From the NCBI GenBank assembly GCA_029001845.1, contig JAREWP010000054.1, positions 1-64,000 on the forward strand: a DNA stretch of 64,000 bases, written 5' to 3'. Position 1 is the stretch's first letter. Every line of letters begins with the position of its first letter. The position numbers were made by a program, and so were the translations under genes. The notes under the pieces are model-generated. The model was not told the origin of the DNA. It saw nothing but the letters and a program-made list of their open reading frames with translations, and did not search any database. This document shows, piece after piece, positions 1-64,000 of the stretch. Source of the DNA: Candidatus Magnetocorallium paracelense (GTDB taxonomy: Bacteria > Nitrospirota > Thermodesulfovibrionia > Thermodesulfovibrionales > Magnetobacteriaceae).

Positions 1-163
1 ATACGTCGGATGATGGAGGCTTATTGCTGTTGGAACTGTTTTTGTTTATTCTTTCTTCAAGTTCTTCTATTCGGTTGGTGAGCTTTATGATTATGTCTAC
101 CAATACAACAGGGGTTGTTTCTGACAGCTTTATGAGCTCTTCCCGAGTTGGCTTCTCCTTCAT
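1..163 (-). CDS. IS66-family transposase, N-terminal part (runs off window)
   Basis: The minus-strand frame starts at the ATG at 163 and is still open at base 1, giving 54 residues. The visible part is a short coiled coil followed by NSSNSNKPPSSD, the hallmark Asn/Ser/Pro stretch near the N-terminus of IS66 TnpC transposases. In that family this region precedes a zinc finger and the DDE catalytic domain, which would lie outside the window. No tnpA/tnpB partner or terminal repeat can be seen here. Whether the rest is intact is unknown. The neighbours on the right are other decayed mobile genes, so this looks like the edge of a mobile-element graveyard. Confidence 0.8.
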   Translation of the reverse strand, partial: MKEKPTREELIKLSETTPVVLVDIIIKLTNRIEELEERINKNSSNSNKPPSSDV

Positions 164-443
164 AATGGATAGTATGACATAATGAGATGCCACAGGTCCA
201 CTAAATTATATTCACATAATTATCTTTTTTAATGACTACCTGAGTAGTTACTAATCGTTTATATAAATAAAATAAAATGGAAGCAGACAAATACTGAATA
301 GAAAGAGTACACTGGAGAGTGTTGCTCATTCTACTGTTGGCTATGGTACAGTGTTTTCTAAAATATCGATATCGGAGTCATATCCGCACAAATTATAGAC
401 AGCTAGCCATGCGTATTTCTGGAAGAAACGCTTTTTTTGGAAC

Positions 444-683
444 TTAATAATTTGCGCGTAGTAGATTTGTCAATCGACAAAAGAGGAACATCATTTCTTG
501 AACCTTGAAGAAAGCTAAAAAGACTTTCTTGTTCCAGTCCTTGATGTCCCGCATTTCCCGGAATACTGATCCGCTGCTTTTGAGTGCAATATCTATCAGG
601 TATCTTTCTTCAAGCTCTCTTTGTTCCATAATCCTTACCTCACTGGAAAGCCGCGAATAACCCAATCTGGTGCTGCTTGGCAT
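444..683 (-). CDS. hypothetical protein, doubtful
   Basis: This is a 79-residue open frame; an internal Met at 629 would give 61 residues beginning MEQRELEERY. The predicted protein is helical, with a charged front half and a hydrophobic FLAFFKVQEMMFLF segment. I recognise no family and see no good ribosome binding site. It lies between an IS66 fragment and a decayed recombinase, so it may be a scrap of a mobile gene rather than a functional gene. Confidence 0.2.
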   Translation of the reverse strand: MPSSTRLGYSRLSSEVRIMEQRELEERYLIDIALKSSGSVFREMRDIKDWNKKVFLAFFKVQEMMFLFCRLTNLLRANY

Positions 684-711
684 TCTTTGTTTCTTTTATT
701 TGCTATAATAG

Positions 712-915
712 CTATCTAAGGAATATCATTATTTTGAAATCCTTGATCCTCAAGGTGAAGTTCTTGGTGGCGGGAAATGGGAAATAGATGAAACACACAG
801 AACCCTTCGGCTTTTTGATGTATCACAAGCATACGGGAAGTATCATAGCGAAGGATTGAAAGAACGGTTGTTGGTTGATTCATTTTTCTCGGAGTATGAG
901 GTTGTGGTTGAGTAA
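712..915 (+). pseudogene. orphan coding fragment without a start codon
   Basis: Between a TAG at 709 and a TAA at 913 the plus strand encodes 67 sense codons that read like real protein, with phrases such as EILDPQGEVLGGGKWEID and LRLFDVSQAYGKYH. There is no ATG, GTG or TTG in the frame, so it cannot be translated as it stands. The simplest reading is the 3' end of a gene whose 5' part was lost or frameshifted. The family is not recognised. A minus-strand ORF over the same bases looks like its shadow. Confidence 0.3.
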
Positions 916-963
916 TCAATCAAACTCAGGCTTCTTACCAGTAGCTGCAAGTAATTTAATCAT

Positions 964-1544
964 CTATCTGTCAAAATGACCGTAAAGGTCGTCTGTGATC
1001 TCTATATTTGAATGTCTCAGGAAATCTTTGACAAATCGAATATTGTAATTGTTCATTAAAAGCCACCTTGCGAACCCATGACGGAGAAGGTGAGGTCTTA
1101 AAGGCCGTCCGGCTCTGATGCCACATTTACGCAGAAGTCGAAAGATGTGTCTGGTAGTATAAGGTGTTTTCTTCTTGCCGGGATGGAGAACACTGAAGTT
1201 TAAAATAAAATCCTCATGGCTAAGGTCATACCTCTCTATATAATCGCTGAGTTTCGTCAGGAAAGTGCCAGAGATAATGGGAATATACCCGCTTGAATTG
1301 AATAATCTCCTTTAGAGATTTACTCCCGGATAAATACCTCTCTTTGGTTGAAGTCTATGTCTGATACCTTTAATCCTGAGATTTCCTGACATCTAAGCCT
1401 TAAGTTCCAGCCAAGCATGAGGATCATTCTTTCAATATCGTCTTTACAATAGCTTAAGAGTATTTTTATATCTTCTAATAATGGAGCATTTTGAGGAGGA
1501 ATTGCTTTTTGCTTCTTTTTTCGTCGAGGAGCATATGAGGTCAT
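964..1544 (-). pseudogene. tyrosine recombinase (phage integrase family), frameshifted
   Basis: The 5' part (1544-1320) reads LGWNLRLRCQEISGLKVSDI, the usual start of an integrase catalytic domain with its first Arg region, and then stops at 1320-1322. The homology resumes in another frame from about 1292 with GYIPII and continues to a TAG at 964-966. That part contains the HLLRHGFARW motif (catalytic His-x-x-Arg) and HSNIEITDDLYGHF, which supplies the second His and the nucleophilic Tyr. The catalytic residues therefore survive but lie in two frames. A short palindrome sits near the break at 1304-1320. The N-terminal core-binding domain is short or missing. It was probably the recombinase of a decayed element. 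Confidence 0.8.
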
Positions 1545-1558
1545 ATTGAAATCACCAT

Positions 1559-1595
1559 AAAAAGGTCTTTTTTATTGAAGAAGAAAGACCTTTTT
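1559..1595. terminator. 12-bp stem hairpin flanked by A and T runs
   Basis: Bases 1559-1570 (AAAAAGGTCTTT) pair with 1584-1595 (AAAGACCTTTTT) around a 13-base loop. A/T runs lie on both sides, so it could act as a terminator in either direction. It sits just upstream of the decayed integrase on the minus strand. Confidence 0.55.
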
Positions 1596-1717
1596 GTATA
1601 TATTTTTCCAGCTTTCAGAATATAGGTCTTTTTGCCTCCTCAATAAATTTTCAGATCGGCGGAGGTCAGGGTATCTTTTTTTTTACGCCCCAAGGGGCGG
1701 GGAATTCAACCCATAAA

Positions 1718-1873
1718 ATGATTAAAAACACAGTATCAACACTTATAGTGATTATTGCATCTTTTACAAGTATTGTGGGTTTTAAAAAAAAGTTTAGCTG
1801 TGTTATTGCAGGAGTCGGTTCTAATGATAGTTTAGCAATTAAACAATTATATCCGCAGGAATTGCAACTATAA
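1718..1873 (+). CDS. short hypothetical ORF with hydrophobic N-terminus
   Basis: This is a 51-codon frame starting at the ATG at 1718. The first 25 residues (MIKNTVSTLIVIIASFTSIV) could form a membrane segment or a signal anchor; the rest is featureless. It has no clear ribosome binding site and overlaps the convergent minus-strand ORF by six bases. A small membrane peptide cannot be excluded, but chance is as likely. Confidence 0.15.
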   Translation: MIKNTVSTLIVIIASFTSIVGFKKKFSCVIAGVGSNDSLAIKQLYPQELQL

Positions 1874-2059
1874 ATTCATGCTTTTTATAGTATAGACTCC
1901 ATCTGCAATTTTTATTTTTTTATATCCAGCTCTATTTAAAAAAGTCTCTGAATCTCTGTTAAAGTATTTATAAATTTCATCCTTATTCATTTCCTTTGTT
2001 TCCTCATATACTGCATTTTTCCATTCCCATACTTCCTCTAATGCTTTTGATTCCTTCAT
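1868..2059 (-). CDS. 63-aa partner protein of a PIN-type toxin (putative antitoxin-side ORF)
   Basis: The start is supported by a strong GGAGGTGAG ribosome binding site just upstream of the ATG at 2059, which overlaps the TGA of the preceding PIN-domain frame as ATGA. The protein is small, charged and helical (MKESKALEEVWEWKNAVYEE), with a C-terminal GYKKIKIADGVYTIK stretch. I recall similar short ORFs beside PIN-domain (VapC-like) genes; that is from memory and not checked. Because the upstream PIN gene is truncated, this may be the surviving half of a broken toxin-antitoxin pair. A DNA-binding fold is not obvious, so its role as an antitoxin is inference. Confidence 0.5.
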   Translation of the reverse strand: MKESKALEEVWEWKNAVYEETKEMNKDEIYKYFNRDSETFLNRAGYKKIKIADGVYTIKSMNL

Positions 2060-2310
2060 TCGCCACTCACCTCCAAAGGGGTTGTTAATCTCAGCGGATA
2101 ATTGTAACCCTCTTCAAGATTAATAATTGTAATTTTTCTCTCTTTATTAATATTCGATAAATGCTTATAATTCCAGCTCAATAATAAATAATATTCGCTT
2201 ACTGTTGCTATTACGATGTGTCTTGCATCTTCAATCTTCCTTTTAGGAATTACTTTTTTCTTAAGATATCTCTCCGATAAATCTACAGTGTGTTCAGTTA
2301 TGTTTAGTAT
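2056..2310 (-). pseudogene. PIN-domain (VapC-like) ribonuclease, C-terminal remnant
   Basis: Downstream of an in-frame TAG at 2311-2313 the minus strand encodes about 84 residues. They include LSERYLKKKVIPKRKIEDAR, HIVIATVSEYYLLLSWNYKH and YPLRLTTPLEV, the C-terminal half of the PIN family in which the Asp of EDARH and the LLSWN(Y/C)KH box are conserved. The N-terminal half, with the first catalytic Asp, is absent and no start codon lies in frame. The end overlaps the next ORF by four bases (ATGA), the usual architecture of an intact two-gene unit. The toxin is therefore almost certainly dead. Confidence 0.7.
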
Positions 2311-2586
2311 CTATATCCCATATTTTGAAATTATAGACAAAAAAAATAATATATGGAAGATAAAACAGAATATTCAGGTTTAACATTTATCAATGAATAT
2401 ACCTGAACCTAAGAAAAATCGACTGTATCTGAGATTACCAACTATTTGTTATTGAAGTCATCATACTACAAAGGTTTTGTCTATTGTCGTGTTTTTATTG
2501 GTATAATAAATTCAGAATTCATCAGATTGGTGAAGTTTACTACTTCAAAAAATTAAAAAGCCGCGCCTGATATTTGGAATTTCACA

Positions 2587-5310
2587 ATGAATCATTCTAA
2601 AAAACTTATATTCTCTCTTATACTCTTTATTTTTATTACTATTATTTTAGTTGCTATATCTTTTACAATTGACTCCTATATTGAATTTCAGCTTGTTTCA
2701 ATTATTAAAAACAAACTCGGTTCCATTCCCGTGACACTTGATATCAGAGAAACAGGTATTGTGAAAACAGATGTCGGAAAATTTAGTTTGGGATCGAATC
2801 ACAGACCTTCTTTACTTATTCAATCCATACAATTTGATTACTCACCTGCGTCTCTTTTCAAAAAACATGTCAACAGTATTATGATTAGCGGAGTCGAGTT
2901 ATATTCGGAATATAAAAACAATAGATTTTTAATACAGGGTCTTGACCTGAACTCTTTATTTGCAACCCCTGAAACAGGAGATAAACCTTCGTCGCTGCCT
3001 TTTTCATTTGATCGAATTAACATTCATAATGCATTGCTTCATTTCTCATGGAATAAAAAATTTTTTCTTTTACCTTTTGAAATTATGATAACTCCGGACA
3101 ACAGCCACAGAGGCAAATATCACTGCCTGCTCTCTTTGTTTTTCAGAGGCCAAAAGGCAGAGATCAAAGCAAAGATTGATTTGCTTAAGTCGTGCTTGTC
3201 AATGGAAATAAATGCTCAACATCTTCAGGCAGAGCTTTTTTCCGATTTTCCCGGTATCGAAAATAATATTTTTATTCAGGGAGCCACAGATATTCAGGGA
3301 GAATTAGATATTCGATTAAACCCTTTAGAGATCAGGAGTGTTCTTTTTTCAATGAAACCACACAGAGGATCTGTTATGTATCAAAATATCATGTTGAAAA
3401 CAGATCAGAGAATCCCGCAAAACAGCCGGTTAAAGATAGAGGGAAAAGGCATAAACGACTGGACAGTGGAAGCTGAAAATATGTATATACACACCCCCTA
3501 TGCAAAGTTTAAACTTTTACATTTTAAATCTCTGATTACCCTGACTTCACAAAAAGCAGAGGGAAGCGGAACGTTGAAGTTGATGCTGACGGGATTGAAT
3601 AATCCCAAAAACAAAGAGATACTTCTCATGACACCGATAAGAGAAAATTTGTCATTTAACATGACCCGTAACAAAAGCGGCGTTTGGGATTTAAACGTCA
3701 AGGGAAGACATTCCGAAGAAAACAAAAAGTACACAGTAAAATCAGGTGATTTAATGATATTTTTAAAAAAACCTTCGCTTGAATTTTCGGCGGAAAAAAC
3801 AGAAAAAACTTTTCTCTCTGCATTTAATATCGCTATTGCTGACACTCAAATTAAGGGAGAGGGGTATAAGCTGAAAATTCCTGTACTTTCTGTTGTTGGA
3901 AAACTGGATGGAAATAATAATAAGGCGAACGGAAGTTTTCGTGTTAAAGCATCTGACACCGAATTATCCTCTGATGAGTTTAAAACAACCATACCACTGC
4001 TTTCCATAGAGGGGAAAACAGAAAAGGCGGCAAAGGAAGGTTTTCGTTTGGAGAGTATCATTGAATCGAGAAATATGCAGATTGATGCTCTCAGCTATGG
4101 CTTAACATTCGAAGAAGTGAATGTCCGTATTCCATTTCAATGGCCGCTCAAAGAAAATGAGAAAAAGGGTGAATTTTTGGTTAAGAATATAAAATGGAAC
4201 GACTTTTGGGTGGGACACTTAAAAGGCGAAATCCGGCAAAGAGAAAACAATTATTATTCATTTGCAGCCTACTTTGTAAGCGCTATGATTGACAGAATGA
4301 AAATTAATATTCATGGTAACACAGGGCTGTCATTATCACAGGGATTCTCTTTGGATGTTTCCTACGAAGCGCCTGATTTTAAACCCGACCTGAAAATCGA
4401 TCTTTCTGAGATTATACCGGCCATGAAGAATGTAACAGTGGATGGTGTGTTTTCCCTTTCAGGTAATTTCTCGATTGCCCAGTTTTCGCCAAATGGTTCT
4501 TTACAATTAAATGTCCGCAATGGAAAGATTCATATGAGTGAGAAAAATTTTTCGATTACCGGAATCGATTTGTATCTTTCCATGCCTGATGTGTTACGAT
4601 TTAAAAGCAAACCTGGACAAAAACTTGTTTTTGAGAATCTGAGTCTTGGTGATTTAAATCTGTCAAACGGAGAAATCCGATTCAGAACAGACTCCCTGCA
4701 ATCTTTCTTCATTGAAAGAAGCGAGTTTGGATGGTGCAGTGGACATGTGTTTTTTCAGTCCATGCATATAGTACAGGGCAAATCGGAATATTCGCCCGTA
4801 ATGTACTGTGATCGTTTAAATCTGGCGCAACTGCTTACTCAGTTGGGAGCAGGACGTGCAGAGGGAACAGGTACGGTAAATGGCAGAATATCCATGAATT
4901 TAAAAGACACCGGAATAGAATTTCGGGACAGCTTTTTGTATTCCACTCCCGGAAGCGGAGGGAAGTTACGATTAACAGGTACGGATATTTGGACAGATTC
5001 CTTACCCGACAACACACAGCAATTCGCACAGTTGGAGTTGACGAAAGAAGCTGTGAAAGACTATGATTATCAGTGGGTAAAACTCCATTTAAAGAGTTCA
5101 GAGGACAAACTTTTTTTTGAGCTGCAACTGGACGGCAAACCTTCTAAACCGTTACCTTTTGTTTATGATAAAGAGTTAGGAGGTTTTGTAAAGGTGAAGT
5201 CTGATCAACAGGGTTCCAATTTTCAGGGAATCCGACTGAATGTTAACTTTAGTCTTCCCTTAAACGAGATTTTGAAATACACTAAGCAGACAGGCTCCTT
5301 TTTAAAATAG
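2587..5310 (+). CDS. ydbH: YdbH-family AsmA-like inter-membrane lipid transport protein
   Basis: This is a 907-residue protein with one N-terminal membrane anchor (residues about 8-28, FSLILFIFITIILVAISFTI). A long run of beta-strand-rich repeats without cysteines follows, the expected shape of an AsmA/YdbH periplasmic bridge. In E. coli YdbH is one of three AsmA-like proteins (with TamB and YhdP) that support phospholipid transport from the inner to the outer membrane. The C-terminal third (VNGRISMNLKDTGIEFRD, then a conserved Gly/Leu-rich beta region) fits the YdbH-type domain. The family call rests strongly on context: the next two genes match ynbE and ydbL in order, size and strand. The length is close to E. 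coli YdbH (about 880 residues). No clear terminator follows, so the three genes are probably one transcript. Confidence 0.85.
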   Translation: MNHSKKLIFSLILFIFITIILVAISFTIDSYIEFQLVSIIKNKLGSIPVTLDIRETGIVKTDVGKFSLGSNHRPSLLIQSIQFDYSPASLFKKHVNSIMISGVELYSEYKNNRFLIQGLDLNSLFATPETGDKPSSLPFSFDRINIHNALLHFSWNKKFFLLPFEIMITPDNSHRGKYHCLLSLFFRGQKAEIKAKIDLLKSCLSMEINAQHLQAELFSDFPGIENNIFIQGATDIQGELDIRLNPLEIRSVLFSMKPHRGSVMYQNIMLKTDQRIPQNSRLKIEGKGINDWTVEAENMYIHTPYAKFKLLHFKSLITLTSQKAEGSGTLKLMLTGLNNPKNKEILLMTPIRENLSFNMTRNKSGVWDLNVKGRHSEENKKYTVKSGDLMIFLKKPSLEFSAEKTEKTFLSAFNIAIADTQIKGEGYKLKIPVLSVVGKLDGNNNKANGSFRVKASDTELSSDEFKTTIPLLSIEGKTEKAAKEGFRLESIIESRNMQIDALSYGLTFEEVNVRIPFQWPLKENEKKGEFLVKNIKWNDFWVGHLKGEIRQRENNYYSFAAYFVSAMIDRMKINIHGNTGLSLSQGFSLDVSYEAPDFKPDLKIDLSEIIPAMKNVTVDGVFSLSGNFSIAQFSPNGSLQLNVRNGKIHMSEKNFSITGIDLYLSMPDVLRFKSKPGQKLVFENLSLGDLNLSNGEIRFRTDSLQSFFIERSEFGWCSGHVFFQSMHIVQGKSEYSPVMYCDRLNLAQLLTQLGAGRAEGTGTVNGRISMNLKDTGIEFRDSFLYSTPGSGGKLRLTGTDIWTDSLPDNTQQFAQLELTKEAVKDYDYQWVKLHLKSSEDKLFFELQLDGKPSKPLPFVYDKELGGFVKVKSDQQGSNFQGIRLNVNFSLPLNEILKYTKQTGSFLK

Positions 5311-5360
5311 TGTCCATGATGTTCCGGAAGCTTTTATCTTAATAATATTAAGGCATAATT

Positions 5361-5582
5361 ATGAAAAGAATCTTTTTAATCTTAATATTCATTGGAAGTA
5401 TATTACATTGCACCGCTTGTCAGACAAAGCATCAGGTTCAGAGCGAGCATAAGATTGCACCGATTGAAGTAAAACCGATCCATATCACTATCGACGTCAA
5501 TATAAAAATAGATAAGTCCCTTGATGATTTTTTCAGTGACATCGATAAAAAGGAGGAACGTTTGATAAACACAAAGGAATAA
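5361..5582 (+). CDS. ynbE: YnbE-family small outer-membrane lipoprotein
   Basis: This 73-residue protein has a lipoprotein signal peptide (MKRIFLILIFIGSILHCTAC). The modified Cys is most likely the one after CTA, though ILHC is an alternative. It continues with IEVKPIHITIDVNIKIDKSL, the amphipathic beta stretch typical of YnbE (I-x-I-x-V-x-I-K-I). In E. coli YnbE sits in the outer membrane and pairs with the C-terminus of YdbH to complete the lipid bridge. It lies 50 bases after ydbH and 45 before ydbL. The acidic C-terminus (DDFFSDIDKKEE) is also seen in relatives. Confidence 0.85.
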   Translation: MKRIFLILIFIGSILHCTACQTKHQVQSEHKIAPIEVKPIHITIDVNIKIDKSLDDFFSDIDKKEERLINTKE

Positions 5583-5627
5583 CCCTTTTTCTTCCTGAGA
5601 CTTTACATAAACCAACAAAGGAGTTTA

Positions 5628-6005
5628 ATGATGAAAATGAGATTATGTACTGTTCATTTGTTACTTATATCAATTACTATCTTCATGATCTGTGATCAAT
5701 CCTTTGGTGAGGGTATAAAAGATCGGATGAAATCCCGCCTCCCTGTAATAGCTAAACTAAAACAGAGAGGAATTCTTGGAGAAAATAACCTCGGCTATCT
5801 TGAATTTGTGAGTGGGAAGAGAGAGAATGTCTCTGTTGTTGAATCAGAAAACAGAGACAGAAGAGCTGTGTACAAAGAAATAGCAAAAAAATACGGTTCA
5901 ACGACTAAAGAGGTAGGGAAAAGACGCTCTCTTAAAATCTACCAAAAAGCAAGACCCGGAACATGGCTAAAAGATCAAAACGACAGATGGTATAGGAAAC
6001 GATAA
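5628..6005 (+). CDS. ydbL: YdbL-family (DUF1318) periplasmic protein
   Basis: This 125-residue protein has a Sec signal peptide (about residues 1-27, cleaved near SFG-EG) followed by a soluble helical domain. The domain contains MKSRLPVIAKLKQRGILGEN and a GYLEF segment, the DUF1318 pattern (R.P.I..LK..G..GE...GYLE). In E. coli YdbL is the chaperone-like third member of the ydbH operon and limits YnbE multimerisation. The start has an AAAGGAG ribosome binding site with good spacing. A second Met follows at 5631. The C-terminus is unusually basic and ends in WYRKR. Confidence 0.85.
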   Translation: MMKMRLCTVHLLLISITIFMICDQSFGEGIKDRMKSRLPVIAKLKQRGILGENNLGYLEFVSGKRENVSVVESENRDRRAVYKEIAKKYGSTTKEVGKRRSLKIYQKARPGTWLKDQNDRWYRKR

Positions 6006-6042
6006 AAAATAATTATAAAATCCTGCAAAAATCCAGCCTTGT

Positions 6043-6693
6043 ATGTTTCCGATAATTAAATCATTAAAATCGATTACAAAAGCCAAACTGATTCCCACTA
6101 TATTAATCTCCTGTGTTTTGGCAGTTATTACAGTCTCGTCAGCAGCAGGTATTATTACATGGATATCAGCCTCATTTATAAGCATTAAAATCGTATGGTT
6201 AGACAAAGCAGTCAACTTTCTGATCGGGATTGCTTCAGGTGTTGGCGGTTGGTTTATGTTACCTGCCGTAATTCCCTTTATTGCAGGTATGTTTCAGGAT
6301 AAGGTGATCCATAACGTAGAGATCGAATTCTATCCGGACTCTGTAAGAAAAAAGGAACCTGAGTTATGGCCGGACTTAAAGCATGATATTGCATTTACAA
6401 TATGGGCTCTTTTTCTTAATATACTGATTTTACCGTTGTATTTGTTTGGTATCGGTTTTTTCATTTCAATATTACTTAATACTTACTTGCTTGGAAGAGA
6501 ATTCTTTGAGAATGTAGCAGGAAGTCATCTTGGAAAACCGGAAGCAAAAAAGCTGGGCAACAAAAACAGAATTCCTGTTTATACAGGCGGATTGGTTATA
6601 ACACTGTTAACCCTGATACCTGTGGTCAATTTATTTATTCCAGTTTTTGCCGTTGTCTGGATGGTGCATGTATTTCATCGTATAAAAACATAA
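6043..6693 (+). CDS. EI24 / CysZ-like integral membrane protein
   Basis: This 216-residue membrane protein has about four to five hydrophobic segments (near residues 20-45, 62-85, 125-155 and 188-212). The central LLNTYLLGREFFENVAGSHL segment matches the conserved YLLGREYFE box of the EI24/CysZ family (PF07264). CysZ imports sulfate in E. coli, but many family members lie outside sulfur genes and have unknown roles. Here it follows ydbL by 37 bases on the same strand, so it may share the transcript and serve the envelope. No ribosome binding site stands out at the ATG. Confidence 0.75.
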   Translation: MFPIIKSLKSITKAKLIPTILISCVLAVITVSSAAGIITWISASFISIKIVWLDKAVNFLIGIASGVGGWFMLPAVIPFIAGMFQDKVIHNVEIEFYPDSVRKKEPELWPDLKHDIAFTIWALFLNILILPLYLFGIGFFISILLNTYLLGREFFENVAGSHLGKPEAKKLGNKNRIPVYTGGLVITLLTLIPVVNLFIPVFAVVWMVHVFHRIKT

Positions 6694-6874
6694 TTATATA
6701 CATAATTATTATTGTTTTAAATTGATCTCTCAATTTACCAATACATCCAAAAGGCTGCGACTTTGTTCAAAGGTATTATTTCATCCCTCCTAAACCTGAA
6801 AATGAACTGTTTAATTTTCTTGGAAAACAAGAGCATAGTAAATTTGGACAATGTAATTTTTTCAATAAAAGAAC

Positions 6875-6904
6875 TTGACCTCTGTAAGTCAATATCTTCA
6901 TAAT
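6875..6904 (+). promoter_or_regulatory. possible sigma-70 promoter for the hemerythrin-GGDEF gene
   Basis: TTGACC at 6875-6880 and CATAAT at 6899-6904 are separated by 18 bases. The -10 lies 37 bases before the start codon at 6942. The match is moderate and unverified. Confidence 0.35.
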
Positions 6905-6941
6905 GAATAAGGAAGTGACATCAGGCACAAGGTAACTGATA

Positions 6942-8075
6942 ATGATGGAATCTTTTAAATGGGGCCCTCAGTTTATCATCGGTATCTCCGAGATCGACAA
7001 CCAACATCAATCACTCGTAACCATGATAAACCGCTTTGGAGAGGCTGTTGCTGAAGACAAACTAACTGAGACTTTTCTTACAAATACCTTTAGAGAGCTT
7101 GCCGGATATGCACAGGAGCATTTTGATGCTGAAGAACAACTAATGACCGAGAAGCAGCTTGATGTAGGACATAAAAAAAGTCACTTCAGGCAACATCGTG
7201 ATTTTGTAGTTGATATATCAAACCTTATAGAGACAATCAATATTGATAAGACCGATGAGTGTCGTTCACTTTTTGAATACCTGGTGCATTGGCTAGCATA
7301 TCACATATTGGGAGCCGACAAAAACATGTCTCGCCAAATTGCTGCCATAGAAAATGGTCTAAATCCGTCTGAAGCATACCAAAAAGAGGAAAAGGAAACC
7401 GGCGGCTCAACAGAGCCGCTCCTTGTTGCTTTAAATGGCCTGTTTGCACTTGTTTCCAAGCGAAACAAAGCACTTGTTGAACTTAACAGAACTCTGGAAA
7501 ATCGAGTTAAAGAAAGAACTAAAGAGCTCGCAAAGGCAAATGAAGAGCTGGAGATCATATCAGTTACCGACCATTTAACACAATTGCCCAACAGGCGCTT
7601 TGCAATGGCCCAGTCAGAGCTTCTATGGAGTGAAGCAAGTAAATTTAAACAGCCCCTATCATGCCTGATGATAGATGCCGATGGGTTCAAGACTATTAAC
7701 GACACATATGGCCATGATGCGGGGGATGTGGTGCTTAAGCGTCTTGCCAAAGAGTTAAAAAACTCAGTACGAAGCGATGATATTGTCTGTAGACTTGGAG
7801 GGGACGAATTTTTCATTCTCTGTCCAAATACAGATATTCAAGGCGCATTGTATTTAGGTGAGCACATCAGAGAGAAAGTTGCTGCATTGAAAGTTTCAGC
7901 CGGAGAAGGTTTCTGGTATGGTTCTGTCAGTATCGGAGTAGCATCTATGAATAGTGATATAAATAATATCGACGCACTGATTAAAGCAGCAGATGAAGCC
8001 GTCTACATAGCAAAAAAAGATGGTAGAAATTGCGTACGCTCTAATTTAGAATACAACTGTAAGAATTGTGAATAA
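6942..8075 (+). CDS. bacteriohemerythrin-diguanylate cyclase fusion
   Basis: This is a 377-residue cytoplasmic protein. Residues 1-135 form a bacteriohemerythrin with all expected di-iron ligands: H22, H60, E64 (in HFDAEEQLM), H81, H85, H121 and D126. A coiled-coil linker (about 165-200) leads to a GGDEF domain (about 205-370) with GGDEF at 286-290. The product-inhibition I-site RSDD ends five residues before it. All residues for making cyclic di-GMP from GTP are present, so it should be an active, feedback-inhibited cyclase. Such Bhr-DGC fusions, described in Vibrio cholerae, sense oxygen or iron redox state and tune cyclic di-GMP. It appears to be transcribed alone. This is the most direct oxygen-sensing gene in the window. 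Confidence 0.92.
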   Translation: MMESFKWGPQFIIGISEIDNQHQSLVTMINRFGEAVAEDKLTETFLTNTFRELAGYAQEHFDAEEQLMTEKQLDVGHKKSHFRQHRDFVVDISNLIETINIDKTDECRSLFEYLVHWLAYHILGADKNMSRQIAAIENGLNPSEAYQKEEKETGGSTEPLLVALNGLFALVSKRNKALVELNRTLENRVKERTKELAKANEELEIISVTDHLTQLPNRRFAMAQSELLWSEASKFKQPLSCLMIDADGFKTINDTYGHDAGDVVLKRLAKELKNSVRSDDIVCRLGGDEFFILCPNTDIQGALYLGEHIREKVAALKVSAGEGFWYGSVSIGVASMNSDINNIDALIKAADEAVYIAKKDGRNCVRSNLEYNCKNCE

Positions 8076-8231
8076 AACCCTGCCTTAAGGATGCAGATCC
8101 TTGAATAAGTCAGATTTAACGATTAAAAAGCACTGGCGCCTTTCCAAAGTTTTAGAGAGTTATCTGCATCATCACGATCACTTACTGCCTGATGAGTGGA
8201 TATTCAAATACAAATTGGAAGGAGTAGATCC

Positions 8232-8720
8232 ATGAGGTTTTTCAAATCTCTGAAAGGATCAACGACCTTTCGGGTAAAAGGGAAGGCGTTTACGAGTATT
8301 GGAGGGGCTCAAATCGGCAATACCGCCAACGCTCTGGTTGCTCCTTTTGGCTCAGGCAGTGCGACCCTTTTGCTTGAACAAAGTGTCCTGCATAACTATG
8401 AAACGGTTGTCGCAGTCCTGTCGGCATTTGATGGAGGAGCATGCAAAACAGACAATCTTGCCGTTTACACTTTTAGGAAAAATTTCGATTTACCTGTTAA
8501 ACAGGTAGAAACTTTATCCTGAAGCGGAACTTGGGAGACACAATGGGGATCCATTACATTTACCCGGGAGGGGAACCGGGTTGAAGGGCAATACCGGGTA
8601 AATAAAGGTAAGCAGAAAGGGAAATTGAAAGGGTTCCTGAAGGGTACCGTATCGGGAAATACGCTGAAAGGCATCTGGTCCTATGCCGACTCCTACCGTG
8701 TAACCCATAAGTTAGAGTAA
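8232..8720 (+). pseudogene. hypothetical protein interrupted by an in-frame TGA
   Basis: The ATG at 8232 has a good GGAAGGAG site at 8217-8224. The frame runs 96 codons to TGA at 8520-8522 and then continues in the same frame for 65 more sense codons to TAA at 8718. The part after the TGA (SGTWETQWGSITF, then REGNRVEGQY and NTLKGIWSY) is clearly protein-like, with the spaced Gly-Trp pattern of a small beta-barrel repeat. So one gene of about 162 codons appears to be split by a nonsense codon. TGA could be a single-base change from TGG. Selenocysteine is conceivable because selA lies in the window, but no convincing SECIS hairpin follows. Family unknown; no signal peptide is evident. Confidence 0.55.
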
Positions 8721-8779
8721 CATAATTTTTTGAGTACTCCATGTAGAATTTTAGGATAAAAGTCAGCAGAAATACAAAA

Positions 8780-8816
8780 AAAAAGGAGATGCCCGTCACC
8801 AGGCATCTCCTTTTTA
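8780..8816. terminator. strong hairpin terminator, bidirectional
   Basis: GGAGATGCC at 8785-8793 pairs with GGCATCTCC at 8802-8810 around an 8-base loop. An A run precedes it and TTTTT follows. It can end both the plus-strand gene before it and the minus-strand pair after it. Confidence 0.85.
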
Positions 8817-8889
8817 TATAAACACAAGGGGGATTAAAGGACTATCAGGAATTAACACAATAATTTCATGAGATATTTAAATACTTTCT

Positions 8890-9141
8890 CTATGAAGAGA
8901 TATTGATAGAGCTGATATCGGTGTTATCTGTTACTCCGCCTGCCGAAGCTCCTACTGCATTTTGACCGATTGCTCCTGCACCGGCGCAGGCTACTCCGGT
9001 ACCTTCAGCATAACCCCATCCCCATACATCACCTTCACCGGAACCCGAAGCGCTGCCTCCTTCGGCTCCTGTTGCCAGACTTGCCGATCCTATCTCGGAA
9101 TCTCCACCCGATTTACTCATATTTGCGAATTCATTAGACAT
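8890..9141 (-). CDS. Gly/Ser/Ala-rich 83-aa protein, second of a tandem pair
   Basis: The ATG at 9141 is preceded by AAAGGAGGG at ideal spacing. The 83-residue product starts MSNEFANMSKSGGDSEIG and is almost entirely Gly, Ala, Ser and Asp/Glu, with no lysine after residue 10. It ends GQNAVGASAGGV then TDNTDISSINISS. It is paralogous to the neighbour at 9168-9419: identical length, near-identical N-terminal NMSKSGGDSxIG and C-terminal GQNAxGA..GGVTDNT boxes, and a variable middle. It has no signal peptide, membrane segment or known motif. The composition suggests a disordered or repetitive beta structure; a secreted, amyloid-like or modified-peptide role is only speculation. Confidence 0.75.
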   Translation of the reverse strand: MSNEFANMSKSGGDSEIGSASLATGAEGGSASGSGEGDVWGWGYAEGTGVACAGAGAIGQNAVGASAGGVTDNTDISSINISS

Positions 9142-9167
9142 TGTTTGTCCCTCCTTTTAAATTTTTT

Positions 9168-9419
9168 TTATGAAGATATATTAATTGTATCGATCGCCGT
9201 ATTATCAGTTACTCCGCCGCCTGTCGCGCCTATGGCATTCTGACCTACGGCTCCTGCACTTGAATAAGCTAATCCTGTGCCATATGGATCGGCATTGACG
9301 ACACTTGCTTCTCCTTCACCGGAAGCATACCCGCCTGAAGCCGTTGATGATACAGCTGCTTCTCCTATAGAAGAATCACCGCCGCTCTTTGACATGTTTA
9401 AGAAATCCTGATCTGACAT
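9168..9419 (-). CDS. Gly/Ser/Ala-rich 83-aa protein, first of a tandem pair
   Basis: The start at 9419 has a GGAGGA site upstream. The product begins MSDQDFLNMSKSGGDSSIGE and ends GQNAIGATGGGV then TDNTAIDTINISS. Comparison with the downstream paralogue shows conservation concentrated at both ends, while the centre (GGYASGEGEASVVNADPYGT) varies, as expected under selection on both termini. The two genes are 26 bases apart and probably co-transcribed, ending at the hairpin at 8780-8816. No enzyme, transporter or maturase lies next to them. I do not recognise the family. Confidence 0.75.
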   Translation of the reverse strand: MSDQDFLNMSKSGGDSSIGEAAVSSTASGGYASGEGEASVVNADPYGTGLAYSSAGAVGQNAIGATGGGVTDNTAIDTINISS

Positions 9420-9551
9420 AACCCTGTATCCTCCTTTACTTGTTATTTAATATAACTGAATATAGTATTATCAAGAACCATGCCGGATTATCGTTATAGT
9501 CAGGTAATTGAAAATTCAGTCTTTTATCTGCTTGTAGTGCTGTAAACATTT

Positions 9552-9612
9552 ATGATATGAGCAATCTCTGCACACATTCTATGTCCAGGTGTGCAAATAC
9601 TGCTCATATCAT
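9552..9612. repeat. large imperfect inverted repeat
   Basis: ATGATATGAGCA at 9552-9563 is the exact reverse complement of TGCTCATATCAT at 9601-9612. Inside, TGCACAC (9569-9575) pairs with GTGTGCA after a five-base internal loop, leaving a loop of about 13 bases. The 19 pairs would make a stable cruciform or RNA hairpin. There is no T run, so it is not a standard terminator. Confidence 0.7.
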
Positions 9613-9683
9613 TCAGTTATTGATTGGAAAAGAGGATAAAGAAAAGGAAAGAATAAACCGATAAGAGAAGATAAAGGGAGGTC

Positions 9684-9711
9684 GGCGGGAGTGTCACGGC
9701 TCCCGCCTTTC
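9684..9711 (+). terminator. GC-rich hairpin with short T run
   Basis: GGCGGGAG at 9684-9691 pairs with CTCCCGCC at 9700-9707 and is followed by TTTCT. A purine-rich tract precedes it. No annotated plus-strand gene ends here, so it may close a small RNA or a lost gene. Confidence 0.5.
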
Positions 9712-10044
9712 TGTTAGGGTAACAGGGTTTTGGTTTAAGGGGTTACAAAAAAGGTAACAGGTATCGCAAAAGCATAATATTCCTGACTGACAATCTATGT
9801 AATCTGTCTTGCTCTGTAAGGAGCAGGGCAAGGCAGCTTGCGTATATTGTATTTAAAAACGTCTTGGACGATTTTCACGTTGTATTGTTTTGGTTACTGC
9901 AGAAAAGTTGGAAATTATGGGAAAGATTAAGGGAAATGCTTTTTTGATATGACATTGTTACCTCCTTGTACTTTGCCTGACAGCTTCCTGCCGCCTTTGG
10001 CTTATGTTGCAGATATGTTTATATCGGTTGCTCAGGAATTTTCT

Positions 10045-10283
10045 TTACCAAAAAACAGAATAAAATATAAAAAAGTAGTAAAGAAAAGAATTATAACTAA
10101 TCGGAGTTTCCAGCTTGAGATTAATCTGCCTTGAAACATATCTAAGAGAACGTTCTTCCTGAAGATACCCTTTTATCTCATCCTTAAACGGGTCAAGCGC
10201 CCGGCTCTTTTTATTCTCAGCCCCTTTAGGTCTCCCCGGTTTTATTCCCTTAGCTCTGGTAGCGGCTATCGCTTGCCGGCCTA
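10045..10283 (-). pseudogene. serine recombinase (resolvase/invertase) C-terminal remnant
   Basis: The minus strand reads GRQAIAATRAKGIKPGRPKG followed by LDPFKDEIKGYLQEERSLRY. This is the linker and start of the C-terminal helix-turn-helix of Hin/Gin-type resolvases (the usual pattern is E-x-I-x-A-A-R-A-x-G-x-x-x-G-R-P). The catalytic domain is missing, and the helix-turn-helix degenerates into a hydrophobic tail before a TAA at 10045. No start codon precedes it. It is a scrap of a mobile element. Confidence 0.65.
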
Positions 10284-10441
10284 TGAAAGTGCATAATTAA
10301 CGTTGAAAGCACTATACAAATCTCCTATCATTAATTGCATGAATTATGCCGGTAACCACAGGGCAATATAAGGTTTCGCTCGAAAACAAGTTCAAGATTA
10401 AAAATCCCCGGTTTTTTATCTTGTTTGATTGAACCGATTGA

Positions 10442-10753
10442 GTGAATCACCATATCGACAGATTCAAAAACACAATAAAAGAGACCGACAAAATGACTGC
10501 AACGGCTACAAAACAAATGAGCAGCGCCTGGAATAAAAAAATTGCTGACAACACCAATCCCTTTGATGAGGATATTGAAATGAAATGGATAAAACAGTGG
10601 CTATTTTATGCCAATACCGTAAGGTATGCATCGGCCATGACTGGCGCGTACGATGATACAGGCTTTAATAACGGCTGGTGGGAGTTGACGCACAATCTAC
10701 GTAAAATGCAGGATCAAATAAAATTATTGGAAAACATTAAACAATTCTTCTGA
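10442..10753 (+). CDS. hypothetical protein, convergent with the ParA pair
   Basis: The 103-codon frame opens with GTG at 10442; an in-frame ATG at 10493 gives an 86-residue product beginning MTATATKQMSSAWNKK that may be the real start. The protein is helical, with aromatic-rich segments (MKWIKQWLFYANTVRYASAM and FNNGWWELTHNLRKM) and a C-terminal coiled coil. I do not recognise the family. It converges on the ParA-partner gene with 47 bases between them. The length and helical character resemble phasin-like or cargo-associated proteins only superficially. It could be functionally tied to the ParA pair. Confidence 0.4.
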   Translation: MNHHIDRFKNTIKETDKMTATATKQMSSAWNKKIADNTNPFDEDIEMKWIKQWLFYANTVRYASAMTGAYDDTGFNNGWWELTHNLRKMQDQIKLLENIKQFF

Positions 10754-10800
10754 CATAGCTGAAATAGAGCATGAAATTCATACAAAAAGCAGATATAGGA

Positions 10801-11337
10801 TCAGTCTTTATCGACTTTATTTGAATGCAGGGAAGCGGCTGCGTTTATAACCAACTCCATCAGATAATCAAAATTCATCTTAGCAACATCGAAGCTGATA
10901 AACATTGACCTGGTCCAAGTGTCTATAACAATTTCGTTAATCTTTTCAATCTCCTGAAACAATACGTTTCTAACCTCTTCAAGGGCTGACATGTTTTTAG
11001 TAATTACAGAGGCAAGCCCCGGTTCTTTCTCCATGATGACCACATCTTTTACCTCCTTAATCGCAGGTAGAGAGAGGGCTTTCCCGGATTTTTCCGTTTT
11101 CTCCTTTACAGAGGCAGGAATCCGTTTAGACTTTACCGAAGCGGCAGGTTTTGGAGTAAGGGCAGATTCAGATTTTCCGGACATAACATCAGGCTTTTGG
11201 GAAGACGACTGTTGTGGAGCCCGGGGCTTTTCGGATTTCATGCTGTCATCAGAAGGAGTCTGCCTGGTTTTCGTCGGAACTCCCGGCTTAAGGGCGTGAA
11301 GCATTTCCATTATATCGTTATTCTTTTTTTTAGCCAT
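10801..11337 (-). CDS. basic/disordered partner protein of an orphan ParA ATPase
   Basis: This 178-residue protein has three regions. A Lys-rich tip (MAKKKNNDIMEMLHALKPG) is followed by about 80 residues rich in Lys, Pro and Ser that look disordered, then a helical C-terminus (about 110-178) containing LEEVRNVLFQEIEKINEIVI and aromatic-rich MNFDYLMELV. The ATG overlaps the end of the ParA gene by eight bases, so the two are translationally coupled. Orphan ParA proteins that position cargo (carboxysomes, chemosensory arrays, PHA granules) are usually encoded beside a small partner whose basic N-terminus stimulates the ATPase. This protein has that layout. No ParB-type DNA-binding domain is seen. 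The cargo is unknown. Confidence 0.6.
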   Translation of the reverse strand: MAKKKNNDIMEMLHALKPGVPTKTRQTPSDDSMKSEKPRAPQQSSSQKPDVMSGKSESALTPKPAASVKSKRIPASVKEKTEKSGKALSLPAIKEVKDVVIMEKEPGLASVITKNMSALEEVRNVLFQEIEKINEIVIDTWTRSMFISFDVAKMNFDYLMELVINAAASLHSNKVDKD

Positions 11338-12079
11338 TGATAATTTCCTCTGCTAATTCCATATAGTTTTGTGCAGCAGCACATCTTGAGTTAAATCGAA
11401 AGATGTCCTTTTGTGCGATTTGCGACCTCACCACATCTATACTCACCTTAATAGTAGTGTCAAAAACCTGCCCCTCAAAATTATGCTTTAAAATTTCAAG
11501 CACCTGCGCCGAGAGAGTCGTTCTTTTGTCATACTTACAGGCAATGATTCCTTTTATGGTCAAATGGGGATTCAAATGATCGGTGATATGGTTGATATCT
11601 TCAAGAAGTTGCTTCATTCCAACGAGCGAGAAATAGCCGAGATCAACGGGGATGACGATTTCGTCGGCAGCGCTCAAAGCGTTTTTCGTAAAAACATTAA
11701 TGCTTGGGGGACAATCAATCAATATATAGTCGTAATCGTTTTTTAACGGCTCAATGGCCTTTTTTAATGTATCGAGTTTTTTTCGGTTTATGAGATAATC
11801 CTCAATATCCTTCAGTGCATTGTTTGAGGGTATCAGATCGGAACTCTCTGCATTTATAATATAACCACCGGGATTGCGATCTTCCTTAAGCATGTCTTTT
11901 ACTGTTTTGCCCTCTCCTTCAATAAGAAACCCCATAGACGCCGAGGCATTGCCTTGAGAGTCGAAATCGATGAGTAATGGTTTTTTTCCTTTGATTTTCA
12001 AAGCCGCTGCAATATTGACGGTTGTAGTCGTTTTGCCAACGCCTCCTTTTTGATTTGTAAATGCTATTACGCTGCCCAT
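11330..12079 (-). CDS. ParA-family ATPase (orphan, partner-coupled)
   Basis: This is a 249-residue P-loop ATPase with the deviant Walker A motif KGGVGKTT (residues 11-18, signature Lys at 11), the switch region around DFDSQGNAS (about 38-46) and the Walker B-like YILIDCPPS segment. It matches the ParA/Soj group in length and motifs. It lacks an N-terminal helix-turn-helix, as in chromosome or cargo-positioning ParAs rather than plasmid type Ia. No parB or parS site is seen nearby; instead it overlaps the gene for a small disordered protein. The ATG at 12079 follows a purine-rich stretch (AGGAAGC). It is divergent from the XRE gene, which could control it. Confidence 0.85.
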   Translation of the reverse strand: MGSVIAFTNQKGGVGKTTTTVNIAAALKIKGKKPLLIDFDSQGNASASMGFLIEGEGKTVKDMLKEDRNPGGYIINAESSDLIPSNNALKDIEDYLINRKKLDTLKKAIEPLKNDYDYILIDCPPSINVFTKNALSAADEIVIPVDLGYFSLVGMKQLLEDINHITDHLNPHLTIKGIIACKYDKRTTLSAQVLEILKHNFEGQVFDTTIKVSIDVVRSQIAQKDIFRFNSRCAAAQNYMELAEEIING

Positions 12080-12436
12080 AATATTGCTTCCTTTCAGGAG
12101 AAATTTTTATTTTATCAGGTTATATCTGAAATCGCATAGTAATAATAGCAATTAATTCTACCTTACTTATATTTGTAAAATCAACTTTTTACGATCTCCA
12201 CTAAAAATGAAACCGATTAGCCGGAAGTTAAAATTCATGTATTAAATGATAATATTTCTAATTCATTTGTACTTTTTTGTTGATTTTTCTCGATCTTTTA
12301 AGTCCTTGAGATTGCAAAAATTCCAGAGAACATATTAGAAAAAAGGGAATACTACATAAGGGTTGTAGTTTAAAGCCCCCTACCACAACTTGGACATAGT
12401 AGCAATTGAGAAGTAAAGTTTTTTATATTGTTAACT
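12080..12436. promoter_or_regulatory. divergent intergenic region between ParA and XRE genes
   Basis: This AT-rich region of 357 bases contains no gene. It must hold the promoters of both divergent genes. A partly symmetric stretch at about 12360-12389 (GGGTTGTAG, then CCTACCACAAC) could be an operator for the adjacent XRE repressor, but the symmetry is imperfect. Confidence 0.3.
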
Positions 12437-12808
12437 ATGTATCTGGGACGCGTAAAAACAAGTAAAGACATTGGCCAACGAATAAAAGATCGCAGAAGAG
12501 AACTGAAAATGTCACAAGAGGCGCTGTCGGAATATATCGGAGTAACCTATCAGCAGATACAGAGATATGAAAACGGTACAAACAGGGTGAATATAGAGTA
12601 TTTACAACTTTTAACAATGGCTCTAAAAGTCCCCTTTTCATACTTTTTTGAAGACAAACTGAAAAATGCAACGGAAAAGCATCCGAACTACTTACCTGAA
12701 GACGAATACAGGCTCCTGAGAATTTACAGAAAGATCGAAAAAGATGATTACAAAAAGATGATTTATCAGATCACAAAGCTTGCCGCAGAACACAGCAAAT
12801 CGACATAA
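12437..12808 (+). CDS. XRE-family transcriptional regulator
   Basis: This protein of 123 residues (from the ATG at 12437; a TTG at 12428 is also possible) has an N-terminal helix-turn-helix of the Cro/CI type. The segment reads IGQRIKDRRRELKMSQEALS followed by YIGVTYQQIQRYENGTNRV. A FEDKLK linker and a helical C-terminus (about 75-123) follow, probably for dimerisation. The YENG.N box and the VPFSYFF motif are typical of small SinR/HipB-like repressors. It is divergent from the ParA pair and is a candidate regulator of it or of itself. The following 354 bases hold only a repeat element. Confidence 0.85.
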   Translation: MYLGRVKTSKDIGQRIKDRRRELKMSQEALSEYIGVTYQQIQRYENGTNRVNIEYLQLLTMALKVPFSYFFEDKLKNATEKHPNYLPEDEYRLLRIYRKIEKDDYKKMIYQITKLAAEHSKST

Positions 12809-12986
12809 AATCTTACTGTTTTCTTTCCAAAATTTCTATTAAAAACCAACTCAAAAAATTTACCGCTTTAGCGCCGACAACTGTTCGCACACTCTCTGTT
12901 GTCGAACTAATTACAGGTTTTAAGTTAAAATAAACGACATCATATAAATGGGTGCTGCACCGAATACTATAATTTCTCTTTGATTT

Positions 12987-13145
12987 GTAATTACTCAGGT
13001 TTTTTAGGCTGAAGACTGAAGGTTGTAGCAAGAAAACAAAAATTATAATTCGTCAACCAATTAAAAGGTATACTATTTTAATAAGATACATGTTTTAACC
13101 TGACAGTCTTCGGCCTTCAGTTTATCTACCTAAGCAGGTAGTTAC
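12987..13145. repeat. MITE-like element with GTAA(C/T)TACTCAGG-type ends
   Basis: The left end GTAATTACTCAGG (12987-12999) is mirrored by CTAAGCAGGTAGTTAC at the right end (13130-13145). An inner arm AGGCTGAAGACTGAAGG is mirrored by CAGTCTTCGGCCTTCAG. The flanks TTTGATTT (12979-12986) and TCTGATTT (13146-13153) match at seven of eight positions, suggesting an 8-bp target duplication. Related inner arms recur at 26808-26930. It ends 17 bases before cobO and so lies in that operon's promoter region. Confidence 0.65.
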
Positions 13146-13162
13146 TCTGATTTTACATAATA

Positions 13163-13684
13163 ATGAAAAAAGGCTTAATTATATTAAATACCGGAAATGG
13201 TAAGGGAAAAACAACGGCAGCTTTTGGCCTTGCACTGCGCGCCGCCGGTCATGGCGAAAAGGTGTGTATCATTCAGTTTATCAAGGGCCACCGGGAAACG
13301 GGAGAGCATAAAGCCTTTGATCTATACAAAGAATCGATTGACTTTTACACCTTGGGACGTGGATTTACATGGAAATCGAATGATATTGAGCAGGACATAA
13401 AGGCTGCCGGAAGAGCTTGGGATTTTGCCGTGGAAACTATAAATTCGAACAACCATTTTATGGTTATACTCGATGAACTCACTTATTTAATAAAATACGG
13501 TATAATTAGCGAATCTCTAGTTTTGAACACCCTGGTGAACAAACCTTTTGAAATGCATGTTATAATAACCGGAAGAGACGCAACTGCGGCATTAATTGGC
13601 GCAGCGGATTTGGCAACAGAGATGCGTGAGATCGCGCATCCTTATAAATCGGGCGTTAAGGCGCAGGCTGGTATCGAGTTTTGA
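13163..13684 (+). CDS. cobO: ATP:corrinoid adenosyltransferase (CobO/BtuR family)
   Basis: This 173-residue protein transfers the adenosyl group of ATP to the cobalt of reduced corrinoids, making coenzyme B12. It has the characteristic P-loop GNGKGKTTA (residues about 11-19). The family's AFGLALRAAGHG, QFIKGHRETGE, the VILDELTYLIKYG Walker B box and the C-terminal ADLATEMREIAHPYKSGV follow. The length is typical (about 170-200). No cobalamin riboswitch or clear ribosome binding site precedes it, only a repeat element 17 bases upstream. It overlaps the next gene by four bases (TTGA), forming a tight operon with a Crp/Fnr regulator and pgeF. B12-dependent enzymes are therefore likely elsewhere in the genome. 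Confidence 0.92.
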   Translation: MKKGLIILNTGNGKGKTTAAFGLALRAAGHGEKVCIIQFIKGHRETGEHKAFDLYKESIDFYTLGRGFTWKSNDIEQDIKAAGRAWDFAVETINSNNHFMVILDELTYLIKYGIISESLVLNTLVNKPFEMHVIITGRDATAALIGAADLATEMREIAHPYKSGVKAQAGIEF

Positions 13685-14367
13685 AAAAAAAGATTTCCAT
13701 AACAGAATCGCTTAAGAAGATAGAGATTATCGCCTCGCTAAATGATGAAGAACTGCGAGACATAATGCATAATATCAGAATAAAAACTTTCAACAAAAAT
13801 GAAATAATTTTGATTCAGGAAGATATAAATAATTACATGTTTATGGTCCTCGATGGCGAAGTCAAGGTTACTCAGACGACCGAGGCCGGCAAGGAGATCA
13901 TCCTGGCCATGTATCATGGAGGAGAATTTTTTGGCGAAATGTCGCTGATAGACGGCATGACTGTTTCAGCCACTGTAACGGCCAACAAAGATTGCTTAAT
14001 CGCCATTCTCTCAAAGAACGATTTTTACTCGCTTCTTTACTCACAAAAAAAAGTGCTTGAAAATCTTTTAAAAATCTTTTGTTCAAGAATCCGATCGGCT
14101 AACGAAACAATACTTTTACTAAATTACAATAACGCCTCTCAAAGGATTAAGTTGTTGTTTCTGATGCTTTCCAAGAAATATGGCAAAGAAGAGAAAGACG
14201 GCACTGTTCTCCATATTAAGCTTACTCACCAGGAGATTGCAAATATGACAGGAATGATTCGCGAAACAGTTACAAAAGTTATAGATAAATGGAAAAGTGA
14301 TAATGAAATCACTGTATTGAAAAACAGATTTATAAAGCTGAATCAGAAGTTTTTTAAAAATATCTAA
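13681..14367 (+). CDS. Crp/Fnr-family transcriptional regulator
   Basis: This 228-residue regulator starts at a TTG that overlaps the cobO stop. Residues about 10-125 form a cyclic-nucleotide-type beta barrel (GGEFFGEMSLIDG), followed by the dimer helix and a C-terminal winged helix (about 170-220: LTHQEIANMTGMIRETVTKV). The phosphate-binding cassette lacks the Arg that CRP uses for cAMP (SATV where CRP has RSAWV), and there is no N-terminal Cys cluster as in FNR. The ligand is therefore unknown. It is a close paralogue of the longer protein at 25902-26783, which carries an extra DNA-binding domain. It may regulate its own operon with cobO and pgeF. Confidence 0.9.
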   Translation: MKKKISITESLKKIEIIASLNDEELRDIMHNIRIKTFNKNEIILIQEDINNYMFMVLDGEVKVTQTTEAGKEIILAMYHGGEFFGEMSLIDGMTVSATVTANKDCLIAILSKNDFYSLLYSQKKVLENLLKIFCSRIRSANETILLLNYNNASQRIKLLFLMLSKKYGKEEKDGTVLHIKLTHQEIANMTGMIRETVTKVIDKWKSDNEITVLKNRFIKLNQKFFKNI

Positions 14368-15095
14368 TGACGAATAATAAAATGAGCAGTTCCGAATATA
14401 ATCTGCAAAGCGATAAGAGGATAATATACCCGCCAATATTCCATAATCTGGGAGTAAGCGCCTTTTTCACGGACAGAGCCGTTGGCATAGACAAAGAGAG
14501 AGTCTCCCTTTTATCGGGTATTCCTATAGAGAGGATATACATGCCGGTGCAGAAACATACGGATGAGGTCATTATTCCCGACAATTCTCTTACTTCTGTA
14601 ACAGGCGACGCAGTGATTACAGAGAGGGATGATATTTTAATCGGAATACAGACTGCCGACTGTGTTCCGATTCTGATGTGCGATACAAAAAACCGTACAG
14701 TGGCGGCAGTCCATGCGGGATGGAGAGGGACAGCAAAGGGGATTGTAAAAAAGACGATCTCTCTTTACTGTGATTTATTTAGCTCAACTCCCGGAAACAT
14801 TGTTATCGCCTTTGGTCCTTCCATCATGTCTTGCTGTTATAATGTCGGTTTTGAGGTGATAGAGAGCATTGAGAGAGTAAGCGGCAGCGGAGATTTTTTA
14901 TTCTCTAAAGGGGAATCATGGTATGTCGATCTGGTAGGGGCGAATATGGCGCAGGCACTCTCCGCAAACGTCAGACAGGAAAATATTTGGATATCGGCTC
15001 TATGCACTTCATGTCACGACAACAAATTCTTTTCCTACAGAAAATCAGGGGCAGGTCAAGGCAGGCAAGGCGCATTTATTCGATCTCTGCCTTAA
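14367..15095 (+). CDS. pgeF: peptidoglycan editing factor PgeF (YfiH/laccase-domain family)
   Basis: This 242-residue protein has the conserved YfiH boxes: GIQTADCVPILM (about 94-105), AAVHAGWRGTAKGIV (about 114-128) and AFGPSIMSCCYNVG, with the metal-binding His and Cys residues in place. E. coli PgeF removes mis-incorporated amino acids from peptidoglycan precursors. Older annotations call the family a polyphenol oxidase or purine-active enzyme. The ATG shares one base with the stop of the Crp/Fnr gene (TAATG), so it is translationally coupled. A second Met at 14382 is possible. The C-terminus is slightly Gly/Arg-rich (SGAGQGRQGAF). Confidence 0.88.
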   Translation: MTNNKMSSSEYNLQSDKRIIYPPIFHNLGVSAFFTDRAVGIDKERVSLLSGIPIERIYMPVQKHTDEVIIPDNSLTSVTGDAVITERDDILIGIQTADCVPILMCDTKNRTVAAVHAGWRGTAKGIVKKTISLYCDLFSSTPGNIVIAFGPSIMSCCYNVGFEVIESIERVSGSGDFLFSKGESWYVDLVGANMAQALSANVRQENIWISALCTSCHDNKFFSYRKSGAGQGRQGAFIRSLP

Positions 15096-15258
15096 TAATA
15101 TTTTTACCATCTCAGCTTCACGCCGTATTAGACCAACCCTCAATCACAAAATTCTCAACTCGGCTTTGATACACCTGCTATTATGCTCCAACGATACACT
15201 CAAATCCGACATAAATCCGTGAGCTTAAAGTGCAAACTAATTTTTTGTCAGCCTTATA

Positions 15259-15393
15259 CAATACCATTAACTTTAAGGGGTGAAGCACCTTCCGACGGAA
15301 GCGGGTCATGTCTGAGAAGGCGCAGCGAAGCAGCGCCTTCGAGTTTAGCCGCTGAAGGCGGATGGTGCTTTGCTCCTTAAGTTAATAACATTG
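15259..15393. repeat. 134-bp palindromic MITE, copy 1
   Basis: The left end CAATACCATTAACTTTAAGG and the right end CTCCTTAAGTTAATAACATTG are inverted. The interior also folds on itself (GAAGGCGC against GCGCCTTC). The flanking target duplication is eroded (AGCCTTATA against AGCCCTAAA, seven of nine). It lies between pgeF and the pstS promoter. Apart from it and the Pho promoter, 15096-15540 holds no gene. Confidence 0.85.
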
Positions 15394-15429
15394 AGCCCTA
15401 AAATTCTATTTAACGATAATGTACTTTTT

Positions 15430-15464
15430 TTGTCATATTCCTGTAATAATAAAATTGCTATAAT
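15430..15464 (+). promoter_or_regulatory. Pho box and promoter of pstS
   Basis: TTGTCAT (15430-15436) and CTGTAAT (15441-15447) are two half-sites 11 bases apart, the spacing of the PhoB box (consensus CTGTCAT-N4-CTGTCAT). Eleven bases further on is a perfect TATAAT (15459-15464). PhoB normally replaces the -35 element in this way, so phosphate-starvation control of pstS is well supported by sequence. No phoB/phoR gene is in the window. Confidence 0.75.
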
Positions 15465-15540
15465 TTATTTGTTCACAAGTATAGGTTCAAAGAACAAGGG
15501 GCTGATAATTTAAAAATAAAATTTATGGAGGTTTATGAGA

Positions 15541-16590
15541 ATGAAGAAATTCACAATACTATCATTATTATTAACAATCATTTTACTTACTGCTTCATCT
15601 GACCTGTATGCAGGCTCAAGTCGAGACTATATCAGTATTGTCGGTTCATCTACAGTTTATCCATTCGCCACAGTCGTAGCCGAACAGTTTGGAAAGACAA
15701 CGAAATTTAAAACCCCTAAAGTCGAATCCACCGGTTCCGGCGGAGGCCTGAAGCTTTTTTGCGCCGGCGTTGGCGTTGAGCATCCGGATATTACAAACGC
15801 CTCTCGTCGCATAAAATCCTCGGAAGTCGAGAAGTGCGCAAAGAACGGAATTGCAGACATCATTGAGGCTAAAGTCGGTTATGACGGCATTGTTGTAGCT
15901 AACTCAAAATCGGCGCCTCTCATGAATGTGAGCAGAAAAGAGCTTTTTCTTGCTCTCGCCAAAGAAGTACCCGGCGATAATGAGGGAGAGTTAATACCTA
16001 ACCCATATAAGACATGGAAAGATGTAAACTCCTCTTTGCCCGATCAAAAGATCGAAGTGCTTGGTCCTCCTCCGACTTCCGGAACGAGAGACGCCTTTGC
16101 CGAACTTGCCTTGGAGGGCGGCTGCAAGAAGTTTCCATGGATTAAGGCAATGAAAAAGAAAGATAAGAAAAAATATAAGGCCATCTGTCATGCCGTAAGA
16201 GAAGACGGCGCCTATATCGAAGCAGGAGAAAATGACGTTCTCATTGTCAAAAAACTGGAAGCTAACACGAATGCCTTTGGTGTTTTCGGGTTTTCATTCC
16301 TCGATCAAAATTCAGACAAGATTAAGGGCAGTCTGGTCGATGGCATCGAACCCACATTCGAAAATATAGCAGATGGGAAATACCCTGTTTCAAGGCCGCT
16401 TTACTTCTATGTGAAAAAGGCTCATGTAGGGATGATTCCGGGCATTAAGGAATATCTCAGGGAGTTTACAAGTGAAAAAGCATGGGGGAGCGAAGGATAT
16501 CTTTTAGACAAAGGGTTGATCCCCATGCCTGAAGAAGAACGTAAGTCCTTTAATAAATCTGTTAACGGATTGGAAAGTTTATCCATGTAG
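15541..16590 (+). CDS. pstS: phosphate ABC transporter substrate-binding protein PstS
   Basis: This periplasmic phosphate-binding protein has a signal peptide (MKKFTILSLLLTIILL to about SDLYA-G) and the mature phosphate-binding motif GSSTVYPFA. TGSGGGLKLFCAGVG and PPTSGTRDAFAEL, which contribute the other phosphate-loop residues, also match. The ATG at 15541 is nine bases after GGAGG, whereas the ATG at 15535 is only three bases away, so 15541 is preferred. The gene has its own Pho-box promoter and a strong terminator before pstC, which fits high PstS production relative to the permeases. The length (349 residues) is normal. Confidence 0.93.
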   Translation: MKKFTILSLLLTIILLTASSDLYAGSSRDYISIVGSSTVYPFATVVAEQFGKTTKFKTPKVESTGSGGGLKLFCAGVGVEHPDITNASRRIKSSEVEKCAKNGIADIIEAKVGYDGIVVANSKSAPLMNVSRKELFLALAKEVPGDNEGELIPNPYKTWKDVNSSLPDQKIEVLGPPPTSGTRDAFAELALEGGCKKFPWIKAMKKKDKKKYKAICHAVREDGAYIEAGENDVLIVKKLEANTNAFGVFGFSFLDQNSDKIKGSLVDGIEPTFENIADGKYPVSRPLYFYVKKAHVGMIPGIKEYLREFTSEKAWGSEGYLLDKGLIPMPEEERKSFNKSVNGLESLSM

Positions 16591-16608
16591 CACAGAATAC
16601 TTTTTTTT

Positions 16609-16646
16609 AAGACTGCATGCCTTTCAGAGGCATGCAGTCTTTTTTT
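16609..16646 (+). terminator. intrinsic terminator between pstS and pstC
   Basis: AAGACTGCATGCC (16609-16621) pairs perfectly with GGCATGCAGTCTT (16629-16641) over a 7-base loop and is followed by TTTTT. It probably limits read-through so that pstS mRNA exceeds pstCAB. Confidence 0.88.
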
Positions 16647-16685
16647 GTTTTGAACAATTACATTATAATAGTACATTCCGAAACT

Positions 16686-16819
16686 TAATACCATTAACTT
16701 AAGGTGTGAAGCACCTTCCGACGGAAGCGGGTCATGTTTGAGAAGGCGCAGCGAAGCGGAGCCTTCGAGTTTAGCCGCTGAAGGCGGATGGTGCTTTGCT
16801 CCTTAAGTTAATAACATTG
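16686..16819. repeat. 134-bp palindromic MITE, copy 2
   Basis: The ends and interior match the other copies; the outermost base is T instead of C. The flanks TTCCGAAACT (16676-16685) and TTTCGAAACT (16820-16829) match at nine of ten positions, a clear target duplication. It has inserted inside the pst operon, between the pstS terminator and pstC, and may alter pstC expression. Confidence 0.9.
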
Positions 16820-16862
16820 TTTCGAAACTCATTAATTCCGGATTAATATTGACATAACCTGT

Positions 16863-18245
16863 ATGCAGACTTTTATTCTTACATTTGTTATCCTCTTTCT
16901 TACCCTGATTGGTTTTATACTGGGGAAAAGACGCTCAGTAAAAATTTCAAATGGCGGAGTCAATAAGCTCCATTCATTACCCGGTTATTACGGGCTCTAT
17001 GTTGCAATGTGGTGCAGCATTCCTGCAGTGATTTTTTTAGCGCTGTGGCTGTCATTTGAAAATTCTATTATTACGACGTTGATCGTGTCAGACCTCCCTG
17101 ACGAAATGAAAGACCTGCCTCCTGACCGAATGAGTCTGATTGTAAATGATATAAAAAATTTGGCAGAGGGCAATATTGTAAGCAAAGAACCTGATGAAGC
17201 ACTGAAAAAAGCAGCTTTACACTACAGCCGTCTTAAAGAAGTTGCATATGCTTCTCTTTTTACTTTAATCATGATTATCTCTACTGTTTTTGGAATATTT
17301 ACTTATAGAAAGATTCAATCGAACTTTCGAGCCCGCAATAAAGTAGAGAAAATTATGGAGATAATTCTAATCGCTTCGTCTACTGTCGCAATATTTACCA
17401 CTATCGGGATTGTACTTTCCGTATTATTCGAATCAATACGTTTTTTCAGGCAGATCCCTGTTTTTGAATTCCTCCTGGGCCTTAAATGGAGTCCCCAAAT
17501 GGCTATCAGACCCGATCAGGTAGGTGCATCGGGATCTTTCGGAATAATTCCGCTTGTTACGGGAACCATGTTGATCTCTTTTATTGCCATGGTCGTAGCC
17601 GTGCCTATAGGTTTGATGTCCGCTATTTACATGTCCGAATATGCTTCATACAGGACAAGAGCTATAGTAAAACCTCTTTTGGAGATACTGGCAGGTATTC
17701 CTACCGTAGTATATGGATTTTTCGCCGCCCTCACAGTAGCGCCCTTTATCAGAGACACCGGCGCCCTTGTGGGACTGGATGTTTCATCGGAAAGCGCATT
17801 GGCTGCCGGGCTTGTTATGGGAGTTATGATCATACCATTTGTATCATCCCTCTCTGATGATGTAATAAACGCTGTCCCACAAAGCATGCGAGACGGTTCT
17901 TACGCAATCGGCGCTACTCAGTCGGAAACAATAATAAGAGTACTTCTTCAGGCTGCTCTTCCCGGAATAGTGGGAAGCGTTCTGCTGGCAGTATCCAGAG
18001 CTATTGGAGAGACAATGATAGTGGTTATGGCGGCAGGACTTACTGCAAATCTGACAGGCAATCCCTTTGAGGCGGTAACAACTTTTACAGTACAAATCGT
18101 TACTCTTCTTATAGGAGACCAGGAGTTTGACAGCCCGAAGACCTTGGCTGCTTTCGCTTTGGGGCTGATCCTCTTTATAATGACTCTTTGTCTGAACATT
18201 GTTGCTCTTTATGTAGTCAGAAAATATAGAGAGCAATATGAGTAA
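16863..18245 (+). CDS. pstC: phosphate ABC transporter permease PstC (extended form)
   Basis: This 460-residue inner-membrane permease is longer than the usual 300-320 residues. The C-terminal 290 residues carry the typical PstC permease core, including FGIIPLVTGTMLISFIAMVV, IYMSEYAS and the EAA-type loop (DGSYAIGATQSETIIRVLL) that contacts PstB. The first 150 residues add two or three membrane segments and a charged loop (about 70-115). Extended PstC proteins of this kind are known from several proteobacteria and pair with extended PstA, as here. The start has no clear ribosome binding site, perhaps because a MITE inserted 43 bases upstream. pstA follows after 24 bases. Confidence 0.9.
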   Translation: MQTFILTFVILFLTLIGFILGKRRSVKISNGGVNKLHSLPGYYGLYVAMWCSIPAVIFLALWLSFENSIITTLIVSDLPDEMKDLPPDRMSLIVNDIKNLAEGNIVSKEPDEALKKAALHYSRLKEVAYASLFTLIMIISTVFGIFTYRKIQSNFRARNKVEKIMEIILIASSTVAIFTTIGIVLSVLFESIRFFRQIPVFEFLLGLKWSPQMAIRPDQVGASGSFGIIPLVTGTMLISFIAMVVAVPIGLMSAIYMSEYASYRTRAIVKPLLEILAGIPTVVYGFFAALTVAPFIRDTGALVGLDVSSESALAAGLVMGVMIIPFVSSLSDDVINAVPQSMRDGSYAIGATQSETIIRVLLQAALPGIVGSVLLAVSRAIGETMIVVMAAGLTANLTGNPFEAVTTFTVQIVTLLIGDQEFDSPKTLAAFALGLILFIMTLCLNIVALYVVRKYREQYE

Positions 18246-18269
18246 TACATAGGAAGATGAGAGCATTGC

Positions 18270-19529
18270 ATGATTAAAAACAGACTAAAGCGCAGATATT
18301 TGTTTGAAAAGATTTTCAGATTTATGGGACTTTCCGCTGTTGTGACGGCCCTTGCCATGCTCGCCATTCTTTTTTTAACTATTATATCAAACGGATACTC
18401 TGCCTTTAAACAGACCTATATCAGGCTCACCGTGACATTGGACGAAGAGGTAATCGATCCTGATGGCGCAAGAAACCCTGATACTCTTTCCAGTGCAAAT
18501 TACAGCGGTATAGTCAAAAAGACATTAAGAAAAATTTTCCCTGATGTAAAATCCAGAAGAGATAAGCGGGAACTATACTCCCTTGTCAGTCAGGGAGCAT
18601 CCTTTCAATTACGTGATATTATTATGGATAATCCCGATATAATTGGTGAGACTGTAACAATATGGGTTCCTGCCGACGACGATATCGATATGCTTTTTAA
18701 GGGATACATAAAACGTTCGACCCCTGAAAACGAAAGACGCGTGAGCGATAAAAAAATAGCCTGGATCGATGTACTCTTAAATGAAGGCGCAATAAAAAAG
18801 AGATTTAATAGTACTTTTTTTACCTCCGGAGACTCACGGGAGCCTGAGCTTGCGGGCATTTACGGCGCCCTGAAAGGATCCATTTATACAATGATTGTAA
18901 CATTGCTTTTATCTTTCCCCCTCGGAGTAGCGACTGCCGTATATTTAGAAGAATTTGCACCTGTTAACAGATTTACCGATATTATAGAAGTGAATATTAA
19001 TAACCTCGCTGCCGTGCCATCTATCGTTTTCGGGCTGCTTGGTCTCACAATTTTTCTAAGCTTCTTCGGACTTCCCCGTTCGGCGCCCGTAGTAGGAGGA
19101 CTGGTGCTGACTCTTATGACTTTACCTACAGTAATTATAGCCTCAAGAGCAGCTCTGAAATCAGTGCCTCCGTCAATAAGGGAAGCAGCCCTTGGCGTAG
19201 GCGCCTCGAAGATGCAATCCGTTCTTCACCACGTCCTCCCTCTTGCCATGCCCGGTATGCTGACAGGTACTATCATTGGTATGGCAAGAGCTCTTGGTGA
19301 GACAGCGCCCCTATTGATGATAGGGATGGTTGCATTTATTGTAGATATTCCTAAAGGTTTTTTTGACCCCTCAACGGTCTTACCTGTTCAAATATACCTT
19401 TGGGCTGACAGCCCGGAAAGGGCTTTTCTTGAGAGAACATCGGCAACAATAATAGTACTTCTTGCTTTTTTAATTATTATGAATGCGCTTGCAGTCGTTT
19501 TGCGCAAAAAATTCGAGAGACGCTGGTAG
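18270..19529 (+). CDS. pstA: phosphate ABC transporter permease PstA with DUF3333-type insertion
   Basis: This is a 419-residue permease. After a first membrane segment (about 20-45) there is a predicted periplasmic region of about 140 residues (about 50-190: [20 protein letters not shown], then [18 protein letters not shown]). It resembles the DUF3333 domain found in long PstA proteins. The C-terminal 230 residues are the normal permease core with the PstB-contact loop [20 protein letters not shown]. The extra domains in PstC and PstA probably face each other in the periplasm and may aid PstS docking; that is inference. It ends directly at the ribosome binding site of pstB. Confidence 0.9.
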
Positions 19530-19539
19530 GAGAAATTTT

Positions 19540-20355
19540 ATGAATCCAAACTTTGATGACATTGGAGAAACGATCGGCGCCCCGCTTCTTGAAAATGGCA
19601 GCGCTAAAATTAATTGTAACGATGTAAATGTTTTTTATGATGACAAACATGCCATAAGAAAAGTATCTGTAGATATCGGGAAGAATGAGGTTACTGCTTT
19701 TATCGGTCCTTCAGGTTGCGGAAAGTCGACCTTTCTGAGATGTATAAACAGAATGAATGATACGATTACTTCATGCAGAGTCACAGGCGAGGTAAATATA
19801 GACAATATAAATATATACAACAATGAGCTCGATGTCGTTCTTCTCAGAGCGCGCGTTGGCATGGTTTTTCAAAAGCCGAATCCCTTTCCCAAATCGATTT
19901 ATGAAAATGTGGCCTATGGCCCTAAAATACACGGCCTTGCACAAAACAAAGCCGAACTGGATGAGATTGTTTATACAAGCCTTGAAAAAGCCGGCCTTCT
20001 GGAGGAAGTAAAAGATCGAATCAACCAACCGGGCACCGGACTTTCCGGAGGGCAGCAGCAGAGGTTGTGCATAGCCAGGGCCATTGCCGTTCATCCTGAA
20101 GTAATCCTGATGGATGAACCCTGTTCTGCTCTGGATCCCATAGCTACCGCAAAAATCGAAGAGCTGATAGATGAGTTGAAGCAAAACTATACAATAATAA
20201 TCGTTACACATTCCATGCAGCAGGCAGCCAGAGTTTCGCAGCGTACAGCTTTTTTCCACCTTGGCTATTTGGTGGAGTGCGACGATACAAAGAGGATATT
20301 TACAACTCCTGACCATAAGCTTACTCAAGATTATATTACCGGGCGTTACGGGTAG
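19540..20355 (+). CDS. pstB: phosphate ABC transporter ATPase PstB
   Basis: This 271-residue ATPase has Walker A GPSGCGKS (residues about 56-63), the Q-loop [13 protein letters not shown], the ABC signature LSGGQQQR, Walker [14 protein letters not shown] and the switch His in [10 protein letters not shown]. All are standard for PstB. The start at 19540 is supported by AGGAG at 19528-19532, eight bases upstream and overlapping the pstA stop; longer frames upstream are in-frame read-back into pstA. It powers phosphate import by PstC/PstA and, with PhoU, takes part in PhoR signalling. Confidence 0.95.
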
Positions 20356-20444
20356 AAAGTATATTTTCTGTTTTACTAATTATTTATCTATGTGTTAAAA
20401 TTGTTATTTAACTATTTTTTAGTTTTTCATGTAAAATGTAAACT

Positions 20445-21113
20445 ATGAAAAGTAAGGAATTACATAATATTAGAGAGCTCCTCCTGCAAATGGCCTTTTT
20501 GGTAGAGTCTTCTATCAAGAAGTCAGTAACTGCTCTTCTTGACAGAAGCGACGAGCTGGCCAACAAGGTGGTGGAAGAGGATCATAAGATCAATTCCTAT
20601 GACGTATTAATCGATGATAAGTGCATTACCCTGATCGCTCTTACTCAACCGATGGCCAAGGATCTCAGGTTTATAACGACTGCCATGAAAATCACATCCG
20701 ACCTTGAGAGGATAGCGGATAACTCGGTTAATATCGCTAACAGAGCGCAGGAGTTAAATAAAGAACCTGCTCTTAAACTAAAAAGCACAATCGATATACT
20801 ACGAATGAAGGAAGTGGCCGGAGGAATGGTCAGGGATGTGATTGACGCCTTTATTAACGAAAACAAAAAGCTTGCAATGGATGTTATAATGCGCGATGAT
20901 GAAATAGATGAGATTAACGATATAAATTTAAACGAGCTCATGTCTCTTATGACCGGCGATCCCACTACTGTTTCAAGGGCTATGAAATTAAGTTATGTCT
21001 CTAAATATCTGGAAAGGATAGCCGATCACGCTACCAATATTGCCGAAGTAATTATCTATATGGTAGAGGGCAAAATTATAAGGCATACAGGTCAGATCAA
21101 CCCTTTATCATAA
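20445..21113 (+). CDS. phoU: phosphate signalling protein PhoU
   Basis: This 222-residue all-helical protein has the two PhoU repeats, each with an E/DxxxD metal-binding motif (residues about 75-100, MKITSDLERIADNSVNIA; and about 180-205, SKYLERIADHATNIAEVI). PhoU links the transporter to the PhoR kinase and represses the Pho regulon when phosphate is plentiful. It lies 89 bases after pstB and ends the operon. No hairpin terminator is evident downstream. Confidence 0.93.
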   Translation: MKSKELHNIRELLLQMAFLVESSIKKSVTALLDRSDELANKVVEEDHKINSYDVLIDDKCITLIALTQPMAKDLRFITTAMKITSDLERIADNSVNIANRAQELNKEPALKLKSTIDILRMKEVAGGMVRDVIDAFINENKKLAMDVIMRDDEIDEINDINLNELMSLMTGDPTTVSRAMKLSYVSKYLERIADHATNIAEVIIYMVEGKIIRHTGQINPLS

Positions 21114-21262
21114 TATAAGTACTGCCTCTACTTATTTTCTTCTTCATCATAATCGTTTTCTCGAAACTATTCCCTTATTTTTCTCTTTTTGTTATAATAA
21201 TATCTTTAGACGCCGATTTTTAATATGCTCAGGCGGATTAAATCGAAATCTCCCGCCATACC

Positions 21263-21352
21263 GGAGGGGTGGCCGAGCGGTTGAAGGCGACGGTCTTGAA
21301 AATCGTTGTAGGGGTGACTCTACCGTGGGTTCGAATCCCACCTCCTCCGCCA
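21263..21352 (+). tRNA. tRNA-Ser (anticodon UGA)
   Basis: The 90-base gene folds into a class II tRNA. The acceptor GGAGGGG pairs with CTCCTCC, the anticodon stem ACGGT/ATCGT surrounds loop CTTGAAA with anticodon TGA at 21297-21299, and a long variable arm and a T arm GTGGG-TTCGAAT-CCCAC follow. The 3' CCA is encoded. It reads UCA and other UCN serine codons. Confidence 0.97.
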
Positions 21353-21679
21353 TATAAAATCATTTAAAATCAATAACTTATCTATAATCCATTCCTGATA
21401 TTTGGGTGCACAAATGGTGCACAAAATAATCTTATTGAAAATATTAATCACTTACTTTATAGCGTATTCACACCAGGATATTTTTCTTTGCTTATAGGCT
21501 TCCAAAGCAATTATCACAAGCAGTATAAAGTAGAAGGTAGAGCTGTAAGCTAAGCCTGGTAGATGGAAGGATTCTATCCTGCACGAATCCATATAATAAG
21601 GCTTCATTAATAGTACAGGAATGAAAGAGGAGCAGTTTTATAAATTTCTTATCATAATGATTCTTTCTGGTCGATAAAA
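21353..21679. other. gene-free stretch downstream of tRNA-Ser
   Basis: No gene is supported. A short direct repeat GGTGCACAAA occurs twice at about 21403-21424. tRNA 3' flanks are favoured integration sites, but no integrase gene or second attachment site is visible, so an att role is only a thought. Confidence 0.35.
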
Positions 21680-22318
21680 CTATAACCAGGAGGGTGGTTT
21701 ATGTATGCCTGTTCCCGGTATCACACTTGGTAGGGAGCTTTTTTTAAGGATACCGGATCGAATAGGTTTCACGAAGTCAGCTAACTTTATTAACTCTTGA
21801 GATGGACAACATTTTTTAGGGATAGCAATTCCAACTAATTTCTTAAGTTTTGTCTTTACTATCCGTATAGATTCTGATAGATCACTATCGTTAGATAACA
21901 CCAAAGCACAATCATACCTGTCAAGCCAGGCATCGTTTAATAAGTGCACGGCAAGATTTACATCTGATCCTTTTTCCTCTGTCTTTAATATATTAATAGA
22001 CTTCTTGCCATTACAATCATCAGGGTTTTTTAAGGGGGCCTTTATAGTATGCGTGAGAAATTTACCGTAGTATATTTCTATTTCCGGAATGAATTTTTTA
22101 AGTGCTCTTATGTAAGATTTTTGCCGCGTAGGTTTTTCAGAATCAAACTTTCCGGACACAATGGCAGTAAAGTATTTAATTTTGAGAAGTGTGTCTTCTT
22201 CATAAAGTAAATAGCTGGAAAGCTTTTTTAAATCTAACCATTTATAAGGTGTATTTCTTAAAGCTCGGTAGTATAAATTGAAACCATCTACATATACATA
22301 CGTTCGAATACTATCCAT
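21680..22318 (-). CDS. NYN-domain (PIN-like) nuclease
   Basis: From the ATG at 22318 the product has 212 residues, beginning MDSIRTYVYVDGFNLYYRAL. The acidic residues of the NYN fold are present: Asp in YVDGFN (about residue 10), Asp in KGSDVNLAVHLLNDA (about 115) and the SNDSDL motif (about 140). These make the metal site of PIN/NYN ribonucleases. LabA-like NYN proteins act on RNA, but the target here is unknown. A longer frame starting upstream would read through the hairpin at 22328-22347 and is unlikely. It stands alone, near a tRNA gene. No antitoxin-like partner is adjacent. Confidence 0.8.
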   Translation of the reverse strand: MDSIRTYVYVDGFNLYYRALRNTPYKWLDLKKLSSYLLYEEDTLLKIKYFTAIVSGKFDSEKPTRQKSYIRALKKFIPEIEIYYGKFLTHTIKAPLKNPDDCNGKKSINILKTEEKGSDVNLAVHLLNDAWLDRYDCALVLSNDSDLSESIRIVKTKLKKLVGIAIPKKCCPSQELIKLADFVKPIRSGILKKSSLPSVIPGTGIHKPPSWL

Positions 22319-22327
22319 ATAAAACAC

Positions 22328-22347
22328 AAAGGCCACCGAAGTGGCCT
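22328..22347 (-). terminator. TTCG-tetraloop hairpin upstream of the NYN gene
   Basis: On the minus strand AAGGCCAC-TTCG-GTGGCCTT forms a perfect 8-bp stem with a very stable UUCG loop, followed by TGTGTTTT. It lies about ten bases before the NYN start codon. It may terminate an upstream transcript or act in the 5' leader. Confidence 0.6.
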
Positions 22348-23027
22348 TGTACCCTGGGTCGAAACCACAGGGGGAGTTAGCAAACTTATATAACAATAGT
22401 AATATTTTTTGAATTCGGCAGTCAAGCAAAAGAATGAAAGCCTGGAAAAATAATTTTGAGGTTTTCTGTATTTGCCACTTTTTATATCCCTGTCAATATT
22501 AATCAATGAGTATCTATAAAATTATCTCAAAAAATCAAGGTTTTGAAAGTGACATGGCGGTAATGAAATGCCTTGTAATGACTCTGCTAAAAAACGACCT
22601 CACGTAATAGATTTCAAAGAGATAATCGGAAGCGCTCAGTTGCTATTTGGGTTGCTAAACAGAGGGGCTTACAATAGCTCTTAGATGGACAGCGTCAGCG
22701 CATAGTATGATTGCATTACTCAAATTAATTTGATTTACATAAAACTCTTTATGTTGTATTCATATCCTGCATTACGCAACTTCCACAAATTCGAAAATTG
22801 TTGTCGGTTGTGGTATTGGTAAGCTGTCTTCTTGTAAACCTTCTATTAAGAAAGAGCCTCGTTTCTTTATCGATATGGCCTGTTTAGACAAATTCGAACA
22901 CATTATTGTTAATAGTCGGCACTCCGGAAGGATCATTAAGGCGCAGGGGTATGGTTCCCATAAGCTCGGACGCAGGAATCAAGCGCCTTTGAATAACAAA
23001 TCATGAATCAATACCTTGAGTATATAA
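22348..23027. other. gene-free stretch with no clear content
   Basis: Nothing convincing is encoded. A short plus-strand run without a start (about 22590-22682, including PHVIDFKEIIGSAQLL) reads slightly protein-like and may be a remnant. No RNA gene or strong hairpin is seen. Confidence 0.3.
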
Positions 23028-23876
23028 TCAATTACCCCTGATAACAATATACCCGGAACTTAAAATTAATAACCCGCCTAAAAGAGAATAGATCGTTGGA
23101 TATTCGGAAAGAATTATCATACCCAATAGTACTGCGCTTACAGGTTCTATATATCCCAGTACAGCCGCTTTATGGGCCTCTACATGTTTGATCCCCATAT
23201 AATAAAGCGCAGGTGCAAGGGTTGAATGAAGGCCCCCCATTACAGCCAGCACCGGAAGCTTATCAGCAGGGAAAATATCTACAAAAGGTGTCAGCAATAT
23301 CACGATAAAGATATTCTGAATAAAAACCATAGCAAACTGATTGTATCGCTTTGAATAAACCCTTACAATCATAATAAGAGACGCATAGGCCACTCCCGAT
23401 ATCAGAGCCGACACAATTCCAGTTGCATGAGAGGAAGGGCTGAAACTTTCCGACACAGTAACACCACTGTCTGAGCTTTTCACCATAATCCACAGACCTG
23501 CCATAGAGAGAGCTATAGACAAAAATACTTTATATGTCACTTTTTCTTTTAAAAACAGCGGTGCAAAGATAGCGACAAGAACAGGAGCGATATAGTGGGA
23601 GAAAACTGCATTGGATATTGTAGTTTTTGTATAGGCAAAAAGAAAAGTTAACGTATTTGTAAGTATAAAAAGACTGAGAACAGATATATAAGGAATGTCC
23701 TTTACACCGGGCATTTGTTTTCTTAACGCCGGAATCAGGAGGAGTAACGAATGATATATAATCGAAAACGAGAGCGAATAAAAAATGATTACATGGACCG
23801 GAAGCTCGACAAATCTGACAAAGATTCCGACAGAACTCCACAGAATGAGAGCGGAGATAATATATAAAGAAGGCAT
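23028..23876 (-). CDS. EamA/DMT-family transporter
   Basis: This inner-membrane protein of about 282 residues has ten predicted helices and two EamA repeats. The first contains ALILWSSVGIFVRFVELPV and LFAYTKTTISNAVFSHY; the second contains ISGVAYASLIMIVR, ALYYMGIKHVEAHKAA and IEPVSAVLLGMIILSE. These are the classic drug/metabolite transporter boxes. The substrate cannot be told. The ATG at 23876 gives the usual N-terminus; a GTG at 23921 would add 15 residues. Neither has a clear ribosome binding site. It stands alone. Confidence 0.85.
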   Translation of the reverse strand: MPSLYIISALILWSSVGIFVRFVELPVHVIIFYSLSFSIIYHSLLLLIPALRKQMPGVKDIPYISVLSLFILTNTLTFLFAYTKTTISNAVFSHYIAPVLVAIFAPLFLKEKVTYKVFLSIALSMAGLWIMVKSSDSGVTVSESFSPSSHATGIVSALISGVAYASLIMIVRVYSKRYNQFAMVFIQNIFIVILLTPFVDIFPADKLPVLAVMGGLHSTLAPALYYMGIKHVEAHKAAVLGYIEPVSAVLLGMIILSEYPTIYSLLGGLLILSSGYIVIRGN

Positions 23877-24013
23877 AAGGGAAGTTTTTTTGCTCAACAG
23901 CAGTATTTCTGACTTTATCACAGAGTAGAGATGTCTGTCAATGTGAGCAAGGCTATGTCGACTTCGTTATAAAAGACAGTTTCACAAGTGCTCGATATAA
24001 TTGTAGTTTATAT

Positions 24014-24057
24014 TCACTTCAGGAAGTATAAAAGGTTCTTCCCCCCCCTGAAGTGAG
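24014..24057. repeat. 10-bp stem inverted repeat
   Basis: TCACTTCAGG (24014-24023) is the reverse complement of CCTGAAGTGA (24048-24057), with a 24-base spacer containing a run of eight C. It lies between the DUF1566 gene and the transporter gene. It could be a weak terminator or a protein-binding site. Confidence 0.5.
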
Positions 24058-24121
24058 ACAATGATTTAGTAAGCAGCTTTTCTTTTCCTTTAAGATAACG
24101 GAGGAATTCCAGAGTAAATAT

Positions 24122-25651
24122 CTAATCGGTCTCTACACGTACGCAACGTACATAGTTGTTCGCCTGCACAAGGTCTTCCTGATCACCTATCGATTCGGGC
24201 AGGTTTCCGTTGTCATACTTCGGATCGGAGCGTTGGGCGCCGGGACCGTGGACATCTTCAGTAAGCGTATAGTTCCAACAGGGACCGAAACATATATAGA
24301 CTGCATAGATCGGCACCTCTTCATCATTTGTGCCGGTCCAGAAGAAAGGGCCTGTGTCGTCGTTAACTGTCTGATTGAACACACTTGTGTCGATAGTATC
24401 ATCCTTATTTGTGTAGTCCAAAATAGAGTGAAGTTGTTTGACATCCGGAAGTCGCCAGTCACCGAAGCCCGCCAGATCGAGACTCTCGCAGTATTCAAGG
24501 GCCTTACTCCAAGTGTATTGATTGCCATCGTTGGCCTGCTGCCACATCAGACCTGTGGCTTTGTCCGTGACTGTGCCGTTGCCATTCTTTATGAAATCAT
24601 TGATCCCGTATTCGTTACCACGCACACAGCGGTACATCAATGGCGAGTCCTCATTAGTGGAACTTTGGCTTTTCAGGTGACCATCAAGAAAATTAAAGAA
24701 GTAGACCGAATTATCTTTATCCGGGCGAAAGGTGGAGGACCATGTCTGCCCCATCATTGCATTAAAGTGAGTGCCGGAGAGGCTGTCCAGTTCGGGCACT
24801 TCGATATCAAACTCATCGAATATATATGGTTTTTCGGGCCTTTCACCGACCACGGCGTCTTCATCTATATAACCTGAGAAGTCAGCGATGCTTATCAGTT
24901 CTTTAATAGTCGGCATGCGCCAGTCGTCATAGCCGCTCAGGGAGAGGGATTCGCAGGCTGCTTCGGCTGCCTTGTAGTTTGTGTTGTCGTAATACGCCTG
25001 GTCCCACATCAGGTCCGTGTTATTATCGGTTACAACACCGTCCAGGGTGCTGAAAAGGGGTGTGATGGTGGTATAGTCACCGTCCTGTCCTTCGCCATTA
25101 CACTTATGCTTAACGCCATTAGAATCGTAGCAGTTGACCTGGCCGGTATCGTTTACTACATAGTCGCCACTGCCGTTATAGCCGCTCTCCTCACCGTAGG
25201 CACTGACAATGAACTGATATGTGTCTCCGTTCCACTGAAGGTCAAGCCGGTAAGTAATGCCTGAGGCCTTAACGCCTGTTATCTTGAGAGTATCACTGCC
25301 TGTGGCTTCACAGTCGGCATCACTCATCTCGATAGGAATTCGATTCATTTTTAGATATTTCTTTTGAACCTGACCGGAAAGGATATCTCCCAAAGTTTCG
25401 GGTCCATCGGAAGTACCATAATCGATGATTTCAAAGGTGTATGTATCACTGTTCCACTGAAGTGAAACCCAGTACGGCGGTGGTCCGATATCCATAACTT
25501 CAACAGGTTCAAGATGAAATGAATCGTCGCCTGTAATCTCACAATCAGAATTTTCAAGATTGATAGATACGGCATTGACAGATGTCCCTGCGAGCATGAT
25601 TAAAAAAATGGCTGCAAAGAGGATTCCAATTTGTACAAAGCTCCTTTTCAT
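24122..25651 (-). CDS. secreted protein with two Lcl/DUF1566 domains
   Basis: The start (ATG at 25651) is preceded by GGAGGG. The protein of about 509 residues has a Sec signal peptide (MKRSFVQIGILFAAIFLIML to about VNA). Two imperfect 60-residue repeats follow at about 28-80 and 105-160, each with SD(C)E.TG.D and a LQWN.DTY motif. Two Lcl C-terminal (DUF1566) domains then appear, at about 200-350 (YDDWRMPTIKELISIAD) and 355-505 (FGDWRLPDVKQLHSILDY). This domain is abundant in secreted proteins of delta-proteobacteria and relatives and is of unknown, possibly binding, function. It is divergent from the fused Crp/Fnr gene. Confidence 0.85.
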   Translation of the reverse strand: MKRSFVQIGILFAAIFLIMLAGTSVNAVSINLENSDCEITGDDSFHLEPVEVMDIGPPPYWVSLQWNSDTYTFEIIDYGTSDGPETLGDILSGQVQKKYLKMNRIPIEMSDADCEATGSDTLKITGVKASGITYRLDLQWNGDTYQFIVSAYGEESGYNGSGDYVVNDTGQVNCYDSNGVKHKCNGEGQDGDYTTITPLFSTLDGVVTDNNTDLMWDQAYYDNTNYKAAEAACESLSLSGYDDWRMPTIKELISIADFSGYIDEDAVVGERPEKPYIFDEFDIEVPELDSLSGTHFNAMMGQTWSSTFRPDKDNSVYFFNFLDGHLKSQSSTNEDSPLMYRCVRGNEYGINDFIKNGNGTVTDKATGLMWQQANDGNQYTWSKALEYCESLDLAGFGDWRLPDVKQLHSILDYTNKDDTIDTSVFNQTVNDDTGPFFWTGTNDEEVPIYAVYICFGPCWNYTLTEDVHGPGAQRSDPKYDNGNLPESIGDQEDLVQANNYVRCVRVETD

Positions 25652-25755
25652 CACATCCCTCCATTAAAATTTTTTTATTAAACAGAGATAAAAAACTTGA
25701 ACCGCATGTGAACGTAATCATAACATAACAAGCGGTTAGTTTACTTTCTTTTTTT

Positions 25756-25795
25756 GTAACTACTCAAGTACAAGACTGAAGCAAAAAATCAAATG
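25756..25795. repeat. left end of a GTAACTACTCA-type element
   Basis: GTAACTACTCAAG (25756-25768) matches the ends of the element at 12987-13145. The next bases, AGACTGAAGCAAAAAATC, are repeated at 26814-26831. It sits between two divergent genes. A mirrored end CTAAGTAGTTAC occurs at 27106-27117, so the Crp/Fnr gene between them is bracketed by these sequences. Confidence 0.55.
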
Positions 25796-25901
25796 AAATT
25801 CCTATTCAGTAAAAAAATTACCTGTCTCTGTTTGTGTCCCTGCCGGAATCGGATTCGTTACGTTTGAATAATTAACGATTCTTATAGTACATTATAAAAC
25901 T

Positions 25902-26783
25902 ATGCAGCAGAGATTCAGAGGCGAAAAGAAGCGAAAGAAAAAAATATTTGTCAGAGTGAATGACGATGAGTACGAAAGAATAATAAAAGAAGCCGATAAA
26001 TCAAGGCTCGATGTCGCTTCATTTCTCAGACATATTGCTCTAAAATACAGTCATAACACAGATTTGGCGAAAAAGAAAATTTCTCCTTCAATCGAACCTG
26101 ACCGATCCGATCCCGCCAAAGTTTTATCTTTAAAAAAAATTAAATTATTTAATGCACTCTCTGAAGAAGAACTGATGACAATATCGGATAAAATACACAT
26201 CAGGCGATGTAAAAAGAACGAAATCGTTCTTTTACCCGAGGACACCAACAAGAGCATGTATCTTGTTTTGGAAGGCGCCGTTAAAGTTAGTAAAACGACT
26301 GAAGAGGGCAAGGAAATAATTCTCGCCTTTCGAGAGCAGGGTGAGTATTTCGGAGAGATGTCTTTAATAGACGGTGAGGCTACCTCAGCGATGGTAACCG
26401 CTTCCGCCGATTCAGTAATTGCCGTTATTACAAGGGACAATTTTTTTTCGCTCCTATACTCAAATAAAAAAATACTTCTTAATCTTTTGTTGACTCTCTG
26501 CTCAAGGATTCGCGGTTCGTCAAAAACAATTGAAATGCTTACCAATCTGAAAGCTGCTCAAAGGCTGAAGTTATTGTTTGATGCATTTTCACAACAGCAT
26601 GGTAAAGAGACAGATAAAGGAACAGTGTTAAATATTAAAATTACACATCAGGACATAGCCGATATGACAGGTCTGGCCAGGCAGACGGTAACGAAGATTC
26701 TGGATGAATGGAAAGCAGATAAGAGTATGACAGTGCTTGAAAACAGAAAATATCTGTTTAGCAGGAGTTTTTTCGATAAATAA
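25902..26783 (+). CDS. Crp/Fnr regulator with N-terminal ribbon-helix-helix-like domain
   Basis: This is a 293-residue protein. Residues about 12-48 (FVRVNDDEYERIIKEADKSR, then DVASFLRHIAL) match the ribbon-helix-helix pattern of MobC/Arc-like DNA-binding proteins, preceded by a very basic tip (GEKKRKKK). After a linker, residues about 75-190 form the cyclic-nucleotide-type barrel (YFGEMSLIDGEATSAMV) and about 225-285 the winged helix (ITHQDIADMTGLARQTVTKI). The C-terminal 220 residues are highly similar to the regulator at 13681-14367, so the two are paralogues and the front domain is an addition. The Arg of the cAMP cassette is absent, so the ligand is unknown. The reading frame is continuous and no stop separates the parts. 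Confidence 0.85.
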   Translation: MQQRFRGEKKRKKKIFVRVNDDEYERIIKEADKSRLDVASFLRHIALKYSHNTDLAKKKISPSIEPDRSDPAKVLSLKKIKLFNALSEEELMTISDKIHIRRCKKNEIVLLPEDTNKSMYLVLEGAVKVSKTTEEGKEIILAFREQGEYFGEMSLIDGEATSAMVTASADSVIAVITRDNFFSLLYSNKKILLNLLLTLCSRIRGSSKTIEMLTNLKAAQRLKLLFDAFSQQHGKETDKGTVLNIKITHQDIADMTGLARQTVTKILDEWKADKSMTVLENRKYLFSRSFFDK

Positions 26784-26807
26784 CAGCTTCTGAGATGTAT
26801 TGACAAA

Positions 26808-26930
26808 GGGCTGAAGACTGAAGCAAAAAATCAAATGACCTGTGAGTATTGGACAATAAAAAACTCAACGTTTTATCGATAACGTATGTTTTACCTGACA
26901 GTCTTCAGCCTTCAGTCTATACACCTAAGG
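26808..26930. repeat. inverted-repeat element related to 12987-13145
   Basis: GGGCTGAAGACTG (26808-26820) is mirrored by CAGTCTTCAGCC (26899-26910). Both arms match the inner arms of the element upstream of cobO. The outer GTAACTACTC ends are missing or eroded here. It follows the Crp/Fnr gene and could also fold as a terminator. Confidence 0.6.
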
Positions 26931-27110
26931 GTCTGCGCAAAAATAAATTGGTCTGTTGGCGTTCATAATTGTATCATATTCGGCTGAACTGATTGAGCAA
27001 AAGCGGAGGAATAGCAGAGCTCTTTTGAGCATTTTGTGATTGAAATTCAGTCGAAGATGATATGAGTATGAAATGCAAAGAGGGTAATTTATTTTTGCGC
27101 ATACCCTAAG
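26931..27110. repeat. 180-bp inverted-repeat element
   Basis: CTAAGGGTCTGCGCAAAAAT with AAATT (26932-26955) is mirrored by AATTTATTTTTGCGCATACC with CTAAG (27086-27110), with one mismatch in about 24. The interior has no ORF. It abuts the previous element and the ATG of the next gene lies 18 bases further on, so the promoter of that gene may lie inside it. Confidence 0.6.
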
Positions 27111-27127
27111 TAGTTACAAAAAAATGA

Positions 27128-28774
27128 ATGAATATAAGTAAAAAGCTCAACCACAAAGTAACAATGCTCCTTTCCGGTGAAAAGGGGACTGTATGCAAGG
27201 ACCATGGTGGTAAACTGCGTATATGCCTGGTATATCCCAATACCTATCATATCGGGATGTCCAACCTCGGTTTCAGGATTGTCTATTCGCTGTTCAATAA
27301 AAGAGACGATGTTGTCTGCGAAAGAGCTTTTCTTCCTGACAACGATGTGATCGATGAGCATATAAGAACCGGTACCCCCCTGTTCAGTCTCGAATCAAGA
27401 CGTTCGCTTATCTCGTTTTTCGATGTTATCGCCTTTTCGATCTCCTTTGAAAACGATTACCCAAACGTGCTTAAAATATTGGACTTAATCAAATTGCCTT
27501 TTTATTCATCAGAGAGAGACGAAAGGCATCCCTTACTTATTATGGGCGGACCCTGTACCTTTATGAATCCCGAGCCTCTGGCTGACTTTTTCGATGTAAT
27601 TTTTGTAGGCGAAGCCGAGGCTTTAACTGACAAATTCATTGACACATTCAACAAAAGCTCTGACAGAATGTTTCTCTACCAAGAACTTGTCGATTTCGCC
27701 GGATTCTACGTACCCTCTCTGTACGAAACGGAATACAATTCCCTTGGATCGATCAAAAGAAGAAGCACCCTACTTAGCGCCCCGGAGAAAATAAAAAAGG
27801 CTGTAACAGCCAATTCGGATTTCATTGATGCAGCAGGTCAATTAATCGGAGAAAAAACAGAATTTTCCAATATGCACCTTATAGAAGCGATGAGGGGGTG
27901 CATTTGGAAATGCAGGTTTTGTGCTGTTGGCAGAATATATAATCCTGTTAAAACAAGGTCGCTTGAATCTATTGTCAAGGAGATATCCCTTCGTCAAGGC
28001 ATAACCTCCAAAGTAGGTGTAATAAGTCCTTCATTAACCGATTATCCCCATGTGAAAGAGCTGCTTTGTCTGGAAAATATAGAGTTTTCCATAACATCTC
28101 TAAGGGCGGATAAAAAATCATCAGATATTTTGTCATTAATAAAAAACAAAAACAGCGTATCTATCGCTCCTGAGGCGGGCTCCGAAAGATTACGAAAGGT
28201 TATAAATAAAAAAATTACTTCATCTGATATAATAGAGACTTCCCGCAGAATACTGGAAAGCGGAATCCGAACTCTCAGATTATACTTTATTATAGGACTC
28301 CCCACAGAGACCGACGATGACATAGAAGAGGCGGTGATTTTGATAAACAAGATAAGAGAGACCTCGCCAAAAGGTAACATTGTAGCCAGTGTAAGCACTT
28401 TCGTTCCAAAACCTTTTACACCCTTTCAGTGGCATCCCATGGCTGAAAGGGACACAATAAAAAGAAGGCTTAAAATACTCCGGGATAACCTTAAGACAAA
28501 AAGTATAAAGATATTTCATGAAGCGCCCAAACACTCTTATATGCAAGGATTGTTTTCAATAGGGGACAGGAGGATTTCAAAAATCATTGAGTATATAAGT
28601 AAAGATATGGATTTGCAGGGGGCCTGCAGGTTAGCAGGAATCGATCCGGAGTTTTATATTTCGCGGAAAAGACTGTCCCATGAGATCATGCCGTGGGACT
28701 TTATTGATAATTCAACGGATAAAGTAAGTCTATTGAAAGAGTATCGTAAGGCGCTTTCCGTCCGATCGGAATAA
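27128..28774 (+). CDS. radical-SAM protein with degenerate B12-binding-like N-terminus
   Basis: This is a 548-residue protein. Residues about 30-190 resemble the cobalamin-binding fold seen in TIGR03960-type radical-SAM proteins (ICLVYPNTYHIGMSNLGF, LIMGGPCTFMNPEP, IFVGEAEALTDKF) but lack the DxHxxG base-off motif. The radical-SAM core carries the 4Fe-4S cysteines C258, C262 and C265 in GCIWKCRFCAVG, followed by SIAPEAGSERLRKVINK and LYFIIGLPTETDDDI. The substrate of this conserved family is not established. The C-terminal domain (about 430-548) is unassigned. It probably sits in an oxygen-sensitive anaerobic metabolism. Confidence 0.85.
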   Translation: MNISKKLNHKVTMLLSGEKGTVCKDHGGKLRICLVYPNTYHIGMSNLGFRIVYSLFNKRDDVVCERAFLPDNDVIDEHIRTGTPLFSLESRRSLISFFDVIAFSISFENDYPNVLKILDLIKLPFYSSERDERHPLLIMGGPCTFMNPEPLADFFDVIFVGEAEALTDKFIDTFNKSSDRMFLYQELVDFAGFYVPSLYETEYNSLGSIKRRSTLLSAPEKIKKAVTANSDFIDAAGQLIGEKTEFSNMHLIEAMRGCIWKCRFCAVGRIYNPVKTRSLESIVKEISLRQGITSKVGVISPSLTDYPHVKELLCLENIEFSITSLRADKKSSDILSLIKNKNSVSIAPEAGSERLRKVINKKITSSDIIETSRRILESGIRTLRLYFIIGLPTETDDDIEEAVILINKIRETSPKGNIVASVSTFVPKPFTPFQWHPMAERDTIKRRLKILRDNLKTKSIKIFHEAPKHSYMQGLFSIGDRRISKIIEYISKDMDLQGACRLAGIDPEFYISRKRLSHEIMPWDFIDNSTDKVSLLKEYRKALSVRSE

Positions 28775-28937
28775 ATGTCCATGGCCCTCCGGGCCGCCAC
28801 AAAGCATGAAAATGGTTAAGAAGGAGCAGTGATGTCCTGCCAAAACAAAGTAATGTTTGAGTTTACGAGTTTCAGCTTTTTTTGGCGGAACATTGCTGCT
28901 GCTTCCGGCGCGCATTAGTCTATTCTCGGGACAAATT

Positions 28938-29867
28938 ATGGTCGTTTCAGTTACATTAAATCCATCCATAGACAGAACGCTCATGGCGCCTGACTTCAGC
29001 ACAGGTAAGGTTTGCAGAGGCGAAATCGTTAATGTGGCAGCCGGCGGCAAGGGTATTAATGTGTCCAGAGCGGTCAAATGCTTTGGAGGAGAGACACTCG
29101 CTCTTATGGTAACAGGTGGAGAGACGGGAGAATTTATCGGAAAAAAACTTTTTCTGGAAAATATCCCTCAAAGCACTCTTCGAATCAGGGGCGAATCTAG
29201 GATCTGCTATGGAATAATCGATAAAGTGCTCAACAAGGAAACAGTGCTTAACGAAAGCGGACCTGAAGTCAGCGCTGATGAAGTCAGTGGATTTAAAGAA
29301 CTCTTCTCCAAATCGATAAAAGAAAACGACATCATTGCTCTTTCAGGAAGTGCGGCAAAGGGTTTTGATAATGACATATATTTCGATCTTATTGAAATAT
29401 CCCGGAAAAAGAGAGCTAAAATCATATTGGACTCCTCAGGCGAATTGCTTATTGAGGCAGTTAAAGCAAAACCATATATAATAAAGATCAATAACAAAGA
29501 GATGGAGAAACTGACAAACAGGGACTTATACGACTTTAAGGAAATAAAGGAGACAGCCCTTGAATTGACGAAAACAGGAGTATATATGGTAGTTGTCACA
29601 CAGGGAGCCGGTGACGTAATAGCCGTCACAGGTGAGAGGTCGCTGATATTGACGCCTCCTTCCGTGGAATGTGTAAACAGTTGGGGGTCCGGTGACAGTG
29701 TTACGGCAGGACTGGCTTATTGCCTGGCTGAAAACACCGGGTTTGAAGAGACTCTCAGGTTTGCCGTGGCGGCAGGAACTGCAAATACCCTGTCTTATGG
29801 AGCAGGACATATGGACCAAAGTGAAGTTTTCGCGCTGACAGAGATGGTGAAAGTGACAGAACAATGA
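28938..29867 (+). CDS. PfkB-family sugar kinase (1-phosphofructokinase/tagatose-6-phosphate kinase type)
   Basis: From the ATG at 28938 the product has 309 residues and starts VVSVTLNPSIDRTL, the standard N-terminus of FruK/LacC-type kinases. The GGKGINVSRAVKCFGGET box binds the sugar and the C-terminal NSWGSGDSVTAGLAY motif carries the catalytic Asp and the anion hole (usual form GAGDS; here GSGDS). The reaction is ATP-dependent phosphorylation of fructose-1-phosphate or a related phosphosugar. There are no PTS genes nearby, so the substrate is open. An in-frame upstream extension to 28857 lacks family similarity and is not used. Confidence 0.85.
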   Translation: MVVSVTLNPSIDRTLMAPDFSTGKVCRGEIVNVAAGGKGINVSRAVKCFGGETLALMVTGGETGEFIGKKLFLENIPQSTLRIRGESRICYGIIDKVLNKETVLNESGPEVSADEVSGFKELFSKSIKENDIIALSGSAAKGFDNDIYFDLIEISRKKRAKIILDSSGELLIEAVKAKPYIIKINNKEMEKLTNRDLYDFKEIKETALELTKTGVYMVVVTQGAGDVIAVTGERSLILTPPSVECVNSWGSGDSVTAGLAYCLAENTGFEETLRFAVAAGTANTLSYGAGHMDQSEVFALTEMVKVTEQ

Positions 29868-29965
29868 TTTTTGTTAGCATTCACTGAAGCATCACAATTT
29901 TTTTATTGATTAGTAAGCACCTTTAATGATATCCTTGATGCCGTAATCAAAGGGTAAAACTAAAT

Positions 29966-32900
29966 ATGCCAAAAAGAGAGGATATAAAAAAAATACTGCT
30001 CATCGGTTCAGGGCCTATAGTGATAGGTCAGGCCTGTGAGTTTGATTATTCTGGCACCCAGGCTTGTAAAGCATTGAAAGAAGAAGGCTATCATGTAGTG
30101 CTTGTTAATTCCAATCCCGCCACAATTATGACTGACCCGGAAACTGCCGATGTTGTGTATATAGAACCCCTTACTACCGATATCGTCAGTATGATCATCG
30201 AAAAAGAGAAGCCCGATGCACTATTACCTACAATGGGAGGACAGACCGCTCTGAATCTTACCGTTAAATTGGCCGATCAAGGCATACTGGACAAACACAA
30301 TGTAAAACTGATTGGCGCAAATCTCAAAGCAATTCACAAAGCCGAAGACAGGGACCTGTTTAAAAAAGCGATGACCGCCATCAACCTTGAAACTCCTGAA
30401 AGCGCTGCTGTTACTACCCTTGAGGAAGGTCTTAGAGCACTTAAAAACATCGACTTCCCTGCAATATTAAGACCGGCTTTTACCCTTGGAGGCACCGGAG
30501 GGGCAGTTGCATACAATATGGAAGAATTTAATATCCTGCTGAAAAAAGCTATAGATCTCAGCCCTGTCAATCAGGTGCTTATTGAAAAATCGGTGATAGG
30601 ATGGAAAGAGTATGAACTGGAGGTCATGAGAGACAATGCCGATAATGTAGTAATTATCTGCTCGATTGAAAATCTCGATCCAATGGGTGTCCATACAGGC
30701 GACTCGATTACGGTAGCCCCGGCTCAGACCCTCACGGATAAAGAGTACCAGAGGATGAGAGATGCAGCCATAGATATTATACGCGAAATCGGCGTCGATA
30801 CAGGAGGCAGTAATATTCAGTTTGCCGTTAACCCCGAAGACGGAGAGATGCTTATTATCGAAATGAACCCCAGAGTTTCCAGAAGCTCGGCTCTGGCAAG
30901 CAAGGCGACGGGATTTCCTATCGCTAAAATAGCAGCGAAACTTGCTGTCGGTTTAACACTGGACGAGATTCCAAACGATATCACACAAGAGACGCCTGCC
31001 TCCTTTGAACCGGTAATAGACTATGTCGTAACAAAAATTCCGCGATTTACATTCGAAAAATTTCCCGATACTTCCATGGAACTGACAACTCAAATGAAAT
31101 CTGTGGGAGAGGCGATGGCGATCGGCAGGACATTCAGGGAATCTCTCCAAAAAGCGGTCAGAAGTCTGGAGACCGATACCTATGGTTTTGGAGAGATTCA
31201 ATGCAAAGAGAGCGTCTTGAGATCGAAACTCAAGACACCGAATTCAGAGAGGCTGTGGTATTTAGCAACTGCAATTCGTAAAGGAATGGATATAAACTCA
31301 CTCTATGAGATAACGATGATCGATCCCTGGTTTTTACACAACATAAAAGATATTGTTGCAATGGAAGATTCCATCTCCTCAATTGGCAATTTTGAAGACG
31401 AAGCAGCAAAAGATATTGTCAGGAAGGCCAAGGAATACGGTTTTTCCGATCACAGAATCGCCACGCTTATCAAAGGGGATGAGAAAATCGTCAGAAATTT
31501 CAGGGCCAAACAGGGAATTTCGCCTGTCTATAAAAGAGTCGATACCTGCGCAGCCGAATTCGAGGCGTTTACCCCATATCTTTATTCTACCTATGAGCGC
31601 CCCTTTTATAAGCTCCTTGACGGACTTTCACCACAAGAAGCCACCCCTCTGTACGACTGCGAAGCCAATCCCTCGGACAAGGATAAGATAATTATCCTCG
31701 GTTCCGGTCCGAATCGTATAGGCCAGGGCATAGAATTCGACTACTGCTGCGTCCATGCGGTATTTGCTCTGAAAGAACTGGGCTTTGAAACAATAATGGT
31801 GAACTGTAATCCCGAAACGGTGAGCACTGACTATGATACAGCTGACAGACTCTATTTCGAGCCCCTCACAGTCGAAGACGTTCTGAATATTATAATAAAA
31901 GAACGCCCCTACGGTGTAATTGTTCAGTTCGGAGGACAGACGCCTTTAAAACTTGCCGTCCCTCTCGAAAAGGAAGGGGTCAATATACTCGGTACCTCAC
32001 CTGACGCCATAGACAGAGCGGAAGACAGAAAAAGATTCAAGGACTTGATTCATAAACTGAAACTGATACAGCCGATGAACGATACAGTTATGTCAACGGA
32101 CGAAGCCGTCAAATCGGCTGCAACCATTGGATATCCCATTGTTGTAAGACCATCATATGTTCTTGGCGGCAGAGCAATGGAGATCGTTTATGACGAGGAC
32201 TCCCTCTACGATTATATGGGAAGAGCGGTGCAGGTTTCCCCGGAACATCCGGTCTTGATCGATAAGTATCTTGAAGATGCGATAGAAGTTGATGTAGACG
32301 CAATTTCGGACGGGTCAAGAGTTATCGTTGGCGGCGTTATGCAACACATAGAAGAAGCAGGTATTCATTCAGGCGACTCCGCCTGTTCCCTGCCTCCCTA
32401 TTCTCTTGACAATACGATAGTAGAAGAGATCAAAGATCAAACAAGAAAAATGGCGCTGGAGCTTGGTGTAGTAGGTCTGATGAATGTACAATATGCAGTG
32501 AAAGACAATGATGTATATATACTGGAAGTTAATCCCAGGGCGTCAAGGACGACTCCCTATGTGAGTAAAGCGACAGGAGTGCCTCTGGCGAAAATAGCAG
32601 CCAAATTAATGGCGGGCAGGACGCTCGACGAGCTTAAAATTTTCGAAGACAAACAAATCGATCATATAGCGATTAAGGAATCGGTCTTCCCCTTTGACAG
32701 ATTTTCAAATGTAGATACCATTCTCGGACCTGAAATGAAATCTACTGGAGAGGTAATGGGAATAGATACTGATTTCGGAACGGCCTATGCCAAAGCTCAA
32801 TCGTCCAGTTACAACCGAATACCTCTTTCAGGGAGTTTTTTTATAAGTGTCAGAGACAAGGATAAAGAGGCCATAGGGGAAATAGCAGGCGCACTGATAC

Positions 32901-33226
32901 AAAACGGTCTCTCCATTATAGCGACAAAGGGGACTGCGAACTATTTAAGAAAGCTGGGCTTCGATGTAAAGACAATAAACAAAGTAATGGAAGGCCGACC
33001 GCATATTGTAGATTTAATAAAGAATAGTGAAATAAGTTTTGTAATAAACACCGTTCAGGGGGCTCAGGCGAAAAAGGACTCCCAATCTATAAGAACGACT
33101 GCCCTCCAGTACAAAGTACCCTACACAACGACGATTTCAGGCGCAAAAGCGGTTATCGAAGCGATCGACAAAGTGAAAAAGAGAAATTTCAACGTGAAAC
33201 CGATTACCCAATATCATAAAAAGTAA
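29966..33226 (+). CDS. carB: carbamoyl-phosphate synthase large subunit
   Basis: This 1086-residue protein makes carbamoyl phosphate from bicarbonate, two ATP and ammonia supplied by CarA, for pyrimidine and arginine synthesis. The two homologous halves are clear. The first begins [20 protein letters not shown], with an ATP-grasp ending in [19 protein letters not shown]. The second begins [18 protein letters not shown] (about 575), with [19 protein letters not shown]. The C-terminal MGS-like allosteric domain covers about 945-1086. The length is normal. carA is not adjacent. It appears to be transcribed alone and converges with the glycan cluster. Confidence 0.97.
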
Positions 33227-33252
33227 AAAATCCGCTATTGGGATCAAAAAGC

Positions 33253-33978
33253 TTAATCTGTAGAATGAAAAAACTTTAAAGCTTCATCGAAATCTTCCCT
33301 AGAATTGACATTGAAATAGGCTGTGCTTATTTCAAAAGATTTAATTGAACGCCCCTCATCAATAGCACATTGGATAAGGTCCGGCAGTTCTTTTTCTTTT
33401 CTATTGTAATTAATCGGCGTCTTTTCAATATAAGAGACAATATCCTTGTTAAAAATGCAATTTCCGGTTCCCATAAGGTTGTTAAATGGTTTTTTTGGCT
33501 TTTCAACAAGTCTGTATATTGTATTTTTATCATCTTGAAACAATGAATATGTCTTTGATATTTTTTCCATATTGCTGACCGGAACAACACCGCATACGGC
33601 AAAAACATCGGATTCCCGAAATCTATTCATCATTCCTGTATGATCGGGCTTGTAAATCAGCTCGTCTCCCAGAAGTAGAAGGAAGTCCTCGGTAAGGAAC
33701 TCTTTGCTGTTCTCGATAGCATGGACCAGCCCTTTTTGCTCCCACTGTATTACATATTGTATCCTTTTTCCTTTATAGTTATTACCATATCTGTTTATAA
33801 TCTCTTCCGCTTTATAGCCGACAACGATTATTATTTCAGAAATATCTAAATCTTTAATAGCGTCGAGATTGTATTCAATAATTGGTTTACCATTTAACGG
33901 GATCGTACATTTATTGCTCCCAGCAGCAAATTCGTTAATTCTCGATCCTCTTCCACCGGCCAAGATTAATGCTTTCAC
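33253..33978 (-). CDS. sugar-nucleotidyltransferase
   Basis: This 241-residue protein starts MKALILAGGRGSRINEFAAG, the nucleotide-binding loop of the NTP_transferase family, followed by KCTIPLNGKPIIEYNLD and the LLLLGDELIY metal-binding region. It transfers an NMP to a sugar phosphate to make an activated sugar. It belongs to the RfbA/GlmU-N type but is shorter and has no C-terminal acyltransferase domain. It begins seven bases after the epimerase gene, so the two likely act together to supply one sugar nucleotide. The exact nucleotide is unknown. Confidence 0.85.
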   Translation of the reverse strand: MKALILAGGRGSRINEFAAGSNKCTIPLNGKPIIEYNLDAIKDLDISEIIIVVGYKAEEIINRYGNNYKGKRIQYVIQWEQKGLVHAIENSKEFLTEDFLLLLGDELIYKPDHTGMMNRFRESDVFAVCGVVPVSNMEKISKTYSLFQDDKNTIYRLVEKPKKPFNNLMGTGNCIFNKDIVSYIEKTPINYNRKEKELPDLIQCAIDEGRSIKSFEISTAYFNVNSREDFDEALKFFHSTD

Positions 33979-33985
33979 AACTCTA

Positions 33986-35017
33986 TTATTCCTTCACAAA
34001 GACATTACGGTTTATATTTATCCATTGAATCAGCTCTTTTATACCCTCTTTTGGCATAATCGACGGCTGCCATCCAAGTTCCCTGGTAGCCTTTTCTATA
34101 TTGCAAATAAAATATCTTAAATCTCCGTGCCTGTCCTGTGCGAAATGAACTTCCGGCCTTACGCCGTTAATCTCCTCGATAATGTCAATACACTCTAAAA
34201 GAGAAATCGATGTACTTACTCCACCTCCTATGTTATAGACGCCGGGCCTTCTTTTTAAGTAAAATGCGTCAAAGGCTTTACATACGTCTGTTGCAAATAT
34301 TATGTCTCTGACCTGCTTACCTTTTCCAAAAATTGTAATTGGCCAATTTAGAACGCTTCGTATTGAAAAATTAGCCACCCAGCCATGATCCTCACCGCCA
34401 AATTGTCGAGTACCGTATATTCCGGTAAGGCGGAAGCTGGCGGCTTCGACTTGGTAAGTGTCAATATAAGTTTTAACGTAAATATCTCCTGCTGCCTTTG
34501 ATGCATGCAAAGGCGTCAATAATCCTTCCAAAGTCCTTTCCTTCTCTGAAATACCCTCCGGATCTCTTAAATATCTTTTCTCGCCCTCTTTTAATGTCGA
34601 GTTGATTTCGTTACCGTATACATGCACCGTGGCGCAACTTGCAACAGGTATTTTCAGTTTACGGGCTGTTTCCAGGACATTGAATGTTCCCATAACATTC
34701 GTAGTCACATCCAACATCGGATCTTCCCAACTGATTGTCATTGCAGGCTGAGCGGCAGTATGAATAATATAATCGCATCCATGACTGTTGTCGATAAGCT
34801 CTTCGAAATTTCTGATGTCGGCCTTAACCAGTTTTACGCCAAGACCCATGAGATATTTCCGATTAAACTCTCTTGCCTCTTCAGTAGCAAATCCGGTTCT
34901 CGATAATTCATGCTTTGTCATATTATCGAAAGAAATGACGTCAGCACCTTTTTGGGTATAAAACTCACAGACATGGGATCCCAAAAATCCGCACCCCCCG
35001 GTAACTAAAACTTTCAT
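33986..35017 (-). CDS. NAD-dependent sugar epimerase/dehydratase (CDP-paratose 2-epimerase-like)
   Basis: This 343-residue extended SDR protein has the NAD loop TGGCGFLGSH (7-16) and conserved HTAAQPAMTISWEDP. The downstream signature FRLTGIYGTRQFGGEDHGWV resembles the substrate loop of CDP-paratose 2-epimerases. The usual YxxxK catalytic motif reads LHASK (codons TTG CAT GCA TCA AAG, near 34500), so the catalytic Tyr is replaced by Leu. Either another residue supplies the proton or the enzyme has a shifted activity. It is followed closely by the nucleotidyltransferase. Confidence 0.82.
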   Translation of the reverse strand: MKVLVTGGCGFLGSHVCEFYTQKGADVISFDNMTKHELSRTGFATEEAREFNRKYLMGLGVKLVKADIRNFEELIDNSHGCDYIIHTAAQPAMTISWEDPMLDVTTNVMGTFNVLETARKLKIPVASCATVHVYGNEINSTLKEGEKRYLRDPEGISEKERTLEGLLTPLHASKAAGDIYVKTYIDTYQVEAASFRLTGIYGTRQFGGEDHGWVANFSIRSVLNWPITIFGKGKQVRDIIFATDVCKAFDAFYLKRRPGVYNIGGGVSTSISLLECIDIIEEINGVRPEVHFAQDRHGDLRYFICNIEKATRELGWQPSIMPKEGIKELIQWININRNVFVKE

Positions 35018-35134
35018 GATTATCCTTATCTAATCTAAAATGTTTATAATAATTTCAAAACCAATATTAGTGACATGCTCACTAAACTAATCTTAGATAC
35101 ATCTCTTCTATAGAAAAGCATAAATTTAAACAAT

Positions 35135-36412
35135 CTATTCAAAGTCAATCCTTTTTCGATTATCAATACCGTAATTCTTTTCTCGATCTGTAGTATTGTA
35201 TGCTCTACAACCTTTACACAATGCAGGCACAGGAGCATCATGCTTGGTAACAGTGTTTCTAAACCATTTATAATAGTCATGGTTCCATATGAGTTTTAAT
35301 GACTCTTTTGTATAGTTTCCAAAAGAGTATTCTTGGAGGAATTTTCTTGAATTACTCATTAAAACGGCACAGCAGGGAAGAACCATATTATCAGGAACCA
35401 ATGCAAAATAAGGCTCCATCCAGGCTAAGCACTTATTCATTGAAGGGTTTTTATATGATTCTGTATGAGCGAAAATTACCGGCAATGTTTCATTATCATC
35501 TCTCACAATACTAAGAGTTTCCTCAATATAGTTGATTGGGATTTTTTCAAGGTACAAGCTGCTGACTTCAGGATAATTTAGCAGTCCGACAAAGTGAATT
35601 CTTGAAGTATCACCCCACTGTTTTTTGGCGCCAATGGATCTGATTAATTTTACGAAATCGGACATTTCATGAACATTTAGTTTATTTACAACAAATCTAA
35701 AGCATATTTCAGGTATAGGGCTGCTGAATTTATTTTTTATCTCTAAAAAATTCCTGATATTATTAACGACATTATCAAAATTACAACCTACTTTTATTTT
35801 CTCATAAGTCTCCTTTGTTGCTCCATCTATAGAAATATAAATACCGTCTACTCCTAATTTTATCAATTCCAATGATATTTCTTTATTAATTAAATCAAAA
35901 CTGTCTACTAAATAAACACTTGTTCCCTTATCTTTTAAATACTTGATCATTTTAATGTAATCTTTATTAAGAAAAGCATCACCTTCACCGGTTAGATTTA
36001 TCCAACGCAAAGGAAACTGATCTACCAGCGCTTTGAAATCATTAAAAGTTAAGACTCTACTGTCCTCGCCCCACCATGTATGCTCACAAATAATACATTT
36101 CTTATTACATAGCGTTGATACTTCAACCTCGATAAATCTGGGGAATGGAGCTAAAAAAGGATTTTTTCTCAATAGAGGTCCTATAAAATAATATGCTAAT
36201 TCTCCTGAACCTTCTCCGGTTGGAACCATTATCTTTGTATAAAAAAAATTAAAGAGATCATTATATCTCTTATTTTTTAATAAATAACGCATTGTCCTTG
36301 TAGAAGCAAATCCTGATTTGACAATCATTCTTAGCAAACCTGAAGCACCTATTGTATCAACTGTAGTGGTGTGATCAGCAGGTACAAAAAACTTAATTAA
36401 TTTATTAAACAC
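35135..36412 (-). CDS. radical-SAM/SPASM protein in the glycan cluster
   Basis: This is a 425-residue protein. The radical-SAM cluster CNKKCIIC (C102, C106, C109) is followed by the core (LTGEGDAFLNKDYIKMIKYL, VDGIYISIDGATKETYEKIK). A SPASM-type C-terminal region with further cysteines (MVLPCCAVLMSN, ALCKGCRAY) probably binds auxiliary Fe-S clusters. SPASM proteins inside polysaccharide loci are common; some act on sugars or lipids, but the reaction is unknown. It lies between the epimerase and the GT2 gene on the same strand. The first 90 residues are unassigned and helical. Confidence 0.85.
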   Translation of the reverse strand: MFNKLIKFFVPADHTTTVDTIGASGLLRMIVKSGFASTRTMRYLLKNKRYNDLFNFFYTKIMVPTGEGSGELAYYFIGPLLRKNPFLAPFPRFIEVEVSTLCNKKCIICEHTWWGEDSRVLTFNDFKALVDQFPLRWINLTGEGDAFLNKDYIKMIKYLKDKGTSVYLVDSFDLINKEISLELIKLGVDGIYISIDGATKETYEKIKVGCNFDNVVNNIRNFLEIKNKFSSPIPEICFRFVVNKLNVHEMSDFVKLIRSIGAKKQWGDTSRIHFVGLLNYPEVSSLYLEKIPINYIEETLSIVRDDNETLPVIFAHTESYKNPSMNKCLAWMEPYFALVPDNMVLPCCAVLMSNSRKFLQEYSFGNYTKESLKLIWNHDYYKWFRNTVTKHDAPVPALCKGCRAYNTTDREKNYGIDNRKRIDFE

Positions 36413-36518
36413 ATTACCTCCCTATCATTTAAAAAGACAATACAGTTTTTATTTTACCTATCTAAAAACGCATAGTTAATGGTGAAATATATAGTTTTGT
36501 TATCGATAGTAAAAAAAA

Positions 36519-37241
36519 CTACATTCGTTTTAAAAAGCCGGAAAATTTTAACCTCCAAACGATTGTGAGAGCTTCCAGCAAAATCCAATGAGTTAATTTT
36601 GTTTTACCGATTTTACGTTCACTAAAAATAATAGGTATTTCCTCAATTTTAAACCCTTTTCGCCAAATTTTATAATTCAATTCAAACAAAAAAGAATATC
36701 CTTTAGCATAAAAATGTTTCAAATCAATGGACTCCAGAGCTTCTCTTCGTATGCATTTATATGCAGTCGTTTGATCAGTGAGTGGAACACCTGACAAAGT
36801 TCTGTAATATAAATTAGCTGCAGTAGAAAGAAGAAACCGATGTAATGGCCAATTAAGAATTCTTATGCCATCTATGTAGCGGGAGCCGACGACAAGATCG
36901 CAATCCGCCATTTTTTCTATAAAACGAGGGATATCATAAGGATCATGTGAAAAATCAGCATCCATGCCTATAATGTAATCATATTTGTTCTCAATTGCGA
37001 ATTTATAACCACTCAAGTAAGCTGTTCCTAATCCCATTTTTTTTTCCCTGTTCATCAGGTGAAGATGTGATTTGTACTTAGATAAGCATTTCTTAACTAA
37101 TTGACCGGTGCCATCAGGTGAATTGTCATCAATAACCAGAATATCGACAGATACGTTTAGAGAAAAGATTTTTTTAATGAGTTTAAGTATGTTGCCGGCT
37201 TCATTATATGTTGGAATTATAACTAAATGATTATTTTTCAT
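36519..37241 (-). CDS. polyprenol-phosphate mannosyltransferase-like GT2 (intact copy)
   Basis: This 240-residue GT2 enzyme has the start VIIPTYNEAGNILKLIKKIF, nucleotide-binding VIDDNSPDGTG, the DxD-type YIIGMDADFSHDP and the DLVVGSRYIDG and TDQTTAYKCIRR boxes. These are typical of dolichol/polyprenol-phosphate mannose synthases. No C-terminal membrane domain is present, so it is the short form. It would make a lipid-linked sugar donor for the membrane protein at 37456-39114. A second, broken copy lies at 39180-39766. Confidence 0.88.
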   Translation of the reverse strand: MKNNHLVIIPTYNEAGNILKLIKKIFSLNVSVDILVIDDNSPDGTGQLVKKCLSKYKSHLHLMNREKKMGLGTAYLSGYKFAIENKYDYIIGMDADFSHDPYDIPRFIEKMADCDLVVGSRYIDGIRILNWPLHRFLLSTAANLYYRTLSGVPLTDQTTAYKCIRREALESIDLKHFYAKGYSFLFELNYKIWRKGFKIEEIPIIFSERKIGKTKLTHWILLEALTIVWRLKFSGFLKRM

Positions 37242-37344
37242 AATTTATACTACACTTCCAAAGATTTGCAATATCTGCTAAAAAATTCATAAATTCATGA
37301 CCAAAGCTATCATTTATAATATTTTGTTTTAACACTATGCCTGG

Positions 37345-37425
37345 TTACGTATTTGCAAGATTATAAACAACAGTTGTGGAACTTCCGTAAACACCCATGC
37401 AAGGTTCAATCATTAAAACTTTCAT
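37345..37425 (-). pseudogene. N-terminal scrap of a GT4 glycosyltransferase
   Basis: The ATG at 37425 opens a 26-codon frame reading MKVLMIEPCMGVYGSSTTVV then YNLANT before TAA. It matches the first residues of the intact GT4 at 39790-40944 (MNVLMVEPYMGIYGGSATVV). Only the extreme N-terminus remains, directly upstream of the intact GT2. It is the trace of the second GT4 copy in a duplicated unit. Confidence 0.8.
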
Positions 37426-37455
37426 AGGTAAAAAGTAGTTTTATTGAAATGTAAA

Positions 37456-39114
37456 TTATATTATTTTAAATTTACCAGGTTTAAAAAAAATATTGTTCGT
37501 GTTTTCAGTAATTAATTCATCGATCTCAAAATAAAGATGAATTTGTTGTAACGTATACAATTGCCCCGGAACCTTAATTATAAAGCTTTTTTGCGATTTA
37601 TCAAAAGAAACTATTGTTGATTTTAATACTCCCCATATTGTTTCTCCCGGCTTCAGCTCCAAAAGTTTATTTACTAAAAAACTACGTGCTCTCATGTTTC
37701 TCTTTTCCGATACATTATCATGAAGTATATGATATATTTTATTTGAAACAGGATTTCTGAATTGCGAATGATAAATATCTATAAAAGGAATCAATAATGA
37801 ACCTCCGCTCAAGAACAAGACGTCATTTGGTTTTAAACTTTTAAGAACTTCATCTCGGATATAAGATACTGAATAATAAGTTCCTTTTGGAGAAGCAAGG
37901 AATTTATAAGCATGGGCGAGAGAATGAAAAGATATAAAAAAAATCAAAAAAGTCAAAAAAGAAATATTAAGGAATCCATTTTTCAGCCTGCTTTCTTTTT
38001 TAAAACGTAAAAAAGAAATTAATAAAATCGGAAAAAATAATGATAAAGAAAAAGATATATATATGTAGTAAGTAATAAAACGTCTTGTGTTCAAAATTAG
38101 TGAAATAATTAATGTGGAGAATAAAAATGTTATCAATATAATGTTCCTAAATTCCTTTTTAATTAAAGAGTAGCCATATTTTAATAAAAATATACAAGTA
38201 AGGCTTAAGAAAACTAAGAGGGGAGTCCAAAAGAATCTCCAAAAAAAGTTTATTAGAGCTGATTTGTCACCTCTGCCATAAAATGCATGATAAATAAGAT
38301 ATTGAAATCCTGAGCTATAACTACTACTGGAGGAAAGATCTTTCGCTTGTGTAGAAAATATCTCAAATGAATTGGGATAATCAGTAAAAAACCACCCGAA
38401 TGTAATAGCTCCGGGCAACAACATGATTAAATAAAAAAGGAACAATCTATAAAATTTCTCATTTTTTAGATGTAAGATCACAATACAACAGGAAATAATG
38501 TTTGAAATGATAAGTCCGTTTGAATGGAACACTCCAGACATGCCAAGTGAAAAAGAAGATAAATAAAAATATAAATGATTTTCACTTCGCGATTCAGTCC
38601 ATAAAAAATAAAAAATTAATCCGGCTACTATAGATACAAGCACAGGCACTTCAGGGCGTACAGCCCAGCACGTTAGCGAAAAGGGTGATGACGCAAGAAA
38701 AATTAAAAAAAGATTTATATGTATTACATACAAATCAGATTTTTTTTTATTTAAAAGTTTAATAAGATAACAGGTTAATAATAACAATAACAATAATGTT
38801 AAGAAATGTGGTAAGCGGTAAGTAAAATGGCTGAGAGATATTTTTAGGAATGACATAATATAAAGGCAGGCTGCCAGAAAATATGAGTAACCAGGCCATA
38901 CTTGAAATGTATTTAAAAAATCATCTCCGATAAAGATACCAAAACTCTTCTGATGTAAAATACCTAATGCACCTCCAAGATATTCTCCTACATCATTAGT
39001 TGAGGGCGGAAGAAAAAAATACGAAAATAAGGCCGATCCAAGCCAAGCATATAATAGCAAGTGAATAGTTGTACGTGATGACAAAGCAGCTATCAGCTTT
39101 TCTAAGAAAAACAT
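37456..39114 (-). CDS. polytopic membrane protein, probable lipid-linked-sugar glycosyltransferase
   Basis: This 552-residue protein has about ten to twelve hydrophobic helices and a soluble C-terminal tail of about 130 residues. The first loop (FFLPPSTNDVGEYLGGALGI) has the acidic residues expected in the periplasmic loop of GT39/GT-C enzymes, which use polyprenol-phosphate sugars. I cannot assign a precise family, and base composition is AT-rich. Together with the GT2 (polyprenol-phosphate-sugar synthase) this would fit a periplasmic sugar-addition step. The C-terminal tail (VPGQLYTLQQIHLYFE, ending FFKPGKFKII) is repeated in decayed form at 41000-41162. Confidence 0.7.
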   Translation of the reverse strand: MFFLEKLIAALSSRTTIHLLLYAWLGSALFSYFFLPPSTNDVGEYLGGALGILHQKSFGIFIGDDFLNTFQVWPGYSYFLAACLYIMSFLKISLSHFTYRLPHFLTLLLLLLLTCYLIKLLNKKKSDLYVIHINLFLIFLASSPFSLTCWAVRPEVPVLVSIVAGLIFYFLWTESRSENHLYFYLSSFSLGMSGVFHSNGLIISNIISCCIVILHLKNEKFYRLFLFYLIMLLPGAITFGWFFTDYPNSFEIFSTQAKDLSSSSSYSSGFQYLIYHAFYGRGDKSALINFFWRFFWTPLLVFLSLTCIFLLKYGYSLIKKEFRNIILITFLFSTLIISLILNTRRFITYYIYISFSLSLFFPILLISFLRFKKESRLKNGFLNISFLTFLIFFISFHSLAHAYKFLASPKGTYYSVSYIRDEVLKSLKPNDVLFLSGGSLLIPFIDIYHSQFRNPVSNKIYHILHDNVSEKRNMRARSFLVNKLLELKPGETIWGVLKSTIVSFDKSQKSFIIKVPGQLYTLQQIHLYFEIDELITENTNNIFFKPGKFKII

Positions 39115-39179
39115 AAGTGTATTTAAAATAAGGATTGTAATATAATTTTATGAAAACAATCATTAACTGTAGCATAACA

Positions 39180-39766
39180 AAAGCTTAAATTACAATATAC
39201 AGATGTTGAGTTTACAATTCGGACAGGATTGTTTTGGTTACATATAATTTTACTTTTTGCATAACAAGAACCAACGACCAGGTCATAGTCTGCCATTGCA
39301 TGAATAATTTCGGGATATCCCTGGATCGTGTGAAAAATCAGCATTCATGCCCAAGATGTAATCATACATTATTATCTATAGCAAATCGATAACCAAGCAA
39401 GTAAGCTGTACCCCAATCCCAGTTTTCCCTCTCTGCGTATCAGATGCAAGTGTGGCTTGTCTTTCTGTAAACAGTCTTATAGAATTTGGCCGGTATTGTC
39501 AGGTGAGTTGACGTCGATTATCAGGAGATCCGAAGGAATTTTCAAATGAAAAATAGCTTCTATGAGCTTTAATATATTACCTGCTTCATCAATACCATTA
39601 ACTTAAGGGGTGAAGCACCTTCCGGCGGAAGCGGGTCATGTTTGAGAAAGCGCAGCGAAGCGGAGCCTTCGAGTTTAGCCGATGAAGGCGGAAGGTGCTT
39701 TGCTCCTTAAGTTAATGACATTGCCTGCTTCATTATAATAGGAATTATAATCAAATATTTTTCCAT
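39180..39766 (-). pseudogene. GT2 glycosyltransferase, decayed copy carrying a MITE
   Basis: From the ATG at 39766 the strand reads like the intact GT2 at 36519-37241 but in several frames: LIIIP, then YYNEAG, NILKLIEAIF, LLIIDVNSPDNTGQI, and ADYDLVVGSCYAKSK. Frameshifts and stops separate the pieces. The similarity fades by about 39200, so the C-terminal third is lost. MITE copy 3 sits inside it at 39590-39723 and splits the NEAG/NIL motif. It is dead. Confidence 0.85.
39590..39723. repeat. 134-bp palindromic MITE, copy 3, with perfect 10-bp target duplication
   Basis: The left end CAATACCATTAACTTAAGG and the right end CTCCTTAAGTTAATGACATTG are inverted. It is flanked by identical CCTGCTTCAT at 39580-39589 and 39724-39733. 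Removing the element and one CCTGCTTCAT restores the GT2 homology. This copy proves mobility and defines the element's ends. Confidence 0.95.
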
Positions 39767-39789
39767 TACTCAGGATGAACTCTTATGTG

Positions 39790-40944
39790 TTACAAATGTT
39801 TTTTAAAAATATTCAGGAATTTTTCACCGAAATTTTCATAAGTAATATTTTTGAGCACATAATTTTTTCCTTGAACGCTTCTTTTTAAATGTCGATTATA
39901 ATTGTTATAGACTTCAGTTATTGCTTCGACAAGTTCGTCCGATACAATGCCAATATTTTGTTTACTTATTAAATCGGAGCAGGGAAGCGCCGATGAGACA
40001 ATTATCGGTTTTCCTGTGCATAAAGCCTCAAAAGGACCGAGCCATGAGCCCTGTCCTAAGCCCGGAAAAACAGCCATATGGGAAATACTGTAGATAGCAC
40101 GAAGTTCTTCCTTGCTAATATGACCGGTAAAAATCACTCTCTGTTTTAAATCATGCTCTCTGATAAAAGATTCGATTAGTTTTTTATAGTAGCTCTCCTC
40201 ATAGAGCCCTACAAAAATAACTTTGACTTCTTTAAATCTGTCTTTAATTCTTCTAAAAGCTTCAAGGAGATCCATCTGCTTTTTTGATGGAGATACCATA
40301 GCAGCATGAACTATATAGAAGGAATTGTTATCTATGCCGAATTTATGCCTTAATGCTTCCTTTTCGGTTATATTTACTTTTTTGGTAAAAAAATCGCTCT
40401 CTATACCGTACTGTATAATCTTAGGTTGCCATCCATAGCGGTAGGCAAATCTGCGAGCGTTTGTTTCGTCTGCCACGACAGCATCGGATACTTTTTTATT
40501 GGCAATCTTCTTATCGATAAATCTTCCGATGTCAGCTATTCGATTAATTATTTTATTTATTTTATAGGTATGCCAAAAATCCGGGATTTCGTTACACATC
40601 CATATCACAGGTTTTTTAGTGAAAGGCGTGGCCCATACTGCCGGAGTATTGTGTGTGTTAACAATATCAAAGTCATCTATGTACTTTTTAATTAAATCAT
40701 TGAGTATTCTGATCATTTGATATATTTCAAGAAGACTGGAGAAGTTTCCGCTTCTTATGTGATAAGGTATTTGCTTATGGGAAGGTGGTAAAATGATTTC
40801 AATTCCTTCATACTCCTTCCCGGATGTCAGGGATAATACGGTTGTCCTGACGTCATGTTTTATAAGATATTTAGCAAGGTTATAAACGACAGTCGCAGAT
40901 CCTCCATAAATACCCATATAAGGCTCTACCATTAAAACATTCAT
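39790..40944 (-). CDS. GT4-family glycosyltransferase (intact copy)
   Basis: From the ATG at 40944 the product has 384 residues and begins MNVLMVEPYMGIYGGSATVV, a typical GT4 start with the Gly-rich loop. The C-terminal Rossmann half holds FYIVHAAMVSPSKKQMDLLE, RVIFTGHISKEELRAIYS and FEALCTGKPIIVSS, the E-x7-E-type nucleotide-sugar site (GPFEALCTGKP). It transfers a sugar from a nucleotide donor to a glycan. An upstream in-frame start at 40977 adds 11 residues without support. It is the surviving copy of a duplicated gene (scrap at 37345-37425). Confidence 0.88.
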   Translation of the reverse strand: MNVLMVEPYMGIYGGSATVVYNLAKYLIKHDVRTTVLSLTSGKEYEGIEIILPPSHKQIPYHIRSGNFSSLLEIYQMIRILNDLIKKYIDDFDIVNTHNTPAVWATPFTKKPVIWMCNEIPDFWHTYKINKIINRIADIGRFIDKKIANKKVSDAVVADETNARRFAYRYGWQPKIIQYGIESDFFTKKVNITEKEALRHKFGIDNNSFYIVHAAMVSPSKKQMDLLEAFRRIKDRFKEVKVIFVGLYEESYYKKLIESFIREHDLKQRVIFTGHISKEELRAIYSISHMAVFPGLGQGSWLGPFEALCTGKPIIVSSALPCSDLISKQNIGIVSDELVEAITEVYNNYNRHLKRSVQGKNYVLKNITYENFGEKFLNIFKKHL

Positions 40945-40999
40945 CTTTTTTTCACTCAAACTATAGAATTTAGTCAATCCGGCTGAGAGTTACAAATAA

Positions 41000-41162
41000 T
41001 TAAAAAACAATAAATTTATAGGGTCTGAAAAACAAAGTGCTCGTGCTTTCATAAAGAATTTCCTTAATTTAAAATTCGAAAAAAATTTGTATTAGCAATG
41101 GATGTTGACCTGGAACTCTCATAATGAGAGTTCTACTTTCTGTGTCATTTGTGTTCATGGTT
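41000..41162 (-). pseudogene. C-terminal remnant of a second copy of the polytopic membrane protein
   Basis: One minus-strand frame with a single internal stop reads LIMRVPGQHPLLIQIFFEF, stop, IKEILYESTSTLFFRPYKFI. This aligns along its length with the C-terminus of the protein at 37456-39114 (FIIKVPGQLYTLQQIHLYFE, then TENTNNIFFKPGKFKII). It ends at TAA 41000-41002, just upstream of the intact GT4, the same relative order as in the other unit. The rest of the gene is gone. Confidence 0.75.
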
Positions 41163-41572
41163 AATTATGTATCAATTCATTTGCGTAGAACTATAAGTTA
41201 CGGCAGGTGTCTCGCAAGTGAGTTCCTATGATCTCTATAATTTTTATGTCTGGTAATAGTACAAGTAGTTTGGGTTGCAATGCATTTTTGTGAAATTTTT
41301 CTAAATTTTAACATAATAAAGGCATAAATTACTATCTGGATCTATTGTATTTACGATTCCAATACTATTTAAATGAGATGTTTGCAAGTCCTTATACAAA
41401 CGATTTTGTAACTACTCAGTTATTATGACTATCACGACAGATAATTTTTACATTAATTATTTTTTGTTTCCGTCTGCAATCTTCAGGCAAGATACATGAG
41501 TAGCAATATATAAGATTCCACTCAGGTTCCTTTTCCGGAGATTGCTTATGATATACTAAGCAGCGACAACTC
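41163..41572. other. gene-free stretch upstream of the GtrII-like gene
   Basis: No gene is supported. GTAACTACTCAG at 41408-41419 matches the ends of the element family at 12987-13145. The promoter of the divergent plus-strand gene at 41573 must lie here. Confidence 0.4.
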
Positions 41573-43143
41573 ATGAATGTAAAGCGTAATTTAACAATAT
41601 TTATTTCTATTTTTATATTTCTGTCGATATCTTTTCTACCTGTTCTGACCGGCTATTTTGTGTTTAACGACGACGCCTTCATGTGGGTGATGGAAGATGA
41701 CTGCAAGAGTCACCCGCAGTTTTTTTATTTTTTTTATATCGGCAGAGTCTCCTTTCCCTTTCTTGCCTGTCCCCTTTGGTCTTTTACGGATACAGTAGGA
41801 GATCTCAATGTCGGTCGTTGGATAAACGTTTTTTCCTTTTCTCTCTCTGCCATGATGTTCTTGAAATGGCTGCAAAAATATGGCGTCAGTCCAATGCATT
41901 CATTCCTTCTGACCCTGACTGCCTTTATCATGCCCACCTTTCAGACCCAAATCGTACTGGTAAATTCCTTTCCCCATTCGGTCGCCCTTGCTTCTTCGAT
42001 CCTGTCTGCACAGACAGCCTGTAAAGCCGCTGAATTAATATCGGACAAATGGAAATCTATAATTAACCGACAAACATTTATATCGCTTGCATTGCTATTC
42101 TTCTCAATGACAATATATACGCCTCTGTCCATGTTCTATTGGACAATGTTATCGATTCCGATTATAAAGCTCTCACAGTGGGACAGGATGGAAAAACGAA
42201 AATGGTTTTTTTATTCTCCCTTCCTCTGTTTACTGCACTAATGTTTTTTATTTTCTCAAAAATACTACATACGCTTGTGCCGACCCTGGTGGAAATCTCA
42301 AAAGAAATAGCAGGAGGCCATCAGGTAAGACTATCATTCGATCTCTTTTCAAAAATAGAATTGCTTGGCAACGCTGTAATCGCCGCCCTCAACTTGTGGA
42401 ATGTATTTCCTACACTGAAATTTGCTTCTGTCGTGATTATTTATGTAACAATTGGAGCTTCAGCTATTTTCTTTTATTTTCTCTACAACCGTAACTCCAA
42501 GACGCCGCCTCTACTCGGAATTAAAAACGCACTGCGCGGCAATTGTTTAAGAATCGTGCTTTTGTGCTCTCTGGTTCCGTTATCGGTCATGCCTAATCTT
42601 GCTGCCGATTTTAACCATTTAAGTTTTAGAATGATTACAGCTTTATCGGTTTTAGTCTTAATATTTTTATTTTTCTTAACAACCAGACTTTTTTATATAG
42701 TATTTGGAGAGAATAGATATAAGGCATTTATGACTTTAACGATGATTCCCCTTCTTTTATTCATCTCTTTCAACTGCCAGGCATATCTCAAAAAATATGT
42801 CGTTAACATAGCGGCAGCCGAGTTGAAATATTTTAAAAGCATAATACCGGTAGACAGATTGTCATATATTCGGAGAATAGCCACGTCAGGTCCCAATTAT
42901 AAGTCCGCCAGGCCGGAACCAGCATATTTTCTGGACGCCGATGAATACGGGTATCTTACGACAGCTTCTGAAATAAATACATTGGGGCTCTATAGGTGCG
43001 CCGTGAACGAATGCAGGAAGGATGGAAGAGATTGCGGAGACAAGACAATTCTTGACCAAAAAACCGGGGTATTGATTATAGACAGGGAGGCGTTATTGAG
43101 GGAGGTAGCCGGAAATTTCGATACTTTTCGGCAGGGTCTCTGA
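41573..43143 (+). pseudogene. GtrII-like membrane glucosyltransferase, frameshifted
   Basis: Two overlapping plus-strand frames, 41573-42241 and 42139-43143, encode successive parts of one polytopic protein. The first holds about six helices and an early acidic loop (GYFVFNDDAFMWVMEDD), as in GtrII-type O-antigen glucosyltransferases, which have an NDD box in this place. The second continues with further helices from LFTALMFFIFSKIL and a soluble tail ending RQGL. The switch falls near 42200-42240, close to a T run (GGTTTTTTATTC), so a one-base slip there would join them. It is either a true pseudogene, a sequencing slip or, less likely, programmed slippage. The function is inferred from topology only. 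Confidence 0.65.
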
Positions 43144-43332
43144 TTTTTACTGTAAAAATTATTTGATTAGGAAAAGCCTTTGAATTTCAAACAGGTCATG
43201 TCGAATTTTAAAGTTTTTCCCTTTGAAATTCATTATTCCCTGTTCGATATTCGATATTTTTTCTCTTATTTAAGAGCTTATGCCCCCTCATAGTATGCCA
43301 CATGTTGAGGTTTTTACCTATACTAATGAAAC

Positions 43333-43920
43333 CTATACTAATGAATAATAACTCCCGTCAACACAATTTCTGCAAAAAACCTTCCCCTCTTTTACTACCT
43401 CCCTCAAATCCTGCACATACTCTCCGCAACTTTCGCATGGCACCCTCTTTAACGGTCTTCCGGGCATATTCTCCGGCTTGATCTCGATTTTTACTTCCCC
43501 CATCTCGAAAAGTTCCTCATCGGGCATTATTTTATATGCTTCCAGTTGAGCCTCATATTTGTCGCCGATATCGGGGAAATAATTCTTCGCCCTGTCGCGG
43601 GCGCCTTCAAGCGCTGTAATTCGAACGGCCTTACCTGTTTCAATGTTATAAAAAGAAGCCGCCATTTTACCATAATCAAGAAACTTAAGAGACCTTTTGC
43701 CGAGACTGCATCCTGTAACGGACTGTACAGCGTCTGTAGCGCATCGGTCGATCTCTACAAATGCGATTAACTTCTTTCTGTCTTTATTCAGAGGATCGTA
43801 AATACCGATTTCCCGCAAACCGAGTATAGACATCCTTACACCCAGCACTTGTCCGGGACACAAATGACCGTGCGTCTTTACCGATTCAGCCAAAAGCTCT
43901 TCAAAGTTAAAATTCTCCAT
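43333..43920 (-). CDS. FmdE-family protein with C-terminal zinc ribbon
   Basis: This is a 195-residue protein. Residues about 15-130 carry the FmdE signature (THGHLCPGQVLGVRM, RCATDAVQSVTGCSLGKRSL, FLDYGKMAASF). The C-terminal 40 residues hold a CxxC-x(n)-CxxC zinc ribbon (PCESCGEYV, FCRNCVDG). FmdE is named from formylmethanofuran dehydrogenase loci, but in bacteria it is found beside molybdenum-cofactor and formate dehydrogenase genes. It follows moaA by nine bases, with its AGGAGG site inside the moaA end, so a role linked to a Mo/W enzyme is reasonable. Its biochemical activity is not established. Confidence 0.88.
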   Translation of the reverse strand: MENFNFEELLAESVKTHGHLCPGQVLGVRMSILGLREIGIYDPLNKDRKKLIAFVEIDRCATDAVQSVTGCSLGKRSLKFLDYGKMAASFYNIETGKAVRITALEGARDRAKNYFPDIGDKYEAQLEAYKIMPDEELFEMGEVKIEIKPENMPGRPLKRVPCESCGEYVQDLREVVKEGKVFCRNCVDGSYYSLV

Positions 43921-43929
43921 AATTTTAGA

Positions 43930-44913
43930 TTACCCTCCTATGCCGACCATATCCTTTAATGTCCTGTTGATCCCGTCTTCCCGGAGATTATGCCCCTTTG
44001 GCTTAATCTCAATCGACAGCTTTAAAAGCCTCTTTATCTCCTCACGAGAAGCCCCTCTTCTTATCGAATTTTTTAAATCTATCTCAGTGTCCGAAAAAAG
44101 GCATGGTCTTAGTTTGCCCTCTGAAGTCAACCTTAATCTGTTGCAGTCCTCACAAAAATGATGAGTTACGGCGCTTATAAATCCAATTACTCCAATTGCA
44201 TTCTCAAACCTGTAATAGCGTGCAGGACCGTGCTTTCTTTCTTTTACAGGTATTAACCTGCCTATAGAGGACACCCGTTCTCTGATCTCTTCGGTTGGAA
44301 GATATTTCGATCTGTCCCATAAACTGTTTTTTCCCACAGGCATAAACTCGATGAACCGAACCTGATAATTTTTGGACAGAGTAATTTTTGCAAAATCCTC
44401 TATTTCGTCATCATTCATCCCCCTGATAGGAACTATATTAAGCTTTAAAGGCGTCAAATTATTATCGACTGCCGCCTGAATGCTCTTTAAAATAACATCT
44501 AAATCTCCACCTCCGGTAATATCTTTAAACCTGTCATGCTTTAAGGAGTCAATACTGATATTAACCCTGTCCAGACCTGCCGCAGCAAGAGAGGCGGCTT
44601 GTTTTTCCAAAAAGAGACCGTTCGTCGTGAGGCTTAAATCTTCGATGCCTTCAACTGCTTTAATACCTTTGATTAAAGTAGTAATATTCCTTTTAATAAG
44701 CGGCTCTCCTCCGGTAATCCTGATTTTTTTGACTCCCAGCTCGGAAGCGGCTTCAATAATCTCGATGATCTCCTCATAACGCAGCAGTTCGTCATGGTCC
44801 AGAAGTTCGACCCTGCCTTTAGGTATACAATATGTGCATCTGAGATTACAGCGGTCAGTAATGGAAATTCGCATATAATCGATAATGCGGTTAAAACTGT
44901 CTTGAAGCTTCAT
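43930..44913 (-). CDS. moaA: GTP 3',8-cyclase MoaA
   Basis: This 327-residue radical-SAM enzyme catalyses the first step of molybdenum-cofactor synthesis (GTP to 3',8-cyclo-7,8-dihydro-GTP). The N-terminal cluster cysteines are C22, C26 and C29 in DRCNLRCTYCIP. The C-terminal cluster is in HFCEDCNRLRLTSEGKLRPC. The chain ends with the essential double Gly (MVGIGG). The ATG at 44913 gives the standard N-terminus; a TTG at 44931 adds six residues. It is transcribed with the FmdE-family gene. No moaC is adjacent. Confidence 0.95.
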   Translation of the reverse strand: MKLQDSFNRIIDYMRISITDRCNLRCTYCIPKGRVELLDHDELLRYEEIIEIIEAASELGVKKIRITGGEPLIKRNITTLIKGIKAVEGIEDLSLTTNGLFLEKQAASLAAAGLDRVNISIDSLKHDRFKDITGGGDLDVILKSIQAAVDNNLTPLKLNIVPIRGMNDDEIEDFAKITLSKNYQVRFIEFMPVGKNSLWDRSKYLPTEEIRERVSSIGRLIPVKERKHGPARYYRFENAIGVIGFISAVTHHFCEDCNRLRLTSEGKLRPCLFSDTEIDLKNSIRRGASREEIKRLLKLSIEIKPKGHNLREDGINRTLKDMVGIGG

Positions 44914-45197
44914 ATCGATAGTATACAGCAAAGTACAGGGAATGTAAAAGAATAAGAGTAACCGTTTACAGGGATCAGGGATATGAGGTCTGTTATAAAA
45001 GATTTTCTCAAATACTCGCGGAATGAACTCTGCTTAACCGATGACTGTTTATCATGCTCCGGAAAATTAACAACAAAAAGGTCTTTTATCTTTAACTGAC
45101 CTCTGTCCTCAGACCGCCGTGAACAGATACGGATAAGAGTTATTCGGAAGGATTGACGGAAGGCGGAAGAGTGTCAGGTGTGGTTTTTAAAGTCCTG

Positions 45198-46031
45198 TCA
45201 GTGACCGTTGCTCTGCATTGGTAATACTCTTTCTGCAAATCCTGAAAGACCATTCATGTAAATTTCCCCGGACAACAAAAAACCTTGATTATGGTCTCCC
45301 GAAATGTCCAGGAATTCCTTTGGTTCTCCTGCTGCCTTGAAAATTGCAACCCCATGGCTGTAAGGGACGATCTCGTCATCCTTGCTGTGTATGATAAAGA
45401 CAGGAGATTTTACATTTTTGACATACCCGACTGTATTGTAATTATATCTCAGAATCAAACGTACCGGCATAACAGGGTAGAGTTCTCTGCCCATTGTCTC
45501 AAGGGAACTAAAGCCTGACTCAACAACAAGTCCGGCAGGCGAAACATCCATTGCTGTTTTTGCAGCGATCGAGGCGCCAAGAGAGCGGCCAAAAATAATT
45601 ATTGAATCGGGCGAAATTTTTCTTGTATTAACAAGATAGTCCCATGCCGCCCGGGCGTCAAGATAAGTACCCTTTTCAGATGGCTTCCCAGTGCTTTCTC
45701 CATAACCGCGATAATCAAATATAAATACATCCAGTCCCAGTTTGTTGAATATCTCTATACTGTGAAGTCGATGAGAAATATTGCCTGCATTGCCGTGACA
45801 AAAAAGCAGTACTCCCCTGCTGTCTCCGGCCGGTACATACCATGAAGAGAGAATGACACCGTCCGGCGTTTTTAATTCCACCGATTCATAGGGCAAACCT
45901 ATATCTTCCGGTGACGCCTCCATCTGCCTCATGGGTATGTATATCAAACGCGCCTGGAGGATGTAAAGCAGCAATGTAAAGGCTGCATACAAAGCAAGAA
46001 GAGTTGCTGTTATAATTAAAATTAATCGCAT
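45198..46031 (-). CDS. alpha/beta hydrolase (BEM46/YqkD-like), membrane-anchored
   Basis: The protein of about 277 residues from the ATG at 46031 (an upstream start at 46085 is possible) has an N-terminal membrane segment (ILIITATLLALYAAFTLLLY). An alpha/beta-hydrolase domain follows. The oxyanion region is LFCHGNAGN, the nucleophile Ser is in FGRSLGAS, the acid Asp is in HSKDDEIVP and the His is in SGDHNQGF, so the catalytic triad is complete. The substrate is unknown; relatives are esterase-like. It stands alone and is divergent from the periplasmic-protein gene at 46250. Confidence 0.85.
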   Translation of the reverse strand: MRLILIITATLLALYAAFTLLLYILQARLIYIPMRQMEASPEDIGLPYESVELKTPDGVILSSWYVPAGDSRGVLLFCHGNAGNISHRLHSIEIFNKLGLDVFIFDYRGYGESTGKPSEKGTYLDARAAWDYLVNTRKISPDSIIIFGRSLGASIAAKTAMDVSPAGLVVESGFSSLETMGRELYPVMPVRLILRYNYNTVGYVKNVKSPVFIIHSKDDEIVPYSHGVAIFKAAGEPKEFLDISGDHNQGFLLSGEIYMNGLSGFAERVLPMQSNGH

Positions 46032-46249
46032 AACCGCTAATCTGACAAAGCCGGAACAAAACAAAGTTAAAACCACAGATTTCATAGATTATGACAAATT
46101 TAGATGAATCTGCATAAATCCATATAACCTGTGGTGGATTGCTGAATATTTTATAAAATAGTGGTTGTAAAAAGCACCTCTTTCCTGCTATTCTTCAAAA
46201 TAGTTTTCTGACAGAGAGTCAGAAGACAATATTTTTCACAACGGAAAAT

Positions 46250-46792
46250 ATGAGCAGAGTACTTATAAAATATTCTTTTCTTATCTCCATATTGCTGATG
46301 GCGACAGCCTCTAATGCACACCATATCAGGGGGCTTCCCCATTATGCCTATTCCGAGAACTACCCGCAAGTGCCTGTTGTTGAAGAGAGGCGTATTGCCG
46401 ACGAATGGGAGTATATTTTTTCATACATCAGGATATTTCAAACCAATAATTACGATCTTGCCGTTTACATAAAAAATACAAAAACCGGAAAACCTTTTAA
46501 AGGTATCGTTAACTACAAAGTCTTCGGAAAAGGTGAAAACCCAGACATTCAGCACGCTCATCCCACAAAGGCTGATCCCACCAATACGTTCAGAGTGGGG
46601 TGGAGCTATGAGAACGATGGTATTTATACTGTAAGAATCGCCTTCGATGCAGGAGGAAAGAGCTATACCGAAGAGTTTAAGATGCAAGTCGGCGAAGTCG
46701 GCTTCAACTATTTATGGGTAATACTCCCGGGTATCGTCGTTTTTACACTACTGTTACTGGTTGTCATTAAAAGACTGAAAGAAAAACGATGA
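46250..46792 (+). CDS. periplasmic, membrane-anchored beta-domain protein beside a NosR/CcoG-like gene
   Basis: This 180-residue protein has a signal peptide ending near SNA-HH, so the mature protein starts HHIRGLPHYAYSENYPQVP. A periplasmic beta domain follows (about 60-145: LAVYIKNTKTGKPFKGIVNY, GIYTVRIAFDAGGKSYTEEF), resembling YtkA/FixH-type immunoglobulin-like domains. A C-terminal membrane helix (about 152-175) and a basic tail end the protein. The mature His-rich N-terminus could bind a metal such as copper. It lies 71 bases before a polyferredoxin gene and probably works with it. The exact family is not certain. Confidence 0.65.
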   Translation: MSRVLIKYSFLISILLMATASNAHHIRGLPHYAYSENYPQVPVVEERRIADEWEYIFSYIRIFQTNNYDLAVYIKNTKTGKPFKGIVNYKVFGKGENPDIQHAHPTKADPTNTFRVGWSYENDGIYTVRIAFDAGGKSYTEEFKMQVGEVGFNYLWVILPGIVVFTLLLLVVIKRLKEKR

Positions 46793-46863
46793 CGCCATTG
46801 TCATTACTCTTCATATCTTATTGCCTAAACGCCTTCAACCTGTTTGCCTGAGCAGTTATAATC

Positions 46864-48450
46864 ATGAATGAATCCATACACGAACACCATATGCATCAAC
46901 ATCATATGTCCGATACCGGCGCCATGGTCATGGCCGGGATACCTGACTGGCTCTACTATACCGGCATTGCTCTGATCCTGATCCTCTCTTTTATCATCGT
47001 AGAGATATTGAATAAGGGCTCGACAACGACAAAGAGTTATAAAAAATTCAATCTCCTTACATACCACTTTATAAAAAGGCTGATAAAAACTCCATATTTC
47101 AGATTCCTCTTTCAGTTTCCCCTGTTTCTGATTTTTTGCCTGATTATATACGCCGGCATCGCCGGTCATGGAATAATCAATATTGCACCTGTACTGACTT
47201 GGACAATATGGTGGGCCGGGCTGGTTCTCCTTGTGCTTTTTTTTGGAAAGGCCTGGTGCTATATATGTCCCTGGGATTTCGCAGCCACCCTGTTACAACA
47301 TATGAAGCCCTTTGGCGTGGCGAAAAAACCTTTGACTCTCGGTCTGGAATGGCCGGCCGGCCTCAAAAATATCTATCTTGCCACAGGTCTTTTTATAGTC
47401 TTGACTTTTATTGAACTAGGTTTCAAAGTAACATCATCACCGCGAGATACAGCCGTACTGGCGATTGTAATCCTCCTTCTTTCTCTGGGGCCTGCCCTAA
47501 TATTCGAAAAACGCTCTTTTTGCAAATACGGATGTCTTGTGGGCAGAATTTCAGGATTGTACGCCATGTTTTCACCAATAGAGATCAGAAGCGTCAACAA
47601 AAAAGTATGCCAAAATTGCAAAACACAGGACTGCTTCAATGGCAATAGAAAGGGGAATCCCTGCCCCACATCTCTGCTTATGCCTGAAGTAAATGAAAAC
47701 ACCTACTGTATATTATGCACGGAGTGTATAAAAAGCTGCCCCCATGATAACGTAGCCGTAAACCTGAGACCATTCGGAACCGACTTAAGGCATTTCAAGG
47801 AAGTAAGAAAGGACGAAGCCCTGCTTGCGATTATTATGCTTGCCCTCACATCTTTTCACGGCATTACAATGACCGAAATATGGGAAAGTTCCGGAAGCCG
47901 TTCGGTAACAGGCGCAATAAAAGCTCTCTTTAATACAGGCCCTCTTGCCTCCTTTGCAATTGCAATGGCAGGAATAAATCTGGCCATCATCGCCATATAT
48001 CGTCTCTTTTGTACAATTACGGCGAAATTTGCAGGCCAAAGCGAAATAACCGGTGCAAAGGTGTTTTTATATTATGCCTATTCAATCCTTCCTGTTGCGC
48101 TCTTTTACCACCTTGCTCATAATTCCATGCATCTTTTTATGGAGGGACAGAATATCATCCCCCTTTTGTCCGATCCTTTGGGAGAGGGAAAGAACTATTT
48201 CGGTACGGCAACGTTGCCTGTCATGCCCCTTCTATCCGACACAACTGTCTGGTTACTGCAGGTCTTTCTTATTGTAACAGGTCATGTGGCAGGTATTGTC
48301 ATAGCACATCACATATCCAAAAGACTCTATACTGACACCGTCAAAGCACGCAGATCCCTTATACCGATCCTGATAGTAATGATACTCTCCTCTCTTTTGT
48401 CCCTCTGGATAGTTCACCTGGATATGGATATGAGGAGCAGTTTTATGTGA
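46864..48450 (+). CDS. NosR/CcoG-like polyferredoxin membrane protein with His-rich N-terminus
   Basis: This is a 528-residue protein. Residues 6-14 are HEHHMHQHH, a dense histidine cluster. About ten membrane helices follow. The NapH/CcoG-type motif KAWCYICPWDF (about 125-135), a second FCKYGCLVGR motif (about 220) and two cysteine groups (CQNCKTQDC with a later CP, and YCILCTECIKSCPHD) make up the ferredoxin-like region. Such proteins move electrons from quinol or ferredoxin across the membrane to periplasmic metal enzymes or copper centres. Conserved intramembrane His residues (HLAHNSMH) occur in the C-terminal helices. The His cluster and the preceding His-rich periplasmic protein suggest metal handling; that is inference. 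Confidence 0.8.
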   Translation: MNESIHEHHMHQHHMSDTGAMVMAGIPDWLYYTGIALILILSFIIVEILNKGSTTTKSYKKFNLLTYHFIKRLIKTPYFRFLFQFPLFLIFCLIIYAGIAGHGIINIAPVLTWTIWWAGLVLLVLFFGKAWCYICPWDFAATLLQHMKPFGVAKKPLTLGLEWPAGLKNIYLATGLFIVLTFIELGFKVTSSPRDTAVLAIVILLLSLGPALIFEKRSFCKYGCLVGRISGLYAMFSPIEIRSVNKKVCQNCKTQDCFNGNRKGNPCPTSLLMPEVNENTYCILCTECIKSCPHDNVAVNLRPFGTDLRHFKEVRKDEALLAIIMLALTSFHGITMTEIWESSGSRSVTGAIKALFNTGPLASFAIAMAGINLAIIAIYRLFCTITAKFAGQSEITGAKVFLYYAYSILPVALFYHLAHNSMHLFMEGQNIIPLLSDPLGEGKNYFGTATLPVMPLLSDTTVWLLQVFLIVTGHVAGIVIAHHISKRLYTDTVKARRSLIPILIVMILSSLLSLWIVHLDMDMRSSFM

Positions 48451-48453
48451 GAT

Positions 48454-50136
48454 ATGAAGCTTATTGTATTCACAATTTTCACTATAACAATAGCCGTATA
48501 TATACCGTCGTTATTCGGTTCATTTGTTTATGACGATTTTATACATATAGCCAATAACAATACACTGCTGTACAGCAACAAAATAAGCGATATTCTGTTT
48601 CCCGGCAGGCCGGACACCAGACCGTTGTTTAACCTTGTAAACCGTCTGCAATTCGAGATTCATGGATTAAACCCCTTTTCCTTTCACATCTTCAACCTGA
48701 TTGTTCACATTTTAAACGGTGTTGTTCTTTATCTCCTGCTCTCAAAAGTATTTAACAAAGAGTCCGGTAAATATTACATGCCGCCTCTAAGCGTCTGCTT
48801 TGCAACATCTCTTTTTCTTCTCCATCCTTTACAGTCGGAGTCAGTGGCTAACATAAATAACAGATCCGGCCTGATGATGACATTTTTTTATCTGACTTCT
48901 CTTTTTTTTTATGCCCTCTCCTTCAGGAAAAAAAGCGTACTCTTGTTTGTTTGCTCTCTAGTGGCGGGAATAGTCTCTCAATTTTTTAAAGAAGCAGCCC
49001 TTACATTGGTAATTTCGATTTACGGGCTGGATTATTTAATAAAGAAACATCATTGCATCACTGAAAACAATTTGCTGCAAAAGCGGTTTTTTACAATTAC
49101 GCCCTTTTTATTAACAACAATAATTGTACCTCTCCTCTTATTGACAGTAAAAAATCCCCATGAGCAAAATATTGGATTTGACGTGATAAACCCATGGCTC
49201 CACTTTATCACGCAGTGGAAGGTTGTAGCAATGTTTCTCTTAAAATTCCTCGTTCCCTTAAACCAAAACATAGATTATGATTTGATGCTTTCTCAAAGCA
49301 TCTTTGAACCTGAAGCGATATCCGGACTTTCTGCAATAGTGATAATTACTGTTTTATGCCTTGTGAAGAGTAAAAAATATCCTCTATTCTTAATAGGTTG
49401 GCTGTTTTTTCTGATAACTCTTTCTCCGACTAACTCTATCGTTCCAAATCTCGATTTCGCGGCTGAACGACATCTCTATATGCCTCTTATCGGTCTGTCT
49501 GTGATATTGGCAAGCCTGTTGGACTCGACTCCATTTCAAATACAAAAGCCGCTGTTTGTCCTGTTAATACTATTTTTTATGTTGTTTACCCTTAACAGAA
49601 GCTATCTCTGGGGATCGAATGAGCGTCTTTTTCTGGATCAAGTGGAAAAAACGCCTGAAAAAGATCGTCCCTATCTGGCTTTGGCCTATTATTATATGAA
49701 AGAAAACAGACTGAAAGATGCATTGGCTGTCTATGATAATTGTTTAAAAAAAACGCGTGTCAGCAATAAAAGGGTTGAAGTTTATATCAATATGGCTCAG
49801 GTTTACAGAAATCTCAAGGAATATCAAAGAGCTCTCGAAATGTACGATAAAGCGATCGCTATGAAGAGGGAAACAATTAACGCCTTTCTCGGCAAGGCGG
49901 CTTTGTTAATAGATATTGGAGAACTGGAGGACGCCAGAGTCATTTTAAGAGAAATTTCATTTAGAGCTCCCTTTTTGCCAAAATTTCAATATATTTACGG
50001 GTACTATCTCTTAAAAGCGGGACAACCGGAAGCTTCCTATAATTATTTAAAAATGGCCTGTCAACAACATTTGCCTCAAGCATGTACGACACTAAGGAAG
50101 TTCAAAGTAAAAGGCGATACCTCTCCGCCTGCCTGA
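48454..50136 (+). CDS. TMTC-like polytopic membrane protein with TPR repeats
   Basis: This 560-residue protein begins three bases after the previous stop. It has about ten helices, an early loop with FVYDDFIHIANNNTLL (the acidic pair of GT-C enzymes), FLLHPLQSESVANINNRSGL and three C-terminal tetratricopeptide repeats (about 410-540: EVYINMAQVYRNLKEYQRAL). This is the layout of bacterial TMTC/DUF1736-type O-mannosyltransferase-like proteins. The protein at 59597-61450 is a distant relative. Membership of the polyferredoxin operon is odd for a glycosyltransferase; it may glycosylate an exported protein. Confidence 0.75.
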   Translation: MKLIVFTIFTITIAVYIPSLFGSFVYDDFIHIANNNTLLYSNKISDILFPGRPDTRPLFNLVNRLQFEIHGLNPFSFHIFNLIVHILNGVVLYLLLSKVFNKESGKYYMPPLSVCFATSLFLLHPLQSESVANINNRSGLMMTFFYLTSLFFYALSFRKKSVLLFVCSLVAGIVSQFFKEAALTLVISIYGLDYLIKKHHCITENNLLQKRFFTITPFLLTTIIVPLLLLTVKNPHEQNIGFDVINPWLHFITQWKVVAMFLLKFLVPLNQNIDYDLMLSQSIFEPEAISGLSAIVIITVLCLVKSKKYPLFLIGWLFFLITLSPTNSIVPNLDFAAERHLYMPLIGLSVILASLLDSTPFQIQKPLFVLLILFFMLFTLNRSYLWGSNERLFLDQVEKTPEKDRPYLALAYYYMKENRLKDALAVYDNCLKKTRVSNKRVEVYINMAQVYRNLKEYQRALEMYDKAIAMKRETINAFLGKAALLIDIGELEDARVILREISFRAPFLPKFQYIYGYYLLKAGQPEASYNYLKMACQQHLPQACTTLRKFKVKGDTSPPA

Positions 50137-50444
50137 TACATCTCCCTTATCATATCCCCTAACCCGGCATAGCAAGAACCAAAAAAGTTTCCTGCTACAT
50201 ATTAATGACAAATGACAAAATCAAATGTAAAGCTTGTCCCTGACCCGATCAGGGATCAAATCGAAATGACTAAAATATCAAAACCTGCTGACTTCCATTG
50301 AAATCTATACATTATCAAAAAATATGCCACCTAACTTTATGTATATGTCTGAAATAGAGACGAGCTTTCAATAGAGTCATGAGTGATTTTAATGAAGAGA
50401 TGGATAATAATTGATTGCTGAATTATGGTATATTATGTATAGTT

Positions 50445-50578
50445 CAATACCATTAACTTAAGGGGTGAAGCACCTTCCGACGTAAGCGGGTCATGTCTGA
50501 GAAGGCGCAGCGAAGCGGAGCCTTCGAGTTTAGCCGCTGAAGGCGGAAGGTGTTTTGCTCCTTAAGTTAATGACATTG
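50445..50578. repeat. 134-bp palindromic MITE, copy 4
   Basis: It has the same ends and interior as the other copies. The flanks ATGTATAGTT (50435-50444) and ATATATAGTT (50579-50588) match at nine of ten positions. It is the main content of the gene-free stretch 50137-50696. It lies 119 bases before the next gene. Confidence 0.9.
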
Positions 50579-50696
50579 ATATATAGTTAAAAACGAGTCG
50601 GAAAAAAACTCATGTAGTACATCCGCCCCCTGACGAAACAGAACGTACGTTGCGTCAGACAGGCAATAGTCGAATTTCACTAAATTATCTCTGTAA

Positions 50697-52214
50697 ATGG
50701 TAAAAAGGTTTTTAAAACTTCGAAATATTCGAAGGTTTTATTCCATATTCTTTTTTTCCCTTTTTATTACACTCCTTTTAATTGCAGACGTCGCTCATAT
50801 AAAAGGTTACGAAGTATCCCTCTTTCTCGAACTCGACCCTCTTGTCTCGATATCCTCTTTTCTTACAAGTGCAACCGTATATAAAGGATTGATACTGTCC
50901 CTTATTGTTCTCATTCCAACCATTTTTTTGGGCCGTTTTTTCTGCTCCTGGATTTGTCCCATGGGTATACTGAACCAATGGATAAGCGACCTTTTTAACA
51001 GGCGCAGGAAAAAAGAAGAGATGGAAATAAACGCCTATCGCCCTCTTTTCAGGATAAAATATTATATTCTCGCCATATTGACAACACTTGCCCTTACCGG
51101 TTCTCTGCAAATTGGATTATTCGATCCCATCGCTCTGATAACCCGCTCTTTCGTAATATCTTTTTTACCTCTTTTTAACTTCCCCAAAGGATTACTTTAT
51201 CTGAAAGAACCTCTTTTTTCAGGCGGAATTCTTATATCCCTTTTATTTATTATTATCGTTTATGCAAACAGATTTCTAACCAGATTCTGGTGCAGAGTCG
51301 CCTGCCCTCTCGGCGCTCTGTTAGGAATCTTATCGTCGGTAGCCTTGTTTAGGATATGGCGTAATGTCGAGAAATGCACCGATTGTAAAAAATGTCTTTC
51401 AAACTGTAACGGCGGCTGTGATCCCCATATGATCCTGCGCTATTGCGAATGCCATCTTTGTATGAATTGCATCGAAGATTGCCCTGAAGAGGCCATTCAT
51501 TACGGCTTGCCGGACAAGACCGGTGCGATTCACAGGGGAGTGGACGTCAACAGACGGAGAGTTGTTGAAGCCGCTATCGGAGGGATAGTATTGTATCCTC
51601 TGCTCAGAACCTCTGTATCATCCGCCACATCTCCCATTGACAAAGCGATACGTCCGCCCGGCTCTCTTATGGAATCGGATTTCCTCAAGCGCTGCATTAA
51701 ATGCGGTGAATGCATGAAAATCTGTCCCACTAACGGCCTGCAACCGGCTCTTTTGGAAACAGGCCTTGAGGGGTTGTGGACGCCGGTGCTGAATAACAGA
51801 ATCGGCTACTGCGAATATAATTGCATACTCTGCGGCTCAATATGCCCTACCGGAGCAATAAGAGAATTATCTGTCCCGGAAAAAACAGGAAGAGGGAACA
51901 GCTCAAAAGCGTTAAAGATCGGTACGGCCTTTTATGAAAGAGGCAGATGCCTCCCGTGGTCAATGAATATCGAGTGTATCGTCTGTGAAGAGGCCTGTCC
52001 TACTTCTCCTAAGGCCATTTGGTTTCAAAAAGTTGAAACCAGGCTGAGATCGGGAGAAATAAAAACCTTAAAGCGTCCTTTAATCGATACCTCTCTCTGC
52101 ACAGGCTGCGGTATCTGTGAAAATAAGTGCCCTCTCCGTGACCGCCCTGCAGTCAGAGTAACTCCGATAGGTGAAACGCGCTCCCTCACAAACAAGTTAA
52201 GGCTTACTTCGTAG
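50697..52214 (+). CDS. NapH/NapG-type polyferredoxin membrane protein
   Basis: This is a 505-residue protein. The first 230 residues carry about five helices and two NapH-type motifs (FFCSWICPMGILN and FWCRVACPLGALLG), followed by CTDCKKCLSNC and CHLCMNCIEDCPEEAI. From about 280 a NapG/MauM-like part begins with NRRRVVEAAIGGIVL, resembling an internal twin-Arg-like anchor. It continues with cluster sites RCIKCGECMKICPTNG, CILCGSICPTGAI, CIVCEEACPTSP and CTGCGICENKCPLRD. NapH and NapG are normally separate, so this looks like a natural fusion that could carry electrons from quinol to a periplasmic acceptor. No reductase gene is adjacent. Confidence 0.85.
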   Translation: MVKRFLKLRNIRRFYSIFFFSLFITLLLIADVAHIKGYEVSLFLELDPLVSISSFLTSATVYKGLILSLIVLIPTIFLGRFFCSWICPMGILNQWISDLFNRRRKKEEMEINAYRPLFRIKYYILAILTTLALTGSLQIGLFDPIALITRSFVISFLPLFNFPKGLLYLKEPLFSGGILISLLFIIIVYANRFLTRFWCRVACPLGALLGILSSVALFRIWRNVEKCTDCKKCLSNCNGGCDPHMILRYCECHLCMNCIEDCPEEAIHYGLPDKTGAIHRGVDVNRRRVVEAAIGGIVLYPLLRTSVSSATSPIDKAIRPPGSLMESDFLKRCIKCGECMKICPTNGLQPALLETGLEGLWTPVLNNRIGYCEYNCILCGSICPTGAIRELSVPEKTGRGNSSKALKIGTAFYERGRCLPWSMNIECIVCEEACPTSPKAIWFQKVETRLRSGEIKTLKRPLIDTSLCTGCGICENKCPLRDRPAVRVTPIGETRSLTNKLRLTS

Positions 52215-52253
52215 CGTTTATTTCCTTGAATTAACGCTATAAGGCTTATATTA

Positions 52254-52282
52254 TTGACATATAAACAGGATACATATAAAAT
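52254..52282 (+). promoter_or_regulatory. sigma-70 promoter placed for a near-leaderless transcript
   Basis: TTGACA (52254-52259) and TAAAAT (52277-52282) have a 17-base spacer, close to consensus. Transcription would begin at about 52288-52290, the start codon of the next gene, which lacks a ribosome binding site. Confidence 0.55.
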
Positions 52283-52287
52283 ACAAT

Positions 52288-53289
52288 ATGTCGGAAAATA
52301 GAGAGAACTGCGGCTTCTACGGAATCATAGGATATTCCGCAAGAATGAAGACGCTTTACAGGGTAATCGAAAAAGTAGCCGATACGGACAGCACTGTAGT
52401 TATCTACGGAGAGAGCGGAACTGGAAAAGAACTTGTTGCAAAAACAATACACTTAAACAGCAACAGGTGCAGAAACGCCTTTGTACCTCTAAATTGCGGC
52501 GCAGTTCCAAGGGAATTGATAGAATCGGAGCTTTTTGGTCATGAAAAGGGTGCATTTACAGGTGCTGTCAATACAAGAATCGGAAGATTCGAACTGGCCG
52601 GCGGTGGAACCATCCTGCTCGATGAGATAGGGGAACTGGAATTGCCCCTTCAGGTAAAACTCCTGAGAGTGCTCCAGGAGAGAGAATTCGAAAGAGTCGG
52701 GAGCACAAGAACAATAAAAGCCGATGTCAGGGTGTTGGCAGCCACAAACAGAGACCTTGAAAAAGCCATAAAGGACGGAAGCTTTAGAGAAGATCTCTAC
52801 TATCGCCTCAATGTAATACCACTGGTTATCCCGCCCTTAAGAGAAAGAAGAGAAGATGTACCCCTTTTAATAGAGCACTTTATGAATCGCTACTGTAAAA
52901 AACGGGACAGGAAACCTCTTATAATACCAAAGGAAACCATGGACGTTCTGACAGCCTATCCCTGGCCCGGTAATGTAAGAGAACTTGAAAATCTTGTAGA
53001 GAGACTGCTTATACTTAACGACACAGGGACTGTAACGACAGACGAACTTCCCGAAAGATTCCGTTCCAATACACTTTCAAAAGAATTCCCTGTGAACAAT
53101 CTGCCTGATCTTCCGCAAAACGGTGTAAATCTTAGCGCCATGCTTAATGAGATCGAAAAAAATATGATTATACAGGCTTTGGAAAGAGCAGGGGGCGTTA
53201 AAAACAAAGCAGCTGATATCCTTGGGCTCAACAGAACGACTTTATTGGAGAAAATCAAAAAGAAAGGTATCGATATAAAGGAAACATAA
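52288..53289 (+). CDS. sigma-54-dependent activator without sensor domain (PspF-like layout)
   Basis: This is a 333-residue protein. An AAA+ domain fills residues about 10-245, with Walker A GESGTGKE (41-48), the sigma-54 contact loop GAFTGA (88-93), Walker [11 protein letters not shown] and the Arg-finger region [12 protein letters not shown] Fis-type helix-turn-helix closes the chain (about 290-330: [20 protein letters not shown]). There is no receiver, PAS or GAF domain, so activity must be set by a partner protein or by its level, as for PspF. It follows the polyferredoxin gene on the same strand. No ribosome binding site is visible. Confidence 0.92.
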
Positions 53290-53308
53290 CAAACTAATAC
53301 TTACATTT

Positions 53309-53442
53309 CAATACCATAAACATAAGGGGTGAACCACCTTCCGACAGAAGCAGGTCATGTTTGAGAGGGTGCAGCGAAGCGGAACCTTCGAGTTTAGCCG
53401 CTGAAGGCGGAAGGTGCTTTGCTCCTTAAGTTAATGACAGTG
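53309..53442. repeat. 134-bp palindromic MITE, copy 5 (most diverged)
   Basis: The ends are CAATACCATAAACATAAGG and CCTTAAGTTAATGACAGTG. The flanks ACTTACATTT (53299-53308) and ACTTTCATTT (53443-53452) match at nine of ten positions. It lies 18 bases upstream of the ribosome binding site of the zinc-ribbon gene, whose native promoter it may have displaced. Confidence 0.88.
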
Positions 53443-53472
53443 ACTTTCATTTTAAAATCAAGGAGGTTTAGA

Positions 53473-53673
53473 ATGCCTATATACGAATATTTTTGTCAGG
53501 ACTGTGAAAAAAGCTTTGCTCTTTTGCAACAGGTGGGTGCAAATGAGGAAAACACGATTTGTTCGGAGTGCAACTCCAAGAATGTAAAGAAGAAGTTTTC
53601 TACATTTAGTTCCGCCTCATCGTCATCTTCAGGTTTTGCACCTGCCGCCTCACACGGTTCCGGCGGGGCATGA
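53473..53673 (+). CDS. FmdB-type small zinc-ribbon protein
   Basis: The ATG at 53473 follows AGGAGG (53461-53466). The 66-residue product has MPIYEYFCQDCEKSFALLQQ and ICSECNSKNVKKKFSTF, the CxxC...CxxC zinc ribbon of the FmdB/putative regulatory family. A Ser/Gly-rich tail (SSASSSSSGFAP) ends the chain. The family is very common in anaerobes and is of uncertain role; regulation of formamidase was proposed for its namesake. Longer upstream starts lie inside the MITE and are not used. Confidence 0.9.
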   Translation: MPIYEYFCQDCEKSFALLQQVGANEENTICSECNSKNVKKKFSTFSSASSSSSGFAPAASHGSGGA

Positions 53674-53735
53674 GGTGTTTCCTCCTGTTGAGCCGTGAGC
53701 TCATAATCGATTATAAGTTAACAAAAAAATTTTTT

Positions 53736-54117
53736 CGCCGCGGATTTGAGCGGATAAACACCTGTATAAAAATGTAATAATTCACTAATATGTAAAAGGA
53801 TTACAGGATAAAAGTCCATACCCCGGGTTCACTGACTTCAGAACTCAGTAAATTCAGCTAAGACTGAAAAAACAATCGCAAATCAAAAGTACTCAAAAAA
53901 TTATTTTATAACCACGAAAATCACGGGCACGAAGAAATAAGAAAAATAAAAAACTTCGTGAACGACCTGGCCTTCGTGGTTAATTCTTACTTGCGATTGT
54001 TATAGCAAAATTTGGTCAAATTACTAAGTTCCGGACTTATATCCCGAAAATAGATAACCAAAAAGAATGTCTGAATTTTTACATAAAATCAGCGTTTATC
54101 TGCGCAAATCCGCGGCT
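53736..54117. repeat. nested long inverted repeats filling the intergenic region
   Basis: Three nested palindromes are visible. The outer arms are CCGCGGATTTGAGCGGATAA (53738-53757) against TTATCTGCGCAAATCCGCGG (about 54095-54114). The middle arms include GAACTCAGTAA (from about 53841) against its diverged mirror near 54025-54035, and AACAATCGCA (53871-53880) against TGCGATTGTT (53992-54001). The inner arms are AACCACGAA (53910-53918) against TTCGTGGTT (53973-53981). There is no ORF. It looks like successive insertions of small elements, or one large cruciform. Confidence 0.65.
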
Positions 54118-54147
54118 GAACGTTTTATTTCCTAAACAGGTCTGAGT

Positions 54148-55782
54148 ATGCCTAAAAAACTTCTATTGGTAGATGAAAGCATTACCATTCAAAAGGTGGT
54201 TGAACTGGTTTTATCGGAAGAAGATTTCGAGATAATAACCGCTGAAAATGGTGATGACGCCCTTGCAAAACTGGAAGAGACGCCCCCCGATATAATACTT
54301 GCCGATGTCAGCACACCGGGAATAGACGGTTATGAATTGTGTAAAAAGATTAAAGAGGGAGAAACAAAAAATATCCCGGTAATACTCCTTTCCGGTGCCT
54401 TTGAGCGAATAGACGAAGAGAAAGCCAATAAATCCGGAGCCTCGAGCTACATCATCAAACCCTTTGAATCTCAGGAATTACTCAATAAAATAAGCGACGC
54501 CCTGAGCGCCTCTGCGTCAGATGACAAAGACGCAGATAGCGGCAGTGCAAATAATGACGAAGAAAGCGGTTCCGAATCAATCCCGCTTGAAACAAGCGAG
54601 ATATTAGTAGACGAAGATGCAGAAGAGCTCTCATCGGATGACGAAACCTTACTTGAGTGGGAAAGTGCTATGTCTGAGGAGGATGGCGGAGACACCGGTG
54701 CCGAAAGCGCAGACGAGGAGTTTGCCGAACTCGAGTCAACTGAAATGCCAAGTGAAGAAGAAGCGCCGCTCTCTGATGATGAAACCATGCTTGAGTGGGA
54801 AGCCGCTTTTGCCGAACAAAGTGATTCCTCAGAATCCACGCCAAACGACGAGACAGAAATAAACAGCGATTTCGATGCAACAGCCGAGATCATGCAGGAA
54901 TCTCAGGAAGCAGCTACAGATTTGGATATAAGCGAAGAAACAACTGCCGGTGACGATGACGGGCTTCTTAATCAAAGCGAACTCGATCAATTGATGGATT
55001 CCATAAAAGACGACCAAACAATGATCGATGCAGTAGAAGAACAGGGTGAAGACGATGAAGAACAACCCCTGGAATTGGATGCCGATACAATTATAAAAAG
55101 TATGGAAGAGACCGATGAAGAGGAGGCCCTGCTAAAAGAACTTGAAAAGAGTGCTCAAGAGTCGATAGAACCTCCACAGGAAGAGGTCGTTGAACCTCCT
55201 GAGGAAGAAGAGGGGTTTCAGGAAGGGGACTTAACGCAAACACAACAACAGGAGCCTGTCTATGAAAGACCTGTGTATAAACCGCCTCCTGCATTTGAAG
55301 TTCCTCACAGCGGAGAGCCCTTTTTAACGAAAGGGGAACTCCTTTCAATTTTAAACGAGAGCATTAACCAGAGAATATCTGAGCTCCTGTCAGTTATAAA
55401 CGATGATAAGATTACGGAACTATTGAAAGATGCAATACACGATTTAACGGAAACCACATTTCTGGAAATCAAAGATGACTTTAAAAAGATAGTAAACGAA
55501 GCGATAGACAGAAAAATTAACGAAACGATCAATTCTATTAATCTTGAAGAGATTTTAAAGCAGGTGATATCGTCTACAATCAGGGGGATATACGACAACC
55601 TTGCTAAGGAATCCTTTTCCATAACACAAGAGACAATAGATCGAACTCTTAAAAGTATCCTGGAGGATAAGATATCCTCTGTCAATTCCGATACAGAGAA
55701 GGCTATATGGGAAACGGTGCCCGATATAGCGGAGAGATTAATCAAAGAGGAGATCGAGCAAATAAAGTCGGAGTATATGTAA
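54148..55782 (+). CDS. response regulator with long acidic linker and helical output region
   Basis: This is a 544-residue protein. Residues 1-120 form a receiver domain with the acidic pair in LLLVDES, phospho-acceptor Asp about residue 53 (IILADVSTPGIDGYELC), LLSG and the Lys in IIKPF. A very acidic linker (about 125-390) contains two similar units, SDDETLLEWESAM (about 163) and SDDETMLEWEAAF (about 209), and a Pro-rich end. The C-terminus (about 395-544) is a series of amphipathic helices ending AIWETVPDIAERLIKEEIEQ. I have seen this combination upstream of valS in delta-proteobacteria-like genomes; from memory it may act in polarity or motility. There is no DNA-binding domain. It lies 65 bases before valS. 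Confidence 0.82.
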   Translation: MPKKLLLVDESITIQKVVELVLSEEDFEIITAENGDDALAKLEETPPDIILADVSTPGIDGYELCKKIKEGETKNIPVILLSGAFERIDEEKANKSGASSYIIKPFESQELLNKISDALSASASDDKDADSGSANNDEESGSESIPLETSEILVDEDAEELSSDDETLLEWESAMSEEDGGDTGAESADEEFAELESTEMPSEEEAPLSDDETMLEWEAAFAEQSDSSESTPNDETEINSDFDATAEIMQESQEAATDLDISEETTAGDDDGLLNQSELDQLMDSIKDDQTMIDAVEEQGEDDEEQPLELDADTIIKSMEETDEEEALLKELEKSAQESIEPPQEEVVEPPEEEEGFQEGDLTQTQQQEPVYERPVYKPPPAFEVPHSGEPFLTKGELLSILNESINQRISELLSVINDDKITELLKDAIHDLTETTFLEIKDDFKKIVNEAIDRKINETINSINLEEILKQVISSTIRGIYDNLAKESFSITQETIDRTLKSILEDKISSVNSDTEKAIWETVPDIAERLIKEEIEQIKSEYM

Positions 55783-55847
55783 CCGAAATTGTTTCTTATT
55801 TGAAATTTTACTAAAATCTATACTCACTAAGTGGAGATTAACGGACA

Positions 55848-58694
55848 ATGAAGCAATTACCGAAATTTTTCGAGCCCCATAAGGTTGAAAAGACAAGATA
55901 TGAATATTGGCTTGAAAACGACTTTTTCAAACCTTCCGGGGACAATAATAAAGAACCCTATTCTATTGTAATACCACCGCCTAATGTAACGGGCTCCCTC
56001 CATATGGGGCATGCATTAAATGTAACGCTTCAGGATATCCTGTCCAGATGGAAGCGCATGACCAATCACAAGGTGTTATGGGTGCCCGGAACCGATCATG
56101 CCGGCATAGCCACTCAAAATGTTGTGGAAAAAGATATTGCAAAGGAAAAAATCGACAGGCACAGCCTTGGAAGGGATAAATTTATTCAAAGAGTGTGGAA
56201 ATGGAAAGAGGAATATGGCGGGCGCATAACCAATCAACTCAGGAGACTGGGAGTATCCTGTGACTGGACAATGGAGAGATTTACCCTTGACGAAGGGTTG
56301 TCACTGGCTGTTAAAGAGGTTTTTGTACGACTTTTCAAAGAGGGACTGATCTATCGTTCATCAAGGCTCATTAACTGGTGTCCGAGATGTCATACAGCGC
56401 TATCCGATCTTGAAGTGGAGCATGAAGAGGCCGAGGGTTCTCTGACATATATAAAATATCCCGTAGTCGGAGAAGATGGTCATATCGTAGTGGCTACGAC
56501 CAGACCGGAGACATTACTCGGCGACACGGCGGTGGCAGTGAATCCGGTCGACGAAAGATACGCCGCGATGATAGGAAAGGAGGTCTCTCTGCCCTTGACT
56601 GACAGAACCATACCGATTATTGCAGACAGCGAAGTAGATTCCGAATTCGGTACCGGAGCAGTCAAGGTAACCCCTTCCCACGACTTTAACGATGAAGCCA
56701 TAGCAAAAAGACAATCTCCTCACCTCGCTTTCATTACCGTTATTGGGGATGACGGCGTCATGACTGACAGAGCAGGCGAGAATTATGCGGGCCTTGACAG
56801 GTATGAATGCAGAAAAAAGGTGCTTGCCGACCTTAGAGAGGGGGAATCGATTGTAAAACTGGAAGCTCATCAACACTCATTAGGTCACTGCTACAGGTGT
56901 AATACAATTATAGAACCTCTGCCTACAATCCAATGGTATGTACGAATGAAGGATATGGCCGTCGAAGCGGTAGAGGCAGTTAAGACAGGCCGCATCAGGA
57001 TAATGCCTGACGCCTGGTACAACAGCTACTATTCATGGATGAAAAACATCAAAGACTGGTGTATCTCCAGGCAAATATGGTGGGGACACAGAATCCCGGT
57101 CTGGTACTGCACGCACTGTAAGGGAGAAGACGGAGTCTCACAGGGCGCAAAAATCCATATTAAATTGTCTGCTCCACATAACGGCTTACAAGAGGGAACG
57201 TATAATGAATTGAGAGACGGAGGTATCGATCACGACAATATAGTAAACAACTCAAAACAAACCCGTGTCGATATTGATACAACCCCCATATGCGAGAAGG
57301 TCGACGTAAAGGAGTGCCCGCGCTGCGGCGGTTCCGATCTTATCAGAGACCCCGATGTTCTGGATACGTGGTTTTCCTCTTCCCTGTGGCCTTTCTCTAC
57401 CCTGGGGTGGCCGGAGTCCACTGAAAAGCTAAAAACTTTTTATCCCACAAGCGTATTGATCACTGCCTTTGACATACTATTTTTCTGGGTCGCCAGAATG
57501 ATTATGATGGGACTTAAGGTAATGAACGAAGTTCCATTTAGAGACGTCTATATTCACGCCATCGTACGAGACTCAAAGGGTCAGAAGATGAGTAAATCCA
57601 AAGGAAATGTAGTGGATCCTTTGATAATGATTGACAAATACGGCACTGACGCCTTCCGATTCACCTTGGCTGTCTTTGCAGTACAGGGCAGGGATATACG
57701 GTTTTCTGAAGAACGAATCGAGGGGTACAGACATTTCATAAACAAACTGTGGAATGCTGCAAGGTTCATTCAAATGTTTATGGAAGCGGAAGCGGTTACG
57801 AACTCCACCGGTAACGGAGCTTTAAATCCGCCTGATAAATGGATATTGAGCAGGCTGAATTCGGTTTCAGTCGATGTGAACGCTGCACTTGCCGATTACC
57901 GGTTCAACGATGCAGCCAACAGCATATATCAATTTGTCTGGCACGAGCTTTGCGACTGGTATATAGAATTATCCAAAACATCGTTAAAGAGAGATGAAAC
58001 CGACGATAAGCAGCTGTCGAGGAACCCGAAAGCGGCAATAGAGACACTTTTGAAAGTTCTCGATTATTCATTAAGACTACTTCACCCCTTCATGCCTTTT
58101 ATTACGGAAGAAATATGGTGCGCCATGCCCTATGAAGGCGACAGCATCTCACGCAAAGAGTATCCCTATTTCCCCGAATCCGAACAGAAGGAAGGGGAAA
58201 AGGATATGCAGTATATTATAGATGCTGTCAGCGGCATTAGAAATATTAGAGGCGAATTGAACATCTCGCCTTCAAAAGTATTAAAAGCGTCGATAAAGAC
58301 CTTTTCCCTGGAGGCCACCAGAACGATAGCCGACAATAAAGATTATATAATGAATCTGGCAAGGCTGGAGTCTCTTGAAATCGGTGAAACTATCAAGAAG
58401 ACAGGGGCTTCGGCTACCTCTGTTAAGAGCGAGATGGAGATTTATGTGCCCTTGAGCGGACTCTTAAACGTCGGTTCCGAGATCGAAAGGCTCGAAAAGG
58501 AGTTGAGTAAAATCGCGGACTCCATTAAAATACTTGACAGAAAATTATTTAACGAAGATTTTTTAAACAGAGCACCGAAAAAAGTTATAGATAAGGAGAA
58601 ATTTAAATACGAAGAGTTGACTGTCAAAAAGGAACGTATCATGAATAATATCATTAAAATGAGGGAGCTCGATGAAGAATCCAGGAGTAACTGA
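55848..58694 (+). CDS. valS: valyl-tRNA synthetase
   Basis: This 948-residue class I synthetase charges tRNA-Val. The HIGH motif is HMGH (residues about 52-55, in PPPNVTGSLHMGHAL) and KMSKS is present near 579 (GQKMSKSKGN). The editing domain (about 200-340, with TTRPETLLGDTAV) and the zinc-type cysteines (INWCPRCHTALSDLEVE; YCTHCKG; CPRCGGSDL) are complete. The C-terminal coiled coil (IERLEKELSKIADSIKILD) that grips the tRNA is present. A segment around 445-490 (QGAKIHIKLSAPHNGLQEGT) looks like a small lineage-specific insertion. It overlaps nadC by 23 bases. Confidence 0.97.
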   Translation: MKQLPKFFEPHKVEKTRYEYWLENDFFKPSGDNNKEPYSIVIPPPNVTGSLHMGHALNVTLQDILSRWKRMTNHKVLWVPGTDHAGIATQNVVEKDIAKEKIDRHSLGRDKFIQRVWKWKEEYGGRITNQLRRLGVSCDWTMERFTLDEGLSLAVKEVFVRLFKEGLIYRSSRLINWCPRCHTALSDLEVEHEEAEGSLTYIKYPVVGEDGHIVVATTRPETLLGDTAVAVNPVDERYAAMIGKEVSLPLTDRTIPIIADSEVDSEFGTGAVKVTPSHDFNDEAIAKRQSPHLAFITVIGDDGVMTDRAGENYAGLDRYECRKKVLADLREGESIVKLEAHQHSLGHCYRCNTIIEPLPTIQWYVRMKDMAVEAVEAVKTGRIRIMPDAWYNSYYSWMKNIKDWCISRQIWWGHRIPVWYCTHCKGEDGVSQGAKIHIKLSAPHNGLQEGTYNELRDGGIDHDNIVNNSKQTRVDIDTTPICEKVDVKECPRCGGSDLIRDPDVLDTWFSSSLWPFSTLGWPESTEKLKTFYPTSVLITAFDILFFWVARMIMMGLKVMNEVPFRDVYIHAIVRDSKGQKMSKSKGNVVDPLIMIDKYGTDAFRFTLAVFAVQGRDIRFSEERIEGYRHFINKLWNAARFIQMFMEAEAVTNSTGNGALNPPDKWILSRLNSVSVDVNAALADYRFNDAANSIYQFVWHELCDWYIELSKTSLKRDETDDKQLSRNPKAAIETLLKVLDYSLRLLHPFMPFITEEIWCAMPYEGDSISRKEYPYFPESEQKEGEKDMQYIIDAVSGIRNIRGELNISPSKVLKASIKTFSLEATRTIADNKDYIMNLARLESLEIGETIKKTGASATSVKSEMEIYVPLSGLLNVGSEIERLEKELSKIADSIKILDRKLFNEDFLNRAPKKVIDKEKFKYEELTVKKERIMNNIIKMRELDEESRSN

Positions 58695-59508
58695 TTTTCT
58701 GAAGCGCTCTCTTGATGAAGATATTGGCGTCGGCGATATAACGACGCTTCTGACTGTGAACCAATCTACGGAGTCCAGGGCAAAGGTTTTCTCTAAAGTG
58801 GATATGATTATTGCTGGAATGCCATTCTTCTCTGAAGTATTTAAAATTTATGACCCCTCTCTTTCTGTCAAAGCATGTAAGTCAGAGGGACAAAGAATTG
58901 AAAAGGGAGAGACCATTGCCACTGTCTCCGGCAAATCGGCTTCCATTCTCTCATGCGAAAGGGTGTCTCTGAATATCCTGCAAAGACTTTCCGGAATCGC
59001 CACCTTGACAAATCGCTTTGTAGAAGCGGTAAAACCTTTTCCCGTTAAAATAACGGATACGAGAAAGACGACGCCCGGCATGAGATATCTTGAAAAATAC
59101 GCAGTCAGAGCAGGGGGCGGCGACAATCACAGGTTTGGCCTGTATGACGGTATTTTAATTAAAGAAAACCACATAAAAGCATCGGGAGGCATTAAGGAGG
59201 CGATAAGGAGAGCAAAGAAGGGAGGACATCATCTCCTGAAAATCGAGATCGAGGTAACTACGATCAACGAATTAAAAGAGGCGCTCAAAGAAGATGCAGA
59301 TGTAATTATGCTCGATAATATGTCAGGACAGGAAATTTCCGAAGCAGTAAGTATCACAAGAGAACAAAAAAAAGTACTCCTCGAAGTATCAGGTGGCGTA
59401 AACCTGAAAAATGTAAGATCTCTTGCCGAAAGAGGAGTCGATATTATATCCATTGGTGCTTTAACCCACTCCGCGCCTGCAGTGGATATCAGTATGATCA
59501 TAGAGTAA
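58672..59508 (+). CDS. nadC: nicotinate-nucleotide pyrophosphorylase (quinolinate phosphoribosyltransferase)
   Basis: This 278-residue enzyme converts quinolinate and PRPP to nicotinate mononucleotide in NAD synthesis. Family motifs are present in order: LDEDIGVGDITT (about 14-25), LNILQRLSGIATLTNRFVEA, ITDTRKTTPGMRYLEKYAVR, GGGDNHRFGLYDGILIKENH, and the C-terminal ADVIMLDNM and VSGGVNL boxes. The start lies inside the end of valS (23-base overlap), giving translational coupling. The length is normal. nadA and nadB are not in the window. Confidence 0.95.
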   Translation: MKNPGVTDFLKRSLDEDIGVGDITTLLTVNQSTESRAKVFSKVDMIIAGMPFFSEVFKIYDPSLSVKACKSEGQRIEKGETIATVSGKSASILSCERVSLNILQRLSGIATLTNRFVEAVKPFPVKITDTRKTTPGMRYLEKYAVRAGGGDNHRFGLYDGILIKENHIKASGGIKEAIRRAKKGGHHLLKIEIEVTTINELKEALKEDADVIMLDNMSGQEISEAVSITREQKKVLLEVSGGVNLKNVRSLAERGVDIISIGALTHSAPAVDISMIIE

Positions 59509-59596
59509 ATGTCCATGAACCTCAAGATTGCCACAAATCATATAAAGCTTGTTGCAAATAGTTATCGAGACAAATAAGCCACACAGAAAGAATCAC

Positions 59597-61450
59597 TTGA
59601 AAAAAACCAAACCGAAACCACCATACAATACACAAACGCCTACACTTGTAGTTCTGCTTCTTCTCCTTTTAACCGGCGCCGTATACTTCCAGGTTAAGGA
59701 TTTTGAATTTCTAAACTGGGACGATAATCAATTCGTCACGGAAAACACCATAATACATAAGGGCCTTACAATTAAGGGAATCCAATGGGCCTTTACAGCC
59801 ACACTGTCCACGCTCTGGCATCCCCTGGCGTGGATTTCTCACATGCTTGACTGCGCATTATACGGACTGAATCCTTCAGGCCATCATATGACAAATCTGT
59901 TATTTCATCTGACGAATACAACCCTGCTCTTTTATACACTTCTAAGAATGACCGGTGTTCTGTGGCGAAGCGCCTTTGTTGCCTCTCTCTTCGCCCTCCA
60001 TCCTCTGCATGTGGAGTCCGTCGCCTGGATTGCCGAGAGAAAAGACGTACTCAGTTCCTTCTTCTGGATCCTTACAATGCTCCTCTATGTCAGATATGTT
60101 GAAAAACCGGATGCCCGGAGATATCTCCTTGTGTTGTTAACAGTAACGCTTGGGCTTTTGTCGAAACCAATGGTCGTAACCCTGCCCTTTGCTCTTCTGC
60201 TTCTCGATTACTGGCCCCTTGGCAGGATTGTGTTCAATGGAGATAAATCTGACAGGGGAAAAAGTGTAATCCCGGAAATAAAACGTCTTATCGTGGAAAA
60301 AATCCCCTTCTTTTTACTCTCCGCCGCTGTCAGTATCTCGATATTTCTGATTGTCAGGGAATCAGGTCAATTGTACACAGCCGAGACCGCCCCCTTTGAC
60401 CGTCGGATCGGCTATGCCTTTATTTCCTATATGACCTATCTATATAAAACGGTACTGCCGGTGAACCTGGCAGTGTATTACCCCTTTCCCGCATCCCTGC
60501 CGATCTGGCAGGTTGTCGGCTCAGTTTTGTTCATTACCTTTCTGTCGTTTCTGTTTTTGAAGCTGTACAAAAAATCTCCCTATCTGATAACAGGATGGTT
60601 ATGGTACCTCGGAACTCTTGTTCCTGTTATTGGAATCGTAAAAGCAGGCCACCACACGATGAACGATCGTTATACATATATACCTCTGATCGGCATATTC
60701 ATAATCATCGCCTGGGGCGTACCGGAGTTTTTATCCAACCAACATCGAAAGGCGGCGATACAAAGAGCTTTTGCAATCATGGCAGTAACAGCCTGCATAA
60801 TATTAACCTGGCTGCAATTAAAGCACTGGAAGGACAGTGTAAGTCTCTTTACCCATACAGTAAATGCAACGAAAAACAATGCGATGGCCCATAATCAACT
60901 TGGAATGGCTTTAACAGAGAGGGGCAGAGAAATGGAGGCGGAATCTCACTTTCAAAAGGCTGTAGATGCAAATCCGAAATATTGGCGCGCCTATAACAAT
61001 CTGGGTATTGCCATGGAAAAAAGAGGAGAAACAAACAAGGCCATTGATCAATATTCCATTGCTCTTCGATTGAAACCCGATTCATGGGAGGTACTGAATA
61101 ATAAAGGAACAGCCCTCATGGCGACAGGAAAACAGGAAGAAGCATTAACCCTTCTCACCAGGGCGTTACAGATCAAACCCGACTATGTGAAGGCCCGGGT
61201 TGGCATAGGTTCCGTACTGGCCATGACAGGGAGAATGGATGAAGCGGCCTATCACTGGATGGAGGCGGTTCGACTCGATCCAAACGATGCAAAGGCGCAC
61301 AGTAACCTGGGAATCTATATGGCGTCAAAAGGCGAATTGGATAGTGCGGAACACCATTTTCGAGAAGCCATACGGATTATGCCCGGTTTTACGGAAGCCG
61401 GGAAAAATCTGGAAATTTTGCTTAAAGAGAAAGAATCTCGCATCAGGTGA
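59597..61450 (+). CDS. TMTC/DUF1736-like membrane protein with TPR repeats
   Basis: From a TTG at 59597 (a TTG at 59549 is also possible; no ATG is in frame) the product has 617 residues. About ten to eleven helices are followed by five or six tetratricopeptide repeats (about 425-610: NAMAHNQLGMALTERGREME; ITNKAIDQYSIALRLKPDSW-type units). The first loop has the acidic motif LNWDDNQFV, then HPLAWISHMLDCALYGLNPS and the strongly conserved FALHPLHVESVAWIAERKDV. These mark bacterial relatives of O-mannosyltransferase TMTC proteins. The protein at 48454-50136 is a shorter relative. The acceptor is unknown. Confidence 0.85.
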   Translation: MKKTKPKPPYNTQTPTLVVLLLLLLTGAVYFQVKDFEFLNWDDNQFVTENTIIHKGLTIKGIQWAFTATLSTLWHPLAWISHMLDCALYGLNPSGHHMTNLLFHLTNTTLLFYTLLRMTGVLWRSAFVASLFALHPLHVESVAWIAERKDVLSSFFWILTMLLYVRYVEKPDARRYLLVLLTVTLGLLSKPMVVTLPFALLLLDYWPLGRIVFNGDKSDRGKSVIPEIKRLIVEKIPFFLLSAAVSISIFLIVRESGQLYTAETAPFDRRIGYAFISYMTYLYKTVLPVNLAVYYPFPASLPIWQVVGSVLFITFLSFLFLKLYKKSPYLITGWLWYLGTLVPVIGIVKAGHHTMNDRYTYIPLIGIFIIIAWGVPEFLSNQHRKAAIQRAFAIMAVTACIILTWLQLKHWKDSVSLFTHTVNATKNNAMAHNQLGMALTERGREMEAESHFQKAVDANPKYWRAYNNLGIAMEKRGETNKAIDQYSIALRLKPDSWEVLNNKGTALMATGKQEEALTLLTRALQIKPDYVKARVGIGSVLAMTGRMDEAAYHWMEAVRLDPNDAKAHSNLGIYMASKGELDSAEHHFREAIRIMPGFTEAGKNLEILLKEKESRIR

Positions 61451-61538
61451 AATAAAAAATCCGATATAGTCTGCCCGAAGGGCGTTAACTTGTGAATTTG
61501 AGCAACGATAGATTGTTATCCGTTAATAGGTGTTGGAT

Positions 61539-62570
61539 ATGCCTGAAGTGACATTAACAGCGACCGTCGATTGGGAGGGATATGAGATAAGAGATGAAAA
61601 TATCGACGCCATAAAAAAGTTCAGAAATGATTTTCCCGATGTCCCTTTCACTCATTTTATCTGCCCCTCCTATTTCACCCGTGATTTCAATAACAAAAAA
61701 ATTGCAGAACAAATCCGGAGTGTTATGACAAACAACGACGAAGTTGCATTACATGTGCACTGCTGGTATTCATTGTTGGAAAAGGCGGGAGTGCCATATC
61801 GGTCCAAACCGACATGGAATCCCGGCGGTCATCCCGGTTTATTTGTGTCATACGACAAAGGCAATAAAATTGATTTAGGGCATGCCGTTCCTCTTGGAAG
61901 CTATGGAGTTGAAGAAATTCGTAAAATTATTATGACCTCTCTGGAAATCCTCTCCCTTCATCATTTGATCGAAACCCCTGACAACTGCACAGGCTTTCGC
62001 TGCGGCGGATGGGTTTCCTCTGATTCCGTTTTTGAAGCTCTCTTGGGAGCCGGTAATTTCCTATATGACGCATCCGCCGCTCCGGCGAATTTTTTTAAAA
62101 AACTTTATGAAAGGTTAAATTTTCCCATATGCCGATGGTTGAGCATGATCTGGGGAAATTCAAGAATCTCCGAGCCTTCGTATCTGACAAATACATATAC
62201 ATTTCCTCATTACAATAACGGCGTCACAGGTCTTGATCACGGTGATTCCCATATCTCGCAACCGACTTACATCGCAAGTCTCAATATAATGGAAGCGCCT
62301 GATACGGGCGCACTTGCAGACTATGTAACCTTTCGACAACTTACCCACTACATCGACAAAGCCGCAGAAACGGGAGCCGATACCACAATAAGCATCGGAT
62401 TTCATCAGGAGACCGCAACATGGCCTTCCCCGGAGATCAGACCGGAGGGATCGACAAACATAGAAGTGTTCGCCAATGCAGTGAAATATTTCCTTAATCT
62501 TCCGAATATTGAGTCCCGATGCTCAACTTGGACAAAGAGACTTACAAAAAAACCTCTCCACGATTATTAG
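61539..62570 (+). CDS. NodB-like polysaccharide-deacetylase-fold protein
   Basis: This protein of about 343 residues from the ATG at 61539 begins PEVTLTATVDWEGYE. The Asp in VDWEG and the His pair in VALHVHCW (about residue 75) match the metal/base positions of carbohydrate-esterase-4 folds. Further conserved-looking motifs are DNCTGFRCGGWVSSDSVFEA and the C-terminal ISIGFHQETATW. There is no signal peptide, so a cytoplasmic role in glycan or sugar-nucleotide metabolism is likely if active. I cannot name a precise family. It lies 88 bases after the TMTC-like gene on the same strand. Confidence 0.6.
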   Translation: MPEVTLTATVDWEGYEIRDENIDAIKKFRNDFPDVPFTHFICPSYFTRDFNNKKIAEQIRSVMTNNDEVALHVHCWYSLLEKAGVPYRSKPTWNPGGHPGLFVSYDKGNKIDLGHAVPLGSYGVEEIRKIIMTSLEILSLHHLIETPDNCTGFRCGGWVSSDSVFEALLGAGNFLYDASAAPANFFKKLYERLNFPICRWLSMIWGNSRISEPSYLTNTYTFPHYNNGVTGLDHGDSHISQPTYIASLNIMEAPDTGALADYVTFRQLTHYIDKAAETGADTTISIGFHQETATWPSPEIRPEGSTNIEVFANAVKYFLNLPNIESRCSTWTKRLTKKPLHDY

Positions 62571-62719
62571 TATTTACATGAACCATAAAAATTCACTAAA
62601 CTATATGAGTTCAATAATAATCAATCTGACATAAACACATGCTTTCCTGACCCGACATGCGGTCACCAAACAGCTTTGATTTAACGCTTTGGAATTTCAA
62701 AGAAATTTCTTTTAAGTAT

Positions 62720-62745
62720 CCTCTCCCCCTTCAAAGGGGGAGAGG
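62720..62745. repeat. perfect 12-bp palindromic hairpin
   Basis: CCTCTCCCCCTT (62720-62731) pairs with AAGGGGGAGAGG (62734-62745) with almost no loop. The same kind of palindrome is scattered in many bacterial genomes. It is the only notable content of the gap 62571-62863 before selA. Confidence 0.6.
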
Positions 62746-62863
62746 GAGTAATATTGTGAACTTTTTGAGCTCAATTTATTTATAAGATACTACATTCTAT
62801 GTTCCCTGTTTGATATTATCGTCATTGAAATATCACAACATTTTGATCTATAGAACCAAACAT

Positions 62864-64000
62864 ATGGAATCCACTCAAAAACAACTAAAATCTCTCCCCT
62901 CAGTTGACGAACTGCTGAAAAACGACCGGGTCAGGGCATGGCTGGAAGAGGCGCCCAGGAAATTTGTGATAAAAGCATTGAGAAATGCAGTCAGCGAAAA
63001 AAGAGAGGATATTCTGCAAGGAAAAGCGACCGATCTCCCGGTAAAGGAGATACTCTCTCTCGCCCGCGCTATTTTGGACACTCTCACGTCGTACAGCCTC
63101 CGGCCTGTAATCAACGCCACAGGCGTAGTGTTACACACAAATATAGGCAGAGCGCCTTTAAGCAAAAAAGCGGTCCATAATATAACCACTGTAGCCGAAG
63201 GATACTCCAACCTCGAATATAATCTCATAAAAGGGGAAAGGGGAAAGAGATACTCCCATCTGACCGCCATTATAAAAGAGCTCACCTCTGCTGAAGAGGC
63301 CATCGTAGTGAATAATAACGCCTCTGCCGTGCTACTGTGCCTCTCTGCATTGGCAAAGGGCGGAGAAGTCGTTATATCGAGAGGAGAACTCGTGGAAATT
63401 GGCGGTTCTTTCAGAGTGCCCGAAATATTGGAACAGAGCGGCGCCAAACTCAGGGAAGTCGGTACAACGAACAAAACCCATCTCAGAGACTACAAAAACG
63501 CTTTAAACGATCATACATCAATGATACTCAAAGTGCACCAATCCAATTATAAAATTATCGGTTTTACCTCTGAAACGGACATAGAATCCCTTGCCGAACT
63601 AACCAAAGAGAGAGGCTTTCCTCTGATGTTCGATCTCGGGAGCGGCTGCCTTCTGGATTTAACGCCTTATGGCGTTCATTCGGAACCGACCGTTCAGGAA
63701 ATCGTAAAAAAAGGCGTAGATATCCTGACCTTTAGCGGCGACAAGCTGCTCGGAGGTCCCCAGGGCGGAATCATAGTCGGCAAAAAAAAGTACATTGAAA
63801 CTATCAGAAATCATCCCCTCGCCAGGGCGGTTCGGATAGACAAACTTACCCTGGCAGCCCTTGAAGCGACTTTTATGGATTATGCAGATATGGAAAGGGC
63901 CAAACAAAGTATTCCGACCTTGAGGATGCTTTTACAGGATTTGGAATCTATTAAAGAGAGGGCTCAAAAAATATTGTCAGGACTCGAAAAAAACGATCCA
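62864..64000 (+). CDS. selA: L-seryl-tRNA(Sec) selenium transferase SelA, partial (3' end cut by window)
   Basis: The ATG at 62864 opens 379 codons that continue past the window; full-length SelA is about 450-470 residues. The enzyme converts Ser-tRNA(Sec) to Sec-tRNA(Sec) with selenophosphate. The N-terminal domain (LKSLPSVDELLKNDRVRAWL) is followed by RPVINATGVVLHTNIGRAPL, EAIVVNNNASAVLLCL, FDLGSGCLLDL and the PLP-lysine motif LTFSGDKLLGGPQGG (Lys near residue 294). All are standard for SelA, so the organism should make selenoproteins. selB is expected just downstream but is outside the window. Confidence 0.95.
   Translation, partial: MESTQKQLKSLPSVDELLKNDRVRAWLEEAPRKFVIKALRNAVSEKREDILQGKATDLPVKEILSLARAILDTLTSYSLRPVINATGVVLHTNIGRAPLSKKAVHNITTVAEGYSNLEYNLIKGERGKRYSHLTAIIKELTSAEEAIVVNNNASAVLLCLSALAKGGEVVISRGELVEIGGSFRVPEILEQSGAKLREVGTTNKTHLRDYKNALNDHTSMILKVHQSNYKIIGFTSETDIESLAELTKERGFPLMFDLGSGCLLDLTPYGVHSEPTVQEIVKKGVDILTFSGDKLLGGPQGGIIVGKKKYIETIRNHPLARAVRIDKLTLAALEATFMDYADMERAKQSIPTLRMLLQDLESIKERAQKILSGLEKNDP

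Follow-up and report, generated by a model that had tools for sequence, protein, structure and literature searches.

Within the window, the whole stretch of 64,000 nucleotides analysed here, a block encoding a multi-pass membrane protein (MP), a GT4 glycosyltransferase and a GT2 glycosyltransferase is present in two adjacent copies with the same orientation and gene order. In each of the three gene pairs one member is intact and the other is degraded, and the losses fall on both copies. We favour, with a probability of roughly 0.55, the reading that the two neighbouring units arose long ago from one ancestral MP-GT4-GT2 unit, in the simplest case through a tandem duplication within the lineage, that both units were subject to long selection, and that one member of each pair was lost late. 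The genome harboring this locus is that of a relative of magnetic bacteria, belongs to the Magnetobacteriaceae (Nitrospirota) and is a 6.0-Mb draft in 103 contigs, with a completeness of 99.6% and a contamination of 0.57%.

Layout of the locus and predicted functions of the intact genes

From position 41162 down to 36519 the minus strand carries, in this order, an MP remnant, an intact GT4 gene, a GT2 remnant, an intact MP gene, a GT4 remnant and an intact GT2 gene. The features of the locus and its borders are the following.

43333-44931, minus strand: FmdE-like/moaA pair, named by eye, one border of an AT-rich stretch
41004..41162, minus strand: MP remnant of copy 1, the last ~52 codons only, with one in-frame TAA (tblastn 40% over 50 aa, E 6e-6)
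39790..40944, minus strand: intact GT4 glycosyltransferase gene of copy 1, 384 aa (Pfam Glycos_transf_1 2.9e-19, Glyco_transf_4 5.9e-11)
39724..39766, minus strand: 5' piece of the GT2 remnant of copy 1, codons ~5-15, ending in a target-site duplication (TSD)
39590-39723, minus strand: MITE of 134 bp with imperfect 19-bp TIRs (CAATGTCATTAACTTAAGG / CAATACCATTAACTTAAGG) and the 10-bp TSD ATGAAGCAGG
39234..39589, minus strand: main piece of the GT2 remnant of copy 1, codons ~13-130, with several frameshifts and an in-frame stop
37456..39114, minus strand: intact gene of copy 2 for MP, a multi-pass membrane protein of 552 aa
37271..37425, minus strand: GT4 remnant of copy 2, codons 1-32 and ~363-383 joined over a ~1 kb deletion, with frameshifts
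36519..37241, minus strand: intact GT2 gene of copy 2, 240 aa, dolichol/polyprenol-phosphate-mannose-synthase-like (Pfam Glycos_transf_2 5.4e-26)
33253..36412, minus strand: three downstream genes, assigned by profile matches and given singly in the next three lines
35135-36412, minus strand: radical SAM/SPASM protein gene
33986-35017, minus strand: NAD-dependent epimerase/dehydratase gene
33253-33978, minus strand: nucleotidyltransferase gene
29966-33226, plus strand: carB, the other border of the AT-rich stretch with the glycosylation genes

A preliminary description of this DNA had read the MP-GT4-GT2 order twice on the minus strand, with one working gene of each kind and the losses split between the copies. 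Both points were borne out, as tblastn with the intact proteins recovered all six elements in place, each remnant being the best second place within the window, so that three intact genes stand beside three remnants. The survivors follow one another on the minus strand as GT4-MP-GT2, with GT4 derived from copy 1 and MP and GT2 from copy 2. However, if each of the three pairs loses one gene, chance alone is expected to give a mixed outcome in 6/8 cases, and the complementary pattern as such therefore carries little weight.

The stretch from carB to the FmdE-like/moaA pair is AT-rich, with a GC content down to 0.28-0.37 versus ~0.40-0.47 in the flanks, and carries the glycosylation genes. No RNA families were found at 33-45 kb. 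Two overlapping plus-strand ORFs, 41573-42241 and 42139-43143, adjoin the locus (span 41573-43143); together they resemble a single multi-pass membrane protein (GtrII-like on visual inspection) with a frameshift near 42.2 kb, and look like another glycosylation gene that is either decayed or mis-sequenced.

Judged by its Pfam profiles, GT4 is an ordinary GT4-family glycosyltransferase. Its start is most likely the ATG at 40944 rather than the TTG at 40977, because the former is homologous in position to the ATG at 37425 of the remnant. GT2 was matched over 232 residues to PDB entry 5mlz, a dolichol monophosphate mannose synthase (E 1.6e-30), and DDNSPDGT and DAD motifs of the DPMS type can be read in its sequence. 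The chain of 5mlz comprises 374 aa as opposed to 240 aa in GT2, which therefore is without the C-terminal part of the solved protein. We regard GT2 as a putative polyprenol-phosphate-hexose synthase. MP has no match in Pfam, NCBIfam or PDB; many membrane helices and a strand-rich C-terminal soluble part are predicted in a low-confidence structure model, the mean pLDDT of which (47) is too poor for a fold search. Residues D41 and E44 are invariant in 3 homologues.

For GT-C pathways, a polyprenyl-phosphate-sugar synthase next to such a membrane protein is a usual arrangement. In such a scheme, GT2 would load polyprenyl phosphate with a hexose, and the GT-C-like MP would spend this polyprenyl-linked donor on the periplasmic side, while GT4 may work in the cytosol on a lipid-linked or surface glycan to which the adjoining sugar-nucleotide genes contribute. 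As a member of every kind has been kept, the surviving GT4-MP-GT2 set would still form one working pathway, with an altered gene order.

Remnants and the insertion in GT2

The three genes were lost in different ways: MP by truncation, GT4 by an internal deletion of ~1 kb with a frameshift, and GT2 by frameshifts, a stop and changes of conserved residues. As had been proposed, all remnants align recognisably to their intact counterparts, with frameshift-aware scores above those of shuffled sequences for GT4, GT2 and the core of MP.

The MP core scores 93 versus a shuffle maximum of 54, and the remnant is also detected in a search of its own genome (E 9.8e-5). It had been described as a dead remnant, which holds, yet for the last ~52 codons only. 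A longer remnant upstream of 41162 was considered and rejected, given that the alignment reaches 41509 with 12 frameshifts and the stretch 41163-41573 scores 59 versus a shuffle maximum of 62.

The GT4 remnant (tblastn E 2e-6 in the window) consists of an N-terminal part covering codons 1-32 (37425..37331), with one frameshift and 21/31 aa identical, and a C-terminal part covering codons ~363-383 (37335..37271); they score 111 and 44, respectively, versus a shuffle maximum of 30 in either case. The preliminary description had recognised this remnant correctly but had underrated its size, taking it for a scrap of 26 codons.

In the GT2 remnant (tblastn E 3e-22 in the window) codons 5-130 are recognisable and the 3' part is mostly gone; the main part scores 365 versus a shuffle maximum of 68. 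Four residues that are each 100% conserved in 29 homologues are changed, namely D39, D94 (the first Asp of the DAD motif), R121 and G125.

The element that interrupts this remnant is a MITE: it is short and non-coding, has TIRs and a TSD, and occurs in many near-identical copies. Its TSD ATGAAGCAGG is an exact 10-bp repeat at 39724-39733 and 39580-39589 and is specific for this locus, and most family copies examined likewise have a 10-bp TSD. The TIR yields 197 matches per strand versus 0 in the control, corresponding to ~200 copies genome-wide, and 40 copies were scored at 94-98% identity in the same genome. With family members differing from the consensus at 1-3/132 positions, the expansion of the family is recent and heavy. 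Five copies lie in the window, at 15273-15393, 16696-16819, 39590-39723, 50455-50578 and 53319-53445.

The copy in the GT2 remnant differs from the consensus at 2/132 positions (0.015; 95% 0.002-0.05). Its insertion postdates the split of the two units and probably also the time at which GT2 began to decay. The earlier view that GT2 is dead and split by a MITE thus applies to the break itself, where the element is located, though further lesions are present. We consider the MITE unlikely as the sole cause of GT2 death because of the additional frameshifts, the stop and the lost conserved residues, and because the unconstrained phase estimated for the remnant (~0.07, see below) exceeds the divergence of the MITE, with overlapping intervals. 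Hence, the element would have inserted late into a dying or dead gene and was probably not its first lesion.

Kinship and age of the two units

Closer homologues elsewhere, which would point to separate acquisitions, were not found for any remnant. The GT2 remnant is identical to the local GT2 at 81/120 positions (68%), whereas the best of 34 homologues from the phylum and the same genome reaches 56/118 (47%), and the local pair forms a clade with a support of 100. Likewise, the GT4 remnant scores 111 against the local GT4 and no more than 72 against any relative tried, and the MP remnant scores 93 against the local MP versus 70 and 56 for the two MPs known besides it. As each remnant is closest to its local intact twin, the two units descend, on the evidence of these alignments, from one ancestral unit, as paralogues (or xenologues). 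A comparison of their spacers revealed no clear similarity, so that duplication in situ is a probable rather than a proven origin.

The silent sites of the twins were compared over 219 aligned codons. The proportion of silent differences, pS, is 0.63 for GT4, 0.67 for GT2 and 0.62 for MP, which is near saturation; the corresponding dS values of ~1.3-1.7 per pair have a wide error, silent distances being imprecise in this range, and the pooled pairs give a dS of 1.5 with a bootstrap 5% bound of 1.08. Between intact and dead copies, dN/dS is 0.15 for GT4, 0.14 for GT2 and 0.45 for MP, the last with a wide interval (up to 0.92) and based on a short remnant. Closer pairs of intact GT2 and GT4 homologues show values of ~0.07-0.2. 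The dN/dS of GT4 and GT2 equals that of intact homologues, which argues that the dead copies diverged mostly as working genes. These substitution patterns indicate that the twins are old and that purifying selection acted on both units during most of the period after their split.

At 33 conserved columns the GT2 remnant has 5 changes, and at such columns the intact GT2 has lost no residue that the remnant keeps. The 5 changes translate into an unconstrained phase of ~0.07 substitutions per site (~0.02-0.15), a rough figure from few sites, which suggests that this phase accounts for only a minor share of the divergence of the copies. By the same estimate, the decay of the lost genes appears to be late relative to the split of the units. 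The tree branches of GT2 and its remnant (0.065 versus 0.62) were not used for dating, as the root within the pair is weakly fixed.

Consequently, a reading of the locus as a recent duplication frozen in place does not hold: with pS of 0.62-0.67 and dN/dS of 0.14-0.15 both copies were long alive. Of the proposed clear case of reciprocal loss after tandem duplication, the paralogy and the one loss per pair stand, but the near-saturated silent sites and the dN/dS typical of functional genes take away its clarity.

According to the favoured reading, an ancestral MP-GT4-GT2 unit would have given rise to two neighbouring units long ago, with tandem duplication as the simplest route. While both were alive, they may have made related yet distinct glycans; each pair would have lost one member at a late stage, when the second pathway was no longer under selection. 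More tentatively, two old and functionally distinct glycosylation units could thus have collapsed late into one mixed pathway, with the GT4 of one and the MP and GT2 of the other. If the kept enzymes indeed share one glycan, complementary decay would have produced a chimeric pathway.

The strongest competitor, possible though clearly less probable than the favoured reading, is the joining of two diverged units, in which a related MP-GT4-GT2 unit arrived by horizontal transfer beside a resident one and redundant members were then lost. It would account for the low GC content of the stretch (down to 0.28-0.37 versus ~0.40-0.47) and for a divergence between the copies as large as that between species and genera. 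Moreover, MP is almost absent from the phylum, being found in only one other of 396 genomes, Magnetobacteriaceae nDJH14bin9 (G005), where GT4 and GT2 do not adjoin it, and the gene order behind carB is not shared with 6 relatives. However, no donor-like homologue nearer to either copy was found, and the composition at codon position 3 does not differ consistently between the copies (73 versus 62 directional differences). A GC difference as a mark of separate origin was accordingly discarded.

A recent tandem duplication after which redundant copies were rapidly lost in a complementary fashion, as implied by the preliminary description and as the SNAP model discussed below has it in its fast form, is improbable: the repeated order, the one loss per pair and the young MITE in one dead gene would fit, but a fresh, unconstrained copy should differ little from its twin and have a dN/dS of about 0.5 or more, instead of near-saturated silent sites and a dN/dS of 0.14-0.15, as between functional homologues. 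Least probable is an artefact, either an assembly error at a repeat or sequencing errors faking dead genes, as might be suspected in a draft of 103 contigs with ~200 MITE copies, given the perfect locus-specific 10-bp TSD, the large deletions and changed conserved residues in place of single indels, and the high completeness and low contamination of the genome.

Gene-order change and occurrence in relatives

Tandem duplication-random loss (TDRL) is best known from animal mitochondrial genomes. The locus resembles it in that a block is present twice, each pair lost one member, a new order arose (MP-GT4-GT2 to GT4-MP-GT2) and pseudogene scraps lie between the survivors, an end state equal to that of a single TDRL round; it differs in being located on a bacterial chromosome and in that a long divergence of the copies under selection preceded the losses. 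Losses at such a time are probably not those of freshly redundant genes.

For bacteria, the SNAP hypothesis posits a duplication, after which genes that are not under selection disappear from one copy or the other and a new order results (Brandis and Hughes 2020; PMC7055797). The duplications concerned are large, 8-355 kb in the isolates examined, and rapidly fixed; the authors seek pseudogenes with matching active copies and stated that direct evidence was lacking (PMC7055797). SNAP has also been invoked for changes in operon clusters (PMC8046335). The present locus shares with this model the pseudogenes beside active twins and the order changed through loss from different copies. In contrast, it comprises one unit of ~3-4 kb with old copies, for which selection for dosage cannot be shown, and its near-saturated silent sites and dN/dS of 0.14-0.15 fail the expectation of both models that loss promptly follows duplication. 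The locus is a small, probable new example of TDRL, i.e. of a SNAP-type gene-order change, and not of a new kind.

Duplicate-and-lose models predict intermediates with pseudogenes beside active twins, and the locus is a small candidate for one. Rather than a fresh duplication, it seems to represent a late stage in a slow course of duplication and loss. As both twins were long selected before the loss, it argues for a slow route, with paralogous units that later collapse, over the rapid loss of redundant copies, although one locus in one genome does not settle this question.

Neither a single nor an intact double MP-GT4-GT2 unit was found in the 396 genomes of the phylum, among which there is no congener, and a search for MP on plasmids likewise found none. 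In G005, two intact MP homologues stand in direct tandem (L026:7023-10429), with an identity of 50% between them and of 31-32% to the MP of the window; MP has thus been doubled independently in another genus. This pair is located near radical SAM-type and nucleotidyltransferase genes. The order epimerase, nucleotidyltransferase, radical SAM/SPASM and GT4 recurs in the Magnetobacteriaceae, in G011 (L028:7688-11668) and partly, with members missing, in G019 and G003 (L029:2046-4933 and L030:7222-9440), which suggests a conserved glycan pathway, as yet without a name, that includes a radical SAM reaction. Since homologous epimerase, nucleotidyltransferase, radical SAM and GT4 genes are grouped in relatives, the gene context of the survivors is that of a recurring glycan pathway.
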